A stretch of 64,000 bases of DNA from Mesorhizobium sp. PAMC28654 (GTDB lineage Bacteria; Pseudomonadota; Alphaproteobacteria; Rhizobiales; Rhizobiaceae). Location of the stretch: NCBI RefSeq assembly GCF_020616515.1, contig NZ_CP085135.1, positions 5,131,001 to 5,195,000 on the forward strand, in the 5' to 3' direction. The translations under genes and the position numbers were made by a program. This document shows, one piece after another, positions 1 to 64,000 of the stretch; position 1 is the stretch's first letter, and every line of letters starts with the position of its first letter. The notes under the pieces were generated by a model. That model was not told where the DNA came from. It ran no database searches and saw only the letters and a program-made list of their open reading frames with translations.

Positions 1-1277
1 ACACGTTTCCGAAGGCGGAGGCCGTGGCTGCCATCGAAGCTTCGCTTGGACGCAAGATCGACGATCTGTATGTCAATTTCGGCGATCCCGTCGCCGCGGC
101 TTCCATTGCCCAGGTCCATGCCGCCGACATCATCCGCGATGGCGCCGTCACCAGGGTTGCGGTGAAAGTCATCCGGCCCGGCGTGCGCCGCCGCTTCTTC
201 CACGATCTCGAAAGCTATTTCCTCGCCGCCCGCCTGCAGGAAAAATACATTCCGTCGTCGCGTCGCCTGCGGCCCGTCGAAGTGACGGAGACGCTGGCCC
301 AGACCACCAAGATCGAAATGGATCTGAGGCTCGAGGCTGCGGCGCTTTCGGAACTCGGCGAGAACACCAGGGATGATCCGGGTTTCCGGGTGCCGTCCGT
401 CGACTGGGAGCGCACCGGCCGCGACGTGCTGACCATGGAATGGGTCGACGGCGTCAAGATGAACAACATCGCCGGTCTTGAAGCCGCCGGCCATGACCTG
501 AAGACCATCGCCGCCAACCTCATCCAGTCGTTCCTGCGCCATACGCTGCGCGACGGCTTTTTCCACGCCGACATGCATCCGGGAAATCTGTTCGTCGAGG
601 CCAACGGCACCATCGTCGCCGTCGACCTCGGCATAGCGGGGCGTCTTGGCAAGAAGGAGCGCCGCTTCCTCGCGGAAATCCTCTACGGCTTCATCACCCG
701 CGATTATCTGCGTGTCGCCGAGGTGCATTTCGAGGCTGGCTACGTGCCGCGCCAGCACAATGTCGCGGCCTTCGCGCAGGCGATCCGGGCGATCGGCGAG
801 CCGATCCATGGCCAGCCGGCCGAAACCATCTCGATGGCCAAGCTTTTGACGCTGCTGTTCGAGGTGACCGAACTGTTCGACATGGCGACGCGGCCGGAGC
901 TGATCCTGTTGCAGAAGACCATGGTGGTGGTCGAAGGCGTGGCGCGCACGCTCGATCCGGCCTTCAACATGTGGAAGACCGCCGAGCCGGTGGTTGGCGA
1001 CTGGATCGCCGGCAATCTCGGCCCGCGCGGCCTGCTGGTCGATGCGCGTGACGGCGCCAAGGCGATGCTGGCGTTGGTCCGCCAGGTGCCGGAACTCGCG
1101 GCGCGCACCGAGCGGCTGTCGCGTGAGATCGACCTGATGGCCGAGCACGGGCTGCGCTTTGATGAAACCACCGCGAACGCCATCGGCAAGGCCGAGGCGC
1201 GCCACAGCAGATCCGGGCGCTGGGCGTTGTGGGTGATCGCGCTGACGTTGGTCTACATCGCCTGGAAGATCATCTAG
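1..1277 (+). CDS. ubiB: ABC1/AarF atypical kinase UbiB, 5' end missing
   Basis: This is the C-terminal part of a UbiB/ABC1 family protein, an atypical membrane-linked kinase or ATPase needed for ubiquinone biosynthesis. The reading frame is already open at base 3, so the true start and the N-terminal KxGQ region lie upstream; the GTG at 24 is internal. Visible motifs are the Ala-rich nucleotide loop in PVAAASIAQVHAA, the VAVKVIRPG lysine strand, the catalytic HADMHPGN segment, and the VDLGIAGRL metal-binding motif that replaces DFG. The last 20 or so residues form a hydrophobic helix (WALWVIALTLVYIAW) typical of the family's C-terminal anchor. It lies 80 bp upstream of coaBC on the same strand. 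The family call is firm; ubiquinone is the expected pathway from family knowledge. Confidence 0.93.
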   Translation, partial: TFPKAEAVAAIEASLGRKIDDLYVNFGDPVAAASIAQVHAADIIRDGAVTRVAVKVIRPGVRRRFFHDLESYFLAARLQEKYIPSSRRLRPVEVTETLAQTTKIEMDLRLEAAALSELGENTRDDPGFRVPSVDWERTGRDVLTMEWVDGVKMNNIAGLEAAGHDLKTIAANLIQSFLRHTLRDGFFHADMHPGNLFVEANGTIVAVDLGIAGRLGKKERRFLAEILYGFITRDYLRVAEVHFEAGYVPRQHNVAAFAQAIRAIGEPIHGQPAETISMAKLLTLLFEVTELFDMATRPELILLQKTMVVVEGVARTLDPAFNMWKTAEPVVGDWIAGNLGPRGLLVDARDGAKAMLALVRQVPELAARTERLSREIDLMAEHGLRFDETTANAIGKAEARHSRSGRWALWVIALTLVYIAWKII

Positions 1278-1306
1278 ACCGATCATTTCGGCAACTTGCC
1301 GCAAGC

Positions 1307-1323
1307 TGATTGCATTGCTATCA
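1307..1323. promoter_or_regulatory. Imperfect palindrome, candidate RHH operator before coaBC
   Basis: TGATTGCATTGCTATCA reads as two 8-bp half-sites (TGATTGCA and TGCTATCA) around a central T, with one mismatch in the symmetry. It ends 34 bp before the coaBC start. TGCTATCA matches, from memory, the half-site bound by the gonococcal FitA ribbon-helix-helix antitoxin. Because the downstream protein begins with a FitA-like RHH domain, autoregulation is a reasonable inference. Confidence 0.45.
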
Positions 1324-1357
1324 TTGAACTCGGCAATGGCGAGCAGAGTGCAATCAT

Positions 1358-2827
1358 ATGGCCAGTATCACCATCCGTAACCTTGACGATGAGGTCAAGG
1401 AGTTGCTGCGCCGGTTGGCGGCCGAAAACGACCGTTCCATGGAAGAGCAGGCGAGGGTGATGATCCGCGCCGCCGTCGAGGGGCAGGCCGGTTCGGTGGG
1501 CCGCATCGACCAGATCGAGAAAACGCTTCGCGAACTGACCGTTTCACACGCAGCGGCGCCGATCGCTGCTTCAGCAGGCAAGATCGCGTCGCGAGGCAGC
1601 CTCTCCGGCAAGCGTATCCTGCTTATCATCGGCGGTGGCATCGCCGCCTACAAGGCGCTCGATCTCATCCGGCGGCTGCGCGAGCGGGGTGCCGCGGTGC
1701 GGGTGGTGATGACATCAGCGGCACAGCAATTCGTCACCACGCTGTCGGTCGGCGCGCTGTCGGCCGATCATGTCTTCACCGAACTGTTCGACCGCAACGA
1801 CGAGCATGATGTCGGCCATATCCGCCTGTCGCGCGAGGCCGACCTTCTGGTGGTGGCGCCCGCGACCGCCGATCTGATGGCCAAGCTCGCCAATGGACAC
1901 GCCAACGACCTTGCGTCCACCGTGCTCATCGCCACCGACAAGCCCGTGCTGATGGCGCCCGCCATGAACCCCAGGATGTGGGCGCATCCGGCGACGCGCC
2001 GCAATCGCGCGACGCTGCGGAAGGACGGCGTAGTCTTCGTGGGACCGGCAAAGGGTGAGATGGCCGAGAGCAACGAGGCCGGCGAAGGGCGCATGGCCGA
2101 GCCGCTGGAGATCGTCGCCGCGGTCGAGGCGCTGCTCGACGCCGGGCCGAAGCCATTGTCGGGCAGGAGGATCATCGTCACCTCCGGACCGACGCATGAG
2201 CCGATCGACCCGGTGCGCTACATCGCCAATCGCTCGTCCGGCAAGCAGGGCCATGCGATCGCGGCAGCACTTGCACGGCTCGGCGCCGATGTGCGCCTTG
2301 TCTCCGGTCCGGTCGGCATTGCCGATCCGATTGGTGTCACCACGTTGCATGTCGAAACCGCGGCCGAGATGAAGGACGCGGTGGAACGGCTTCTGCCGGC
2401 GGATGCCGGTGTGTTCGTTGCCGCCGTCGCCGACTGGCGTACCGAGAATTCGTCTGGCGAGAAGATCAAGAAGGTGGCCGGCGAGGGACCACCGGCGCTA
2501 CGGATGGTCGAGAATCCCGACATTCTCGCTGGCGTTGGCCACCACACGCAGCGACCGACACTTGTCGTCGGCTTCGCCGCCGAGACGCAGGATCTTGTCG
2601 GCAATGCCGAGGCCAAGCTCAGGAAGAAGGGTGCCGACCTTATCGTCGCCAACGACGTTTCGCACGACAGCGGCGTTGGGTCCTCCGGCGTGATGGGCGG
2701 CGACCGCAACAAGGTTCGGATCGTGTCGAAGGCCGGCGTCGAGGAATGGCCGGAGATGAACAAGGACGAGGTGGCGGCGCGGCTGGCCAGGCTGATCGCG
2801 GAGCGGCTGACGACGATCGTGGTTTAG
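1358..2827 (+). CDS. coaBC: CoaBC with N-terminal FitA-like RHH domain
   Basis: This bifunctional enzyme joins cysteine to 4'-phosphopantothenate (CoaB) and decarboxylates the product to phosphopantetheine (CoaC) in coenzyme A synthesis. Residues 1-42 (MASITIRNLDDEVKELL...) are a FitA/Arc-type ribbon-helix-helix domain not found in standard CoaBC, which explains 489 residues instead of about 400. After a linker, the CoaC flavoprotein domain starts near residue 84. It shows GGGIAAYK (92-99), the active-site His154 in GHIRLS, and PAMNPRMW (201-208). The CoaB domain starts near 268, with SGPTHEPID and NRSSGKQG (291-298). The clamp cysteine usual in ACGxxGxGRM is replaced (ESNEAGEGRM, 237-246). 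The ATG gives the full RHH strand, so the fusion is not a start-site artefact. The convergent MFS gene ends 6 bp away. Confidence 0.95.
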   Translation: MASITIRNLDDEVKELLRRLAAENDRSMEEQARVMIRAAVEGQAGSVGRIDQIEKTLRELTVSHAAAPIAASAGKIASRGSLSGKRILLIIGGGIAAYKALDLIRRLRERGAAVRVVMTSAAQQFVTTLSVGALSADHVFTELFDRNDEHDVGHIRLSREADLLVVAPATADLMAKLANGHANDLASTVLIATDKPVLMAPAMNPRMWAHPATRRNRATLRKDGVVFVGPAKGEMAESNEAGEGRMAEPLEIVAAVEALLDAGPKPLSGRRIIVTSGPTHEPIDPVRYIANRSSGKQGHAIAAALARLGADVRLVSGPVGIADPIGVTTLHVETAAEMKDAVERLLPADAGVFVAAVADWRTENSSGEKIKKVAGEGPPALRMVENPDILAGVGHHTQRPTLVVGFAAETQDLVGNAEAKLRKKGADLIVANDVSHDSGVGSSGVMGGDRNKVRIVSKAGVEEWPEMNKDEVAARLARLIAERLTTIVV

Positions 2828-2833
2828 CGGCGT

Positions 2834-4288
2834 TCAACCTGCCGCCGCCATTCGCGACCGAAGCGCCGTCGAAGAAATTCTCAAGGCGGCCATGCATCCG
2901 ACAATGCCGAGTGGCAGGAAGGCCAGGAACAGCCAGGAGGCAACACTGGCGGCGGCCTCGCGATTGAGGCCTTCGGAAAAACCGCTGGCGTTGGCGACGA
3001 TGCCGGTCAGCGCCGCGCCCACCGCATAGCCGATGCGCTGCATGGTCGGCACGGCGGCGGAAGCGATTGTCTGCTCGTCGTCCCTTGCCGATGCCACGAT
3101 GAAGCGCGTGAGGAAGGGCCAGGCAATGCCGAAGCCGCCACCCTGCAGCAGGGCGCAGAGCAGGATCAGGGGAATGGAGCCAGCCGGCACGGTGTAGGCG
3201 AAGCCGGCGATGCCGGCGGCGATCATCATAGCACCGCAGACGATGATCGGACGTTCGCGTTGCGGCGGCGCGTTGGCAACGAGGATCGACAGGATCGACC
3301 AGGCGATGGATTCCGCGGCGATGATGTAGCCGGTGGTCAGGATCGGAATGCCGTGCAGGCTGGTCAGCAGCAGCGGTCCGTAGACGCCGAAGGAGCAGGT
3401 CGCCACCGAAAAGGCCGCGACCATGGTCATGCCGGCGCCGACCGGCGAGCGCCACGAGAACAGTTGCGACGGGAACAGCCGCGACAGCGGCTTCAGCGCG
3501 TCGATGCGGAAGAACAGCGCAAGGCCGATGAGGCCGACGGTCATCAGCAAGGATGAGCGCAGCAGCGCGATGTCGACGCCAGCCGAAGCGATCAGCACCA
3601 CGCTGATCGCAAGGCAGCCGAGTGCGGCAAAGGGGAAGGGCGGAGCCTTGCCGTCCGTGGCTTGAGGCTTCTTTGCCTCCGGCGTGTTGAGCACGATGAA
3701 GCTTGCCAGCGCCATGGCGCCGCCGCCGAAGGTGAAGATGCCGAAGGCCCAGCGCCATGACAGCAATTCGGTCATGATCGCGCCGAGCATCGGCCCGCTG
3801 AAGGCGGCAACGCCCCAGATGGCCGACATGATGCCGAAGAGTTGCGGCCAGATGGTGCGCGGAAACAACCTCTGGACAGAAACAAAGGCCAGCGACACCA
3901 GCGCACCGCCGCCCAGGCCCTCGATCAGGCGTCCGGCAAGGAACAGCTGCATCGAAGGCGCCGTGGCGCAGATCATGGCGCCGGCCGCGTAGAGCAGTGC
4001 GGCGACCACCATGTTGGTGCGCAGCGCCACATAGCTCACCAGCCGTCCGGCTGCCGCACCGGCAACGATGGCGCCAAGTTCATAGATCGCCAGCGACCAG
4101 CCGACCAGTTGCACGCCGACCAGTTGCACGCCGGCCAGTTCGCCGACCATGGCAGGCATCACGGTCGCCACCATCGTCTCGTTGGTGGCGTGCAGCAATA
4201 TGCCAAGGCTGATGAAGCAGAAGCGGGCCAGGTCGCCGCTCGCCCACAAGGCGCGCCAGTCAACCCTGTTCGTGCTGATGTCAGTCAT
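2834..4288 (-). CDS. MFS multidrug-type exporter
   Basis: A 484-residue major facilitator protein with about 14 predicted hydrophobic spans. It resembles the DHA2 drug:H+ antiporter group in length and in its N-terminal layout (FISLGILLHATNETMVATVMPAM, then GWSLAIYELGAIVAGAAAGRL). The loop carrying GRLIEGLGGGALVSLAF is the conserved motif after TM4. Residues near 53-62 repeat GVQLV twice because of a 15-bp tandem duplication. The substrate cannot be read from sequence. A SoxR-like promoter about 140 bp upstream suggests induction by redox-active compounds. No regulator gene lies next to it. Confidence 0.85.
   Translation of the reverse strand: MTDISTNRVDWRALWASGDLARFCFISLGILLHATNETMVATVMPAMVGELAGVQLVGVQLVGWSLAIYELGAIVAGAAAGRLVSYVALRTNMVVAALLYAAGAMICATAPSMQLFLAGRLIEGLGGGALVSLAFVSVQRLFPRTIWPQLFGIMSAIWGVAAFSGPMLGAIMTELLSWRWAFGIFTFGGGAMALASFIVLNTPEAKKPQATDGKAPPFPFAALGCLAISVVLIASAGVDIALLRSSLLMTVGLIGLALFFRIDALKPLSRLFPSQLFSWRSPVGAGMTMVAAFSVATCSFGVYGPLLLTSLHGIPILTTGYIIAAESIAWSILSILVANAPPQRERPIIVCGAMMIAAGIAGFAYTVPAGSIPLILLCALLQGGGFGIAWPFLTRFIVASARDDEQTIASAAVPTMQRIGYAVGAALTGIVANASGFSEGLNREAAASVASWLFLAFLPLGIVGCMAALRISSTALRSRMAAAG
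4103..4132. repeat. In-frame 15-bp tandem duplication inside the MFS gene
   Basis: GACCAGTTGCACGCC occurs twice in direct succession (4103-4117 and 4118-4132), followed by a partial third copy (GGCCAGTT). On the coding strand this gives GVQLVGVQLVG in a periplasmic-loop or helix-edge position. It keeps frame. Confidence 0.85.
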
Positions 4289-4428
4289 TCCACTTCCCCC
4301 GACTTTTCATGTCGCGGCACCGGCGCCCGCTATCGAAAACCAGCTTCGGTTTCCGGCAGGACCATGCACGCGTCAAAAGCACCGGAGCTGTCCGCGCGCT
4401 TCCGGCGCGGCGCTCCAGTCGGGGCAGG

Positions 4429-4459
4429 CTTGTAAGACCTCAACCGCGGTTGAGCTCAA
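4429..4459 (-). promoter_or_regulatory. SoxR/MerR-type promoter and operator for the MFS gene
   Basis: A perfect 16-bp palindrome, CTCAACCGCGGTTGAG (4439-4454), sits between a minus-strand -35-like TTGAGC (4454-4459) and a -10-like TACAAG (4429-4434). The spacer is 19 bp. The overlong spacer and the TCAA...TTGAGG positions match the layout of the E. coli soxS promoter, where MerR-family SoxR untwists a 19-bp spacer. It points at the MFS gene starting at 4288. The regulator itself is not in the window. Confidence 0.55.
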
Positions 4460-4485
4460 GCGCTATTTTCAGGAGCGCTATTTTC
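4459..4485. repeat. 15-bp period direct repeat next to the SoxR-like box
   Basis: AGCGCTATTTTC occurs at 4459-4470 and again at 4474-4485, separated by AGG. It abuts the SoxR-like operator in the intergenic space between the MFS gene and the first DUF992 gene. Its function is unknown. Confidence 0.7.
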
Positions 4486-4499
4486 GGGGGAATGCGCGA

Positions 4500-4982
4500 T
4501 CAGTTCTCGGTGCTGCGCAACTGGAACTGGCTGACGCCGATGGCGAGGTTGATGCCGGTCTGCGTCTGCAGGCTGAGCGGCTGCAGCGTGAAGGATTGCG
4601 ACGAGCCGCCGACCAGGAGATTGGCGCCGGCGCCGATGGCCGCTGTCACTTCGGCGCTAGCGCCGACATAATCGCCGGCAAGCGCGCCCGGCGCGTAGAT
4701 GTTCTTCATGGGCGTCAACACCAGCCACTGCATCACCGTTTGTTTGGTGGTGCCGATGTCCAGGCCATATTTGTTGACAACACCGAAATAGGCTTCCGGC
4801 GCGAAGCTCTTGTCGGTGGGGTTGAAAGTGCAGCTCAGATCCTTCGTCGAACCGAAGATGAAGCCGGTGCCGCCACCGATGGCGCAATCGAGCACGCCGA
4901 GCTCGACGCCTTGATCCTTGGCATTTGCGTGCCCGAAAAGCGCCGTCGCTATGATGACGGCGGCCATGGTCGCTTTTTTCAT
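4500..4982 (-). CDS. DUF992 family secreted protein (copy A)
   Basis: A 160-residue protein of the DUF992 family, which is common in rhizobia and has no known function. The chosen start, MKKATMAAV, gives a clean signal peptide ending at HANA; an upstream in-frame ATG at 5045 would place a non-hydrophobic tail before it. The mature part shows the family pattern: LGVLDCAIGGGTGFIFGS, an LSCTF cysteine, YFGVVNKYGLDIG, GDYVGASAEVT and GANLLVGG. Two cysteines in the mature part could form a disulfide. It lies just downstream of a paralogue on the same strand. The export call is firm; the role is unknown. Confidence 0.85.
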   Translation of the reverse strand: MKKATMAAVIIATALFGHANAKDQGVELGVLDCAIGGGTGFIFGSTKDLSCTFNPTDKSFAPEAYFGVVNKYGLDIGTTKQTVMQWLVLTPMKNIYAPGALAGDYVGASAEVTAAIGAGANLLVGGSSQSFTLQPLSLQTQTGINLAIGVSQFQLRSTEN

Positions 4983-5066
4983 GTCGGTACCCCAAATCAT
5001 TCGGCGCGGAACAGGATGGGTTATCCTATCCGGTTCCGCGCCCAACGACAGAGGTATCGTAGAAGC

Positions 5067-5543
5067 TTACTTGAACGAGTGGATCAGCTCGAGCGAGGTG
5101 ACGGCGACAGCGAGATTGACGCCGGTCTGGGCCTGGACGCTGAGCGGCTCCAGCATGAAGGCGCTGTTGAAGCCACCGACCAGCAGATTGGCGCCGCCAC
5201 CGGTGACGACGGTGGCCTCGGCGTTCACGCCGTAGTAGTTGCCGGCGAGATCACCGCCGTTGCGGTCTCTCGTTGCCGCCAGCACCGCCCAGATCAACTG
5301 GCCCTGATGCGTCTGGCCGACATCGACGCCGAGCTTCGAAATAACACCGGTGTAGACTTCCGAGGGGCCGCCGTGATGCGGACGGAAGACGCAGGACACG
5401 CCTTTGTTGGAGGTGATGATATAGCCGACACCGCCGTCGATCGTGCAGTCGAGTGTGCCGAGTTGCAGCTTGCCGGCGCTGGCCGGCGCAGCGGCGAACA
5501 CTGCCGTGGCGAGCGCCGCGGCACAGGCGAGTTTCTTGATCAT
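5067..5543 (-). CDS. DUF992 family secreted protein (copy B)
   Basis: A 158-residue DUF992 paralogue of the next gene downstream. The start MIKKLACAAAL is preferred over an ATG 18 bp earlier because AAAGGA sits at a good distance before it and the signal peptide then begins with Lys-Lys and ends at PASA. The mature part carries LGTLDCTIDGGVGYIITS, VSCVFRP, YTGVISKLGVDVG, GNYYGVNAEATV and GANLLVGG, matching copy A segment by segment. The 84-bp gap between the two genes suggests co-transcription after a tandem duplication. No function is known for the family. Confidence 0.86.
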   Translation of the reverse strand: MIKKLACAAALATAVFAAAPASAGKLQLGTLDCTIDGGVGYIITSNKGVSCVFRPHHGGPSEVYTGVISKLGVDVGQTHQGQLIWAVLAATRDRNGGDLAGNYYGVNAEATVVTGGGANLLVGGFNSAFMLEPLSVQAQTGVNLAVAVTSLELIHSFK

Positions 5544-5668
5544 GGGAGGGTCCTTTCGCAAATTGCTTTTAATAACGGCTAAGCGTCCGGACCGTTCCGC
5601 CGAAAATTGGGCGCGATCAAGGCGACAGTTAATGGAGCGTTATCGGAGGGACCGAAGCTGCATCGGAC

Positions 5669-5686
5669 CGGCCGCGGAAGCGGCCG
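5669..5686. terminator. GC-rich hairpin after the TPR lipoprotein gene
   Basis: CGGCCGC-GGAA-GCGGCCG is a perfect 7-bp stem with a four-base loop, placed 18 bp past the stop of the TPR gene. On the minus strand it lacks a following T-run, so it may stabilise or weakly terminate the transcript rather than act as a classical terminator. Confidence 0.4.
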
Positions 5687-5703
5687 TTTGGCAACAGTTT
5701 TGA

Positions 5704-6546
5704 TCAGCTGACGCGGGCCAGGCCGTCCTTGGCCGGCTGGTAAGTGGGATCAAGGCGGACGGCCTCGCGATAGGATTTCGCCGCCTTGGCCTTGTCGCCG
5801 CGCTTCTCGTAGACGAGGCCCTGGTTGGCCCATGCCTCGGCGTTATTGCCGTCGAGTTTGATCGCCATGTTGAAGTCGGCGAAGGCGTTGTCCACATCAT
5901 TTGTCGCCAGATAGGACAGGCCGCGGCCGTTGTACGGCTCGGCCGCGTCCGGCGCCAGTGAGATGGCGGTCGAGAAATCCTCGATGGCGTAGGCGTGCTG
6001 GCCCTGGCTCTGATAGATCAGGCCACGATTGTGATAGGCGCGCGCGTCGGTCGTATCGAGCTGGATCGCCTTCTGGAAATCGTTGAAAGCGTCTTGGGTG
6101 CGGCCGGCCTTCCGATAGAGATTGCCGCGGCCGATATAGGCGGCATCATAATTGCCGTTGATCTGGATCGACTTGTTGTAGTCATCGAGCGCGGCCGTCT
6201 GATTGCCGAGGAAGCGCTGGATGAGGGCGCGGTTCGAATAGGCCTGATAGAAATTCGGGTTGATCTGGATGGCGGTGTTGAAGTCCTTCAGTGCGGCCTG
6301 ATACTGGCCGCCACGGCCATAGGCCGAGCCGCGCACATTGTAGCCTTCCGGATCCTGGGGACTGCGCTGGATCACCGCCGACAGCGACGAGATGTTCTCG
6401 CTGGACCCTTGCGCCTTGTCGATGTTGTTGAACTCGCCGTTCGGGTTGTTCGTCTGGCAGCCGGCAAGGGCCAGTCCTGAAAGCAGGACTGCCGTCAGGG
6501 CGAAGCCGCGAAATGCGACCCTGCGCTCTACGGTGATTGCGTTCAT
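5704..6546 (-). CDS. TPR-repeat lipoprotein
   Basis: A 280-residue tetratricopeptide protein. Residues 13-30 form a lipoprotein signal ending in the lipobox LALAGC, with Cys30 as the expected lipidation site. About six TPR units follow from near residue 65 to the C-terminus, recognisable by repeated YxxRGxxY/ALxDFxxAIxLxP patterns (for example AYSNRALIQRFLGNQTAALD and AYHNRGLIYQSQGQHAYAIE). Such proteins are scaffolds for envelope complexes and are widespread in rhizobia. It stands alone between rpsU and the DUF992 pair, all on the minus strand. The partner cannot be read from the sequence. Confidence 0.9.
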   Translation of the reverse strand: MNAITVERRVAFRGFALTAVLLSGLALAGCQTNNPNGEFNNIDKAQGSSENISSLSAVIQRSPQDPEGYNVRGSAYGRGGQYQAALKDFNTAIQINPNFYQAYSNRALIQRFLGNQTAALDDYNKSIQINGNYDAAYIGRGNLYRKAGRTQDAFNDFQKAIQLDTTDARAYHNRGLIYQSQGQHAYAIEDFSTAISLAPDAAEPYNGRGLSYLATNDVDNAFADFNMAIKLDGNNAEAWANQGLVYEKRGDKAKAAKSYREAVRLDPTYQPAKDGLARVS

Positions 6547-6736
6547 GTCTGCCCTGTCCTCGCTACGCCGCGTCGCTCAGCTCCGGCTCCCCCCTCCGGG
6601 CCGGTTCGATGTCATCGCAAATGTCAGAGCGTCCGTTGTGCGTCCAAATGGAGCCACGTCGCTCTAAACAAAAAGGTGGCGGCGATTCCGCATCGCGCCA
6701 CCCTTGGTATCCTTCGAAAAGGACGAAAAATTGGCG

Positions 6737-7012
6737 TTAGAACCGCGGCGGACGCGGTGCGCCAGCAGCGCCGGCAGCACCAGCGGCAACCGGGCGCGGT
6801 GTCATCGGCAGCAGGCCTTCGCGCTGTGCGCGCTTGCGGGCCAGCTTGCGGGCGCGGCGAACGGCTTCGGCCTTTTCACGGGCGCGCTTCTCGGAAGGCT
6901 TCTCGTAGTGACCACGCATCTTCATTTCACGGAAAATGCCTTCGCGCTGCATCTTCTTCTTGAGAGCGCGAAGCGCCTGGTCAACATTGTTATCGCGGAC
7001 GAGTACCTGCAC
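6737..7012 (-). CDS. rpsU: 30S ribosomal protein S21
   Basis: Small-subunit protein S21, which helps base-pair mRNA leaders with the 16S 3' end. The sequence [20 protein letters not shown], then the basic stretch [24 protein letters not shown], is the form usual in Rhizobiales. I chose the GTG at 7012, which has AGGA six bases upstream and yields the usual MQVLV start. A TTG six bases earlier is also in frame but sits directly against that AGGA. The last 20 or so residues are an Ala/Gly/Pro tail of low complexity. It is monocistronic here. Confidence 0.95.
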
Positions 7013-7193
7013 GGGCAATCCTGTCTTTCGGGTTTGATATCATCAGGCAGGCGGCCATAGTCACCTAGCCTCCGCAGCGGTTTACACCACGAATTGTGGC
7101 GGCTGATAGCAGAATCGGGACGCGCTGTCCACAGTGGAATCGAATGCATCGGCCAAATCAGGGTGCGGTTCGCCGCCCAGTCCCTCGCTGTGG

Positions 7194-7580
7194 CTAGGCC
7201 GTCGCGAGATGAAGCCGCTCGAAATCCTCGAAGAACTCACCGTAGTCGCAGGTGATTTCCTCGCCGGCAGCGATATCACGGGTAGAGGTTGCCCCGCCAT
7301 ACCGCGAAAAGTCCGTATTCGGATTTCCAGCATGGTTCATGAAGCGCCCGTTGTCGACTTCATAGACCATGAAGCCGGGACGATCGGGGCTCGGATAGGC
7401 ATATCTGTCGAGCAATTCCTTGAGATGCGGCGGCGCGGCCTCATATTTGTCCATCGAGATCAGCCGGTCAAAGTCCGGATCCAGCCGCCAGATCGACGCG
7501 CCCTTGCGGATCGGCTCGGCGGCGAACACGCCGACACCCTCGATTGGGCTCTGAGCGACATAGGTTCTGATCAGCAGCAT
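7194..7580 (-). CDS. SET-domain protein
   Basis: A 128-residue protein that is almost entirely a SET domain, the fold of lysine methyltransferases. It shows the N-terminal GVGVFA segment (SAM-binding GxG), the FMNHAGNPNT segment equivalent to the NHS/NHxxxPN motif, and EITCDYGEF with the C-terminal tyrosine. It lacks pre- and post-SET cysteine clusters, as is normal for short bacterial SET proteins. The start ATG has GCGGGAAAC before it. Neighbours are unrelated, so the substrate is unknown; a bacterial target such as a ribosomal or DNA-binding protein is only a guess. Confidence 0.85.
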   Translation of the reverse strand: MLLIRTYVAQSPIEGVGVFAAEPIRKGASIWRLDPDFDRLISMDKYEAAPPHLKELLDRYAYPSPDRPGFMVYEVDNGRFMNHAGNPNTDFSRYGGATSTRDIAAGEEITCDYGEFFEDFERLHLATA

Positions 7581-7701
7581 GTTTCCCGCTCGTCCTCGAA
7601 CAGAAGTCTTCGAAGAAACGGAATCGCCAAATCACGCCGAAAAAGCAAGGCCGGTTTTACGACATTGTCGATTGCCGGCGTCGCCCCGACCGCCAAACGC
7701 T

Positions 7702-8460
7702 TCACGTCCGGTTGATCGAAACGCCGCCATCGGCAAACAGCGCGGTTCCCGTGGTGAAGCTTGACGCGTCGGAAGCGAGATAAAGCGCCGAGCGGGCAAT
7801 CTCTTCCGGCCGCGCCATGCGCTTCAGGGCATGGATGCCTTCGACGAAAGCCCGGGCCTCCGGTGTGGTGGTTGTGGCGCCCGGTGTGTCGGTGCCGCCG
7901 GGCAACAGCGCGTTGACGCGTAGCCCCTTTGGTCCGTATTCGGCGGCCAGTACCTGCGTCAACCCGATCAGCCCGGCCTTGGCTGCCGCGTAGGCGGCCA
8001 TGCCGGGTATGCCGGCGGTTCTGCCGACAAAGCTGGAAGTGAAGATGAGTGATCCGCCACCGCGATCCAGCATGGCCGGTATCTGGTGTTTGGCGCAGAG
8101 AAAGGCACTCGTCAGGTTGGTGTCCATCGTCTCGTGCCATGTCTTGGACAGCATCTCCGGAATCCCACCCATCAGGCCAACGGAACCGGCATTGTTGAAG
8201 GCGATGTCGAGCCCGCCGAAGCTGTCGAGCGCAAGCTCGACGAGCGCGTTCGCATAGGGTTCCTGCGTGACGTCACCGGCGAGCGCGACCACCGAGCCGC
8301 CGGCCTCGCGGATCTCTTCGACAAGCGCGTCGAGCTCTCCTTGGTGCCGCGCGGCGACGACAAGCCTGGCACCTTCCTCCGCAAAGAGCTTTGCGGTGGC
8401 GCGGCCGATGCCGGAACTGGCTCCGGTGACAATGGCGATCTTGTTGGCGAGTGCGGGCAT
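7702..8460 (-). CDS. SDR family oxidoreductase
   Basis: A 252-residue classical short-chain dehydrogenase/reductase. It has the NAD(P)-binding TGASSGIG near residue 13, the FNNAG motif, the catalytic serine in FTSSFVG and YxxxK in AYAAAKAG. The C-terminal TGTALFADGGVSINRT matches the family end. The start MPALANKIAIVTG fits the family; the frame stays open for another 400 bases upstream but codes for nothing recognisable there. It is divergent from the sarcosine oxidase operon, 262 bp away. Its substrate cannot be assigned. Confidence 0.9.
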   Translation of the reverse strand: MPALANKIAIVTGASSGIGRATAKLFAEEGARLVVAARHQGELDALVEEIREAGGSVVALAGDVTQEPYANALVELALDSFGGLDIAFNNAGSVGLMGGIPEMLSKTWHETMDTNLTSAFLCAKHQIPAMLDRGGGSLIFTSSFVGRTAGIPGMAAYAAAKAGLIGLTQVLAAEYGPKGLRVNALLPGGTDTPGATTTTPEARAFVEGIHALKRMARPEEIARSALYLASDASSFTTGTALFADGGVSINRT

Positions 8461-8722
8461 GCGTGCATTCCTTGATTTTCGTGCCGGCCCTGCCAGCGAT
8501 CGGATGGCTCGTCGCAAATGAGCGCCGCGGCAGCCACCCGAAAGCTGCGAAGGTGATCGGCGAGGCTTGATCCCAGCGATTTTCGCCATGTCGATCGGCG
8601 GCGGCGCAAAACGGCAAGCGCCGTCGCAAACAGCGCAAGGGTGGCAGCGCCGTTTCGCTAGTGATACACCTCGCGCGCCGGGGCTGAGTGAACGCCCTGC
8701 CGCCATTTGCGAGGCCAGGACG

Positions 8723-9976
8723 TTGAAAAAATATTCGGTATTCGCCATCGCCCGCGAGGCCATGCGCGGCCACAAGGGCTGGGAGGAGCAATGGTCCTCG
8801 CCGGAGCCCAAGAAGGAATATGACGTCATCATCGTCGGCGCCGGCGGCCATGGCCTGGCCACCGCCTATTATCTCGCCACCGTGCACGGCATCACCAATG
8901 TGGCGGTGATTGAAAAGGGCTGGCTCGGCGGTGGCAACACCGGCCGCAACACCACCATCATCCGCTCCAACTATCTCTATGACGAGAGCGCCGGGATCTA
9001 CGATCACGCGTTGAAGCTGTGGGACGGGCTCAGCCAGGAGCTCAACTACAACGTCATGTATTCGGCGCGCGGCGTCATGATGCTCGCCCACAATGTGCAC
9101 GACGTCCAGGTGCTCAAGCGCCACGTCCACGCCAACCGGCTGAACGGCATCGACAATGAATGGCTGACGCCGGAGCAGGCGAAGGAATTCTGCCCGCCGC
9201 TCAACACCTCCAAGGATGCGCGCTATCCTGTCGTGGGTGCCGCGCTGCAGCGTCGTGGCGGCACGGCGCGCCACGATGCGGTCGCCTGGGGTTATGCGCG
9301 CGGCGCCTCGGCGCGCGGCGTCCATATCATCCAGAACTGCGAGGTCACCGGGGTCAAGCGTGCGCCGAACGGCGCGGTCATGGGTGTCGACACGACGCGC
9401 GGCTTCATCGGCGCCAAGAAGGTCGGCGTCGTTGCCGCCGGCCATTCCTCCGTCATCATGAACATGGCCGGCGTGCGCATGCCGCTGGAAAGCTATCCTC
9501 TGCAGGCGCTGGTGTCGGAGCCGGTCAAGCCGGTGGTTCCCTGCGTGGTGATGTCGAACACGGTGCACGCCTATATCTCGCAGTCCGACAAGGGCGAACT
9601 GGTGATCGGCGCCGGCACGGACCAATATGTCTCCTATTCGCAGACCGGCGGCCTGCACATATTGCAGCATACGCTCGACGCCATCTGCGAGATGTTCCCG
9701 ATCTTCACGCGCATGAAGATGCTGCGTTCGTGGGGCGGTATCGTCGACGTGACGCCCGATCGTTCGCCGATCCTGGCCAAGACGCCGGTGCCCGGCCTCT
9801 ACGTCAATTGCGGCTGGGGCACAGGCGGCTTCAAGGCGACGCCGGGTTCGGGCCATGTCTTTGCCCACACCATCGCCAAGGATGATCCGCACCCGATCAA
9901 CGCGCCCTTCACCATCGAGCGCTTCCGTACCGGCCGCCTCATCGACGAGGCGGCGGCGGCGGCGGTGGCGCACTGA
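8723..9976 (+). CDS. soxB: Sarcosine oxidase subunit beta
   Basis: The flavin-bearing beta subunit of heterotetrameric sarcosine oxidase, which demethylates sarcosine to glycine and passes the methyl group to tetrahydrofolate on the alpha subunit. I chose the TTG at 8723 (GAGG eight bases upstream). It gives 417 residues beginning [19 protein letters not shown], the usual SoxB start; a further-upstream ATG adds about 50 residues of unrelated sequence. The FAD-binding [20 protein letters not shown] begins near residue 33. [12 protein letters not shown] includes His184, at the position of the covalent-FMN histidine in characterised enzymes as judged by local pattern. It is first gene of the sox operon. 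Confidence 0.95.
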
Positions 9977-10401
9977 TGATGATGGCCGAGATGGCTGTCG
10001 CCGTGCCGCTGGTGCTGGCGGGGGAGCAGGGCATGTTCCATTTTCCCTCGGCGGCCGAGGTGCGCACGCAGCCGATCAGCCGCGCGGGGAACGAGGCCGG
10101 CTGGCCGTTTTCCGTGGACAACGGCGTGCTGGCCTGCGTGTGGAGCGGCGGACAGAGGATCGTGATGTTCTTCGAAGCCAGGCCTGACGGCTTCGCGGAG
10201 GACCAGCCGTTCAAGCCGCGCAGCGTCATCGTCACGACTGATCCAATGCAGCTGACCCTAGGTAACATGGTGCATCGCGACCTGTTTCGCCCGTCCGCAA
10301 GCGTCGAGGAGCGCATCCGGCTCGTCGCGCCGTTCGCGTCGCTGGGCCAGCGGCTTTGCGATCAACCGGCCGGCGCCCATGTCGGCTACGGCGAATTGTA
10401 G
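9976..10401 (+). CDS. Uncharacterised small protein inserted in the sox operon
   Basis: A 141-residue protein whose ATG overlaps the soxB stop (ATGA), so it is translationally coupled. It is not one of the four known sarcosine oxidase subunits. The N-terminus MAVAVPLVLAGEQGMF is mildly hydrophobic but not a convincing signal peptide. The segment GWPFSVDNGVLACVW, followed by a strand-rich stretch, recalls the core of YebY-type DUF2511 proteins; that link is weak. It contains two cysteines. soxD starts 11 bp after its stop. Its position suggests a role in assembling or using the oxidase, but this is only an inference. Confidence 0.7.
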   Translation: MMMAEMAVAVPLVLAGEQGMFHFPSAAEVRTQPISRAGNEAGWPFSVDNGVLACVWSGGQRIVMFFEARPDGFAEDQPFKPRSVIVTTDPMQLTLGNMVHRDLFRPSASVEERIRLVAPFASLGQRLCDQPAGAHVGYGEL

Positions 10402-10412
10402 GAACAAACCAA

Positions 10413-10724
10413 ATGCTTCTCATCCGTTGCCCCTATTGCGAGGAAGAGCGTCCGGAACTCGAATTCCGCAACGCTGGCGAGGCGCATATCGCGCGCTCCG
10501 CGAACATGGCGGGCGAGAGCGACGATGACTTCGAAAAATTCTTCTTCATCCGCTCGAATCCCAAGGGCATCATCTATGAGCGCTGGCGGCACATGCATGG
10601 CTGCGCCCGCTTCTTCAATGCCGTGCGCGACACCATCACCGACAAGTTTATCATGACCTACAAGGCCGGCGAGCCGAAGCCGTCGAAGCTGCCCAAAAAC
10701 TCCAACGAATTGGTTGCCAAATGA
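10413..10724 (+). CDS. soxD: Sarcosine oxidase subunit delta
   Basis: The small zinc-binding delta subunit of heterotetrameric sarcosine oxidase, 103 residues. It starts MLLIRCPYCEEERPELEF, with the CPYC zinc knuckle, and has a histidine/cysteine cluster in RHMHGCARFFNAVRDT that supplies the remaining ligands. The chosen ATG is the family start; an earlier in-frame ATG adds 19 unrelated residues. Its stop overlaps the soxA start (ATGA). Length and motifs match the family. Confidence 0.96.
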   Translation: MLLIRCPYCEEERPELEFRNAGEAHIARSANMAGESDDDFEKFFFIRSNPKGIIYERWRHMHGCARFFNAVRDTITDKFIMTYKAGEPKPSKLPKNSNELVAK

Positions 10725-13706
10725 GCGGTTCGTTCCGCATTTCCGGTGCCGGCCGCCTCAAGCAGGCCAAGACCGCGCGTTTCAGCTTCGACGGCCAGTC
10801 CTACACCGGCATCGAGGGCGACACGCTGGCTTCGGCACTGCTTGCCAATGGCGTCCATCTGGTCGGCCGCTCGTTCAAGTATCACCGTCCGCGCGGCATC
10901 CTGTCAGCGGGCGCGGAAGAGCCCAACGCGCTGGTTGAGATCAAGCGAGACGCGGCGCGCAAGACGCCGAACGTGCGGGCGACCGTGCAGGAGCTCTATG
11001 ACGGGCTTGCCGCGCAGTCGCAGAACCGCTGGCCGTCGCTGTCCTTCGACGTCGGCGCGGTCAACAACATCGCTTCGCCGATGTTTTCGGCCGGTTTCTA
11101 CTACAAGACCTTCATGTGGCCGAAGGCGGCCTGGAAGAGCCTTTACGAGCCGAAGATCCGCGCCGCGGCCGGTCTCGGCGTTTCCCCGGACAAGCCTGAT
11201 CCCGACCATTATTCATCGCGCTACGCGCATTGCGAGGTGCTGGTGCTGGGCGGCGGCGCGGCCGGCATCGCGGCGGCATTGGCCGCGGCAGAGACCGGCG
11301 TGCGCGTCATCCTGGCCGACGAACAGGCAGACTTCGGCGGCAGCCTGCGTTTCGAGAACGGCGCCAGGATCGATGGCCAGGGCGGTTATGCCTGGGCGCA
11401 GGCGGCAATCGCCAGGCTGAGTGCGATGGATAATGTCCGTGTGCTCTCGCGCACGACTGCTTTTGGTTATTACGCGCAGAATTTCGTCGGGCTGGTCGAG
11501 CGCGTCAGCGATCATCTGTCGGCTCCAGGCCACGATTTGCCACGCGAGCGGTTGTGGCAGGTGCGTGCGAAACGCGTCGTGCTGGCCTCCGGCGCCATCG
11601 AGCGCCACATGGTGTTCGCCGACAACGACCGTCCGGGCATCATGTTGGCGGGTGCGGCGCGCACCTATCTCAATCATTATGGCGTCGCGGTCGGCAAAAA
11701 TGTCGGCGTCTACACCGCCAATGATTCCGCCTACGCGGCGGCGATCGACCTGAAGAAGGCGGGCGTCAACGTGGCGGCTATCGTCGATCTGCGTGATCAT
11801 CCAACCGGGCCGGTGATCGACGAGGCGAGGGCGCAGGGCATCGAGGTCAATTTCGGCCGCGCGGTGATCCGCGCCGGCGGCAAGCTGCGGGTGTCGTCGA
11901 TGACCGTGCAGCCGAAGAATGGCGGCGGTGAACGCACCATCCCGGTCGATGCGATCCTGATGTCGGCCGGCTGGACGCCGTCGGTGCATCTCTTCTCGCA
12001 GTCGCGCGGCAAGGTCGCCTTCAACGACGAGACGAAGCGCTTCGTGCCCGGCACCTATGCGCAGGACTGCGTCTCGGTCGGCGCCTGCAACGGCACCGAC
12101 GGGCTGTCGGCGAGTGTCGACGAAGCCTATGCGGCGGGCGCCAAGGCGGCCAGGGACGCCGGCGCGAAAACCGCCAGGGGTACGAAGCCGAAGGTCGATG
12201 CCTCGGAGAGCTGGTCGCGTGGCATGCTGGGCGCGGCACCCGGCGCCGGGCCGGACACGACGGTGAAGGCGTTCGTCGATTTCCAGAACGACGTCACCGC
12301 CAAGGACATCCGCCAGGCGGTGCATGAGGGCATGCGCTCGATCGAGCACGTCAAGCGCTTCACCACCAACGGCATGGCGACCGACCAGGGCAAGACCTCC
12401 AACATGCACGGCCTGGCCATTGCAGCGGAGACGCTCGGCAAGCCGATCCCGGAAGTCGGGCTGACAACCTTCCGAGCGCCTTACACGCCTGTCACCTTCG
12501 GCTCGATCGTCAGCCATGCGCGTGGACCGCTGTTCGACCCGACGCGCAAGACGGCAATCCATCCCTGGGCAGAGGCACAAGGTGCCGTGTTCGAGGATGT
12601 CGGCCAGTGGAAGCGCGCCTGGTATTTCCCCAAGGCTGGCGAAGACATGCACGCAGCGGTCGACCGCGAATGCGTCGCTGTTCGCACCAAGGCCGGCCTG
12701 TTCGATGCCTCGACGCTCGGCAAGATCGAAGTCGTCGGACCGGACGCGGCCAAGTTCATGGAACTGCTCTACACCAATCCGTGGGAGAAGCTGGAGCCCG
12801 GCCGCTGCCGCTATGGCATCATGCTGCGCGAGGACGGCTTCATCTATGACGACGGCGTCGTTGGCAGGCTGGCGCCCGACCGCTTCCATGTGACGACGAC
12901 CACCGGTGGTGCGCCGCGCGTGATGAACCACATGGAGGACTATCTCCAGACCGAGTTCCCGCATCTCAATGTCTGGCTGAGCTCGATCACCGAGCAGTGG
13001 GCGGTCATTGCGGTGCAGGGGCCGAAGTCGCGGGACATAATCGCGCGGCTGGTCGAAGGCATCGACATGTCCGATGAGGCACTGCCGCATATGTCGGTGC
13101 GCGAAGGCAAGATCTGTGGCGTTCCCACCCGGCTGTTCCGCATGTCGTTCACCGGCGAGCGCGGCTTTGAGGTCAACGTTCCCGCTGACTATGGCCAGGC
13201 CGTCTGGGAAGCGCTTTGGGCCGAGGGCCAGAAGCACGGTGCTGCCGCCTACGGCACCGAGGCAATGCACGTGCTGCGCGCCGAAAAGGGCTACATCATC
13301 GTCGGCCAGGACACCGATGGCACGGTGACGCCGAACGATGCGGGGCTGGACTGGGCGGTCGGCAAGAAGAAGGCTGACTTCGTCGGCATTCGCGGCCTGA
13401 CGCGTCCCGATCTGGTCGCCAAGGGCCGCAAGCAACTGGTCGGCCTGAAGACCAAGGACCCGAAGGTGGTGCTGGAGGAAGGCGCGCAGATCGTCGAGGA
13501 TCCTAAGCAGGCGATCCCGATGAAGATGATCGGCCACGTCACCTCCAGCTACTGGTCGGAAAACTGCGGTCGCTCGATCGCGCTGGCGCTGGTTGCCGGC
13601 GGCCGCGACCGGATGGGCGACACGCTCTATGTGCCGATGCCGAACGGAGTGATCGAAGTGGAGGTTACCGGCATGGTGTTCTTCGACGAGACGGGAGGGC
13701 GCCTCA

Positions 13707-13714
<8 letters not shown>
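10721..13714 (+). CDS. soxA: Sarcosine oxidase subunit alpha
   Basis: The large alpha subunit, 997 residues, carries NAD+ and folate sites of heterotetrameric sarcosine oxidase. The N-terminal domain (about 10-100) is the ferredoxin-like fold without an iron-sulfur cluster (FSFDGQSYTGIEGDTLASAL). A nucleotide-binding domain begins with CEVLVLGGGAAGIAAALAAA near residue 168. The C-terminal third, from about 610, is an aminomethyltransferase (GcvT-like) domain that binds tetrahydrofolate; DASTLGKIEVVGPDAAKF and GLDWAVGKKKADFVG lie within it. It overlaps soxD by four bases and soxG by eight. The enzyme makes methylene-THF and peroxide from sarcosine. The call is firm. Confidence 0.97.
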
Positions 13715-14602
<888 letters not shown>

Positions 14603-14680
14603 TTTCCCCAGTTTCGCTGAAGCGCCATCTTCCCAACATCCCGCCTTATCGGCTATTTAAAGCGCTTTGGGAGATGAAAA

Positions 14681-15466
14681 ATGCCGATAAAAGCCGTCGT
14701 CTGGGGTGAGAACGTCCACGAGCAGACCAACGCAGCCGTGCGCGACCTCTACCCCAAGGGCATGCATGGCACCATCGCCGCGGCGCTGAACCAGGACAAG
14801 GGCATCGAGGCGACCACCGCCACCTTGCAGGAGCCCGAGCACGGCTTGAGCGAAAAGCGTCTTGCCGCCACCGAGGTCCTGTTGTGGTGGGGCCATGCCG
14901 CGCATGGCGAGGTCAAGGACGAGGTCGTCGAGCGGGTGCAGAAACGGGTCTGGGAAGGCATGGGGCTGATCGTGCTCCATTCCGGCCACTACTCGAAGAT
15001 CTTCAAGCGGCTGATGGGCACGCCCTGCTCGCTGAAATGGCGCGAGGCTGGTGAGCGCGAGCGGGTATGGGCGATCAATCGCGGCCATCCCATAGCCCAG
15101 GGCATCGGCGAGTGCCTGGAGATCGGCGAGACGGAAATGTATGGCGAGCCCTTCGCGGTGCCGGAGCCGATGGAGACGGTGTTCGTCTCCTGGTACGAGG
15201 GCGGCGAAGTGTTCCGGTCCGGCCTGACCTACCAGCGCGGCGCCGGCAGGATCTTCTACTTCTCGCCGGGCCACGAGACCTATCCGATCTATCACAATGA
15301 GGGCGTGCAGCAGGTGCTGCGCAACGCCGTCCATTGGGCACGCAATCCCGCGCCGGCATGGTCGGGGATCACCAATGCGCCGAACGTGCCGACGCACGCG
15401 GCGAAGGAGAAGATCGTCCAGAAGGGGCTGCGCCTGCATGCCGATGGCGACAAGGGCCTTGGTTGA
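14681..15466 (+). CDS. thuA: ThuA-domain protein, trehalose utilisation
   Basis: A 261-residue ThuA family protein with a glutamine-amidotransferase-like fold. In Sinorhizobium, ThuA works with ThuB in trehalose, maltitol and sucrose use through 3-keto sugars. Motifs include [12 protein letters not shown] at the N-terminus, [32 protein letters not shown] and [20 protein letters not shown]. It lies 16 bp upstream of a frameshifted Gfo/Idh/MocA gene in the thuB position. There is no adjacent trehalose ABC transporter, so the actual sugar is uncertain. The family call is firm. Confidence 0.92.
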
Positions 15467-15482
15467 TCGGGGGTTTGGGCTG

Positions 15483-16533
15483 ATGCACCGTCTGCTTTTG
15501 CTCGGCACCGGCGGCATCGCCGGGCATCATGTCGAGGAATTCGCCAAGATCGAAGGCTGCACGATCGTCGCCTGTGTCGACCAGGTGCCGGGCCGGGCGG
15601 AAGCTTTCGCTGCCGCCAACAAGATCGGTGACTTTTTCGAGAGCCTGGAAGCGGCGATCGCCTGGGGTCAGTTCGACGCCGCCATCAACGCCACGCCGGA
15701 TGGCGCGCACAAGGCGACGACGCTGGCGCTGCTTGCCGCCGGAAAACATGTCTTCTGCGAAAAAGCCGCTGGCGCCGAACCATGCGGATGCGCTGGCGAT
15801 GACGGAGGCCGCCGAGGCGGCCGGGGTCGTCAACATGGTCAACCTGACCTACCGCAATTCACCGGCGATCCAGGAAGCGCGACGCATGGTGCAGGCCGGC
15901 GAGATCGGCGAATTGCGCCATGTCGAGGCGAGCTACCGGCAGAGCTGGCTGGTCAGCAAGTCGTGGGGTGACTGGCTGGTGGAGGACAAATGGCTGTGGC
16001 GCCTGTCGAGCCGGCATGGCTCGACAGGCGTTCTCGGCGATGTCGGCATCCATATCCTGGACTTCGCCACCTACGGCGCGGCCGACGATATCGTCAGCCT
16101 GCATGCCGATCTGGTGACCTTTCCGAAGGCCGAGGGAGACCGGATCGGCGACTATGTGCTGGATGCCAATGACAGCGCGGCGATCACGGCGCGGATGACA
16201 TCGGGTGCGCTCGCCACGATCGTTGCGAGCCGCTACATGACCGGCAACACCAACGAGCTGTCGCTGGCCATGCACGGCACCAAGGGCGCGATCAAGGTGG
16301 AAACCGACGGCAAGGTTTCGCACCTGTCGGTTTGCTTGGGCAAGGATATCGACCAGCAGCGCTGGCGAACGCTGTCCTTGCCGGTCGTGAAGCGCAACGC
16401 CCGGCGTTTTGCCGAGGCTCTCGACGCCGGCCGCAACGGCGATCCGTCCTTCCGACGTGCGGCCGACATGCAGAAACTGATCGACGCGGCGTTCGAAAGT
16501 TCAACTGCCAGGCGACCGCTGGCGATCGCCTGA
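15483..16533 (+). pseudogene. thuB: ThuB-like Gfo/Idh/MocA dehydrogenase, frameshifted
   Basis: A Gfo/Idh/MocA family NAD(P)-dependent sugar dehydrogenase split by a single-base frameshift. Bases 15483 to about 15760 encode MHRLLLLGTGGIAGHHVEEF through AAGKHVFCEK, with the dinucleotide-binding GTGGIAG. From about 15764 the sense continues in the next frame as PLAPNHADALAMTEAAEAAG to the stop at 16533. The break is a run of five A at 15760-15764; four A would restore the EKPLAP core. In the C-terminal part, GDVGIHILDFATYGA carries the catalytic-type Asp and His. Everything else reads as a well-conserved protein, so the mutation is recent or an artefact of sequencing a homopolymer. Confidence 0.88.
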
Positions 16534-16606
16534 AGTTCTTTTGCAGACTCTTTGTCTTGACGCAATTCCGGACGGAAAACCGTTTCACACTTGTCCTGGA
16601 ATTGCT

Positions 16607-16843
16607 TCAGAAGCTCGGGACGATCCAGGGGTTGATGTCGATGCCAACCCGTGGGCCCTTGCTTTGGGTCGAGCTGGTCGTCTTTTCGATCGACCCCGTC
16701 GCGCTGCAATCAAGCTTCACATGGGTCCTGGCGTCGACGCAGGTCGCGGCCGGCGCCTGCTTGACCGGCTGGGTAGCGCTGGCGGCAAACGCCGAGCCCG
16801 AAAGTGCCAGCACGGCGGCGAGGGTGAGGATTGTCTTTTTCAT
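16607..16843 (-). CDS. Small secreted protein of unknown function
   Basis: A 78-residue protein with a clear signal peptide (MKKTILTLAAVLALSGSAFA, cleavage after AFA). The mature part is about 58 residues, Ser/Thr/Lys-rich, with two cysteines spaced 11 apart (CVDARTHVKLDC) that could form one disulfide, and it ends GIDINPWIVPSF. The start has GGAGACCG before it. It is convergent with the broken thuB gene, and its upstream region contains GTAC-rich palindromes shared with the neighbouring TetR gene. No family was recognised. Confidence 0.72.
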   Translation of the reverse strand: MKKTILTLAAVLALSGSAFAASATQPVKQAPAATCVDARTHVKLDCSATGSIEKTTSSTQSKGPRVGIDINPWIVPSF

Positions 16844-16878
16844 TGTCGGTCTCCGTTTTCGACGGTCAATTTTTATTC

Positions 16879-16948
16879 GTACATGTACGATACGCCGTAC
16901 AAATACGCCTGCCGATCGCGAAGTTCAAGGGGAAATCGTACACGTACG
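16879..16948. promoter_or_regulatory. GTAC-rich palindromes, candidate TetR operators
   Basis: Two clusters lie between the small secreted protein and the TetR gene. The first has GTACATGTAC (16879-16888) and ATACGCCGTACA (16890-16901), whose core TACGCCGTA is a perfect palindrome around one base. The second is CGTACACGTACG (16937-16948). A near copy, ATACGCTGTACG, lies just upstream of the TetR start at 17719-17730. Confidence 0.45.
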
Positions 16949-17032
16949 TTAGATTTTTGTTAACCACAAAATTCGCCCCGTTTTCGGCGGGGAATGGGTG
17001 ATGGGGAAATTCGGGAAGGAAGGAGGCGACGG

Positions 17033-17677
17033 TCAGCAGTTGACCGGGGTCTCGGTCAGCGGCGGCACGTCCTGCATGCTTAGCGAAGCCAGGGTGGAGT
17101 CGCACATCCGCTTCACGAAAGCCTGTGGATCGCCGAACGGATAGAAGGGGAATGTGATCAGCAAGGAGATCGTGCCGTGGCCCACTGCCCACAGCATGGT
17201 GGCGATGGCGCGCGGATCGCCCTTGAGCTTGCCGGCGGCGACGCAGGCCTCGACCCGGCTGATCAGCACTTTCATCGCCGGGTTGCCTTCTTCCATCTCG
17301 GCGAAGGTCTTGCCTTCCGGCGGCCTGGTCTTTTCGGTCATGAAGACGGTGCGGTATTCGTTGGGATTGCCGAGCCCGAAGGCGGCATATTCCGTCATGA
17401 CCGCCTGCAATGCCTCGATAGGATCGTCGGACGGATGCTCCTCGATACGCCGGGCCAGCGTCTCGAACGCGTCCTCGGCCAGCGCGAAGAGGATGTCCTG
17501 CTTGTCGGCGAAGTAGGAATAGACCGACATCGGCGCGTAGCCGACGCGCTTGGCCAGCTTGCGGATGGTCAGGCCTTCGTAGCCTTCTTCCTGGACGAGC
17601 TTGTGCGCGGCCTCGACAAGCTCGCCGCGCAGTTCAGCCTTGTGTTTTTCGCGGCGCTTCTGGACGCTCAGCGGCAC
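17033..17677 (-). CDS. TetR/AcrR family regulator
   Basis: A 214-residue TetR-family repressor. The DNA-binding helix-turn-helix is residues 36-64 (LTIRKLAKRVGYAPMSVYSYF then ADKQDIL); the rest is the all-helical ligand domain. It lies next to the acyl-CoA cluster that begins with the SDR gene at 18550, in the same direction, so control of that cluster is likely. An acyl-CoA or related lipid is the probable ligand by analogy with TetR proteins in fatty-acid loci. A palindrome-like ATACGCTGTACG 42 bp upstream of its ATG fits autoregulation. Confidence 0.92.
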   Translation of the reverse strand: MPLSVQKRREKHKAELRGELVEAAHKLVQEEGYEGLTIRKLAKRVGYAPMSVYSYFADKQDILFALAEDAFETLARRIEEHPSDDPIEALQAVMTEYAAFGLGNPNEYRTVFMTEKTRPPEGKTFAEMEEGNPAMKVLISRVEACVAAGKLKGDPRAIATMLWAVGHGTISLLITFPFYPFGDPQAFVKRMCDSTLASLSMQDVPPLTETPVNC

Positions 17678-17718
17678 TGCCTGCCTGCCTTTGGTTGGTT
17701 GATGCCTGGCTAAATTAT

Positions 17719-17730
17719 ATACGCTGTACG
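17719..17730. promoter_or_regulatory. Candidate TetR operator upstream of the TetR gene
   Basis: ATACGCTGTACG differs from ATACGCCGTACA (16890-16901) at two positions and keeps the same TACG-N-(T/C)GTA core. It sits between the TetR start at 17677 and the stop of the SDR gene at 17771, where an autoregulatory site would be expected. Confidence 0.42.
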
Positions 17731-17770
17731 AAAACGGACAAGGGCGTGGTTGGTTCCCCCAACGATATGT

Positions 17771-18550
17771 TCAGACCGCGCCGACGCCACCGTCCACGGC
17801 CAGCGCATGACCGGTCATGAAGGAATTGGCGGGATCGGCGGCGAAGAGGATGGCGGTGACGATCTCGTCGACTTCGCCGACGCGCTTCATAGGCACGCCG
17901 CGCGTCAATTCGGCAAGCGCATCGGCCTCCGGCGCGCCGGACATGCGGACGAACCCGGCCACCATCGCCGTTCGAGTGTGGGCCGGGCAGATGGCGTTCA
18001 CGCGAACGCCCTTTGTGGCGTATTCGGCCGCCGCCGATTTCGTCAGCCCGACGACGCCGTGCTTGGCGGCGGCGTAGACCGAGAGCTTAGGTGCACCGAC
18101 CAGCCCGGCAACCGAAGCGATGTTGACGATGGCGCCGCCTTTGCCGGTTGCCTTGAACTGTCGTTCCATCCGCGGGATCTGATGCTTCATCGCATAGAAG
18201 ACGCCGAGCAAGTCGATCTCCAGCACGCGGCGGGCCTCGTCCGACGCCACTTGCGGCAGCCGCACGAAGCTCTGGACGATGCCGGCATTGTTGATGGCGA
18301 CATCCAGGCGTCCGAATTTTTTCACTGCCAGCTCAACCAGATCCTCGGATAGTTTCTCGTCCGAGATATCGCCGGCCAGGATCGCTGTTTGCGGGCCAAG
18401 CGTCGCGGCAAGGCTTTCGAGCGCAGCCTCGTTCATGTCGGAGAGAACCAGCCGCGCGCCTTCCGCGGCAAAGCCTTTGGCCGCACCGTTTCCTAATCCG
18501 CCGGCGGCACCCGTGATCAGCACCGTCGCTCCCTCAAAGCGCCCCATCAC
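17771..18550 (-). CDS. SDR family oxidoreductase, acyl-CoA cluster
   Basis: A 259-residue classical SDR. It shows TGAAGGLG (NAD(P) binding), DMNEAAL after the second strand (acidic residue, favouring NAD), AINNAG, IVNIASVAG and YAAAKHG as the YxxxK site. The C-terminal FMTGHALAVDGGVGAV is the usual family end. It is the last gene of a minus-strand set (SDR, MaoC, kinase, SDR) and lies 9 bp from the kinase gene. Oxidation of a 3-hydroxyacyl-CoA or reduction of a keto group is plausible from context. The exact substrate is not readable. Confidence 0.9.
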   Translation of the reverse strand: MMGRFEGATVLITGAAGGLGNGAAKGFAAEGARLVLSDMNEAALESLAATLGPQTAILAGDISDEKLSEDLVELAVKKFGRLDVAINNAGIVQSFVRLPQVASDEARRVLEIDLLGVFYAMKHQIPRMERQFKATGKGGAIVNIASVAGLVGAPKLSVYAAAKHGVVGLTKSAAAEYATKGVRVNAICPAHTRTAMVAGFVRMSGAPEADALAELTRGVPMKRVGEVDEIVTAILFAADPANSFMTGHALAVDGGVGAV

Positions 18551-18559
18551 GTCTCCCCA

Positions 18560-19594
18560 TCACGTGTGCTTGTCGATCAGTTTTACGGCAAGATGCGAAA
18601 GCAGCTTTACCGCCTCGCCATAGGTCCTGGCCTTTTCCGGATTGGAGGCGTTGCCGTCCAGCGCGCGTTTGTAGACACCCTGGCAGATCGCGGCCAGCCG
18701 GAAGAAGGAAAAGGCCAGGAAGAACGTCCAGTTGCCGATGCCATCCAGCCCGCGCCGCCGGCAATAGGCGGCGACATAGTCCTCCTCCGAGGGCAGGCCG
18801 AGCGCGGCGCGATCGATGCCGCCCAGGCCGCGAAAGCCCGAGGCGTGCGGCAAACGCCATTGCATGCATTGATAGGCGATGTCGGCGAAGGGGTGGCCGA
18901 GCGTGGACAGTTCCCAGTCGAGCACCGCCACCACCTTTGGCCGATCGGGCGCGAAGATCAGATTGTCCAGCCGGTAGTCGCCGTGCACCAGCGAGACGCG
19001 GCCATCGTCGGCAGGCATATGTGTTTCCAGCCAGGCAATCAGCCGGTCCATGTCGGCGATGGCGCCGGTCTCCGAGGCGCGGTACTGGCTGGTCCAGCGC
19101 GCCAGCTGCCGCTCGAAATAATTGCCCGGCCGGCCGAAATCGCCGAGCCCCACCGCCTCGACATCGACATCGTGCAGGGCGGCGAGGGTTGCGTTCATGG
19201 CGTCATGGATTGCCGCGCGGTCCTCATTGCCCGACGCTTCCGGCAGCGCCGGATCCCAGAAGATGCGGCCGTCGATGAAGCCCATGACGTAGAACATTCG
19301 GCCGATCGGCGAATCCTCGGCCGAGAGGTGCAGCATGTCGGGCACTGGCACGGCGGTGCCGGCAAGCGCCTTCATCACGGTGAATTCACGATCGACCTGG
19401 TGCGCCGATTTCAGCAACGGTCCCGGCGGCTTGGCGCGCAGCACATAGCGGCCGCTTCGCGCGGTCAGGAGATAGGTTGGGTTCGATTGCCCGGATTTGA
19501 ATTTTTCGATCGCGGCAAGTCCGGAAAAACCGGGGATTTCCGCCTCGAGGTAGGGGGCGAGCGCTTTCTGGTCGAGAGCGTTCGGATCGCTCAT
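18560..19594 (-). CDS. APH-like phosphotransferase, ACAD10/LvaA type
   Basis: A 344-residue kinase-fold protein of the aminoglycoside phosphotransferase superfamily, in the branch represented by the N-terminal domain of ACAD10/ACAD11 and by Pseudomonas LvaA. LVHGDYRLDNLIF is the catalytic HGDxxxxN motif, and VVAVLDWELSTLGHPFADIAY holds the metal-binding Asp. The N-terminal FKSGQSNPTYLL is the nucleotide loop region. LvaA phosphorylates the 4-hydroxyl of 4-hydroxyacyl-CoA so that an acyl-CoA-dehydrogenase-like partner can eliminate phosphate. A matching dehydrogenase gene lies 1.5 kb away. Its start overlaps the MaoC stop by four bases. The family call is firm; the reaction is inferred from family and context. 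Confidence 0.9.
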   Translation of the reverse strand: MSDPNALDQKALAPYLEAEIPGFSGLAAIEKFKSGQSNPTYLLTARSGRYVLRAKPPGPLLKSAHQVDREFTVMKALAGTAVPVPDMLHLSAEDSPIGRMFYVMGFIDGRIFWDPALPEASGNEDRAAIHDAMNATLAALHDVDVEAVGLGDFGRPGNYFERQLARWTSQYRASETGAIADMDRLIAWLETHMPADDGRVSLVHGDYRLDNLIFAPDRPKVVAVLDWELSTLGHPFADIAYQCMQWRLPHASGFRGLGGIDRAALGLPSEEDYVAAYCRRRGLDGIGNWTFFLAFSFFRLAAICQGVYKRALDGNASNPEKARTYGEAVKLLSHLAVKLIDKHT

Positions 19595-20070
19595 GCCGTC
19601 TCAGGCTGACGCTCGAGCAGGGTCAGCGTCAGCCAGCGCGCGGTCAGCGCCGGCTTCTTCGAGCCCTCGATCTCGATCGTCACGTCATGCGCCGTCTGCA
19701 CCCAGCCCGACGGCCTGACCTTGACGTCGGCCAGCACGAAATGGGTGCGGATGCGCGCGCCGGTCTTCACCGGCGCCAGGAAGCGCAGCGTGTCAAAACC
19801 ATGATTGACCCCCATCTTGCCGTTTTCGAGCGGCGGCATGGTCTCGAAGGTCATCGCCGACAAAAGCGACAGCGACAGGAAGCCGTGCGCGATGGTGCCG
19901 CCGAACGGCGTCTCGCGCTTGGCGCGCTCCGGGTCGCAGTGGATGAACTGGTGATCGTCGGTGGCGTCGGCGAACTGGTCGATCATGCGCTGCGTGACCA
20001 CGCGCCACGGCGAGATGCCGACTTCCTTGCCCACACTGGCCAGAAGCACATCGATACTGATCGGTTCCAC
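19591..20070 (-). CDS. MaoC-type R-specific enoyl-CoA hydratase
   Basis: A 159-residue hot-dog-fold hydratase. The hydratase motif is present in FADATDDHQFIHCDPERAKRE, with the catalytic Asp and His, followed by PFGGTIAHGFLSLSLL, the substrate loop. Such proteins add water to trans-2-enoyl-CoA to give (R)-3-hydroxyacyl-CoA. It overlaps the kinase gene by four bases and lies 43 bp after the next SDR gene, so it belongs to the same transcript. In a 4-hydroxyacyl-CoA route it would act after phosphate elimination. The length is typical of the family. Confidence 0.9.
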   Translation of the reverse strand: MEPISIDVLLASVGKEVGISPWRVVTQRMIDQFADATDDHQFIHCDPERAKRETPFGGTIAHGFLSLSLLSAMTFETMPPLENGKMGVNHGFDTLRFLAPVKTGARIRTHFVLADVKVRPSGWVQTAHDVTIEIEGSKKPALTARWLTLTLLERQPETA

Positions 20071-20113
20071 GGCGAGCCCTCCACTTCACACACCGGCTCT
20101 GCGGCCGGTCATG

Positions 20114-20929
20114 TCATTCCTTGAACAGCGTCAGCCCATGCTGCACCGACTGTCCGCCGTCGATCGGCAGTATGGCGCCGGTAACATAGCTGCCGGCACG
20201 GCTGCACAAATAGAGGGTTGCGCCGGCAATGTCATCCGCTACGCCGATGCGGCCGATCGGAACATGGCTCCCGACATGTCTGGCCTGTTCTTCCGTGCCG
20301 GTGGCAAACGCCGTCATGCGGCTCTGGAAGGGGCCGGGAGCGAAGGCGTTGACCGTGATGCGGCGGGCGGCGAACTCGAGCGCCAGCGTGCGCGTCAGAT
20401 GATGAACCGCCGCTTTCGAGGCGGTATAGGAATAGGCGTCGTCGGCCAGCGGCTGCGTGCCCATCACCGAACCAAGATTGATCACCCGCGCCGGATCGGC
20501 GTCGCTGGCGGCGGCATCGAGCAGCGGCAGCAATTCACGGGTCAGATGGAAGATTGCGGTGACATTGACGCCGAACACCTTGGCCCAGGCCGAATAGGGA
20601 AAGCTCTCCAGCGGCGCGCCCCATGAAACGCCGGCATTGTTGACCAAGATGTTTAGCCTGTCGGTCCTCGCCTTGACCTCGGCGACGAGTGCGGCGATGC
20701 CACCCTCGCTGGAAACGTCGCCGGCGAAGCCTTCGGCCCGGCCGGAGGCGCCAAGATCGTTCAACTCGCCGGCGACCTTGACGCAGTCGTCGCCCTTGCG
20801 CGAGGCGATCATGACGGTGGCGCCGGCCCTGACCAGCGCGGTGGCCGCCATGCGGCCGATGCCGGTCGCTGCTCCCGTCACCAAGGCGGTCTTGCCGGTC
20901 ACGGAAAACAGCTCGTCCAGATAGCTCAT
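20114..20929 (-). CDS. SDR family oxidoreductase, first gene of acyl-CoA set
   Basis: A 271-residue classical SDR with TGAATGIG, the IASRKGDD basic region after the second strand that favours NADPH, LVNNAGVSWG, INLGSVMG and YSYTASKAAVHHL as YxxxK. It ends SYVTGAILPIDGGQSV. It reads first in the minus-strand operon and is divergent from the acyl-CoA dehydrogenase gene with 122 bp between them, the likely shared promoter region. A role reducing a 3- or 4-keto acyl group is a context guess. Confidence 0.9.
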   Translation of the reverse strand: MSYLDELFSVTGKTALVTGAATGIGRMAATALVRAGATVMIASRKGDDCVKVAGELNDLGASGRAEGFAGDVSSEGGIAALVAEVKARTDRLNILVNNAGVSWGAPLESFPYSAWAKVFGVNVTAIFHLTRELLPLLDAAASDADPARVINLGSVMGTQPLADDAYSYTASKAAVHHLTRTLALEFAARRITVNAFAPGPFQSRMTAFATGTEEQARHVGSHVPIGRIGVADDIAGATLYLCSRAGSYVTGAILPIDGGQSVQHGLTLFKE

Positions 20930-21051
20930 CGCAATTCCTCTGCGCGTTCCTTCGCTGACGGCTGAAGGGCTCGCGTTGACAAGGCTACCCGAAGTACCAT
21001 CATCCTTGCCACGGATAAAATGCCGGGCTTGCGTGAAAGGGTTAGCGACCG

Positions 21052-22293
21052 ATGACGGAGATGAATCTCGGCATGACCGAGCGGCTGAAGCCGATCCATC
21101 AACGCGTCGCGGCCATGGTGCGCGACGAGATCATGCCGCTGGACAAGGAATTCCTGGCCGAGGTCGGCAAGGGTGGCGACCGCTGGGCCTATACGGCGCG
21201 CCAGAGCGAGATTCTCGAGGGGCTCAAGCAGGCGGCCAGGGAGCGCGGCCTGTGGAATTTCTGGCTGACCGGCTCGGATCGCGGCTATGGGCTGTCCACC
21301 GTCGAGTATGCCTATCTGGCAGAGGAGATGGGCAAGGCTCATCTCGGTGCGGAGACCTTCAACTGCTCGGCTCCCGACACCGGTAACATGGAGGTGCTGG
21401 AACGCTATGGTTCGGCCGAGCACAAGAAGGCGTGGCTGGAGCCGCTGCTCGAGGGGCGGATTCGTTCGGCCTATCTGATGACCGAGCCGGACGTCGCTTC
21501 GTCCGACGCCACCAACATTTCGATGCGTTGCGAGCGGCAGGGCGACGACTATGTGCTCAATGGCGAGAAATGGTGGGCGTCCGGCGCCGGCGACCCACGC
21601 TGCGCCATCTATATCGTCATGGTCCGTACCGGTGGCGATGAGGAGCCGCTGCACCGCCGCCATTCGATGATCCTGGTGCCATCAGATACAAAAGGCGTGA
21701 CCAAGCTCCGGGCGATGCAGGTCTATGGCGACGATGACGCGCCGCATGGCCACATGCATCTTCGCTTCGACAATGTTGTCGTGCCGGCATCGAACCTGAT
21801 CCTCGGCGAGGGCAGGGGTTTTGAGATCGCGCAAGGGCGGCTCGGTCCAGGCCGCATTCATCACTGCATGCGCGCGATCGGCCAGGCCGAGATGGCGCTG
21901 GAGATGCTGTGCCAACGCTCCGTGCGCCGCCAGGCCTTCGGCCAGCCCCTGGCAAAACTCGGCGCCAATTTCGACATCATCGCCGAATGCCGCATGGAGA
22001 TCGAGATGGCCCGGCTGCTCTGCCTCAAGGCGGCGTGGATGATCGACCAGGGCGATGCGCGCGCCGCCGCGCCCTGGATCAGCCAGATCAAGGTCGTCGC
22101 CCCTCGCGTCGCGCTCAAGGTCACCGACGAGGCGGTGCAGATGTTCGGCGCGCAAGGCATCAGTCAGGACACGCCGCTGGCTCGCTCATGGACGCATCTG
22201 AGGACATTGCGCCTTGCCGACGGACCGGACGCCGTACACCGTCGGCAGGTGGCGCGGACGGAGCTAAAGAAATACACGCAGGAAAAGGTCTGA
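21052..22293 (+). CDS. Acyl-CoA dehydrogenase, ACAD10/11-like
   Basis: A 413-residue acyl-CoA dehydrogenase-fold flavoprotein. It shows YLMTEPDVASSDATNI (FAD-binding loop), NGEKWWASGAGDPRCAIYI, the C-terminal helical domain with RQAFGQPLAKLGANFDIIAE and the end MFGAQGISQDTPLARSWTHLRTLRLADGPD. That C-terminal pattern is characteristic of the ACAD10/ACAD11 and LvaC branch rather than of fatty-acyl dehydrogenases such as FadE. Members of that branch eliminate phosphate from 4-phosphoacyl-CoA. The adjacent kinase supports this reading. The start has GCGACCG before it and is the only good family start. Confidence 0.92.
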   Translation: MTEMNLGMTERLKPIHQRVAAMVRDEIMPLDKEFLAEVGKGGDRWAYTARQSEILEGLKQAARERGLWNFWLTGSDRGYGLSTVEYAYLAEEMGKAHLGAETFNCSAPDTGNMEVLERYGSAEHKKAWLEPLLEGRIRSAYLMTEPDVASSDATNISMRCERQGDDYVLNGEKWWASGAGDPRCAIYIVMVRTGGDEEPLHRRHSMILVPSDTKGVTKLRAMQVYGDDDAPHGHMHLRFDNVVVPASNLILGEGRGFEIAQGRLGPGRIHHCMRAIGQAEMALEMLCQRSVRRQAFGQPLAKLGANFDIIAECRMEIEMARLLCLKAAWMIDQGDARAAAPWISQIKVVAPRVALKVTDEAVQMFGAQGISQDTPLARSWTHLRTLRLADGPDAVHRRQVARTELKKYTQEKV

Positions 22294-22351
22294 ACGCCCG
22301 GCAATCCAGGTCTGTTGCGATCTCCCCTGCCGGCAAAGAAGGAGTTCTCCG

Positions 22352-23389
22352 ATGACCATCCCCTCCGAAATGAAGGCACTGCTGCTTGTCGGCGACGGTT
22401 ACACCAAGATGCCGAGCGGCGGCGTTCTGGAGGCCATGGAGCCCTATCTCGGGCTGGGCAGCATCGCGGTGCCGACGCCCGGATCGACGCAGGTGCTGAT
22501 CAAGGTCAGCCTAGCCTCGATCAATCCGTCCGATGTCGCCTTCATCAAGGGCCAGTACGGCCAGCCGCGCGCCAAGGGCCAGCCGGCCGGCTTCGAGGGC
22601 CTAGGCACCGTTGTTGCCACCGGTGACGATCCCTACGCCAAGAGCCTCGCCGGCAAGCGCGTCGCCTTTGCCACCGGCCTCACCAATTGGGGCTCCTGGG
22701 CGGAGTACGCCGTCGCCGAGGCCGCCGCTTGCATCCCGCTCCTCGACACGGTCCGTGACGAGGACGGCGCCGCGATGATCGTCAACCCGCTCACGGCGCT
22801 CGCCATGTTCGACATCGTCAAGCAGGAGGGCGAAAAGGCTTTCGTCATGACCGCCGGTGCCAGTCAGCTCTGCAAGCTGATCATCGGCCTGGCCAAGGAA
22901 GCGGGGCTCCGACCGATCGTCACCGTGCGCCGTGACGACCAGATCGGATTGCTGAAAGAGCTTGGCGCCGCGCATGTCCTCAACGAGAAAGCTGATGACT
23001 TCAAGGCGGCTCTGCGCGAAGTGATGAAGGCCGAGCAGCCGCGCATCTTCCTCGATGCGGTCACCGGGCCGCTGGCCTCGGCCATCTTCGATGCCATGCC
23101 GAAGCGTTCGCGCTGGATCATCTACGGCCGGCTCGACACCGACGCCACGATCATCCGCGAGCCCGGCCAGCTGATCTTCCAGCACAAGCACATCGAGGGT
23201 TTCTGGCTGAGCGAATGGATGCGGCAATCCGGGGATCGGCGTGGTCTGGCGATCCTGGAGGCGCAGAAGCGCTTTTCCGACGGGCGCTGGGCGACCGATG
23301 TGACGGCCGTCTTACCGCTCGCCGAGTCGATGGCGCGGGTACCGGCGGAACTGGCCAAGCCCAACGGCAAGGTGTTCATTCGACCTTAG
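22352..23389 (+). CDS. MDR family zinc-binding-type oxidoreductase
   Basis: A 345-residue medium-chain dehydrogenase/reductase of the quinone-oxidoreductase or enoyl-reductase kind. It has ASINPSDVAFIKGQYG near the N-terminus, GFEGLGTVVATGDD, a GSWAEYAVAEAAAC segment and a nucleotide-binding region starting FVMTAGASQLCKLIIGLAKEAG. Structural zinc-binding cysteines are absent, favouring a zinc-free reductase. It is 58 bp after the acyl-CoA dehydrogenase on the same strand, so the two are probably co-transcribed. NADPH-dependent reduction of an enone or enoyl thioester is likely, but the substrate is unknown. AAGAAGGAG gives a strong ribosome-binding site. Confidence 0.87.
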   Translation: MTIPSEMKALLLVGDGYTKMPSGGVLEAMEPYLGLGSIAVPTPGSTQVLIKVSLASINPSDVAFIKGQYGQPRAKGQPAGFEGLGTVVATGDDPYAKSLAGKRVAFATGLTNWGSWAEYAVAEAAACIPLLDTVRDEDGAAMIVNPLTALAMFDIVKQEGEKAFVMTAGASQLCKLIIGLAKEAGLRPIVTVRRDDQIGLLKELGAAHVLNEKADDFKAALREVMKAEQPRIFLDAVTGPLASAIFDAMPKRSRWIIYGRLDTDATIIREPGQLIFQHKHIEGFWLSEWMRQSGDRRGLAILEAQKRFSDGRWATDVTAVLPLAESMARVPAELAKPNGKVFIRP

Positions 23390-23618
23390 GAATGGATCGG
23401 CGCGAGCGATCGATCAGCCGGAAATGATCGAACACAAAGGTGTGATCCGACGCGCAAAATGGATAAAATGCCCGTATTCGTGCGTCGCGGCGCCTTGAAA
23501 TGGACGTTCTGCGCCGATCATAGCCCCTATGCCGCGCTGCTTTGTCCATGATATGCCGCCGGCACTGAATGCCTGGGCTGTTGTTGGGACGGCCTTGAGC
23601 AGGATCTGGGGTGTTGTC

Positions 23619-24785
23619 ATGACGATTTCCAAGCCGGTCTTCGACCGTTTGGGACTATTGCTATGGATCGTGGCGTTTCTCGTCACGGTCACGCTGGCGC
23701 AAATGTCGCTCGATCATCGTTCGGTGGTGTTCGTCTACAGGAATGGCTCCGAAGCCTTTGTGGCCCAGCAGCCGCTCTATCATGTCCATCTCGCGATGGG
23801 CTACCTTTACGCGCCTGCCTTCGCCGCGCTCTATTCGCCGCTTCTGATGCTTGGGCACCATTTCGGCGACCTGGTTTGGCGCACGATCTGCTTTGGCGTG
23901 ATAACCCTTGCCGTCGTTCGGCAGGTCCGAAAGCTGGGCGGCCATGACCTGACCTGGCTGCTTTCCTTCGGCCTTGTCATGTCACTGCCCATGGCGCTCG
24001 GCGCGATCCGCAATGGCCAGGCCACGATACTGCTGACTGGCGCCTGCTGGCTTCTCACCTTGTCGGCGCTCGAGGGCCGTCGCGCGGAGACTTTTCTGTG
24101 GACGTCGGTTGCAATCATTGCCAAGCCGACGGCTATCGTCATGGTGCTGCTGGTGGCGGCACTGCGCCCCCGGCTGATACCGGTGATCGTGCTGGCGCTG
24201 CTGGTGGTGCTCATCATACCCTATGCCTTTGCGCCCGTTGGCTATGTCAACGACCAGTATCACGACTTCTTCCAGATGCTGACGGCGATGGCTGTCGACA
24301 GGACCGGCCCGTTTGAACCCGCCGACTTCACGTCTGTCTTCGCGTCGTTCGGGTATCCCCTCCCTGAACGTGAGGCCACGATCGTGCGCGTCATCGCCGC
24401 GCTGATGGCCCTCTCGGCCGTTCTCTGGTACGACCGAAGGATGGAGCGAGGAACGGCCGTGCTCGCCATATTCGTTGTGGGCGCATTTTACATGTGTGTG
24501 TTCAATCCCCGCGTCGAGCCCAATACCTACGCCATGATCGCGATTCCCAGTGGCGTCGCCATTGCCTTGCTATGGCGCCAGGAGCAGGGCGGCGCCCTGC
24601 GCCTGGTGCTGATGGCATTGCTCGTCCTGAGCGGGATGACCGGCATATTCCGTCCCATTCATGAGTTCCTCAGTCCGTGGCTCAGGCCGATCGTCGTGTC
24701 GTTCATATCTTGCACTTTGATCTGGTGGTTCTGGGCCAGGGCGCGGGTGAAGGTCCACGATGCCGGATCCGTGGCACATGGCTGA
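23619..24785 (+). CDS. GT87-type (DUF2029) membrane glycosyltransferase
   Basis: A 388-residue polytopic membrane protein with about ten hydrophobic segments, of the GT87/DUF2029 family. Members transfer sugars from polyprenyl-phosphate-sugar donors outside the cytoplasmic membrane. After the first helix, an extracytoplasmic loop holds the acidic and aromatic residues YRNGSEAFVAQQPLYH. MALGAIRNGQATILL is the family's conserved region. The chosen ATG follows a GGATCTGGGG stretch; an in-frame ATG at 23529 would add 30 non-membrane residues. It overlaps the next gene by 26 bp. In this context it probably delivers the sugar made by the GT2 and modified by the deacetylase. Confidence 0.8.
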   Translation: MTISKPVFDRLGLLLWIVAFLVTVTLAQMSLDHRSVVFVYRNGSEAFVAQQPLYHVHLAMGYLYAPAFAALYSPLLMLGHHFGDLVWRTICFGVITLAVVRQVRKLGGHDLTWLLSFGLVMSLPMALGAIRNGQATILLTGACWLLTLSALEGRRAETFLWTSVAIIAKPTAIVMVLLVAALRPRLIPVIVLALLVVLIIPYAFAPVGYVNDQYHDFFQMLTAMAVDRTGPFEPADFTSVFASFGYPLPEREATIVRVIAALMALSAVLWYDRRMERGTAVLAIFVVGAFYMCVFNPRVEPNTYAMIAIPSGVAIALLWRQEQGGALRLVLMALLVLSGMTGIFRPIHEFLSPWLRPIVVSFISCTLIWWFWARARVKVHDAGSVAHG

Positions 24786-25761
24786 ACTGAGGCCTACTCT
24801 CGATATCATCGCGCCGTTTCTCAACGAGGCTCAGTCGGCTGCGGCCTTTGTAGCCCTGCTCGATCAGCTGGAGGCCGTGGTGTCGCAGCGGTTCGGCATG
24901 GCCATGCACAAGATCCTGGTCGACGACGGCAGCCAGGATGATGGTGTCGAGCGATTTTCGCGGACGCTTTCCGGATCCTGGGAGATCGTGCGTCTCAGCC
25001 GCAATTTCGGCAAGGAGGTCGCCGTTCTTGCCGGTCTCGACCGTTCGCGCGGCGACATGGTGCTGATCATGGATGCTGATCTCCAGCATTCGATGGAGAT
25101 CAGCCTCACGATGATTTCGGAACTGGTCGAGGATCCGGAACTCGACGTGGTCTATGCGCAGAACGACAGGCGCGAGGCCAGCTGGCGGCGCAGCCAGTTG
25201 GCACGGCTCTTCTACAGCCTGATCAACAGCAGCCAACGCTTCGACATTCCTGAGAACGCCGGCGACTTTCGCGTCATGCGTGGCGCCGTCGCGCGCGCGG
25301 TCGCCAGCCTGCGCGACAAGAGGCGCTTCAACAAGGGCCTCTTTGCCTGGGCCGGCTTCCGCCAGAAAGCGGTGCCCTATTCACCGGAGGATCGTGCCAG
25401 CGGTACGTCGAAATGGAGCCGGCTCAACCTGCTCGCTTTTTCATTGGAAGGCTTCACTTCCTTTTCCGTCATTCCGCTGCGCCTCATCAGCCTCTGCGGG
25501 CTCATCGCCGCGTTGGCCGGCGCGCTGTATGGCGCCAAGGTATTCTTCGAGGTCGTGTTCTACGGCATCGCCGTGCCCGGCTATCCCAGCCTTCTGGTGG
25601 CGGTGGTGTTTCTCGGCGGCTTCAACCTCGCCCTTCTTGGTCTGATCGGCGAATATGTCTGGGTGACGCTGAGCGAAAGCAAGGATCGGCCCATCTACAT
25701 CGTGCGCGACGTCGTCAGTGGCGAGTTCGGTAGAGGGAAGCCGGGCACCGCCGACAGATGA
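24760..25761 (+). CDS. GT2 polyprenyl-phosphate sugar transferase, GtrB/ArnC-like
   Basis: A 333-residue family 2 glycosyltransferase with two C-terminal membrane helices, the layout of enzymes that put a sugar from a nucleotide donor onto undecaprenyl phosphate. LDIIAPFLNEAQSAAAFVALL starts the GT-A fold, VDDGSQDDG and LIMDADLQHSMEI carry the donor-metal acidic residues, and GDFRVMRGAVARA the following core. Two helices occur at about 230-260 and 270-300. The ATG at 24760 has AAGG seven bases upstream; an alternative ATG is at 24778. It is overlapped by the preceding GT87 and shares ATGA with the deacetylase gene. The sugar is not readable; an N-acetylhexosamine would fit the neighbours. Confidence 0.88.
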   Translation: MPDPWHMAELRPTLDIIAPFLNEAQSAAAFVALLDQLEAVVSQRFGMAMHKILVDDGSQDDGVERFSRTLSGSWEIVRLSRNFGKEVAVLAGLDRSRGDMVLIMDADLQHSMEISLTMISELVEDPELDVVYAQNDRREASWRRSQLARLFYSLINSSQRFDIPENAGDFRVMRGAVARAVASLRDKRRFNKGLFAWAGFRQKAVPYSPEDRASGTSKWSRLNLLAFSLEGFTSFSVIPLRLISLCGLIAALAGALYGAKVFFEVVFYGIAVPGYPSLLVAVVFLGGFNLALLGLIGEYVWVTLSESKDRPIYIVRDVVSGEFGRGKPGTADR

Positions 25762-26579
25762 CGCGACGCCTTCGCCTGATCGCCGACGATTACGGCCTGG
25801 CGTCCGGTGTCTCCGCCGCGATCCTCGAACTGCTCGAGCTCGGGCGCCTGACCGGCACCAGCTGCATGACTGGCTTTCCTGAATGGCATGACGAGGCGGT
25901 GCGCATAAAGCCTCTTGCCGGGCGTGCCGCCATCGGGTTGCATCTGACCTTGACCGATCAGGCCGCCGTCACCGGACTATCGAGCCTGGCGCCGGAAGGC
26001 CGGCTTCCACCGCTCGTTTCGCTGGCCCTGCCGGTTCGCCGCGGCCGTATCGACGATGGTGATGTGCATGCCGAACTCGATGCCCAGCGAGGCCGCTTCG
26101 TCGAGGCGCTGGGACGCGAGCCCGATTTCATCGACGGCCACCAGCATGTGCATTTCCTGCCCGTCGTCAGGCGATGGCTGCGCAAGCGTTTCGCCAAGGA
26201 AGCAGGCATGCCGGCGCTGCGCGGGTCGCCGTCATGGCCCGGCTCTATCGCTACCGCGTTGAAAATCACCGCTGTCGGAGCTCTCGCCGCCGGCTTCGAC
26301 CGGTCGATGGAGCGCGCGGGCTTCACTGTCATGCGGCCGTTGACCGGGCTCTATGACTGGCGGCAGCCCGACGGCTTCGCTTCCGTGCTCCGGTCAGCCA
26401 TCGAGACGTTGCCGGAGAACGGGCTGTTCATGTGTCATCCCGGCCATGTCGACGAAACGCTGCGCGGGCGCGATCCGATGCAGAGCGCGCGCGAGGTCGA
26501 GTTCGCCTATCTTGCCTCCGACGATTTCGGCGCAAGCCTGGAGCGCGCCGGCGCCGTCGTCATGGGTGGCCAGGGATGA
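25758..26579 (+). CDS. YdjC/ChbG/HpnK-type carbohydrate deacetylase
   Basis: A 273-residue YdjC-family deacetylase. IADDYGLASG has the metal-binding aspartates, IGLHLTLTD a metal histidine, IDGHQHVHFLP the second histidine pair and FMCHPGHVDE the C-terminal catalytic histidine. Family members remove N-acetyl groups from sugars: ChbG from chitobiose, HpnK from an N-acetylglucosaminyl hopanoid, and NaxD from polyprenyl-phosphate-GalNAc in Francisella. Its position between a polyprenyl GT2 and GtrA makes a NaxD-like substrate the best guess. Start and end overlap both neighbours by ATGA. Confidence 0.88.
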   Translation: MTRRLRLIADDYGLASGVSAAILELLELGRLTGTSCMTGFPEWHDEAVRIKPLAGRAAIGLHLTLTDQAAVTGLSSLAPEGRLPPLVSLALPVRRGRIDDGDVHAELDAQRGRFVEALGREPDFIDGHQHVHFLPVVRRWLRKRFAKEAGMPALRGSPSWPGSIATALKITAVGALAAGFDRSMERAGFTVMRPLTGLYDWRQPDGFASVLRSAIETLPENGLFMCHPGHVDETLRGRDPMQSAREVEFAYLASDDFGASLERAGAVVMGGQG

Positions 26580-26986
26580 GCGGCGCGGACCAGCCGGGTC
26601 GTACGACCGGCGACAAGATCATCCGCTTCGCGATGGTCGGCGTCGTCAATACGGTCATCGACCTGGCCAGCTTCTCGCTGCTGCTCTGGCTGAAGGCCCC
26701 GCCTCTCGGTGCCAATCTGGGCGCCTGGATCGTAGCCGTTGCCTTCTCCTTCGTGGCGAACGGCTTCTGGTCGTTCGAACGCGATCCCGCCATTTCCCTG
26801 CACAGCGCCTTCTTGCGCTTCGTCTCGCTGGGCGCGCTCATTTCGCTCGGCGTTTCCAGCCTGTCCATCGCGTTTCTCGCCGGCATCGTTGGCGTCTGGC
26901 CGGCCAAGATCGCCGGCGTCATCCTGGGAGCGGTGCTGAATTTCCTTGCCGCGCGCTGGTCGATCGAAGGTCGCCTGCTGAAATAG
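26576..26986 (+). CDS. GtrA family membrane protein (lipid-sugar flippase type)
   Basis: A 136-residue GtrA family protein with four predicted membrane helices. It begins with GDKIIRFAMVGVVNTVIDLASFSLLLW, typical of the family, and ends near FLAARWSIEGRLLK. GtrA proteins are thought to flip polyprenyl-phosphate sugars across the membrane. The ATG overlaps the deacetylase stop, completing a coupled four-gene set of transferase, synthase, deacetylase and flippase. The frame is open upstream inside the deacetylase gene, but the family start is at 26576. Another role, such as ion or cell-wall linked transport, is possible. Confidence 0.85.
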   Translation: MSGADQPGRTTGDKIIRFAMVGVVNTVIDLASFSLLLWLKAPPLGANLGAWIVAVAFSFVANGFWSFERDPAISLHSAFLRFVSLGALISLGVSSLSIAFLAGIVGVWPAKIAGVILGAVLNFLAARWSIEGRLLK

Positions 26987-27015
26987 GATTCCGGACGGAC
27001 ACGCTTTCCTGGGCC

Positions 27016-30000
27016 TTACCGCGCCGGATCCACATCAACGTAGGCGGCTTCCTCGAGTTCGCGCTTCAGGCGTGCGTCCTCCTCGGCCTTCGGCGTGACG
27101 AAGCGGCCAAGCAGCAGATAGGCGACCGGCGTCAGGAACAGCGTCGAGATGGTGGCCAGTCCCAGCCCGCCGACGATCACCCAGCCGAGCGCGACGCGCG
27201 CCTCGGCGCCGGCGCCTGCGGCCAGAACCAGCGGCACGCCGCCGAGCACCGTGCAGATCATCGTCATCATCACCGGCCGCAGGCGGATGATCGAGGCTTG
27301 TTCGATGGCTTCGCGCACGCCAAGGCCTCTGTCGCGCAGCTGGTTGGCGAATTCGACGATGAGTATGCCGTTCTTGGCCATGACGCCAACCAGAAGCACC
27401 AGGCCTATCTGGCTATAGGCGTTGAGGCTGGTGCCCGAGAGCAGCAGCGCGAAGATGGCGCAGGCAAGCCCCAGCGGCACCGTCGCCATGATGATGACGG
27501 CACTGATGAAGCTCTCGAACTGGGCGGCAAGCACAAGCAGGATGATGACCAGCGCGAACCCGAAGATGGTCACCATGGCACTGTTGCTCTCGCCCAGGGT
27601 CGCTGCCTCGGCCAGCGGCAGCAATCGGCTGCCTGGCGGCAGCAGCGGCGCGGCGATCTCCTGGGCGCGCGTCAGCGCCGCACCGAGGCCGAAATCACCG
27701 CTGAGGTTGGAGGTGACGGCCACCGACGGCTGCTGCTGTTCGCGGGTCAGCGACGGCGGCACGGCGCGCTCGGTCAGGGTGGCGATGGTCGACATCGGCA
27801 CGAAGCGGCCGTCCGACGTCTTCAGGAAGATGTTTTCCAGATCGGTCGGATCGTTGATCGGGTTGGTGGTCGAAACCACCTTCACGCCGTAGCTGCGGTC
27901 GGCGATGTAGACGTCGACGACATCGTTGCCGTCGAGCATGGCCTGCATGGTGTTGGCGAGCCCGGTGATGTCGATGCCGAGATCCGAGGCGCGCTCGCGA
28001 TCGATGGCAACGGCAAGCTGCGGCTGCGTCGGGTCGACGCTCAGGCGCGGCGACTGGAATCGCGGATCCTTCTGCATCTCTGCGATGATCTTCACCGCCG
28101 CGTCGCCGAGCGCCTTGCGGTCGTTGCCGACCAGCGCGAATTGTAGGCCGTTGCCGGCGCCGCGGATGCCAAGGCTGTTGGGTTGTACCGGGAAGACGCG
28201 CAAGCTCGGCACCTGCGCGGTCAACTGGCTGATCTCGGCCATGATCTCCTGCTGGCCGCGGCCGCGCTCATTCCAGGGCGCCAGCGTCATCACCATGAAG
28301 CCGGTGTTGTAGGAGCCGTTCTGGCCGGCGCTCTCGAAGGTGGAGACGATCTCGCCGGAATCGCGCAGCGGCTGGATCAGTTTCTCGATCTTCTGCATCT
28401 GTTGCGTCGTGTAGTCGAGGCTCACGCCTTGCGGCGCGTTGATGCGCAGGAGCACGGCCGCGCGGTCCTCGGTCGGCGTCAGTTCCTGGCGGATGGTGCC
28501 GAACAGGGTGAAGGCGGTGCCGGCAAACAGCACGGCGACCAGGACCACGATCCATGGCGCGCCCAGGCAGAGGCGCAGGCTGCGGCTGTAAAAGGCATTC
28601 AGCGCCCCGCCGATGCGCGAACCGATGCCATTGCCGCTTTCAGGATGGAGCGATGCGGTTGTCAGCATGCGCGAGGCGAGCATCGGGCAAAGCGTCAGCG
28701 CGACCACGCCGGACAGAAGCACCGACATGGCGAGCACGAAGCCGAATTCGCGGAACAGGCCACCGGTCTGGCCTGGCAGGAACGAGATCGGCACGAAGAC
28801 GGCAACCAATGTCAGCGTTGTGGCGATGACGGCGAAGAACACTTCCTGCGTGCCGAGCACGGCGGCCGCGCGGGGACCCATGCCCTGGTTGCGGCGCCGC
28901 ACGATGTTTTCCAGCACGACGATGGCGTCATCGACGACAAGCCCGGTGGCGAGCACAAGGGCGAGCAGCGTCAGGATGTTGATCGAGAAGCCGGCAAGAT
29001 AGATCGCGGCGATGGTGCCGATCATGGCGACTGGCATCGACAATCCCGGAATGAGCGTCGCGCGCCAGTCGAGAAGAAAGAGATAGATGACGATCAGCAC
29101 GATGGAGACGGAGAGTGCCAGCGCGATCTCGACCTCATGCACCGCGCCGTTGACGAAGACCGCGTCGTCGCTGGTGACCTTGATCGACATGCCCTCCGGC
29201 AGGTTAGCCTGCAGCTTGGCGACGGCGGCCTGGACACCGGTCGAGATGTCCAGCGTGTTCGATTCCGCCTGGCGGATGATGCCGATGCCGATGCCGGTCT
29301 TGCCGTCCGAACGCAGCGTGGTCTGGCCTATATCGGGGCCGAGCGTGACGGTTGCGACATCGCGGATGCGCGTCGTGCCGCCGATGATGATGTTCTCGAA
29401 CTCCGCCGGCGTGGTGACGTCTGCCGTCGTGCGCACGATGAGGTCCTGGTTGGTCGTGGTGATCGAGCCGGCCGGGGCATCGAACGCAACCGAGGCAAGG
29501 GCCGCTCGCAGGTCGGCGACGGTGAAGCCAAGGCTCGCCAGCTTGTTCTGGTCGACGTCGATGCGGAAGATCTTGTCGCGGTCGCCATAGACCTGGACGT
29601 CGGCGACGCCGGGCACTGCGGCCAGCTCATCCTCGATCTGGTCCTGGACGATGACGGTCATGTCCTGGATCGACATGTTGTCCGACGTCACAGCCAGCCG
29701 CATCACCGGATCGGAGTTGGCGTCGGCCTTGACGATGCGCGGTGGATCGGCCGTCTCGGGAATCTGGTTGGCAATGCGGCCGACCGCGTCGCGCACGTCG
29801 GAGGCGGCGACGTTGAGATCGACGCCGTCGTTGAACTCGATGGTGACGCGGCTCGAGCCAAAGGACGAAGATGACGAGATCGACTTGACGCCGGAGACGC
29901 GAGCGACGGCGCCTTCTATCGTCTTGGTGAGTTCGCGGTCGACGGTTTCGGCCGCGGCACCGGTGAAGGTGGTCGAAACGGTGACGACGGAGCGGTCAAC

Positions 30001-30147
30001 ATCCGGCAGTTCGCGGACCTCTACGCCATAGAAGGCGGCGAGCCCGGCGACGGCGATCAGGACATTCAGCACAAGGGCCATCACTGGCCTGCGGATGAAC
30101 AGGGCCGTGAAGCTGCTGTCGCCGCTGGCGTTGACGCTCCCGCTCAT
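27016..30147 (-). CDS. RND efflux pump inner-membrane transporter, HAE1 family
   Basis: A 1043-residue resistance-nodulation-division transporter, the proton-driven inner-membrane part of a tripartite efflux pump. It has the AcrB-like N-terminal motif SFTALFIRRPVMALVLNVLI, the TM4 proton-relay Asp pair in LATGLVVDDAIVVLENIVRRR, and the duplicated porter domains with LPDVDRSVVTVSTTF. Length and architecture match HAE1 pumps. The adaptor gene follows upstream with a four-base overlap; no outer-membrane factor or regulator is nearby. Exported compounds cannot be read from sequence. Related rhizobial pumps export plant flavonoids or antibiotics. Confidence 0.93.
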   Translation of the reverse strand: MSGSVNASGDSSFTALFIRRPVMALVLNVLIAVAGLAAFYGVEVRELPDVDRSVVTVSTTFTGAAAETVDRELTKTIEGAVARVSGVKSISSSSSFGSSRVTIEFNDGVDLNVAASDVRDAVGRIANQIPETADPPRIVKADANSDPVMRLAVTSDNMSIQDMTVIVQDQIEDELAAVPGVADVQVYGDRDKIFRIDVDQNKLASLGFTVADLRAALASVAFDAPAGSITTTNQDLIVRTTADVTTPAEFENIIIGGTTRIRDVATVTLGPDIGQTTLRSDGKTGIGIGIIRQAESNTLDISTGVQAAVAKLQANLPEGMSIKVTSDDAVFVNGAVHEVEIALALSVSIVLIVIYLFLLDWRATLIPGLSMPVAMIGTIAAIYLAGFSINILTLLALVLATGLVVDDAIVVLENIVRRRNQGMGPRAAAVLGTQEVFFAVIATTLTLVAVFVPISFLPGQTGGLFREFGFVLAMSVLLSGVVALTLCPMLASRMLTTASLHPESGNGIGSRIGGALNAFYSRSLRLCLGAPWIVVLVAVLFAGTAFTLFGTIRQELTPTEDRAAVLLRINAPQGVSLDYTTQQMQKIEKLIQPLRDSGEIVSTFESAGQNGSYNTGFMVMTLAPWNERGRGQQEIMAEISQLTAQVPSLRVFPVQPNSLGIRGAGNGLQFALVGNDRKALGDAAVKIIAEMQKDPRFQSPRLSVDPTQPQLAVAIDRERASDLGIDITGLANTMQAMLDGNDVVDVYIADRSYGVKVVSTTNPINDPTDLENIFLKTSDGRFVPMSTIATLTERAVPPSLTREQQQPSVAVTSNLSGDFGLGAALTRAQEIAAPLLPPGSRLLPLAEAATLGESNSAMVTIFGFALVIILLVLAAQFESFISAVIIMATVPLGLACAIFALLLSGTSLNAYSQIGLVLLVGVMAKNGILIVEFANQLRDRGLGVREAIEQASIIRLRPVMMTMICTVLGGVPLVLAAGAGAEARVALGWVIVGGLGLATISTLFLTPVAYLLLGRFVTPKAEEDARLKRELEEAAYVDVDPAR

Positions 30148-31301
30148 GAGCCTTCAGCGCCGTTGGCGGGCTGTACTTGCCCGGCGATGCGCACATCGCC
30201 GCCTTCAGTGACACTCTGGGTGCCCTCGGTAATCACCAGGTCACCGCCGGTGATCGGTGCGTCGATCAACACCGTTTCAGTGTTGCGCTGGATGATACGC
30301 ACGGCAACCCGCTTGGCCTTGCCGTTCTCGATCGTCCAGACATAGGCGCCGTCGGACCCCCAGAGTATGGCGAGCGGGCTGACAGCGGGGAAGTTTTGAC
30401 CGGGGAATTTCATGGCGATGCTGAACGACATGCCGGCCCGCAGGGAATCGGCCGGATTGGCGATGGTCGCCTTGACCAGAAGCGTGCGGCTGTTCTCGTC
30501 GATGTGGTTGTCGATGGCCGAAACCGTGCCGTTGTAAGCGTTGCCGGGATTGGCGATCGGCGTCGCCGTCAGTTGCGCGCCAACCGTTACAGCAGCGGCA
30601 AAACGCTCCGGCACCAGGAAATCGACCAATATGCTGGAACGGTCGTCGAGCGTCGCGATCGCCGACTGGCTGGTGACATAGTTGCCGGCCGAGATCGGCA
30701 GGATACCGACAGTGCCGGCGATCGGCGCCAGGATCGAACGGCGTTCCAGGGCCAGTTCGGCGTCGCGAAGCGCCAGCCTGGCGTTCGACAGGGTCACCTC
30801 AGCGTCGGCCACCGCAACCGGTGTCGCGGCGTTGGATGCGCGCAGCGACTTCACCCGGGTCAGCTTCTCCTGCGCGTCCTGCAAGGCAAGCTTGGCACGG
30901 TCCTGAGCGATGATCTCGGTCTCAGAGTCGAGGGTGGCGATCAACTGGCCCTTGTCGACATGCGCGCCGGATTGCACGAGCACCTCGGTCAGGCGGCCCG
31001 AGCTGTAGGGGTTGACGGTGACGGAGGCATTGGCGCGGCCGGTGCCGATTGCCTGCAGGCGATCGTTGATGGTGGCCGTGGTGGCGGGCAGGACCACCAC
31101 ATTCACCTGGCGGCTGGCGCCGTTGCGGCCGCCGTTCTGGCTTGCGAGAGAGCCGGTGCTGGAAGGCGTCGTCGCCGCATATGTCCAGTCTAACCCCCAG
31201 CGCGCCAGAATATCCGGCGCACCGGGAAAGAACCGAAGCCAGGCAGTGGCTGCCGCAACGATCACCACAAGTGCTAAAAGTAACTGCTTCCAGGTCGCCA
31301 T
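30144..31301 (-). CDS. RND efflux membrane-fusion (adaptor) protein
   Basis: A 385-residue HlyD/AcrA-family periplasmic adaptor. An N-terminal membrane segment (QLLLALVVIVAAATAWLRFF) is followed by the lipoyl-hairpin-barrel arrangement: VNPYSSGRLTEVLVQSGAHVDKGQLIATLD (split around the hairpin), a coiled coil about residues 130-170, and SAGNYVTSQSAIATLDD. It lacks a lipobox, so it is anchored by its helix. The chosen ATG at 31301 has GGAG five bases upstream; a GTG at 31334 is in frame but has poorer context. It reads first in the pump operon and overlaps the transporter gene by four bases. Confidence 0.9.
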   Translation of the reverse strand: MATWKQLLLALVVIVAAATAWLRFFPGAPDILARWGLDWTYAATTPSSTGSLASQNGGRNGASRQVNVVVLPATTATINDRLQAIGTGRANASVTVNPYSSGRLTEVLVQSGAHVDKGQLIATLDSETEIIAQDRAKLALQDAQEKLTRVKSLRASNAATPVAVADAEVTLSNARLALRDAELALERRSILAPIAGTVGILPISAGNYVTSQSAIATLDDRSSILVDFLVPERFAAAVTVGAQLTATPIANPGNAYNGTVSAIDNHIDENSRTLLVKATIANPADSLRAGMSFSIAMKFPGQNFPAVSPLAILWGSDGAYVWTIENGKAKRVAVRIIQRNTETVLIDAPITGGDLVITEGTQSVTEGGDVRIAGQVQPANGAEGS

Positions 31302-31480
31302 TGGCACTCCGGTTGACAAAATCCCTTCGTCCACCGCTTTTTAGAAATCTAGCAGACGCATCCACGCAACGCGATATGCGCGAAGCAACATCGATGCCAA
31401 ACCTATATGACAACTCTACTGAGCCAGTGCACATTAAATCTGTGTAACGTTGGGCTTTCGCCCGCGGCCGGTGACATCCG

Positions 31481-32308
31481 TCAGCGCAGGCTTTCCATCT
31501 CGCGGATGCGCTTGGTGCCGTCGGGTTCAAGCTGCCGCGTAACGGCGCCGATCAATGCTTCGGCAACCACGAAGAGAGCCGCCGAAGAATCCCAGGCGGA
31601 CGGAACGGCCGTACGTCCGGCGATGACGTGGCGGGCGAAGCGGGCGATGGGTGACAGCCATTGGTCGGTGAACAGCACGATCTGCACACCGCGCTGATGC
31701 GCCTTCTCGGCGAACCGGACGAGGCTATCCTGGTAACGCCTGATGTCGAAGATCACCAGCACGTCACGCTTGCCCATGTCGATCAGCCTGTCGCGCCAGA
31801 TGCTTTCCTGTCCGGCCAGATGAAAGACGTTGGGCTGGATGATGGCGAGGTGAGCGGCCATGTAGCGCGCCAGCGGATCGGTGAAGCGGCCGCCGACCAG
31901 GAACGTCTTGCCGCGCCGGTCGGCGAGCCTGGCCACGATGTCGGCAAGCTGCTTGTCGGACAGGTGTCGGAACGTCTCGCGCATGTTTTCGAGCGTTGCC
32001 TCCAGCATTGGCGATACCGCACTGCTGCCGGGCGAGGGTGGGTTGAGCGTCCTTGATGCCGGCGATTGCAACTGCGCCGCCAGTTCGTCCTGCAAGGTCG
32101 ACTGGAACTCCGGATAGTTCTGGAAGCCGAGCCGGGAGACAAACCGCAGGATCGTTGGCGAGGATACGCCGGCGGCGGCCGAGAATTCGGCGACTGTCTT
32201 CAGGCCGATCAGAGGATAGTTGGCGATAAGCGTCTGCGCGGCGCGCCGCTCGCCGGCAGGCATGGTCACCATGCGCTCGGCAATCAGTTCGGCAATGCTG
32301 GAAATCAT
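31481..32308 (-). CDS. RpiR family transcriptional regulator
   Basis: A 275-residue regulator with an N-terminal RpiR helix-turn-helix (TVAEFSAAAGVSSPTILRFVSRLGF) and a C-terminal SIS domain (GKTFLVGGRFTDPLARYMAAHL) that normally binds phosphosugars. Some members bind amino acids or amines instead. The ATG at 32308 has GGTGGGG before it; an earlier ATG at 32362 adds 18 residues without family character. It is divergent from the N-formylglutamate-amidohydrolase-like gene and so is the likely regulator of the adjacent amine cluster. The SIS fold is clear; the ligand is unknown. Confidence 0.9.
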   Translation of the reverse strand: MISSIAELIAERMVTMPAGERRAAQTLIANYPLIGLKTVAEFSAAAGVSSPTILRFVSRLGFQNYPEFQSTLQDELAAQLQSPASRTLNPPSPGSSAVSPMLEATLENMRETFRHLSDKQLADIVARLADRRGKTFLVGGRFTDPLARYMAAHLAIIQPNVFHLAGQESIWRDRLIDMGKRDVLVIFDIRRYQDSLVRFAEKAHQRGVQIVLFTDQWLSPIARFARHVIAGRTAVPSAWDSSAALFVVAEALIGAVTRQLEPDGTKRIREMESLR

Positions 32309-32355
32309 TTTTCCCCACCCTTGGCCCGGCTGTTGCCGGTTTCCCGAAATCGCAT

Positions 32356-32392
32356 TTGACAAAACCCGGCAAAGTGTATGAAATCATCCATA
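32356..32392. promoter_or_regulatory. Divergent promoter region with a candidate RpiR site
   Basis: A -35-like TTGACA is at 32356-32361 on the plus strand. TATGAAATCATCCATA (32377-32392) has matching TATG/CATA ends and overlaps the expected -10 region. It lies between the RpiR start and the first gene of the divergent catabolic set. The assignment is tentative. Confidence 0.3.
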
Positions 32393-32452
32393 GGGACGCA
32401 ATGAGGCAAAATACGTAACATACGATACAGCGCTCCCCGGGGACTGCCGACA

Positions 32453-33271
32453 ATGGAGAAAGCACGGCCCGCCAGCCCTGCATCGTCAAATTCCGTAAGG
32501 GTGACGAACCCGGGCGGATCAAGCCCATTCGTCCTGACCTGCGATCACGCCTCCAACTTCATGCCTGCCGAATTCGGAACACTCGGCCTTGCCGCCGAGG
32601 ACCTTTCCCGCCACATCGCCTGGGACCCGGGCGCGCTGCCGGTTGCCCGCCGCATGGCGCAGGCGCTCGACGCGACGCTGGTGGAGACCTGCATTTCGCG
32701 GTTGATCATCGACTGCAATCGTCCGCTCGACGCGCCGGACCTGGTGCCGCCGGTCAGCGAGACAACGGCCATTCCCGGAAATGGCGGGCTGTCGGCCAAG
32801 CAACGCGCCGCTCGCGTCGCGCTGTCGTGGCAGCCCTTCCATGACGCCATCGAGCACATTGTCGATGCGCGGCTGGCGCGCGGGCAAGAGACGCGGCTGG
32901 TCTCAGTCCATTCCTTCACGCCTGTCTACAAGGGCAGCAATCGGCCCTGGCACATCGGCATCATCCATGACGAGGATCGTCGGCTGGCCTCACCGCTCGT
33001 TGCCGCGCTGAGGCGGCTCGCCGGCGTCACTGTCGGCGTCAACGAACCCTATTCGCCGGCCGACCGCGTCTATTTCACGCTGGAACGGCATGCGCGCTCG
33101 CGCGGCCTGCCCTGCGCGATGATCGAAATCCGCAACGACGAGATCTCCGGCGAAGCCGGGCAGCGGAGATGGGCGGATCTGCTCACGGGCATTTTTTCTG
33201 ATCTGGAGCCAGAGGAGGCCAAAGGCTCAAGACCAGGCGCAGTCGGAAAGTCAGCTCAATCGGCCAGTTAG
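32453..33271 (+). CDS. N-formylglutamate amidohydrolase family protein
   Basis: A 272-residue protein of the N-formylglutamate amidohydrolase family, which in histidine degradation frees glutamate from its N-formyl amide. The metal-binding FVLTCDHASNFMPAEFG region, the RLIIDCNRPL strand, VSVHSFTPVYKG with its histidine and AMIEIRNDEIS with catalytic acidic residues are visible. No other histidine-degradation gene is nearby. Here it precedes a permease and a gamma-glutamyl-ligase-type enzyme, so hydrolysis of a gamma-glutamyl amide is plausible. That role is an inference; the family has not been shown here to do so. Confidence 0.88.
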   Translation: MEKARPASPASSNSVRVTNPGGSSPFVLTCDHASNFMPAEFGTLGLAAEDLSRHIAWDPGALPVARRMAQALDATLVETCISRLIIDCNRPLDAPDLVPPVSETTAIPGNGGLSAKQRAARVALSWQPFHDAIEHIVDARLARGQETRLVSVHSFTPVYKGSNRPWHIGIIHDEDRRLASPLVAALRRLAGVTVGVNEPYSPADRVYFTLERHARSRGLPCAMIEIRNDEISGEAGQRRWADLLTGIFSDLEPEEAKGSRPGAVGKSAQSAS

Positions 33272-33289
33272 AACAAGAGGGGAATTACA

Positions 33290-34876
33290 ATGCCAGGACC
33301 GACCTATACGGACGTTGACAAGGCGGAGGACGTAAAGGCCCTCCATAGTATGGGCTATGCCCAGGAACTGGAGCGGCGGCTCAGCCGCTTTTCGAACTTC
33401 GCGGTTTCGTTCTCGATCATCTGCATCCTGTCGGGCGGCATCAATTCGCTGGCGCAGGGCACGTCGGGCGCCGGCGGCATCGGCATCGGCATCGGCTGGT
33501 TGGTCGGCTGTTTCGTCTCGCTGACCTTCGCGGTCGCCATGTCGCAGATCAGCTCGGCCTACCCGACCGCGGGCGGCCTCTATCACTGGGGCTCCATCCT
33601 CGGCAATCGTGGCACCGGCTGGGTGACGGCCTGGCTCAATTTGCTCGGCCTCATCACCGTGCTTGGCGCCATCAATGTCGGCACCTGGACGTTCTTCATC
33701 GGCGCCTTCGGACCGGCGCTCCACATTGACGGCTCGCTGACCAACCAGATGATCTTCCTGGTCGTCATCACCGGCGCCCAGGCATTGATCAACCATCTCG
33801 GCATCAAGTTGACGGCGAAGTTGACCGACTTCTCCGGATATCTGATCTTCTTCGGCGCCATCCTGATCGCGGTGGTCTGCCTGATCTTTGCCGAGCACTG
33901 GGATTTCAGCCGGCTGTTCACGTTCCACAATTATTCCGGGCAGCCCACGGTGGCCGGGGATGGCTCGCTGACGGGCGATCCCGTGTGGCCGGCGGTTTCA
34001 AACTGGTGGGTGTTCGCGCTCGGCCTGTTGCTGCCGATCTATACGATCACCGGCTACGACGCCTCCGCGCACACGTCCGAGGAAACCATCAAGGCGGCGT
34101 CGTCGGTGCCGAGGGCGATGGTGATGTCGGTCGTCTGGTCGGCACTGTTCGGCTATCTGTTCCTGGCCGCTTTCGTGCTGATGATCCCCAACATGGACGA
34201 CGCCGCCAAGCAGGGCTGGAACGTGTTCTTCTGGGCCTTCGACCAACGCGTGCCGTCCGGCCTCAAGGAGTTCGTCTATCTCGTCGTGTTCGTGTCGCAG
34301 CTGCTGTGCGGCCTCGCCACGGTCACCTCGGCTTCGCGCATGATCTTCGCCTTCTCGCGTGACGGCGGCTTGCCTGGTTCGACCATGCTGGCCAAGGTCA
34401 GCCCGACCTATCGTACCCCGGTGGCGGCGATCTGGACGGCGGCCATCTTGTCTGTGCTGTTCGTCTGGGGTTCGACGCTGGTTTCCGTCGCGGGCACCTC
34501 GGCCTACACCATCGTCGTCTCCTGCACCGTCATCTTCCTGTTCCTCTCCTTCACCGTGCCGATCGTATTGGGCATGCTGGCTTGGGGAACGCCGAAGTGG
34601 GACAAGATGGGGCCATGGAACATGGGGCGCGGCGTGTTCATGCTGTTTGCCTTCCTGTCGATCGTGTCGATGATCCTGATCTTCATCATCGGTGTACAGC
34701 CGCCGAACGACTGGGCGCTGTACATCACCGTCGGCTTCTTCGTCCTGACGGCGGTCGTCTGGTTCGGCTTCGAAAAGCGACGCTTCCAGGGCCCGCCGCT
34801 GGGCGACATCATCGCGGCGCGTCAGGCGGCGATCAAGGCGGCGGAACAGGCCGTCGGTGAAACCGCCGGCCATTGA
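33290..34876 (+). CDS. APC superfamily amino acid or amine permease
   Basis: A 528-residue permease with about 12 membrane helices. ELERRLSRFSNFAVSFSII and SAYPTAGGLYHWGSIL (the consensus amphipathic loop) are typical of the amino-acid/polyamine/organocation superfamily. TAFTGYDASAHTSEET-like sequence (TITGYDASAHTSEET, from about residue 245) marks the GabP/Eat branch that carries GABA, choline or ethanolamine. Its start is 18 bp after the amidohydrolase stop, so they are co-transcribed. A strong terminator hairpin follows at 34894-34924. The substrate is uncertain; amines and amino alcohols fit best. Confidence 0.9.
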   Translation: MPGPTYTDVDKAEDVKALHSMGYAQELERRLSRFSNFAVSFSIICILSGGINSLAQGTSGAGGIGIGIGWLVGCFVSLTFAVAMSQISSAYPTAGGLYHWGSILGNRGTGWVTAWLNLLGLITVLGAINVGTWTFFIGAFGPALHIDGSLTNQMIFLVVITGAQALINHLGIKLTAKLTDFSGYLIFFGAILIAVVCLIFAEHWDFSRLFTFHNYSGQPTVAGDGSLTGDPVWPAVSNWWVFALGLLLPIYTITGYDASAHTSEETIKAASSVPRAMVMSVVWSALFGYLFLAAFVLMIPNMDDAAKQGWNVFFWAFDQRVPSGLKEFVYLVVFVSQLLCGLATVTSASRMIFAFSRDGGLPGSTMLAKVSPTYRTPVAAIWTAAILSVLFVWGSTLVSVAGTSAYTIVVSCTVIFLFLSFTVPIVLGMLAWGTPKWDKMGPWNMGRGVFMLFAFLSIVSMILIFIIGVQPPNDWALYITVGFFVLTAVVWFGFEKRRFQGPPLGDIIAARQAAIKAAEQAVGETAGH

Positions 34877-34893
34877 GGCCACTATATTCTGGG

Positions 34894-34924
34894 CCATGGC
34901 CAGCGTCTTGCTGGCCATGGTTTT
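34894..34924 (+). terminator. Rho-independent terminator after the APC permease
   Basis: CCATGGCCAGC (34894-34904), loop GTCTT, and GCTGGCCATGG (34910-34920) form a perfect 11-bp stem followed by TTTT. It ends the amidohydrolase-permease unit and separates it from the glutamine-synthetase-like gene. Confidence 0.8.
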
Positions 34925-34930
34925 CCGCAT

Positions 34931-34998
34931 CTTTCAAAGTGATAAGTCCCTTCAGTCATGGGCCCCTTCAAGGTGATGGGCCTTTCAAAGCGACAAGC
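34931..34998. repeat. Four degenerate 17-bp tandem repeats before the GS-like gene
   Basis: Units begin at 34931 (CTTTCAAAG), 34949 (CCTTCAGTC), 34965 (CCTTCAAGG) and 34982 (CTTTCAAAG). The third and fourth units are exactly 17 bp and share CYTTCAARG-GA--RGC. The first and last cores are identical and self-complementary around one base. The array ends 28 bp before the chosen GS start. It could be a phased operator array or a decayed tandem repeat. Confidence 0.6.
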
Positions 34999-35026
34999 CG
35001 AAACGGCAAGCCGGAGTGTGAAAAGA

Positions 35027-36397
35027 ATGGCAGGAAATTTCTCGTTCGATCAGTTGAAGAAGGCGGTTCAGGCAGGTGAGGTCGACACGGTGCTGGCATG
35101 CATCGTCGACATGCAGGGCCGGCTGGCGGGAAAGCGGTTCTTGGCGCAATACTTCGTCGATTCCGCGCATGACGAGACGCATGGCTGCAACTATCTGCTG
35201 GCCGCCGACATCGATATGGAACCGGTGCCTGGCTACAAGGCGGCGAGCTGGTCGAAGGGCTATGGCGACTTCGTCATGAAGCCGGACCTGTCGACGCTTC
35301 GGCGCATTCCGTGGCTGGAAAAGACGGCGCTGGTGATCTGCGACGTGCTCGACCATCACACGCATGACGACCTGCCGCATTCTCCGCGCGCCATCCTCAA
35401 GAAGCAGGTCAAGCGGCTGACGGAGCGTGGCTATATCGGCTATTTCGCCTCCGAGCTCGAATTCTACCTGTTCAGCGAAACCTACGATTCCGCCCGCAAG
35501 AAGCACTGGCAAGGTCTCGATACGGCATCGCCCTATATCGGCGACTACCAGATCGGCATCACCACCAAGGAAGAAGGCGTCATGCGCCGGCTTCGCAACG
35601 AGATGGAAGCGGCTGGCATTCCGATCGAGAACTCCAAGGGCGAATGGGGTCCGGGCCAGGAAGAGATCAATGTGCGCTACGCCGAGGCGCTCGACATGGC
35701 CGATCGCCACGTCATCCTGAAGAACGGCGCCAAGGAAATCGCCGAGTCCGAAGGCAAGGCAATCTCCTTCATGTCCAAATACAATTATGGGCTCGCCGGC
35801 AATTCCAGCCACATCCACAACTCGCTGTGGAGCGCTGATGGCAAGACGCCTTTGTTCTTCGACAAGAAGGCCGACTGGACGCTGTCGACGCTTGGCCAGC
35901 AATGGGCGGCCGGGCAATTGAAGTATGCCAAGGAATTCACCTGGTTCCTGGCGCCCTACATCAACTCCTACAAGCGCTTCCAGGCTGGCACGTTCGCGCC
36001 GACCAAGATCATGTGGAGCGAGGACAACCGCACCGCCGGCTTCCGGCTGTGCGGCGAGGGCACCAAGGGCATCCGCATGGAGTGCCGCATCGGCGGCGCC
36101 GACCTCAACCCCTATCTCGCCTTTGCCGCGCTGATCGCCGCCGGCCTTGCCGGGATCGACGAGAAGCTCGAACTGCAGAAACCTTTCGTCGGCGATGCCT
36201 ATCAGGCATCTCGTTTGCCGGAAATCCCGAAGACGCTGCGCGACGCGACCGAGACATTGGCGAAGTCGAAGATGCTGAAGCAGGCGCTGGGCGAAGACGT
36301 GCTCGAGCACTATGTCCACACCGCCAAGTGGGAACAGTTCGAATACGACCGCCGGATTACGGATTGGGAACTGCACAGAGGGTTCGAGCGGTACTAG
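35027..36397 (+). CDS. Glutamine-synthetase-like gamma-glutamyl-amine ligase
   Basis: A 456-residue member of the glutamine synthetase superfamily, of the PuuA/IpuC/GlnA4 kind that ligate glutamate to an amine rather than to ammonia. Motifs are FASELEFYLF (metal-binding Glu), EWGPGQEEINVRYA, the NSSHIHNSLW loop with the glutamate-binding His and NRTAGFRLCGEGTKGIRMECRIGGADLNPY near the C-terminus. No adenylylation tyrosine site typical of GlnA-I is seen. The ATG at 35027 has GGAG upstream; earlier starts would translate the repeat array. Downstream aldehyde and alcohol dehydrogenase genes point to an amino-alcohol or polyamine substrate. Confidence 0.88.
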   Translation: MAGNFSFDQLKKAVQAGEVDTVLACIVDMQGRLAGKRFLAQYFVDSAHDETHGCNYLLAADIDMEPVPGYKAASWSKGYGDFVMKPDLSTLRRIPWLEKTALVICDVLDHHTHDDLPHSPRAILKKQVKRLTERGYIGYFASELEFYLFSETYDSARKKHWQGLDTASPYIGDYQIGITTKEEGVMRRLRNEMEAAGIPIENSKGEWGPGQEEINVRYAEALDMADRHVILKNGAKEIAESEGKAISFMSKYNYGLAGNSSHIHNSLWSADGKTPLFFDKKADWTLSTLGQQWAAGQLKYAKEFTWFLAPYINSYKRFQAGTFAPTKIMWSEDNRTAGFRLCGEGTKGIRMECRIGGADLNPYLAFAALIAAGLAGIDEKLELQKPFVGDAYQASRLPEIPKTLRDATETLAKSKMLKQALGEDVLEHYVHTAKWEQFEYDRRITDWELHRGFERY

Positions 36398-36419
36398 AAT
36401 TAGACTAGCTTGCGACGTC

Positions 36420-36495
36420 GGCGCTGCCCCTCATCCGCCTGCCGGACCTTTTCTCCGTTCTTCACGGGGAGAGGGTAAGGGTGAGGGGCGGCGCC
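36420..36495. repeat. Short RIME-like palindromic element
   Basis: GGCGCTGCCCCTCA (36420-36433) and TGAGGGGCGGCGCC (36482-36495) are inverted with one mismatch, enclosing CGCCTGCCGG and a CTCC...GGGGAG hairpin. Its sequence matches the right half of the larger element at 51431-51604. It fills the GS-ALDH gap. Confidence 0.75.
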
Positions 36496-36541
36496 AAGCC
36501 ATGTGATTTTCGATTGTTAGAGAAGTGCGAGGACTTAAACG

Positions 36542-37930
36542 ATGACCGAAACGGTCAAACTCATTACCCCCATCGACGGCTCGATCTATGCAGAGCGGCC
36601 TGTCGCCACGGACCAGGCGATCAATGCCGCGGTAGAGCGCGCCAAGGCGGCGCAGGAGAAATGGGCGCAGACGCCGATCGTCGAGCGCGGCAAGTACATG
36701 CTTGCCATGCTGGAAGCGCTGGTCGCGATGACCGATGAGATCGTGCCGGAAATCGCCTGGCAGATGGGGCGTCCGGTGCGTTATGGCGGCGAGTTCGGTG
36801 GCGTCAAGGAACGCACCAATTACATGGTCGAGATCGCCGAAGCTGCGTTGCGGCCGGTGCCGGCTTCCAATCCCAAGGATGGGTTCCGCCGTTACGTGAA
36901 GAAGGCCCCGCTCGGCGTGGTCATGGTCATCGCGCCTTGGAACTACCCCTATCTGACCGCCGTTAACACCATCGTGCCGGCGCTGATGGCCGGCAATGCC
37001 GTCATCCTGAAACACGCCGCGCAGACGCTGCTGGTCGGCGAGCGTTTTCAGCAGGCCTTCGACAAGGTCGGCCTGCCCAAGGGCGTGTTCCAGAATATTG
37101 TTCTCAACCATGCCCAGACCGAAAAGCTGCTTGGCTCGGGCAAGATCGACCATGTCAACTTCACCGGCTCGGTCGCCGGCGGCCGTGCCATCGAGAGGGC
37201 AGCGGCCGGCACCTTCATGTCGCTTGGCCTCGAACTCGGCGGCAAGGACCCGGCCTATGTGCTGCCCGATGCCAAGCTGGATCATGCCGTCGCCAACCTG
37301 GTCGATGGCGCCTTCTTCAATTCCGGCCAATGCTGCTGCGGCATCGAGCGCGTCTATGTCCACGAGAAGGTCTACGACCAGTTCGTCGAAGGCTTCATCG
37401 CCGAGACGAAGAACTATGTCGTCGGCAATCCGCTGGAGCAGGCCACCACGATGGGGCCGATGGCGCAGGCACGCTTTGCCGACCTGATCCGCGAGCAGAA
37501 GGCCGAGGCGCTGCGCAAGGGTGCGGTGGCGCACGTCAACATGAAGGTGGCCCAGGACAAGGCCGGCTCGCCCTACCTTGCACCGGAAGTGCTGACCGAG
37601 GTCAACCATCAGATGAGCGTCATGCGCGAGGAAAGTTTCGGCCCTATCGTCGGTATCATGAAGGTGCGCAACGACGAGGAGGCGATCGCCCTGATGAACG
37701 ACAGCCCCTACGGGCTGACGGCCTCTATCTGGACACGCGACACCGAGCATGCGGTGGCCATCGGCGACCGTGTCGAAACCGGCACCGTGTTCATGAACCG
37801 CTGCGACTATCTCGATCCGGCGCTGGTCTGGACAGGCGTCAAGGACACCGGCAAGGGCGCGGGGCTGTCAGCCATCGGCTATGACAATCTGACCAGGCCG
37901 AAGTCGTTCCACCTGCGCGAAGTCATCTGA
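36542..37930 (+). CDS. Aldehyde dehydrogenase, amine cluster
   Basis: A 462-residue NAD(P)-dependent aldehyde dehydrogenase. VIAPWNYPYLTAVNTIVPALMAGNAV is the cofactor-binding stretch (read in parts), LELGGKDPAYVL carries the general-base Glu, and FFNSGQCCCGIERVYV the catalytic cysteine within three adjacent Cys. FGPIVGIMKV follows. It is slightly shorter than the usual 480-500 but complete. It lies between the GS-like ligase and an iron alcohol dehydrogenase, so it would oxidise a gamma-glutamyl aminoaldehyde. A RIME-like element sits upstream, so co-transcription with GS is uncertain. The family is firm; the substrate is inferred. Confidence 0.93.
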   Translation: MTETVKLITPIDGSIYAERPVATDQAINAAVERAKAAQEKWAQTPIVERGKYMLAMLEALVAMTDEIVPEIAWQMGRPVRYGGEFGGVKERTNYMVEIAEAALRPVPASNPKDGFRRYVKKAPLGVVMVIAPWNYPYLTAVNTIVPALMAGNAVILKHAAQTLLVGERFQQAFDKVGLPKGVFQNIVLNHAQTEKLLGSGKIDHVNFTGSVAGGRAIERAAAGTFMSLGLELGGKDPAYVLPDAKLDHAVANLVDGAFFNSGQCCCGIERVYVHEKVYDQFVEGFIAETKNYVVGNPLEQATTMGPMAQARFADLIREQKAEALRKGAVAHVNMKVAQDKAGSPYLAPEVLTEVNHQMSVMREESFGPIVGIMKVRNDEEAIALMNDSPYGLTASIWTRDTEHAVAIGDRVETGTVFMNRCDYLDPALVWTGVKDTGKGAGLSAIGYDNLTRPKSFHLREVI

Positions 37931-37948
37931 TTATTTGAAAGACAAAAA

Positions 37949-39120
37949 ATGTCCAAGCTGATCTCCAAATGGAATTACCCCACCACCGTCCGCTTCGGCG
38001 CCGGGCGCATCAAGGAACTGCCGGAGGTGCTGGAAGCCACCGGCATCAAGCGGCCGCTCTTCGTCACCGATCCGGGCCTGGCCAAACTTCCGGTCGTCGC
38101 CTCGACGCTGAAGATCCTCGACGACGCCAAGGTTCCTTACGGTGTCTTCTCCGAGGTGCGTCCGAACCCGGTCGAGTCCAACCTGACCGCCGGCATCGCG
38201 GTGTTCAAGAAGGGCAAGCATGACGGCGTCATCGCCTTCGGCGGCGGCTCGGCGCTCGACCTCGGCAAGCTGATCGCCTTCCAGGCCGGCCAGACACGGC
38301 CGGTATGGGATTTCGAGGATGTCGATGACTGGTGGACCCGCGCCAATTCGGATGTGATCGCGCCGATCATCGCCGTGCCGACCACCGCCGGCACTGGGTC
38401 GGAAGTCGGCCGCGCCGGCGTCATCACCAATGAGGAGACCCACACCAAGAAGGTCATCTTCCACCCCAAGCTGCTGCCGGCCATCGTGATCGCCGATCCG
38501 GAACTGTCGGTCGGCATGCCCGGCTTCATCACCGCCGGCACCGGCATGGATGCGCTGGCCCACTGCCTCGAGGCCTATTGCGCGCCGGGTTATCATCCGA
38601 TGGCCGACGGCGTCGCGGTGGAAGGCGTTCGTCTCGTCTTCGAGAACCTGCCGAAAGCCTTTGCCAACGGCAAGGACCTCGTCGCGCGCGCCATATGATG
38701 AGCGCCGCCGCGATGGGCGCCACCGCATTCCAGAAGGGACTTGGCGCCATCCATTCGCTCTCGCATCCGATCGGCGCGCTCTACGACACCCATCACGGCA
38801 TGACCAATGCCGTGTTCATGCCCTATGTGCTGGCCTTCAACCGCGACGCCATCGAAGTGCGCATCGCGCGGCTTGCCGCATATTGCGGCATCAAGGGCGG
38901 CTTCGACGGTTTCGCCAAGGCGATCATCAAACTGCGCAAGGAACTCAAGGTGCCGCATGCGCTTCCGGGCCTCATCAAGGGGCTGGATATGGACAAGAAG
39001 CGCAAGGGCCTGATCGCCGACATGGCTGTCGTCGACCCGACGGCGGGCGGCAATCCGGTCAAGCTGACCAAGAAGGCGGCCTTGACGTTGCTCGAAAACG
39101 CCATTGCCGGCACGGTCTGA
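37949..39120 (+). pseudogene. Iron-containing alcohol dehydrogenase, frameshifted
   Basis: A group III iron-dependent alcohol dehydrogenase in two reading frames. Bases 37949-38698 encode the NAD-binding domain with FGGGSALDLGK and the first part of the metal domain (GTGSEVGRAGVIT, MDALAHCLEAYCAPGYHPM), ending NGKDLVARA then a stop. From about 38693 the next frame continues MMSAAAMGATAFQKGLGAIHSLSHPIGA, with the remaining iron histidines (LSHPIGA, DTHHGMT), to 39120. Adding one A in the CCATATG at 38691-38697 would restore ARANMMSAAAM, the family consensus. So it is a one-base deletion, genuine or artefactual. It would oxidise an alcohol after gamma-glutamylation. Confidence 0.88.
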
Positions 39121-39124
39121 GGGG

Positions 39125-39154
39125 TTTTCCAGCACGGAAAATTGATCTGGAAAA
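39125..39154. repeat. Inverted repeat after the alcohol dehydrogenase
   Basis: TTTTCCAG (39125-39132) and CTGGAAAA (39147-39154) are perfect inverted copies around a 14-base spacer, five bases past the gene's stop. No T-run follows on the plus strand. It may stabilise the transcript, weakly terminate it, or be a protein-binding site ahead of the ABC transporter genes. Confidence 0.4.
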
Positions 39155-39364
39155 GGGTTCAAAAACCAAGGGGGGAGGATGAAGGGCAAGGCGGAGACTA
39201 ATTAGCCGGAAAAAGAATCGCGAGGCGATTGCTACAGCCGGTTAAAAAGAGTTTACTTTTTCGTACTGCGAGCACACGGTTTCACAAAGCTTTCATCTGG
39301 CTGTCACATGAAAGCGATACCGCATCGCAGGCGTCCAACGGCGTCAGTTCAACGGAGAGAACAC

Positions 39365-40471
39365 ATGTTCAAATTTACGGGGAAAGTGCTTTCCCTTTCG
39401 GCCGCGACCCTGATGGTGTCGTCGGTGATTTCGTCCGCGGCTTCGCTGGACGATCTCGTCAAGGCCGCGAAGGCGGAAGGCCAACTCACTGTCATCGCGT
39501 TGCCGCATGACTGGTGCGGCTACGGCGACGTCATCGCCGGCTTCAAGGCGAAGTATCCGGAAATCACCGTCAACGAGCTCAACCCCGATGCCGGCTCCGG
39601 CGACGAGATTGAGGCGATCAAGGCCAACAAGGACAACAAGGGTCCGCAGGCGCCCGACGTCATCGACGTCGGCCTGTCCTTCGGTCCGTCCGCCAAGAAG
39701 GATGGCCTGGTCCAGCCCTACAAGGTGTCGACCTGGGACTCGATCCCTGACAGCGCCAAGGACGCGGAAGGCTACTGGACCGGCGATTATTACGGCGTGC
39801 TTTCCTTCCAGGTGAACAAGGACCTCGTCAAGACAGCTCCGACTGACTGGGCCGACCTGTTGAAGCCGGAATTCGCCAACACCGTCGCGCTGGCCGGTGA
39901 TCCGCGCGCCTCGAACCAGGCTATCCAGGGTGTCTATGCCGCCGGTCTGTCGACGGGCGCCGCCGCTGGTGAAGCCGCCGGCACCGCGGGCCTCGACTTC
40001 TTCAAGAAGCTCAATGCCGCCGGCAATTTCGTACCGGTCATCGGCAAGGCCGCCACCCTGGCTCAGGGCCAGACGCCGATCCTGATCACCTGGGACTACA
40101 ACGCGCTCGCCGGTCGCGACACGCTGAAGGGCAATCCGCCCGTCGACGTCGTCGTGCCGAAGACCGGTGTCGTCGCCGGCGTCTACGTGCAGGCGATCAG
40201 CGCCTACGCGCCGCATCCGAACGCTGCCAAGCTCTGGCTTGAATACCTCTACTCCGACGAAGGCCAGATTGGCTGGCTGAAGGGCTATTGCCACCCGATC
40301 CGTTTCAACGATCTCGCCAAGAACGGCAAGATCCCGGCGGACGTGCTGGCCAAGCTGCCGCCGGCTGAATCCTATGCCTCGGCGGTGTTCCCCACGCTCG
40401 ACGAACAGGCCAAGTCCAAGGAAGCCATCACCAAGAACTGGGACGCCGTCGTCGGCGCAAACGTCAAGTAA
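39365..40471 (+). CDS. ABC transporter solute-binding protein, PotD/Fbp type
   Basis: A 368-residue periplasmic binding protein. The start MFKFTGKVLSLSAATLM has GGAGAGAACAC before it and gives a signal peptide ending near SSAA; an earlier ATG at 39308 adds a non-hydrophobic tail. The mature part begins SLDDLVKAAKAEGQLTVIALP and has the type-2 binding-protein fold with GYWTGDYYGVLSFQVNKDL. Its closest character is the spermidine/putrescine or iron-type family of the PotD group. It heads a binding protein, two permeases, ATPase operon. The substrate is probably a polyamine or related organic amine, inferred from the neighbouring genes. Confidence 0.9.
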   Translation: MFKFTGKVLSLSAATLMVSSVISSAASLDDLVKAAKAEGQLTVIALPHDWCGYGDVIAGFKAKYPEITVNELNPDAGSGDEIEAIKANKDNKGPQAPDVIDVGLSFGPSAKKDGLVQPYKVSTWDSIPDSAKDAEGYWTGDYYGVLSFQVNKDLVKTAPTDWADLLKPEFANTVALAGDPRASNQAIQGVYAAGLSTGAAAGEAAGTAGLDFFKKLNAAGNFVPVIGKAATLAQGQTPILITWDYNALAGRDTLKGNPPVDVVVPKTGVVAGVYVQAISAYAPHPNAAKLWLEYLYSDEGQIGWLKGYCHPIRFNDLAKNGKIPADVLAKLPPAESYASAVFPTLDEQAKSKEAITKNWDAVVGANVK

Positions 40472-40540
40472 GTTCCATACACCACATGCCGGGCGGCTAC
40501 GAGGCCGCCCGGTCTCTCTCTCCAAGACGGTAGCCGGCGC

Positions 40541-41530
40541 ATGACCGATCTCCCATTTTCCGATCAGGCTGTTGCCGGGAAAACCGCGCCCCCCGCCGAG
40601 GCGCGCAGCCTCAGGCTGCCGACGCAGTGGCTCGGCGTTGCGCCGTTCTTCATCTTCGCCATCATGTTCCTGATCCTGCCCACGCTCTATCTCATGCTGG
40701 GCGCATTCCAGAACGACGCCGGCGAATTCACTTTCAACAACATTGTGGGCATCTTCGACCCGCCGAATTTGGCGAACTACATGCAGTGCCAGTACGACTC
40801 GTGGATTTCCTGGGTCGATGGCAACTGCAGGCTGCCAAGCATTCTCGCCGCCTACTGGATCTCGATCAAGATCAGCCTCGCTTCGTCGTTGATCGGCGCC
40901 TTTGCGGGCCTGGCGATCGCCATCGCCATCGTGCGCGGCGGCCTGCCGGACTGGATACGGTCGGCGACCCTGACGTTCTCCGGCGTTGCCTCGAATTTTG
41001 CCGGCGTGCCGCTGGCCTTCGCTTTCCTCGCCACGCTCGGTCGGCTTGGCCTTGCGACGGTGATCCTGAATACCGTGTTCGGCCTCAACATCTATGCGCA
41101 CGGCTTCAACATCCTGTCCTTCTGGGGTCTGACGTTGACCTATGTCTATTTCCAGATTCCCCTGATGGTGGTCATTATCGTGCCGGCCATCGATGGGTTG
41201 AAGAAGGAATGGGGCGAGGCTGCCGCGACGCTGGGTGCGACCATGTCCCAGTACTGGCGCATGGTGGTCATTCCGGTGATCTGGCCGAGCTTCCTCGGTA
41301 CCGTGATACTCTTGTTCGCCAATGCCTTCGGCGCCATCGCCACCGCCTACGCGCTGACCGGTTCGTCGCTCAACATCATTCCCATCGTGCTTTATGCCCA
41401 GATTCGTGGCGACGTGCTGCACAACGCCCATCTTGGCTATGCGATCGCCTTCGGCATGATCGTCATCACCGGCCTCGCCAATGTCTTCTACATCTGGTTC
41501 CGCACCCGTTCGGAGAGGTGGCTGAAATGA
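40541..41530 (+). CDS. ABC transporter permease (PotB-like)
   Basis: A 329-residue permease with six predicted helices. Near the C-terminal end EWGEAAATLGATMSQYWRMVVIP carries the EAA loop that contacts the ATPase. About 40 residues at the N-terminus are hydrophilic. It follows the binding protein by 69 bp and overlaps the next permease by ATGA. It fits the PotB position of a polyamine-type importer. Confidence 0.9.
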   Translation: MTDLPFSDQAVAGKTAPPAEARSLRLPTQWLGVAPFFIFAIMFLILPTLYLMLGAFQNDAGEFTFNNIVGIFDPPNLANYMQCQYDSWISWVDGNCRLPSILAAYWISIKISLASSLIGAFAGLAIAIAIVRGGLPDWIRSATLTFSGVASNFAGVPLAFAFLATLGRLGLATVILNTVFGLNIYAHGFNILSFWGLTLTYVYFQIPLMVVIIVPAIDGLKKEWGEAAATLGATMSQYWRMVVIPVIWPSFLGTVILLFANAFGAIATAYALTGSSLNIIPIVLYAQIRGDVLHNAHLGYAIAFGMIVITGLANVFYIWFRTRSERWLK

Positions 41531-42318
41531 GGGGCGGACGCTTCTGGGCCTGGCTGGTCTTCGCGCTTGGCGCGGCCTATTTCTTCATCCCGCTGATCGC
41601 GACAGTGGAGTTCTCCATGCGCATGCGGCGCGGTGTCTATTCCCTGGACGCCTACAAGGTCGTGCTGGGTGACGCCCGCTTCCAGGCGACGTTCGGCTAT
41701 TCGGTGCTTGCCGCCATCTGCACCATCATCCTGGGTGTGCTCATCGTGGTGCCCGCGGCCTACTGGATACGGCTTCGCTTGCCGCAATTGCGGCCGATCG
41801 TCGAGTTCATCACGCTGCTGCCGCTGGTCATTCCGGCCATTGTCATCGTCTTCGGTTACATCAGGATGTACGGCTCGAATTCGCCGCTGCCGTTCTTGGC
41901 GACCGACACGGGCACCAATGCCTTGCTGGTCATAGGCTATGCCACATTGGCGCTGCCCTATATGTACCGCGCGGTAGACACAGGGCTTCGTACCATCGAT
42001 GTGCGGACGCTGACGGAAGCAGCACAGATCCTCGGCGCCGGCTGGGGGACGATTGTCACCCGGGTCATCCTGCCCAACGTGCTGATCGCGGTGCTTTCAG
42101 GCGCCTTCCTGACCTTCGCGATCGTTATTGGCGAGTTCACCATGGCAAGCCTGCTCAACCGGCCGGCTTTCGGGCCATACCTGCAGAACATCGGTGCCAA
42201 CCGCGCCTACGAGCCGGCGGCGCTTGCCATCATCGCCTTCGCCATCACCTGGGGCTGCATGTCGCTGATCCAGGTGCTGTCCCGATTCGCGCCGAAATCG
42301 GCGAACCGTCCAAACTGA
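41527..42318 (+). CDS. ABC transporter permease (PotC-like)
   Basis: A 263-residue inner-membrane permease with six predicted helices, the second half of the importer channel. DVRTLTEAAQILGAGWGTIVTRVILP is the EAA loop. The ATG at 41527 overlaps the previous stop; the frame remains open upstream within the previous gene but has no family sequence. It is 29 bp ahead of the ATPase gene. Size and position match PotC-type permeases. Confidence 0.9.
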   Translation: MRGGRFWAWLVFALGAAYFFIPLIATVEFSMRMRRGVYSLDAYKVVLGDARFQATFGYSVLAAICTIILGVLIVVPAAYWIRLRLPQLRPIVEFITLLPLVIPAIVIVFGYIRMYGSNSPLPFLATDTGTNALLVIGYATLALPYMYRAVDTGLRTIDVRTLTEAAQILGAGWGTIVTRVILPNVLIAVLSGAFLTFAIVIGEFTMASLLNRPAFGPYLQNIGANRAYEPAALAIIAFAITWGCMSLIQVLSRFAPKSANRPN

Positions 42319-42347
42319 TCGAAAAGTACCGACCGAAAGAAAAAGCC

Positions 42348-43412
42348 ATGGCCGATCCGTTCCTCTCCATCCAGCATGTGCGAAAGTCCTTCGGCGCCAC
42401 CACGGTCGTGGAGGATTTCAATCTCGACGTCGAGCGCGGCGAATTCGTTTCCTTTCTCGGACCATCCGGTTGCGGAAAGACCACGGTGCTGCGCATGGTT
42501 GCGGGCTTCGAGGAGCCGTCGGCGGGCAAGATCGTCGTCGGCGGCAAGGACATCACAAGGCTGAAGCCAAACCAGCGCAATGTCGGCATGGTGTTCCAGG
42601 CCTATGCGCTGTTTCCGAACCTGACCGTGGCGCAGAACATCGGCTTCGGCCTGAAAGTCGCGGGCATGGCCAAGGCCGACATTGACTCTCGCGTTGCCGA
42701 GATGCTCGACATCATCAAGCTGCCCCAGATGGCGGACCGCTATCCCTACCAGCTCTCGGGCGGCCAGCAGCAGCGCATCGCACTGGCCCGCGCCATCGCG
42801 CCGAAGCCGAAGCTGCTTCTGCTCGACGAGCCGCTGTCGGCGCTCGACGCCAAGGTGCGCGTGTCGCTGCGCGAGGAAATCCGCTCGATCCAGAAGAAGC
42901 TGGGCATCACCACCATCTTCGTGACGCATGACCAGGAAGAGGCGCTGTCGATCTCCGACCGCATCGCTGTCATGTATGGCGGCAAGGCCGAACAGGTCGG
43001 CACGCCGTTCGAGATCTACAACCGGCCGGCGACCAAGTTCGTCGCCAATTTCGTTGGCACGCTCAACGTGCTCGAAGGCACCGTCACCGATGCCGCGTTG
43101 GGCACGGTGCGCGTCAACAGTGAGGAAGTGTTGCTCAAGGGCAAGCTCAATGGATCAAAGTCCGGTGACACGCTGTCGCTGGCGCTGCGGCCCGAGGCCA
43201 TTTCGCTGGGACGCCAGCCTGGGCGAGATTCCAGTCTTTCGGGCGAAATCGCCGAGGTGCATTTCCTTGGCTCGGTGATCCGGGTTCGCGTCGGGATCGG
43301 CGGCAGCATGGTATCGCTGGACACGTTCAACAGCCCGACGGCTCCGCCCCCCGCCGTCGGCGAGAAGGCCGAGATTTCCTTCTCGTCCAATGACATGCTG
43401 GTGTTGCACTAG
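42348..43412 (+). CDS. ABC transporter ATP-binding protein (PotA-like)
   Basis: A 354-residue ATPase. It has Walker A GPSGCGKTTVLRM, the signature LSGGQQQRIALARAIA, Walker B LLLLDEPLSALDAKVR, and the H-loop FVTHDQEEA. A C-terminal TOBE domain (about 270-350) is typical of PotA/FbpC-type importers and may bind regulators. It completes the ABC operon; a terminator hairpin overlaps its stop codon. The call is firm; substrate comes from context only. Confidence 0.95.
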   Translation: MADPFLSIQHVRKSFGATTVVEDFNLDVERGEFVSFLGPSGCGKTTVLRMVAGFEEPSAGKIVVGGKDITRLKPNQRNVGMVFQAYALFPNLTVAQNIGFGLKVAGMAKADIDSRVAEMLDIIKLPQMADRYPYQLSGGQQQRIALARAIAPKPKLLLLDEPLSALDAKVRVSLREEIRSIQKKLGITTIFVTHDQEEALSISDRIAVMYGGKAEQVGTPFEIYNRPATKFVANFVGTLNVLEGTVTDAALGTVRVNSEEVLLKGKLNGSKSGDTLSLALRPEAISLGRQPGRDSSLSGEIAEVHFLGSVIRVRVGIGGSMVSLDTFNSPTAPPPAVGEKAEISFSSNDMLVLH

Positions 43413-43457
43413 AGCCTGTTCCATCCCGATGGAATCGGGATGGGGCTCTATCTTTTT
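43411..43457 (+). terminator. Rho-independent terminator after the ABC operon
   Basis: AGAGCC (43411-43416) pairs with GGCTCT (43444-43449) and CCATCCCGAT (43421-43430) with ATCGGGATGG (43434-43443), around a three-base loop. ATCTTTTTG follows. It overlaps the last stop codon. Confidence 0.85.
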
Positions 43458-43463
43458 GTTGGA

Positions 43464-43508
43464 GCATGATCTTTTCCGAAAGCCGGATTCCACCTTTCGG
43501 GATCATGC
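43464..43508. repeat. Rhizobial intergenic palindrome (GCATGATC type)
   Basis: GCATGATC-TTTT-CCGAAA and TTTCGG-GATCATGC are inverted ends of a 45-bp palindrome. From memory, this sequence type occurs many times in intergenic DNA of Mesorhizobium and relatives. It directly follows the ABC operon terminator. A possible fragment of it (TTCGGGATCATGC) also lies at 47183-47195. Confidence 0.7.
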
Positions 43509-43630
43509 ACTATGCGCTTGCAGCCAGTTGGGGTGCCTCCCAACGGTGCGGGATTTCGCGGCGTCGGGACAGCATTCCCTGCGGTGACTTTGCTACTGCC
43601 AATCGCTTCGTTCGGCCGCTACGATAGAGC

Positions 43631-45181
43631 ATGGCCCTTTTCGAACTGACGCTTGTCCTTTTGTTGATCGCCGTTGCGCTCACGGCGGTGTCACGACGCA
43701 TGCAGGTGCCTTACCCATCGCTGCTGGCACTGGCGGGCGCGGGTATCGCCTTCCTGCCCGGTGTGCCGAAGATCGAGATCGACCCGAACCTGGCGCTTGC
43801 CCTGTTCATCGCGCCGGTGCTGCTCGATGCCGCCTACGACACGTCATTGCGCGACCTCAATCGCTATCGCGTGCCGCTGGTGCTGCTGGCGCTTGGTGCC
43901 GTTCTCTTCACGACAGTGACCGTGGCGCTGATCGGATGGAAAATGGCAGGCCTGCCGATCGCCGCGGCCGTCGCGCTTGGCGCCATTGTCGCGCCGCCCG
44001 ATGCCGTCGCGGCGTCGGCGGTGCTTGGCCAGTTCAAGGTGCCGCATCGCATCACCGCCATCCTGCAGGGTGAAAGCCTGCTCAACGACGCGACCGCGCT
44101 GCTGATCTATCGCATCGCCGTTGCCGCCGCGCTCGGCCCGATCCTGTTGAGCAGCGCCGCGCCCATGATTGCCTTGTCGACGGTTGGCAGCCTCGTGGCC
44201 GGCTACGCGCTAGGTCGCTTGTCTCTCGCCACGCTTGGTCGCATCGAAGACGCCGCCAGCAGCACCGTGCTTCAGTTCGCAGGCACTTTCGGTGTCTGGA
44301 TCCTGGCTGACAGGCTGGGTCTTTCCGCCATCATCACCATTGTCGTCTACGCCATGACCCTTGCGCGTACCGCGCCGCGCCACATGTCAGCCAGAAGGCG
44401 CGTCAGCTCCTATTCGGTCTGGGAAACCGCTGTTTTCGTGCTGAACGTCCTGGCCTTCGTGTTGATGGGTCTGCAGGCGCGATCGATCGTCGAGCGGCTC
44501 GCCGGCGCCGGACAGGTCGAAGCCTTCTTGTTTGCAGCGACGGTGCTGGCGGTGGTCATCGTTTCGCGTCTCGTCTGGGTGCTCGGCTGCGGGGTGGTGA
44601 TCAGGGCGCTGGCGCGTTTCGGCAGCGCCGAGCAGCGACAGCAAGCACCATCGTTTCGTGGCGGCGTGCTGATCGGCTGGTGCGGCATGCGTGGGCTCGT
44701 CACCCTTGTGGCGGCGATTGCCTTGCCGCACGACTTTCCCGGCCGCGACCCGATCGTGCTCGCCGCCTTCGCGGTCGTGCTCGGCACGCTGGTGCTGCAA
44801 GGCATGAGCCTGAAACCGTTGCTGCGCGTCCTTGACCTCGAGCCGGATGAGACGGTCGAGCGGGAGGTGACGCAGGCGCGCATCGCCATCATGCAGGCCG
44901 CATTGAACGTGTTAAGCGGCAAGACCTCGAATGCGGCGGCCGCGGTGCGCGAGCAGTACTCGGCGCAGCGCACGCTCGCTGAAAATCCCGACGACGCCAA
45001 GGCAGTGACCGAGTACGACAAATTGCGTCTCTACGCCATCAAGAGCCAGCGTGATGCGCTGGAGGAATTGCGCCGCAACGGCACGATCGGCGACGAAGCC
45101 TACCACCGCCTGGAGGAAGAAATCGACTGGACGGAACTGGCGGCTTCGCCGCCGGGACGGTTTCAACCTTTGACGACCTGA
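43631..45181 (+). CDS. Na+/H+ antiporter, CPA1 family
   Basis: A 516-residue monovalent cation:proton antiporter with about 12 helices. AIVAPPDAVAASAVLGQF and ILQGESLLNDATALLIYRIA hold the PDA and ND motifs that bind the cation in CPA1 exchangers. The last 110 residues are a hydrophilic cytoplasmic tail, longer in charged residues (ARIAIMQAALNVL, then YDKLRLYAIKSQRDALEELR), with likely coiled-coil or regulatory character. It stands alone between a terminator and the EEP gene. It would work in pH and sodium control. Confidence 0.92.
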   Translation: MALFELTLVLLLIAVALTAVSRRMQVPYPSLLALAGAGIAFLPGVPKIEIDPNLALALFIAPVLLDAAYDTSLRDLNRYRVPLVLLALGAVLFTTVTVALIGWKMAGLPIAAAVALGAIVAPPDAVAASAVLGQFKVPHRITAILQGESLLNDATALLIYRIAVAAALGPILLSSAAPMIALSTVGSLVAGYALGRLSLATLGRIEDAASSTVLQFAGTFGVWILADRLGLSAIITIVVYAMTLARTAPRHMSARRRVSSYSVWETAVFVLNVLAFVLMGLQARSIVERLAGAGQVEAFLFAATVLAVVIVSRLVWVLGCGVVIRALARFGSAEQRQQAPSFRGGVLIGWCGMRGLVTLVAAIALPHDFPGRDPIVLAAFAVVLGTLVLQGMSLKPLLRVLDLEPDETVEREVTQARIAIMQAALNVLSGKTSNAAAAVREQYSAQRTLAENPDDAKAVTEYDKLRLYAIKSQRDALEELRRNGTIGDEAYHRLEEEIDWTELAASPPGRFQPLTT

Positions 45182-45389
45182 CAGGGCATCCGGACCGGTG
45201 CTGCTCAACGGGCGCGATGCGTCCTTTTTCGGCGCATGGGGAATACTCCAATGTCCTGGAATCGGTGCATGATCTCGCAGGGCAGGATGCAGGCGAGGGG
45301 CTTCTGGCCCAAGCCCCTTTCATGACCCTGCACATTGCAACCCCGATACCGAACCGTTACTCCCCTTACGAAACTAAGCCGGATAATCA

Positions 45390-46283
45390 ATGAAGCTGGT
45401 CAGCTACAACATTCAGTACGGATTTGGCGGCGACGGCTACTACGATCTGTCGCGCGCCGCACGCATCGTTGCCGGCGCCGACATCATCGCCTTGCAGGAG
45501 GTCGAGCGGCACTGGCAACGCAGCAATTTCGACGACCAGCCAGCGATCCTGTCCCGCCTGCTGCCCGACTATCACTGGGTCTATGGCCCGGCCTTCGACA
45601 TGGACGCCAGCGAGCGGCTGGATGGCCGCATCGTCAACCGCCGCCGGCAGTTCGGTACCATGGTGCTGTCGAAGCTGCCGATCGTCTGGTCACGGCTGCA
45701 CGCGCTGCCGATGCGCCGCACCGTGCGTCCGCTCAACACGCGCAACGCCGCCCTTGAATGCATGATCCGCACGCCCGCCGGACCGGTGCGGGTGCTGTCG
45801 CTTCACCTCGCCCATATCGCGGCGGAGGATCGGCTGGAACAGATCGACTATCTGCTTGCCGAGCATCGTCGGGCCCCGTCCGACGGCGGCCCGTGGAGCG
45901 GCGTGGATGACGAGCCCGCGCGCAACTGGACGGGCGGGGAGCCGGAGCCGGAGAACCCACTGGCGGCGATATGGATGGGCGACTTCAACATGGAGCCGGG
46001 CAGCCCCGAATACCGGCGCATCGTCGGCAGCACTCCCTATCATCGGGGTGCTGCCTATCGCGATGGCTTTGTCGATGCGGCTGCCGTCGCCAGCGAACCG
46101 GGCGAGGATTTCCACACCCATGTGAAGACGATCGACGGCAGGCTGACGAAGCGGCGGCTCGACCATTGCTTTGTCGGCGGCATGTTCGCGGGGCGGGTGC
46201 GCTCGGTCAGCGCCGACATCGGTGAGGTCGCTTCGGACCATTTTCCGGTGCGCGTCGACATTGATCTCGAAACACCAGCCTGA
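45390..46283 (+). CDS. Endonuclease/exonuclease/phosphatase family protein
   Basis: A 297-residue EEP superfamily metal-dependent phosphohydrolase. SYNIQYG begins the fold, DIIALQEVERHW holds the metal-binding Glu, IWMGDFNMEPGSPEYRR the catalytic Asp/Asn pair, and RRLDHCFVGG with ASDHFPV the C-terminal Asp-His. Members cut DNA, RNA, phosphoinositides or other phosphodiesters. No signal peptide is evident, so it is probably cytoplasmic. The next gene, a DMT transporter, starts 11 bp after its stop. The substrate cannot be decided from sequence. Confidence 0.9.
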   Translation: MKLVSYNIQYGFGGDGYYDLSRAARIVAGADIIALQEVERHWQRSNFDDQPAILSRLLPDYHWVYGPAFDMDASERLDGRIVNRRRQFGTMVLSKLPIVWSRLHALPMRRTVRPLNTRNAALECMIRTPAGPVRVLSLHLAHIAAEDRLEQIDYLLAEHRRAPSDGGPWSGVDDEPARNWTGGEPEPENPLAAIWMGDFNMEPGSPEYRRIVGSTPYHRGAAYRDGFVDAAAVASEPGEDFHTHVKTIDGRLTKRRLDHCFVGGMFAGRVRSVSADIGEVASDHFPVRVDIDLETPA

Positions 46284-46293
46284 TGGGCCGCGC

Positions 46294-47139
46294 ATGACGC
46301 TTTTCGTCTTCTTCGCGGTGCTTGCCGCCGCCGCCATGCATGCGATCTGGAACGCGCTGGTCAAGGTCCATCTCGACCGCTTCATGTCGATCACGCTGAT
46401 GACGCTCGGCATGGGAGCGGCGGCGCTTGTAGCGCTACCCTTCGTCGAAGTGCCGAAGGCCGAGGTGTGGCCGTACATCATCGCCTCGGTGATCTTCCAC
46501 ATCGGCTACCGGACCTTCCTGATCGGCGCCTACAAGGCCGGGGATTTTGCCCAGACCTATCCGCTGGCGCGCGGCACCGCGCCGCTGCTTGCCGCACTGG
46601 GCGGCATATTCGTTGTTGCCGAAGTGCCCGGACCGTCCGCCATAGCCGGCATCGTGCTGTTGTCGGCGGGCACACTGGTGATGTCGTTTCGCGGCGGCGC
46701 GCATCTTGAGAAGCTCAATCTGCGCGCTGTCGGCTACGCGCTGGGCACCTCGATCTTCATCGCCAGCTACACGCTGTCCGACGGCAGCGGCGCACGGCTC
46801 GCTGCCACCGCCCAGAGCTATGCGGCATGGCTGTTTGTCTGCGACGCGCTGGGTGCACTCTTACTGTGCCTCATCTTCCGGGGGCCCAAGGCGCTACCTG
46901 TGCTGGCCGCTAGCTGGAAGACCGGCATATTCACTGGCGTGCTCAGCGGCGCCGCCTATTGGATCGTGATGTGGGCGATGACCAAGGCGCCGATCGCCTC
47001 GGTGGCGTCACTGCGCGAAACATCAATCCTCTTCGCGATGATGATCTCCGTCTATGCGCTCGGCGAGAAGATGACCGGCTGGCGCGGCGCGGCCGCGCTC
47101 AGCATCGTCGCCGGCGTTATCGCGCTGAGGATGGGCTGA
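46294..47139 (+). CDS. DMT/EamA-type transporter
   Basis: A 281-residue membrane protein with about ten helices of the drug/metabolite transporter superfamily. It shows two EamA-like halves (AMHAIWNALVKVHLDRFMS early, and PIASVASLRETSILFAMMISVY near the end). The ATG at 46294 gives the first helix immediately; the frame is open upstream inside the EEP gene. Proximity to that gene (10 bp) implies one transcript. Export of small metabolites is typical of the family; substrate is unknown. It is convergent with the MFS gene and separated by a hairpin. Confidence 0.87.
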   Translation: MTLFVFFAVLAAAAMHAIWNALVKVHLDRFMSITLMTLGMGAAALVALPFVEVPKAEVWPYIIASVIFHIGYRTFLIGAYKAGDFAQTYPLARGTAPLLAALGGIFVVAEVPGPSAIAGIVLLSAGTLVMSFRGGAHLEKLNLRAVGYALGTSIFIASYTLSDGSGARLAATAQSYAAWLFVCDALGALLLCLIFRGPKALPVLAASWKTGIFTGVLSGAAYWIVMWAMTKAPIASVASLRETSILFAMMISVYALGEKMTGWRGAAALSIVAGVIALRMG

Positions 47140-47152
47140 GGCTGATCCCAAC

Positions 47153-47182
47153 GAGCCAGCTCCAGCATAGAGGTGCCGGCTC
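47153..47182. terminator. Bidirectional hairpin between convergent genes
   Basis: GAGCCAGCTCC (47153-47163) and GGTGCCGGCTC (47172-47182) pair at 9 of 11 positions around an eight-base loop. It lies between the stops of the DMT and MFS genes. No long T-run follows either way, so any termination is probably modest. Confidence 0.45.
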
Positions 47183-47189
47183 TTCGGGA

Positions 47190-48428
47190 TCATGCCCTTG
47201 CCGGGATCTCTCCATCGTGCACGGTCATCACCTGTCCGCGTCGTTCCGGGCTGAAGCGGATGACGACGATGATACAGACGGCGACAATGCCCGCGAACAG
47301 CGCCAGCGCATAGCCGTAGCTGCCGCCAGCGCTTTCAGCGATGCCTGCCTGGTAGGGGCCACCATAGGACGCCGCGAGATTGCCTGCCTGATAGATGAAG
47401 CCGGGCAGGGTTGCGCGCACCGCACCGGGCGAAAGCTCGTTGAGATGCGCGGGGATGACGCCCCACGCGCCTTGCACGGCGATCTGCATGACAAAGGCGC
47501 CGATGGCGAGCATGACGGGCGTGGTGCTGTAGGCCCACAGCGGAATCGCTGGCAAGGCGATGACGCAGGCGATGGTGATTGCATTGACTCGGCCGATCTT
47601 CTCGGAAAGCGCGCCGAACGCCAGGCCACCGACGATGGCGCCAAGATTGGCAACGATGGTGATCCAGCTCACCGTGTGCGGATCAAAGCCGTGCTGCTTC
47701 TTCAGGAAGGTCGGATAAAGGTCCTGCGTGCCGTGGCTGAAGAAGTTGAAGAACATCATCAGCACGACGGAATAGAGGGCGATGCCCCAGTGTTTTTGAA
47801 GCGTTTCGAGGAGCCCTGGCTTGACCGTTTTCTGCGCCTCGACGAAGGCCGGCGATTCCGGCACGTGTGAGCGGATGAAGAGCACGATCAGTGCCGGGAC
47901 GAAGCTGAGCAGGAACATGGCGCGCCAGCCGATCGTGTAGCCGCCGATCGTCTGCTGATAGAGCAGGCCATAGACCACGGCCGCCAAAAGGTAGCCGGTC
48001 GGATATCCGCATTGCAGGATGCCCGAGACCATGCCGCGTGCGCTGGGCGGGATGGATTCCATGGCCAGCGAACTGCCCAGTCCCCATTCGCCGCCCATGG
48101 CGATGCCGAACAAGGCCCGCAGCACCAGGAAAATGCCGAGATTGGGCGAGAAGGCAGCCAGTGCTCCGATCACCGAGTAGCTGACGATGTTGAGCATGAG
48201 GATGGGCTTGCGGCCGTATTTGTCGGCGAGCATGCCGAAGAAGAACGCGCCGATGAAACGCGTCGCCAGCGTCAGGAACAGCGCCTTGGAGACCGCCGGG
48301 ACATCGGTCTGGAATTCAGACGCGATATCCGAGAGCAGGAATGTCAGAAGGAAGAAATCAAATGCGTCCAGCGTCCAGCCCAGAAACGACGCCAGGACGG
48401 TTTTCTTCTGCTGCGAATTGAGATTCAA
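47190..48428 (-). CDS. MFS transporter, SHS-like (lactate/sialate type)
   Basis: A 412-residue major facilitator with 12 predicted helices. The opening FLGWTLDAFDFFLLTFLLSDIA with its DAFDFF motif, then MLADKYGRKPILMLNI (the conserved loop after TM2) and GIAMGGEWGLGSSLAMESIP, are typical of the sialate:H+ symporter and Jen1-type carboxylate groups. A small carboxylic acid is the expected substrate from that family. It is the only gene of this kind here and is separated from the downstream catabolic locus by 244 bp with no clear feature. The family call is good; the exact ligand is not readable. Confidence 0.87.
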   Translation of the reverse strand: MNLNSQQKKTVLASFLGWTLDAFDFFLLTFLLSDIASEFQTDVPAVSKALFLTLATRFIGAFFFGMLADKYGRKPILMLNIVSYSVIGALAAFSPNLGIFLVLRALFGIAMGGEWGLGSSLAMESIPPSARGMVSGILQCGYPTGYLLAAVVYGLLYQQTIGGYTIGWRAMFLLSFVPALIVLFIRSHVPESPAFVEAQKTVKPGLLETLQKHWGIALYSVVLMMFFNFFSHGTQDLYPTFLKKQHGFDPHTVSWITIVANLGAIVGGLAFGALSEKIGRVNAITIACVIALPAIPLWAYSTTPVMLAIGAFVMQIAVQGAWGVIPAHLNELSPGAVRATLPGFIYQAGNLAASYGGPYQAGIAESAGGSYGYALALFAGIVAVCIIVVIRFSPERRGQVMTVHDGEIPARA

Positions 48429-48672
48429 GGCGTTCCTCCCCCTGTCACAATGCGTTTCACAAAGAATCCGCTCTGTGGATGCGGCAATCGTTGTGATTGA
48501 CTGTCCTTGTTCGAGGCACAGTCGTTAACGATATTGGCAAGGCTATCGCGTTCGACCAGTTGAAGCGAAGAACTATTCGGAAGACCAGTGGTCACTTTTC
48601 CGTAACAAGCTCAGGTTCCACGTGTATGCGGTCGAAGCGATCAAAGAAGTGGAGAAACGCGGCCCGGGATTT

Positions 48673-48981
48673 CTAGATATCCAGGTCAAAAACCATCAGC
48701 CCGTCGGTGCCGCCTTCAAGCGCGGCGACCAGCCGGGCGCCGGCGCGTTGATGCGCCTCATGCACCAGATATGCGTCACGCGCGGCGGCATCGCGGAAGT
48801 CGATGGTGAAGCCGTGTGTGAAGCCGCGCGCGAAGGGTTCGGGGCTGACGTTGGCGCTGAATTTCACGGTGTCCATGCCGTCGATCACCTGTCGCAGCGC
48901 CTCGAGATCGGCATGAACAGCCTTGCGCTCCCCGGTGCCGACATCGTTGCGGAATTTGACGAAGACGCAGTGTCTGATCAT
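48673..48981 (-). CDS. Dabb (stress-responsive alpha-beta barrel) protein
   Basis: A 102-residue dimeric alpha-beta barrel protein. MIRHCVFVKF begins the first strand with the typical H residue, GFTHGFTIDFRDAAARDAYLVHEAHQR is the conserved core read in two parts, and GLMVFDLDI the last strand. Dabb proteins occur as stress proteins or as small isomerase-like enzymes in catabolic operons. It is last in the minus-strand locus, 20 bp after the GMC oxidoreductase. An enzymatic role in that pathway is possible but not shown. Confidence 0.85.
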   Translation of the reverse strand: MIRHCVFVKFRNDVGTGERKAVHADLEALRQVIDGMDTVKFSANVSPEPFARGFTHGFTIDFRDAAARDAYLVHEAHQRAGARLVAALEGGTDGLMVFDLDI

Positions 48982-49001
48982 CGGATTGTCCTTCCAGAAT
49001 T

Positions 49002-50630
49002 CTATGCGGCGCGATTGCCTGAAAACACAGCCGGCGGCAACGGCTCGCGGCCGAGGATCAGGTCGGCGCCTTTTTCACCGACCATGATGGTCGGCGCATT
49101 GGTGTTGGAGGAGGGCACGCGCGGCATCACCGAGGCGTCGCAGACACGCAAGCCTTCGATGCCGCGCAGCCGCAGGTCCGGCGTTACCACGGCCATGTCG
49201 TCATGGCCCATGCGGCAGGTGCCGACCGGGTGATGGTCGGTCTTGGAACTGCGGCAGGCATAGTCGATCAGCTCATCGTCGCTGAGCAGATTGGGACCGG
49301 GCAGCACCTCGCGCAGTACGTAGGAGGAAAGTGCTTTCTGCCGCATGATCTCGCGCGCTAGCCTCAAGCCTTTGAGCGACATGGCGCGGTCATAGGGATC
49401 GGACCAGTAGTTCGGATCGATCAGCGGGTGGTCGGCCGGATCGGCGCTCTTCAGTCGAACCGTGCCGCGAGAGCGCGGGCGCAGGAAGGCCGAGTTCAGG
49501 GTGACGCCGGGGTTGTTCAGCTTCTCGACGCCCGCCTCGATGCCGGAGCCGAGGCCGAGATGAAACTGGATGTCGGGCGAGGCTGCCGTGGGGTCGGCGT
49601 ACCAGAAGCCGCCGGTCTCGAACAGGCTGGAGGCCACCGGGCCTTTCTTCAGCAGCAGGTACTGCAGGCCCGCCCATGCCGTGCGGTGCAGCTTGGCATA
49701 GTTGTCGTAGGTGTGGTCGCCGGTGCATTCGGCGATGACGAACAAATCGAGATGGTCCTGCATGTTGGAGCCGACGCCGGGGAGGTCGTGCACCGGTGTG
49801 ACGCCGACCGACTTCAGGTGATCGGCCGGGCCGATGCCCGACTGCATCAGGAGTTTTGGCGAGCCGATGGCGCCGGACGAGACGATGACCTCGCGGTCGG
49901 CGCGCAGGATCGTCTTCTGGCCGCCCGGCCTGTCGACGATTTCGACGCCGATGGCGCGGCCTTTCTCGACGACGATGCGGATCACCAGCACGTCGGTCCT
50001 GACGGTCAGGTTCTTGCGGGCGCGGATCGGCTTCAGATAGGCGACCGAGGCGGACGAGCGACGGGCATCCTTCTGTGTCAGCTGGTAATAGCCGACGCCT
50101 TCCTGACTGGCGCCGTTGAAGTCCGGGTTGAAGGGAATGCCCATCTCCTGGCCGGCGCGGAAATAGGCCTCGCAGATCGGCAGCGGCGAAATCGGATTGG
50201 AAACGCCGAGCGGCCCTTGGTCGCCGTGAAAGTCGTTGGCGTAGCGCTGGTTGTTCTCGGCCCGCTTGAAATAGGGCAGCACGTCGCGGTAGCCCCAGCC
50301 GGTTAGGCCCTCTTCCTTCTCCCAGGCGTCGTAGTCGCGGGCATTGCCGCGTGTGTAGATCTGGGCGTTAATGGATGAGCCACCGCCCACCACCTTGGCC
50401 TGCGTGTACCAGAGGACGCGGTCGTTCATGTGCTTCTGCGGCACGGTCGACCAACCCCAGGAGGCGATGCCCTTGGTCATCTTGGCGAAGCCGGCGGGCA
50501 TGTGGATATAGGGATGCCAGTCCTTGCCCCCGGCTTCCAGCAAGAGCACCGAATTGGATGGGTCTTCGCTCAACCGGTTGGCCAGAACGCAGCCGGCCGG
50601 GCCGGCGCCCACGATGATGTAGTCGGTCAT
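49002..50630 (-). CDS. GMC oxidoreductase, choline-dehydrogenase-like
   Basis: A 542-residue FAD-dependent glucose-methanol-choline family enzyme. DYIIVGAGPAGCVLANRLSE is the FAD-binding start, VVGGGSSINAQIYTRG the GMC signature 1, and SSGAIGSPKLLMQSGIGP signature 2. SKTDHHPVGTCRMG contains the catalytic histidine, and SSNTNAPTIMVGEKGADLIL the C-terminal part. It looks like the alcohol-to-aldehyde dehydrogenases near BetA and AlkJ, not like sugar oxidases. It overlaps nothing but lies 12 bp after the SDR gene. Its alcohol substrate is unknown; the locus also encodes an aldehyde dehydrogenase and CoA-transferase that could act next. Confidence 0.92.
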   Translation of the reverse strand: MTDYIIVGAGPAGCVLANRLSEDPSNSVLLLEAGGKDWHPYIHMPAGFAKMTKGIASWGWSTVPQKHMNDRVLWYTQAKVVGGGSSINAQIYTRGNARDYDAWEKEEGLTGWGYRDVLPYFKRAENNQRYANDFHGDQGPLGVSNPISPLPICEAYFRAGQEMGIPFNPDFNGASQEGVGYYQLTQKDARRSSASVAYLKPIRARKNLTVRTDVLVIRIVVEKGRAIGVEIVDRPGGQKTILRADREVIVSSGAIGSPKLLMQSGIGPADHLKSVGVTPVHDLPGVGSNMQDHLDLFVIAECTGDHTYDNYAKLHRTAWAGLQYLLLKKGPVASSLFETGGFWYADPTAASPDIQFHLGLGSGIEAGVEKLNNPGVTLNSAFLRPRSRGTVRLKSADPADHPLIDPNYWSDPYDRAMSLKGLRLAREIMRQKALSSYVLREVLPGPNLLSDDELIDYACRSSKTDHHPVGTCRMGHDDMAVVTPDLRLRGIEGLRVCDASVMPRVPSSNTNAPTIMVGEKGADLILGREPLPPAVFSGNRAA

Positions 50631-50642
50631 GGCGTCACCTGT

Positions 50643-51404
50643 TCACAGTCTGGGCACCGATAGCGCACCATCGACATTGATGATCGAGCCGGTCGAGAAG
50701 CCGAGCTTGCCGGCGGCGAGCGTCGCCACCACGGCGCCGATATCCGACGCTTCGCCCCAGCGCTTTGCCGGCACCAGTCCGCCGTCGATCAAGGCATCGT
50801 ATTTGGCTGATACACCCGACGTCATGTCGGTGCGGATGATGCCCGGCCGTACCTCGAACACGCCGATGTTTTCTGGAGCGAGCCTGAGTGCCAGGTTCTT
50901 CACCCACATCGACAGGCCGGCCTTCGAGATGCAGTAATCGGGACGTTCCGGAGACGCCATTTCGGCGCTGACCGAAGTGATGGTGATGATGGATTTCGGA
51001 CGATCGGCCGGTGTGGCCAGCATCGTCTTGGCGACGGCCTGGCTGAGGAAGACGGTGCCGCGCAGATTGATGCCGAGCGTGCGGTCGAAGTTTTCCGGTT
51101 TCAACTCCAGCAGGTCGCCGCGCACCACGGTGCCGACGCCGGCGTTGTTGACGAGGCAGTCGATGCGGCCGAAGGCGCTTATGGCGGCATCGACAAGTGC
51201 CGCATGGTCGCCGAGATCGGCGATGTCACAACGGACATAGGCGAATTTCGCGCCGCGCGCGGTGATGTTCTCAGCCAGCCCGTCTGGCGCTTGTTCGGCA
51301 AGATCGGCGACCAGAATGTCAAAGCCGGACTCTGCTAGAGCCTGCGCGCAAGCCAGCCCGATGCCACGTGCGCCGCCGGTGACGATGGCTGCGGGGCGGG
51401 TCAT
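50643..51404 (-). CDS. SDR family oxidoreductase, 3-ketoacyl-reductase-like
   Basis: A 253-residue classical SDR. TGGARGIGLACAQAL binds NAD(P), CLVNNAGVG is the structural motif, and YCISKAGLSMW the catalytic YxxxK. GFSTGSIINVDGALSVPRL ends it. It is close to the FabG-like and 2-dehydro-sugar-type SDRs. A RIME-like element separates it from the upstream GMC gene, while the downstream GMC gene is 12 bp away. Its role is unassigned; it could act on a keto sugar or a hydroxyacyl-CoA. Confidence 0.9.
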   Translation of the reverse strand: MTRPAAIVTGGARGIGLACAQALAESGFDILVADLAEQAPDGLAENITARGAKFAYVRCDIADLGDHAALVDAAISAFGRIDCLVNNAGVGTVVRGDLLELKPENFDRTLGINLRGTVFLSQAVAKTMLATPADRPKSIITITSVSAEMASPERPDYCISKAGLSMWVKNLALRLAPENIGVFEVRPGIIRTDMTSGVSAKYDALIDGGLVPAKRWGEASDIGAVVATLAAGKLGFSTGSIINVDGALSVPRL

Positions 51405-51430
51405 AGGACGCCCTCCTTGCGGAGGTCAGT

Positions 51431-51604
51431 GCCGCCCCTCATCGCCCTGCCGGGCACTTCTCCCCGTATAGAGACGGGGAGAAGGACGCTGCCATCGCTG
51501 GTTTCGCCAATCGCCAGCGTTGCAGAAAGAGCGGCGAGGTTCCGGTTAGCGGGCTTCTCCCCGTTCACGGGGAGAAGGTGCCGGCAGGCGGATGAGGGGC
51601 GGCG
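51431..51604. repeat. RIME-like palindromic element
   Basis: GCCGCCCCTCATCGCCCTGC at the left end is inverted in GCAGGCGGATGAGGGGCGGC at the right end, with one extra base and one mismatch. Two internal hairpins are CTTCTCCCCGT...ACGGGGAGAAG (51458-51484) and CTTCTCCCCG/CGGGGAGAAG (51555-51578). Size and architecture fit the rhizobial intergenic mosaic elements (RIME). It lies between SDR and GMC genes of the same transcript. Confidence 0.85.
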
Positions 51605-51612
51605 CTCACCTA

Positions 51613-53115
51613 TCATGCGACGAGTTCCACCCTGCGGATGTGGTCCGCCACCCGCAACGCCTGCGCGGCGATCGACAGCGCCGGGTTGACGGCGGCCGAG
51701 TTCGGCAGGAAGCCGCCATCGACGACGAAGAGGTTCCGGTGATCAAACGATCGGCAAAAGGGATCGAGTGGCGCGGTCGCCGGATCGGTTCCCATCCGCA
51801 CCGTGCCGCACTGGTGCGAGGGCGTGCGCTTGTCGAAGGGGCGCGACAGCACGATCGGATAGCCGCAGGCGCGGAAGTTTTCGCGCATCACCTTGGTCAG
51901 GCCGTCGAGCGATTGCATGTTGGAGCGCCGCCACTGCATGACGATGTCCTTGCCGTCGACCAGGATGCGGCTTTCGGGATCCGGCAGGTCCTCGCACATC
52001 AGGTACCAGTCGACGGCGTGGCCGGCCATGAAATCGAGGGCGAACTTCGGTGCCAGCTTGACGTTGGCCTTCAGCATGTTGCCGTCGATCTTGCCGAGAA
52101 GCTGGACGTTGCCGAGCGGCTTGCCGCCCTTGCCGTCGGACAGATAGTAGTCGTTCAGCATCAGCGTCTTCTGGTAAACGGCATCGTTCCTGCGGCGTGG
52201 ATCGATCGCCAGCATGGCGCTCGAATTGTGGTTCATGAAATTGCGGCCGACCTGGTCGGAACGGTTGGCGAGGCCCTTGCCGTCGGATGATGGGGAGCGC
52301 AGCAGGATGACGGCGGAATTGACCGCCCCCGCCGAGAGGATGACCAGCTTCGGCGTCACCTTCTTCAGAGCACCGTTCTGCCGATAATGTATGGCTGATA
52401 TGGTCTTGCTGTCAGGCGACGCTTCGAGATATTCGACATAGGCGCCGGTTTCGAGCTTGATATTCTCGTCGGTCAGCGCCGCCGTCAGGGGCCCCGTTTG
52501 CGCGTCGATCTTGCCCTGGCCGGTGTTCGGGAAAGCGTCCCAACCGGTCTTGCCCTCCTTCAGCCATGTGTCGATGTCGACGCCGAGCGGCAGCGACGCC
52601 GGATGCAAGCCAAGGCCCTTGAGTTCGGCGCGGGCGCGCGCGATCGGCGCCTCGTCTGGCACCGGCTTGAAGGCATAGGGGATCGAGTGGAACGGCTCGG
52701 TCGGATCCTCACCCAGCGTGCCGCGCACGCGAAACAGCTGCTCGGCCTTCGAGTACCAGGGCTCGAACTCGTCATAGGAAAACGGCCACGCCGGGGAGAC
52801 GCCGCCAAAGTGTTCCATGGCGGCAAAATCTTGCCTGCGGTAGCGGATCAGCACCGCGCCGTAGAATTTCGAATTGCCGCCGACATAGTAGTAGTTGCCG
52901 GGGTTGAAGGCCGCACCGCCGGCCTCGCGCCACATCTCCTTCGGCCGGTAGTGGCCGTCGACGAAGATCGAGCGCGTGTCGCGCGCATGCGGCGTTGCCG
53001 GCAGCGGCTCGCCGCGTTCCAGCATCAGGATCGAGGCGCCACTCCCGGCAAGGCCGGAGGCGATCGTGGCGCCGCCGATGCCGGAGCCGATGATTACGAT
53101 ATCCGGATTTGTCAT
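51613..53115 (-). CDS. GMC oxidoreductase, pyranose-dehydrogenase-like
   Basis: A 500-residue FAD enzyme of the GMC superfamily, different from the BetA-like one nearby. DIVIIGSGIGGATIASGLAG is the FAD-binding start. VGGNSKFYGAVLIRYRRQDF is the segment typical of the bacterial glucoside-3-dehydrogenase and pyranose-oxidoreductase group, and PSHQCGTVRMG carries the catalytic His. FVVDGGFLPNSAAVNPALSI closes the FAD domain. It is six bases from the ABC ATPase gene, so it is tied to the importer. No cytochrome or Sec/Tat leader is evident. Oxidation of a sugar ring hydroxyl is the best inference. Confidence 0.88.
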   Translation of the reverse strand: MTNPDIVIIGSGIGGATIASGLAGSGASILMLERGEPLPATPHARDTRSIFVDGHYRPKEMWREAGGAAFNPGNYYYVGGNSKFYGAVLIRYRRQDFAAMEHFGGVSPAWPFSYDEFEPWYSKAEQLFRVRGTLGEDPTEPFHSIPYAFKPVPDEAPIARARAELKGLGLHPASLPLGVDIDTWLKEGKTGWDAFPNTGQGKIDAQTGPLTAALTDENIKLETGAYVEYLEASPDSKTISAIHYRQNGALKKVTPKLVILSAGAVNSAVILLRSPSSDGKGLANRSDQVGRNFMNHNSSAMLAIDPRRRNDAVYQKTLMLNDYYLSDGKGGKPLGNVQLLGKIDGNMLKANVKLAPKFALDFMAGHAVDWYLMCEDLPDPESRILVDGKDIVMQWRRSNMQSLDGLTKVMRENFRACGYPIVLSRPFDKRTPSHQCGTVRMGTDPATAPLDPFCRSFDHRNLFVVDGGFLPNSAAVNPALSIAAQALRVADHIRRVELVA

Positions 53116-53120
53116 AGCCG

Positions 53121-54236
53121 TCAGCGAATGCGGCTCTCGGTCGCCGGATCGAAGAACACCGCCTTGGTCAGGTTGAAGGCGAGCGGTGTGTTGGTGCCCG
53201 GGTGGATGTTGGCGTCGGCGCGCAGCCGCGCCACCACGCCCTTGCCACCAAGATTGGTGACGGCGAAGGTGTCGGAGCCCGCCGGTTCGACGACCTCGAT
53301 ATGGCAGTCAGCGGTGGCAATGTTCGAGGCGTTGCGCTCGGCACCTTCCGGATCGGTCAGCGCTTCCGGGCGGACGCCGAAGATGATCGGCTTGCCCTGG
53401 AATGCCGACAGGCCCGCCGGCGCGTTGGCCATCGGCAGCGAGATCGGCTCGCGCGCCTCGCGCTGCAGCACGACGGAAAGCGCGTTGCCGTTGGTGCCGA
53501 TCGTCGCCGGGATCAAATTCATCGCCGGCGAACCCATGAAATCGGCGACGAAGAGATTGGTCGGGTTGTTGTAGATCTCGGCCGGCGTGCCGAACTGCTG
53601 GACCTCGCCGTCGCGCATGACCGCGATCTTGGTCGCCAGTGTCATCGCCTCGATCTGGTCGTGGGTGACGTAGACGATGGTGGTGCCGGTGGTGGCATGC
53701 AGGCGCTTGATCTCGATGCGCATGTCGACGCGCAGCTTGGCGTCGAGGTTGGAAAGCGGCTCGTCGAACAGGAACAGTTTGGGGTCGCGCACCAGCGCCC
53801 GGCCCATGGCGACGCGTTGGCGCTGGCCGCCGGAAAGCTGGCTCGGCTTGCGCTTCAGGAGATGGCCGATCTGCAGCACTTTGGCCACCTTGTCGATCGC
53901 CTTCTGGCGATCCGCCGCCGGCACGCCGCGCATCTCCATGCCGAAGGAGATGTTCCCGGCCACCGTCATGTTCGGGTAGAGCGCGTAGCTCTGGAACACC
54001 ATGGCGATGTCGCGCTTGGACGGATGCAGATCGTTGATCGTGCGGCCGTCGACACGGATTTCGCCCGAGGTAATCGTCTCCAGCCCGGCGATGGTGTTGA
54101 GCAGCGTGGACTTGCCGCAGCCGGAGGGGCCGACCAGCACCAGGAAGCCGCCTTTTTCCAGATCCAGGTCGATCCCCTTGAGGATCTCGACCTGGCCGAA
54201 ACGCTTCCTCAAACCATCAATTTCCAGAAAGGCCAT
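53121..54236 (-). CDS. Sugar ABC transporter ATP-binding protein (UgpC/MalK type)
   Basis: A 371-residue ATPase. It has Walker A GPSGCGKSTLLNTIAG, signature LSGGQRQRVAMGRALV, Walker B LFLFDEPLSNLDAKLR and YVTHDQIEA. A C-terminal TOBE/OB domain follows from about 240, as in MalK and UgpC. It lies four bases after the permease gene and six before the GMC gene. It completes a carbohydrate uptake (CUT1) importer of four genes. Confidence 0.95.
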   Translation of the reverse strand: MAFLEIDGLRKRFGQVEILKGIDLDLEKGGFLVLVGPSGCGKSTLLNTIAGLETITSGEIRVDGRTINDLHPSKRDIAMVFQSYALYPNMTVAGNISFGMEMRGVPAADRQKAIDKVAKVLQIGHLLKRKPSQLSGGQRQRVAMGRALVRDPKLFLFDEPLSNLDAKLRVDMRIEIKRLHATTGTTIVYVTHDQIEAMTLATKIAVMRDGEVQQFGTPAEIYNNPTNLFVADFMGSPAMNLIPATIGTNGNALSVVLQREAREPISLPMANAPAGLSAFQGKPIIFGVRPEALTDPEGAERNASNIATADCHIEVVEPAGSDTFAVTNLGGKGVVARLRADANIHPGTNTPLAFNLTKAVFFDPATESRIR

Positions 54237-54240
54237 CGGA

Positions 54241-55185
54241 TTATCCTTTGACGGCGCCTGCCATCAGACCGCGCACGAAGTAGCGGCCGGCAAGCACGTA
54301 GACGAGAAGGGTGGGCAATGCCGCGATCATCGCGGCCGCCATGTTGACATTGTATTCGACGACGCCGGTCGAGGTGTTGACGACATTGTTGAGGGCCACC
54401 GTCATCGGCATTGCGTCGCCGGTTCCGGCGTAAGCCGAGGCGAACAGGAAGTCGTTCCAGATGTTGGTGAACTGGTAGATGACGGTGACGACGATGATCG
54501 GCATCGAATTCGGCAGCATGATGCGCCGGAATATCTGGAAGAAGGAGGCGCCATCGACCTGCGCGGCCTTGACCAGTTCGGTTGGGAACGCCTCGTAATA
54601 GTTGCGGAAGAACAGCGTGGTGAAGCCGATGCCGTAGACGACGTGGACGAAGACGAGGTTGACCGTCGAATTGCCGAGGCCGAAGCTTGTGCCCGTCGCG
54701 TTCTGCAGGGTGGTACCGAAGCGACCGAGACTGCCCAGGATTGTCGCCATCGGCAACAGCACCGACTGGAACGGGATGAAGCAGGCAAACAGCATCAGCC
54801 CGAAGACCAGCGTGTGGCCGCGAAAGCGCCATTTGGTCAGCACGTAGCCGTTGAGCGCGCCGAGCATGGTCGAGATCAGCACTGCCGGAACCACCATCTT
54901 GATGGAGTTCCAGAAGTAACCCTTGATGCCGGCGCAGGTGAGGCCGACACAGGTCTCACCCCAGGCCTTCAGCCATGGGTCGAAGGTCGGCGCCTTGGGC
55001 AGTGCCAGCATATTGCCGTTCTGGATCTCGTCCATGGTCTTGAACGAGGTGACCAGCATGACGAACAGCGGCATCAGGTAGAACACCGCGAACAGCGCCA
55101 GCAGCCCATAGATGACGATGCGGTTCATGACCCTGACGTTGATGCCGCCGGTGGCCTGGCGGGCAGGGGTGGCGATAGCGCTCAT
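54241..55185 (-). CDS. Carbohydrate ABC permease (GtsC-like)
   Basis: A 314-residue CUT1 permease with six helices. Characteristic parts are MLGALNGYVLTKWRFRG, FACFIPFQSVLLPMATI and ELVKAAQVDGASFFQIFRRIMLP, the EAA loop. Together these resemble the glucose/mannose importer subunit GtsC of Pseudomonas. The ATG at 55185 overlaps the upstream permease stop (ATGA); the frame is open further upstream but without family sequence. It forms a heterodimer with the other permease. Confidence 0.92.
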   Translation of the reverse strand: MSAIATPARQATGGINVRVMNRIVIYGLLALFAVFYLMPLFVMLVTSFKTMDEIQNGNMLALPKAPTFDPWLKAWGETCVGLTCAGIKGYFWNSIKMVVPAVLISTMLGALNGYVLTKWRFRGHTLVFGLMLFACFIPFQSVLLPMATILGSLGRFGTTLQNATGTSFGLGNSTVNLVFVHVVYGIGFTTLFFRNYYEAFPTELVKAAQVDGASFFQIFRRIMLPNSMPIIVVTVIYQFTNIWNDFLFASAYAGTGDAMPMTVALNNVVNTSTGVVEYNVNMAAAMIAALPTLLVYVLAGRYFVRGLMAGAVKG

Positions 55186-56138
55186 CGCGGCTTCTCCCTG
55201 AGCTCGGAATAGAGATAGGGCACGATGATGGCGACGATGGCCATCAGCATGATCACGGCGCTGGCCGATCCGACGGCCATCTCGTTGCGCTTGAATGTGT
55301 ATTCGTACATGAAGTTCGAAGGCAGCCAGGCCGAACCGCCGGGTCCGCCGCTGGTCAGCGCGACCACCAGATCGTACGACTTGATGGCGAGGTGGGCGAG
55401 CACGATGAAGGCCGACAGGAAGATCGGCCGTAACAGCGGAATGACGATGCGGCGATAAAGCTGGAAGGTGGTGGCGCCATCGATCTGCGCGGCTTTCATG
55501 ATCTCGCCGTCGATGCCGCGCAGGCCGGCCAGGAACATCGCCATGATGAAGCCGGAGGCCTGCCAGACGCCGGCGATGACCACCGTGTAGATGACGAAAT
55601 CCTTGTTCTTGATCCAGTCGAAATGGAAGCTCGTCCAGCCCCACTGGTGCAGCGTCTGCTCAAGGCCGAGACCGGGATCGAGGAACCATTTCCAGGCGAC
55701 GCCGGTGACGATGAAGGAGAGCGCCATCGGGTACAGATAGATCGGGCGCAGCACACCTTCGCCGCGGATCTTCTGGTCGAGCAGGATGGCCAGGAACAAG
55801 CCGAGCGCCAGGCAGATGGAAATGTAGAGAAAGCCGAAGATGCCCATATTGACGATCGACGTGTACCAGCTCGATGGCGGGTCACTGTCGAAGGTCCAGC
55901 CCCACAGCCGCTGATAGGCGCGCGGTCCGGTGATGACATAAGACGGGAAGGTCTTGGAATTGGTGAAGGACAGATAGATCGTCCACAGGATGAAGCCGTA
56001 GACGAAGACGATGGTGATGGCGAAGCTTGGCGCCAGCACAATCTTAGGCAGGGCGTCCTGCAGACGCGAGCGAACGGAGGTGCGCGGGCGCGTGTACTCC
56101 GGCGTCAGTTTGATCTGGCTTGTTGCTACCGTGCTCAT
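55182..56138 (-). CDS. Carbohydrate ABC permease (GtsB-like)
   Basis: A 318-residue permease with six helices. The chosen ATG at 56138 has GGAGGAG before it; an earlier ATG at 56165 adds nine residues. AITIVFVYGFILWTIYLSF is the first helix and EIMKAAQIDGATTFQLYRRIVIP the EAA loop. The central part WFLDPGLGLEQTLHQWGW resembles GtsB glucose permeases. It overlaps the second permease by four bases. A strong hairpin separates it from the binding protein gene. Confidence 0.92.
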   Translation of the reverse strand: MSTVATSQIKLTPEYTRPRTSVRSRLQDALPKIVLAPSFAITIVFVYGFILWTIYLSFTNSKTFPSYVITGPRAYQRLWGWTFDSDPPSSWYTSIVNMGIFGFLYISICLALGLFLAILLDQKIRGEGVLRPIYLYPMALSFIVTGVAWKWFLDPGLGLEQTLHQWGWTSFHFDWIKNKDFVIYTVVIAGVWQASGFIMAMFLAGLRGIDGEIMKAAQIDGATTFQLYRRIVIPLLRPIFLSAFIVLAHLAIKSYDLVVALTSGGPGGSAWLPSNFMYEYTFKRNEMAVGSASAVIMLMAIVAIIVPYLYSELREKPR

Positions 56139-56184
56139 AAGCTCCTCCCGTCGACCCCAGGCCAATCAGGCTCGCGGATCGGAA

Positions 56185-56208
56185 CCTTCCCCGCCGGAGC
56201 GGGGAAGG
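56185..56208. repeat. Hairpin between binding-protein and permease genes
   Basis: CCTTCCCCGC, loop CGGA, and GCGGGGAAGG form a perfect 10-bp stem 19 bp past the binding protein stop. On the minus strand it has no T-run. In ABC operons such hairpins commonly protect the abundant binding-protein message. Confidence 0.7.
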
Positions 56209-56227
56209 CGTTTTTGGTCCGTGCTTC

Positions 56228-57481
56228 TTACTTGGCGTCGTCGATCGCCTTGACCAGCTCGGTCACGGCCTCGTCGGAGGTCTTGATCTGGCCATGGACG
56301 AACTTCGTCACGACGTCCTTGTAGGCGTTGGCGACCGCCGGAGGCGCGCCATAGCCCTGGGCCAGCGAGCCGAACAGTGTGCCGCCTTCATTGGCGTGCT
56401 TCAGGTCGGCGATGCCCTTCTTGCCGCAAGCGTCGAAGTCGGTATCCGGCACGTCGGTACGAGCGGGGACCGAGCCCTTGACGACGTTGAAGGCCGACTG
56501 GAAGCTCTTCGACAGGGTGGCGGTGGCCAGGGCGATCTGGGCGGCCTTGCGGTCGTCCGGAACGTTGAACATGGCGAACATGTCGGAGTTGTAGATCACT
56601 GAGCCGTCGGTGCCCGGGAAGCGATAGCACAGGAAGTCGGTGCCCGCGACCTTCTTGGCGGCGTGGAACTCACCCTTGGCCCAGTCGCCCATGACCTGCA
56701 CCAGGGCATCGCCCTTGATGACCATGGCGGTGGCCAGGTTCCAGTCACGGCCCGAGAAGTTCGGATCGACATAGGTGACGAGCTTGGCGAGGTTGTCGAA
56801 CGACTTCTTCATCGTATCCGACTTGAGCGAGGCGTCGTCGAGGTCGTTGAAGGCCTTCTTGTAGAATTCAGGTCCGCCGGTCGACAGCACCACCGAGTCG
56901 AACATGGTGGCTTCCTGCCAGTTCTGACCGCCGAGCGCCAGCGGGATGACACCAGCCGCCTTGGCCTTGTCGAGCAGTGCGATGAAGTCGTCGAAGGTCT
57001 TCGGCTCGGTGCCGCCGATCTTGTCCATCACGGCCTTGTTGATCCACAGCCAGTTGACCGAGTGGACGTTCACGGGAACCGCGACCCACTTGCCCTGGTA
57101 GACCGAGAACTTCTGCAGGGCCGCCGGAACCGACTTGTCCCAGCCTTCCTTCTTCGCCGTCTCGGTCAGGTCGCCCATCACGCCTTCAGCGGCATAGTCG
57201 AGCACGGTATAGCCGAGCATCTGCGAGGCTGTCGGGTAGTTGCCCGCCGCGACCATCGCCTTCAACGCGGTCATGGCGGTGTCGCCGCCGCCGCCGGCCA
57301 CCGGCACGTCCTTCCAGGCATAGCCTTCCTTGGCCAGATCCTGCTTGAGCACGTTGAGGGCAGCCGCTTCGCCGCCTGACGTCCACCAATGCAGCATCTG
57401 CACTTCCTTGACGTCCGCGGCGTGGGCCGCGAAAGCAAAGCTCGACGCCAGAGCCGTTCCGATAAGCAGTTTGCGCAACAT
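56228..57481 (-). CDS. Sugar ABC solute-binding protein (GtsA-like)
   Basis: A 417-residue periplasmic binding protein with a signal peptide ending [25 protein letters not shown] and [20 protein letters not shown] are close in pattern to GtsA, the glucose/mannose binding protein of Pseudomonas, and to its Thermus homologue. [20 protein letters not shown] and [14 protein letters not shown] include aromatic residues that stack on sugar rings. It is first of the importer genes and lies 60 bp after the aldehyde dehydrogenase. A hexose or small glucoside is the likely ligand. Confidence 0.93.
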
Positions 57482-57510
57482 GAACTTCCTCCCTTGTTGC
57501 AGTTACACGA

Positions 57511-57528
57511 CCGGTGGCTGCCCACCGG
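57511..57528. repeat. Hairpin between aldehyde dehydrogenase and binding-protein genes
   Basis: CCGGTGG, loop CTGC, and CCACCGG form a perfect 7-bp stem in the 59-bp gap. It may stabilise or attenuate the transcript ahead of the binding protein gene. Confidence 0.45.
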
Positions 57529-57540
57529 GTTCTTCCCAAC

Positions 57541-59052
57541 TCAGCCGACCCACCATCCGGTGCGCTGGCCGCGATGAAACTGGATTGTCTTTTCCTCGGT
57601 ATAATCCTCGACGGCGCGTTTGCCGAGTTCGCGTCCAAGACCGGACTGCTTGTAGCCTCCGAAAGGCAGCTCGGGATAACCTTCCATGAACGTATTCACC
57701 CAAACGGTTCCCGAACGCACACTTCGCGCCACCGACATGCATGTGTCGATGCTGGCGCTCCACACGCCCGCCGACAAACCATAGGGCGTGTTGTTGGCGA
57801 TGTGCAACGCCTTTTCAATCGATTCAAAGGTGAGCACGGAAAGCACCGGCCCGAACACTTCTTCCCGGGCGATGGCCATGTCCTCGGTGACGCCGCGAAT
57901 GATGGTGGGGTCGAGATATTGGCCGGCATTCGAGGTCAGCTGCTTGCCGCCGCTGTAGACACTGCTGCCATCGCTCGCGGCTGCCGCGACGTAATCAGTC
58001 ACCTTGGCCAGATGGTCGGACGAGATCATCGCGCCGACCTTGGTGCGGTCGTCGAGCGGATCGCCGACGGTGACCTTGGCGGTAAGCGCCTTTACAGCGG
58101 CGAGGAAGTCATCGGCGATCGCCTCGTGCACGATCAGCCGGCTGCCGGCGTTGCAGCATTCGCCGGCGTTGAAGAAGCCGCCGAACACGGCGGCGTCGGC
58201 GGCCGCCTCGAGGTCGGCATCGGGAAAGACGATCTGGCCATTCTTGCCGCCGAGCTCCATCGACACTTTCTTCAGCGACCGCGCGGCCGACGCCATGGTC
58301 ATCTTGCCGACGCGGGTCGAGCCGGTGAATGACACCATCTCGACCAGCGGATGGCTGACCATTGGCGCACCGACGTCGTTGCCGAGACCCGCGATGATGT
58401 TGACGACGCCGGCGGGCAGGCCGGCCTGCATCAGGATGTCGCCGAGAACGAAGGTCGAGGCCGATGTCATCTCGCTCGGCTTGACCACCGCCGTGCAGCC
58501 GGCGGCAAGTGCGAAGGGCAGTTTCTGGCTGACGATAAGGAAGGGGAAATTCCACGGCGTGATGATCGAGACCACGCCGATCGGCTCGCGCACGACCACG
58601 CCCAACATGGCGTCGCCAAGATTGGCGTAGGATTCGCCGTGCAGCGTGCGGGCAAGCGATGCGGCATAGCGCCAGATGTCGACGGCGCCGCCGATCTCAC
58701 CGCGCGCCTGGGCGATCGGCTTGCCGGATTCCAACGCGTCGAGGCGGGCGATGTCTTCCAGCCGCACCTCGATCAGGTCGGCCGCCTTGAGCAGGATCGC
58801 GGCGCGTTCGGCGGCCTTCATGCGCGGCCACGGGCCGGTTTCGAATGCCCTGTGCGCAGCCTGTACTGCCGCTTCCACTTCGGCTGTGCCGGCCTGCGCA
58901 TAATGCGAGACGGTGAAGCCATGGCCGGGGCTCTTGCGTTCCAGCGTGCGGCCGTCACGGGCATCGACATGCTTGCCGTCGATCAGCAGCCGGTAGGTTT
59001 TCGGCGCTGTGGATGCCTCGGCGGGCATGGCGATCTTGAGGGGCAGATTCAT
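57541..59052 (-). CDS. Aldehyde dehydrogenase, BetB/AldA-like
   Basis: A 503-residue NAD-dependent aldehyde dehydrogenase. SIITPWNFPFLIVSQKLPFAL is the cofactor region, SMELGGKNGQIVF the general-base Glu, GGFFNAGECCNAGSRLIV the catalytic Cys, and PFGGYKQSGLGRELG the C-terminal motif. The ATG at 59052 is taken as start; a GTG nine bases earlier is an alternative. It is 15 bp after the enoyl-CoA hydratase gene in the same direction. It could oxidise the aldehyde produced by one of the GMC enzymes before CoA transfer. Confidence 0.92.
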   Translation of the reverse strand: MNLPLKIAMPAEASTAPKTYRLLIDGKHVDARDGRTLERKSPGHGFTVSHYAQAGTAEVEAAVQAAHRAFETGPWPRMKAAERAAILLKAADLIEVRLEDIARLDALESGKPIAQARGEIGGAVDIWRYAASLARTLHGESYANLGDAMLGVVVREPIGVVSIITPWNFPFLIVSQKLPFALAAGCTAVVKPSEMTSASTFVLGDILMQAGLPAGVVNIIAGLGNDVGAPMVSHPLVEMVSFTGSTRVGKMTMASAARSLKKVSMELGGKNGQIVFPDADLEAAADAAVFGGFFNAGECCNAGSRLIVHEAIADDFLAAVKALTAKVTVGDPLDDRTKVGAMISSDHLAKVTDYVAAAASDGSSVYSGGKQLTSNAGQYLDPTIIRGVTEDMAIAREEVFGPVLSVLTFESIEKALHIANNTPYGLSAGVWSASIDTCMSVARSVRSGTVWVNTFMEGYPELPFGGYKQSGLGRELGKRAVEDYTEEKTIQFHRGQRTGWWVG

Positions 59053-59067
59053 CAGCTTCACTTTTCT

Positions 59068-59834
59068 CTATGATCTTGAAAATGCCGGCTTCTGTTTGGT
59101 CTTGAAAGCGCCGACACCGGCCTTGAGATCGCCGGTCAGGGCGATGAAGCCGCTGGCTAGCGCCTCTGTTGCAGCGGCACTTTCCTCGCCTTCGGCGACC
59201 GCGATCATCAGCTTGGCGGCTTCCGTCGCCAGCGGTCCGCGCTCGGCGATCTTTCCTGCCCAGGCCTTGGCTTCGTCGAATGACTTACCGGTTTCGACCA
59301 CTCGGTCGACGACGCCCAGGATCAGCGCTTCGGACGCGAGGAGAATCTCACCGCCGAGAGCCATGCGACGCACCGTCTGCGCCGAAGCGGCGTACCGCGC
59401 GCTGCGTGCCGGACCAGCCGGGCACGACGCCGATCGAGGTTTCCGGAAAACCCAATTTCACATGCGCCTCGGCGAGGCGGAAATCGCAGGCAACCGCCAG
59501 TTCCAGCCCGCCACCCAGTGCGTGGCCGGACAGGACCGCGATGGTCGGTTGCCGCAGCCGCGCCAGCCGGTCGAAGACGCGGTGGCCGTAACGCACCCAC
59601 TGCACCTGGAAATCGGCGGCGCTCATTTGCGCCCACGCCTCGACATCGCCGCCGGCACAAAAACCCTTGCCTTCGCTGGAGAGCAGCACGACACGCACGC
59701 CTTCAGCCATCTCAGCCTCGTCCAGCGCTGTTTCCAGCGCGCGCAGCATCGGGATGTCCAGCGCGTTGAATTTCTCCGGACGGCGCAGCGTGACGACGCC
59801 GATGGCGCCGTCCTTTTCGAAGGTGACGGGACGC

Positions 59835-59842
<8 letters not shown>
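59068..59842 (-). pseudogene. Enoyl-CoA hydratase/isomerase, frameshifted
   Basis: A crotonase-family gene split by one frameshift. The first part (start 59842, with GGAGG six bases upstream) encodes MAERPVTFEKDG, KGFCAGGDVEAW with the oxyanion-hole residues, and HALGGGLELAVACDFRLAEA, then reads off-frame near 59380 and ends early. The second part, in another frame, continues RRMALGGEILLASEALILGVVDRVVE to 59068. Restoring two bases within a GCGC stretch at about 59378-59383 (or removing one) rejoins FGAQTVRRMALGG. The two halves together give a full crotonase of about 258 residues. It overlaps the CoA-transferase gene by eight bases, so it was part of the operon. Confidence 0.87.
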
Positions 59843-63507
<3,665 letters not shown>

Positions 63508-63541
63508 CTGGATGCATCCTCTCGGTTTTCTCGCTAATTAA

Positions 63542-63555
63542 TTGGAACGTTCTAA
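63542..63555. promoter_or_regulatory. LacI-type operator 1
   Basis: TTGGAACGTTCTAA is a palindrome with one mismatch, centred 41 bp before the LacI start. It matches the perfect site at 63707-63718 at 11 of its 12 core positions. Confidence 0.7.
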
Positions 63556-63706
63556 TCACCCCCCGGCATTCGAGTCAATCAGGATTTTTTCTCAACTCGA
63601 ATAATTGATCGATATCGGCTGAACATGGTATCCATCAAGGGCTTGCGTATTGCACCGCAGCATTTCGAGGGTGTCAGGCCCGAAATCATAAAGGTTCTTG
63701 ATTTAT

Positions 63707-63718
63707 TGGAACGTTCCA
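63707..63718. promoter_or_regulatory. LacI-type operator 2
   Basis: TGGAACGTTCCA is a perfect 12-bp palindrome with the CG centre usual for LacI-family sites. It lies 29 bp before the DUF993 start and 164 bp from operator 1, a spacing that allows looping between the divergent promoters. Confidence 0.75.
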
Positions 63719-63746
63719 TTTATAGGCTCCGGGAAGGGAGAGATCG

Positions 63747-64000
63747 ATGGACATTACCTTGCCAGAAGAAGGTGGGCGCGGCGCCCGCTATCAGCTCGTC
63801 GGCCAGCCGGTGCAGCCTGACATCGGCGGGCTGTTTTCGCGCGTCGCCTATGCCGCGGCTCATGTCGTCGCCGATCCCCTGGCGATGACCGATCCGTGGT
63901 CTCGACCGGTTGTCGACTGGGAGAAGACGATGGAATTTCGCCATCATCTGTGGCGGCTCGGCTTCCGCATCGCCGAGGCGATGGACACTTCGCAGCGCGG
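63747..64000 (+). CDS. DUF993, dihydrodipicolinate-synthase-like protein, 3' end missing
   Basis: The first 84 or so codons of a gene that runs past the window end. The ATG at 63747 has GGGAAGGGAGAGATCG before it. The translated start has MDITLPEEGGRGARYQLVG, then GLFSRVAYAAAHVVADPLAMTDPW and MEFRHHLWRLGFRIAEAMDTSQRG, which match the N-terminus of DUF993 proteins (TIM-barrel, DHDPS-like). These occur in rhizobial sugar loci beside Gfo/Idh/MocA genes. Expression under the LacI regulator is likely. The reaction is not established. Confidence 0.83.
   Translation, partial: MDITLPEEGGRGARYQLVGQPVQPDIGGLFSRVAYAAAHVVADPLAMTDPWSRPVVDWEKTMEFRHHLWRLGFRIAEAMDTSQR

Follow-up and report, generated by a model that had tools for sequence, protein, structure and literature searches.

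Amino-sugar decoration of lipid A in Francisella (FlmF2-NaxD-FlmK) and Bordetella (LgmA-D) relies on a YdjC-type deacetylase, a GT2 and an ArnT-like GT-C transferase. HpnI-HpnK is a hopanoid glucosamine pair in which a GT2 works with a YdjC-family deacetylase. LgmD is reported to be non-essential in the Bordetella system. For NaxD, which belongs to the YdjC superfamily, a review states that it removes the acetyl group from GalNAc carried by undecaprenyl phosphate, prior to transfer to lipid A (PMC11279074). In the mycobacterial arabinogalactan galactosamine pathway (PpgS, Rv3632, Rv3779) a polyprenyl-phosphate-GalNAc synthase acts with a helper, the product is deacetylated and the free amino sugar is transferred; flippase and deacetylase were described there as unidentified (PMC9671496). 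Three-component (Gtr) systems consist of a GT2 making a polyprenyl-phosphate sugar, a GtrA-family protein and a GT-C transferase (PMC8035078, PMC11127046).

The window analysed, a stretch of 64,000 nucleotides, contains an operon of four genes (Table 1), which probably encodes a system of Gtr type that includes its own deacetylase: a hexosamine would be carried on a polyprenyl-phosphate donor and transferred by GT-C enzymes to the envelope. All four matches exceed the Pfam gathering cut-offs (for GtrA, 67.4 bits against a cut-off of 26.1 for PF04138 in the Pfam scan), which confirms the identities GT87, GT2, YdjC and GtrA given by an earlier, sequence-only reading of this DNA. The coupling that it had described, with overlaps of 26 (GT87/GT2), 4 (GT2/YdjC) and 4 bases (YdjC/GtrA), is likewise present, and its assignment to a rhizobium was correct, the closest named relatives being Mesorhizobium. 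The genome to which the window belongs is a single contig of 6.7 Mb.

Table 1. Features of the locus, with position in the window, strand and remarks.
GT87-type GT-C membrane transferase gene	23619..24785	+	388 aa; Pfam GT87 (PF09594), 3.9e-11
GT2 gene, polyprenyl-phosphate glycosyltransferase type (GtrB/ArnC-like)	24760..25761	+	333 aa; PF00535 (Glycos_transf_2), 3.6e-20
YdjC/ChbG-type deacetylase gene	25758..26579	+	273 aa; Pfam YdjC, 6.2e-48
GtrA-family small membrane protein gene, putative flippase or GT2 partner	26576..26986	+	136 aa; PF04138, 1.6e-18
MDR (zinc-type dehydrogenase-like) gene	upstream of operon		label read off ORF sequence
RND-type pump gene	downstream of operon	opposite	label read off ORF sequence
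Ser35 codon	23721..23723	+	inferred counterpart of the catalytic Asp in other GT87s
Lys169 codon	24123..24125	+	probably binds the donor phosphate, by analogy with K195 of PimE

The three components of a Gtr system are found side by side, a known arrangement that the sequence-only reading had overlooked. The GT2 is related to polyprenyl-phosphate glycosyltransferases, the small membrane protein belongs to the GtrA family (PF04138) with a putative role as flippase, and the GT87 (PF09594) has the GT-C fold of PimE; catalysis by the latter is doubtful, as discussed below. The closest solved relative of the GT2 is sll0501 (pdb entry 5ekp, 6e-60, residues 14-319), the match to an ArnC-type structure (9hwj, 5e-24) being weaker. 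This protein is a GtrB that handles glucose rather than a HexNAc, and as the closest solved relative it counts against a HexNAc donor. Among specific NCBIfam models, PgfS was rejected for the GT2 (195.8 bits, cut-off 500), and the score against the ArnC model was far under its cut-off. The YdjC protein retains the Asp/His catalytic and metal residues as well as the fold of the deacetylase family.

A co-occurrence survey, which had been suggested along with the sequence-only reading, shows that the operon is inherited as a whole. This YdjC gene is present in 22 of 36 same-genus genomes, this GT87 subfamily occurs in exactly the same 22, and all four genes stand in the same order at every one of the 22 carrier loci (these loci span only part of GT87, whose full length was taken from a separate search, and in one carrier GtrA is interrupted by a contig end). 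Since all 22 carriers keep the four genes in the same order, the linkage is more than chance, and the genes form an all-or-none unit. In the 22 operons measured (the window and 21 relatives, with G014 omitted owing to its short contig and start codons chosen nearest to those of the window), both 4-base overlaps are retained throughout; between GT87 and GT2 the overlap measures 26, 23 or 8 bases. In all 21 carriers examined the sequence retrieved includes both the MDR and the SIS flank gene, and operon site and flank order are the same in ten large carrier loci. The MDR flank gene was located in 8 of the 14 non-carriers (genomes without this YdjC) and not found in the other 6; in each of the 8 the site is empty, the flanks adjoining each other without any gene of the operon. 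Median dN/dS values over 10 pairs of 0.20 (GT87), 0.12 (GT2), 0.21 (YdjC) and 0.19 (GtrA) show purifying selection on every member of the cassette. The three flank genes have values of 0.07-0.10, hence the cassette proteins change faster than their surroundings, which would fit the frequent behaviour of envelope genes.

The GT2-YdjC core is more widespread than the four-gene cassette. Named genomes were scanned with a YdjC alignment, and the best 80 of at least 572 relatives were kept, a choice that biases the census towards close relatives. Among the named loci, L049 of the laboratory strain Mesorhizobium ciceri WSM1271 carries the operon. Within the fetched stretch of up to 6 kb on each side a GT2 was found at 73 of these 80 loci and was absent from 7. 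Other neighbours were GtrA (35 loci), this GT87 (22), a MurJ homologue (24) and PMT_2 (12), the last at loci of Mesorhizobium xinjiangense, Rhizobium, Agrobacterium, Nitratireductor and Marinobacterium; 46 of the 80 have neither of the two GT-C types counted. Consequently, the core is steady and the adjoining transferase varies, and this exchange suggests a route by which such systems change acceptors. The 7 loci without a GT2 and the 46 without either GT-C type count against the pathway proposed below. The same data bear on the alternative that YdjC acts on free chitooligosaccharides or, like HpnK, on a hopanoid, with the adjacency of GT2, GtrA and GT87 being incidental. The steady GT2 neighbour and the co-inheritance with GT87 argue against it, as do NCBIfam scores far under the cut-offs for the chitin disaccharide deacetylase ChbG (NF002559, 90.4 bits, cut-off 227) and for the hopanoid deacetylase HpnK (TIGR03473, 57.8 bits, cut-off 232.6). 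We therefore consider this alternative highly improbable.

The GT87 deserves closer inspection. Since a sequence search against the PDB gave zero matches and a profile search returned designed repeat proteins only, a fold search was used, and it is this search that identified the PimE fold. In PimE the donor-phosphate lysine is K195 and the catalytic residue D58, and the exchanges D58A and D58N kill the enzyme (PMC12041525). The GT87 of the operon has no acidic counterpart of D58. Ser or Thr occupies the inferred place in all 120 homologues listed among 191 matches, all of them close relatives, and in these 120 there is no invariant acidic residue in the first periplasmic loop such as marks an active GT87/GT-CA enzyme. 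In other alphaproteobacterial GT87s the catalytic Asp is invariant (16 of 16 aligned). These 16 were taken from 29 loci (L161-L189), three being dropped for low hydrophobicity (L173, L177, L187) and ten omitted by choice, among them L178 (2.6e-26), a stronger match than the retained L179; a candidate Asp is visible in most printed rows of the ten, L186 being unclear. MAFFT misplaced the first loop of the GT87, and an hhalign comparison of 39 sequences of this subfamily with the 16 others covered residues 61-316 only, with a probability of 13.6%. The placement of Ser35 therefore rests on spacing, on a predicted helix at residues 37-48 and on the comparison with PimE.

Lys169 and Gln134 (K169, Q134) are invariant in the 39 subfamily sequences, with a matching Lys in 16 of 16 and a matching Gln in 15 of 16 other GT87s; judged by sequence, the Lys and Gln expected to hold the donor phosphate in an active GT87/GT-CA enzyme would thus be retained. 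Arg34 and Arg131 are also conserved. Without the catalytic Asp the protein may not be a transferase at all. PIG-U provides a precedent, as it serves as a non-catalytic lipid-binding or scaffold partner in GPI transamidase. A similar role for the GT87, with an unlinked PMT_2 as the real transferase, is conceivable, but we regard it as rather unlikely. Whichever its role, the loss of the catalytic base in a GT-C family that purifying selection maintains is puzzling in view of the GT-C mechanism.

The genome of the window has four PMT_2 matches. One of them, an orphan PMT_2, is located at G000:C1:6349069-6350781, and among the six neighbouring genes scanned there is neither a GT2 nor a GtrA. At E<=1e-50 the orphan is found in 20 of 22 operon carriers (the exceptions are G005 and G035) and in 0 of 14 non-carriers. 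A control PMT_2 is much rarer, occurring in 4 of 36 genomes, all carriers (4/22 vs 0/14). A tree was computed from 40 PMT_2 proteins (quick search, midpoint root, four long-branch rows). A branch with an SH-aLRT value of 93 sets 8 orphans of 13 available and 11 of 12 YdjC-linked proteins (L072 omitted) apart, together with 2 of 21 background proteins; the other 19 lie on the opposite side, L234 being the next outside the group. From the background L215, L219 and L233 had been dropped for low hydrophobicity, and L235-L242 were unused. Three background rows fall in or just outside the group, one from a genome with YdjC (G324) and two from genomes without (G059, G300). One Asp and one Glu of the first loop are invariant across all 19 linked and orphan proteins and are followed by Lys/Arg-His-Pro.

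On a flank-protein tree of 30 genomes the distribution of carriers needs only 2 changes, which give 2 independent pairs. The orphan PMT_2 accompanies the operon in 1.8 of 2 pairs on average, with a median p of 0.5 in the sign test; for the control PMT_2 the figure is 0.3 of 2. With only two independent transitions the association is limited in strength. The neighbourhood of the orphan differs between carrier groups (5 loci vs 7 loci and the genome of the window), which have only a divergent neighbour gene in common. Taken together, the unlinked PMT_2 likely belongs to the system as its fifth component. The statement that a GT87 replaces ArnT is therefore not supported in its original form: the GT87 in the operon lacks the usual catalytic Asp, and a PMT_2-family enzyme of the YdjC-linked clade is present, unlinked, in 20 of 22 carriers.

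The three-component Gtr design and the additional deacetylase make a polyprenyl-phosphate hexosamine the probable donor. At the inner face of the inner membrane the GT2 would transfer an N-acetylhexosamine from a UDP-sugar to polyprenyl phosphate. YdjC would then deacetylate the sugar, as stated for NaxD on a polyprenyl-linked GalNAc, so that the hexosamine carries a positive charge. GtrA may aid passage of the lipid-linked sugar to the periplasm, and GT-C transferases would attach it to a component of the envelope. One donor is probably common to two transferases, the GT87 of the operon and, in most carriers, the unlinked PMT_2. What the data show are the families and folds, the conserved active-site residues of YdjC, the gene linkage, the all-or-none inheritance and the phyletic association of PMT_2; every chemical step, the identity of the sugar, the sequence in which it is deacetylated and flipped, and the nature of the acceptor are inferred. 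In this form the route via a polyprenyl-phosphate amino sugar, as put forward in the sequence-only reading, gains inferential support. As acceptor we would guess a surface glycolipid or a part of LPS, and for the GT87 preferably a phosphate or a different anionic group. Tentatively, the five parts may be combined in a system in which a single deacetylated polyprenyl-phosphate hexosamine feeds both a PMT_2 of ordinary chemistry and a GT87 with Ser/Thr for Asp, where Arg34 and Arg131 would fit an acceptor that needs no base, such as phosphate or carboxylate; we consider this version possible, though on the unlikely side.

A more specific acceptor would be a phosphate of lipid A, decorated with GlcN or GalN as by NaxD of Francisella or LgmA-C of Bordetella, with the GT87 or the PMT_2 in the role of ArnT. 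The combination of GT2, YdjC and GT-C follows the same logic as in the NaxD and Lgm systems, and a 4'-phosphate is present on lipid A of M. loti, which contains GlcN3N, GalA and phosphate. As described, however, this lipid A carries no added hexosamine, nor does that of M. huakuii as cited there (PMC4103559). The structure speaks mildly against a steady lipid A decoration, though the strain may or may not carry the operon. Moreover, the module-linked transferases L061, L067, L068, L081 and L100 of other genomes matched no ArnT model of NCBIfam, a library that may not hold one, and the GT2-YdjC module also occurs with MurJ neighbours. Decoration of lipid A is therefore a possible but rather unlikely alternative. 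If a legume symbiont displays positively charged sugars, on whichever molecule, its symbiosis and its resistance to antimicrobial peptides of the plant could be affected.

The likeness to Gtr systems extends to GT2, GtrA and GT-C transferase; the differences are the YdjC deacetylase inside the operon, the GT87 without the usual Asp and the further PMT_2 elsewhere. With the Flm/Nax and Lgm systems the operon has the YdjC-type deacetylase, the GT2 and a GT-C protein in common, but a GT87 takes the place of the ArnT-like enzyme in the operon and GtrA is present. HpnI-HpnK is alike in joining a GT2 to a YdjC-family deacetylase, its HpnK being distinct from the YdjC protein described here by the score given above. 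The mycobacterial pathway follows the same logic of synthesis, deacetylation and transfer; here candidates for flippase and deacetylase are found in one operon, and the GT2 lies far under the NCBIfam cut-off for PpgS (27.6 bits, cut-off 370). A literature search, in its looser form judged by titles and the beginnings of abstracts, found no description of this exact gene set, in agreement with the sequence-only reading, which knew of none. The operon offers a compact, testable case with GT2, deacetylase, flippase candidate and transferase in one place. Its parts and its logic are known from the described systems; new are the four-gene combination, the GT87 without a catalytic base and the unlinked PMT_2.

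A MurJ homologue lies near the GT2 gene in 24 of the best 80 loci drawn from at least 572 YdjC relatives, mostly in Microvirga and Methylobacterium. GtrA, the putative flippase of the cassette, was absent from the fetched stretch (up to 6 kb on each side) in all 24 of these loci. MurJ could act there as a substitute flippase in place of GtrA, or the gene near GT2 could be merely a housekeeping gene. Perhaps the large membrane protein encoded in loci L100 and L102 is a different type of transferase within the same module; the L100 protein, which was the one of the two tested, matched PMT_2 weakly, with a score exactly at the cut-off.

Features of the compared loci and of the window's genome (G000)
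Feature	Location	Strand	Remark
MurJ near GT2	L074, L075, L077-L080, L082, L084, L086-L090, L093, L094, L096, L099, L103, L105, L108, L109, L111, L115, L119		24 loci
GtrA, large membrane protein, GT2, divergent YdjC, in that order	L100:2564-6861; L102:2564-6876		
Second, solitary GT87	G000:C1:762581-763288 region; L134:7309-8472	-	89% identical to cassette GT87
Small membrane-protein-like gene	L135:5567-6400	-	Homologues in L202-L213
PMT_2, then GT2-GtrA fusion	L136:6792-9616 (G000:C1:4038791 onward)		
RND-type pump and partner	Window 27016-31334		Downstream of cassette

The RND-type pump and its partner adjoin the cassette site in some relatives and are absent there in others, independently of whether the cassette is present. 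The solitary GT87 copy is adjoined by genes that we label methyltransferase-like and solute-binding-protein-like. Among the matches listed, Mesorhizobium sp. INR15 has a 79% identical GT87 copy, for which the record names a plasmid as the location. Relative G005 carries three GT87 copies.

The small membrane-protein-like gene, for which no Pfam match was found, adjoins the orphan PMT_2 gene in both carrier groups, while the remaining flanks differ between the groups. A further PMT_2, present in 4 of the 36 same-genus relatives, possibly forms another three-component system with the GT2-GtrA fusion in the window's genome.
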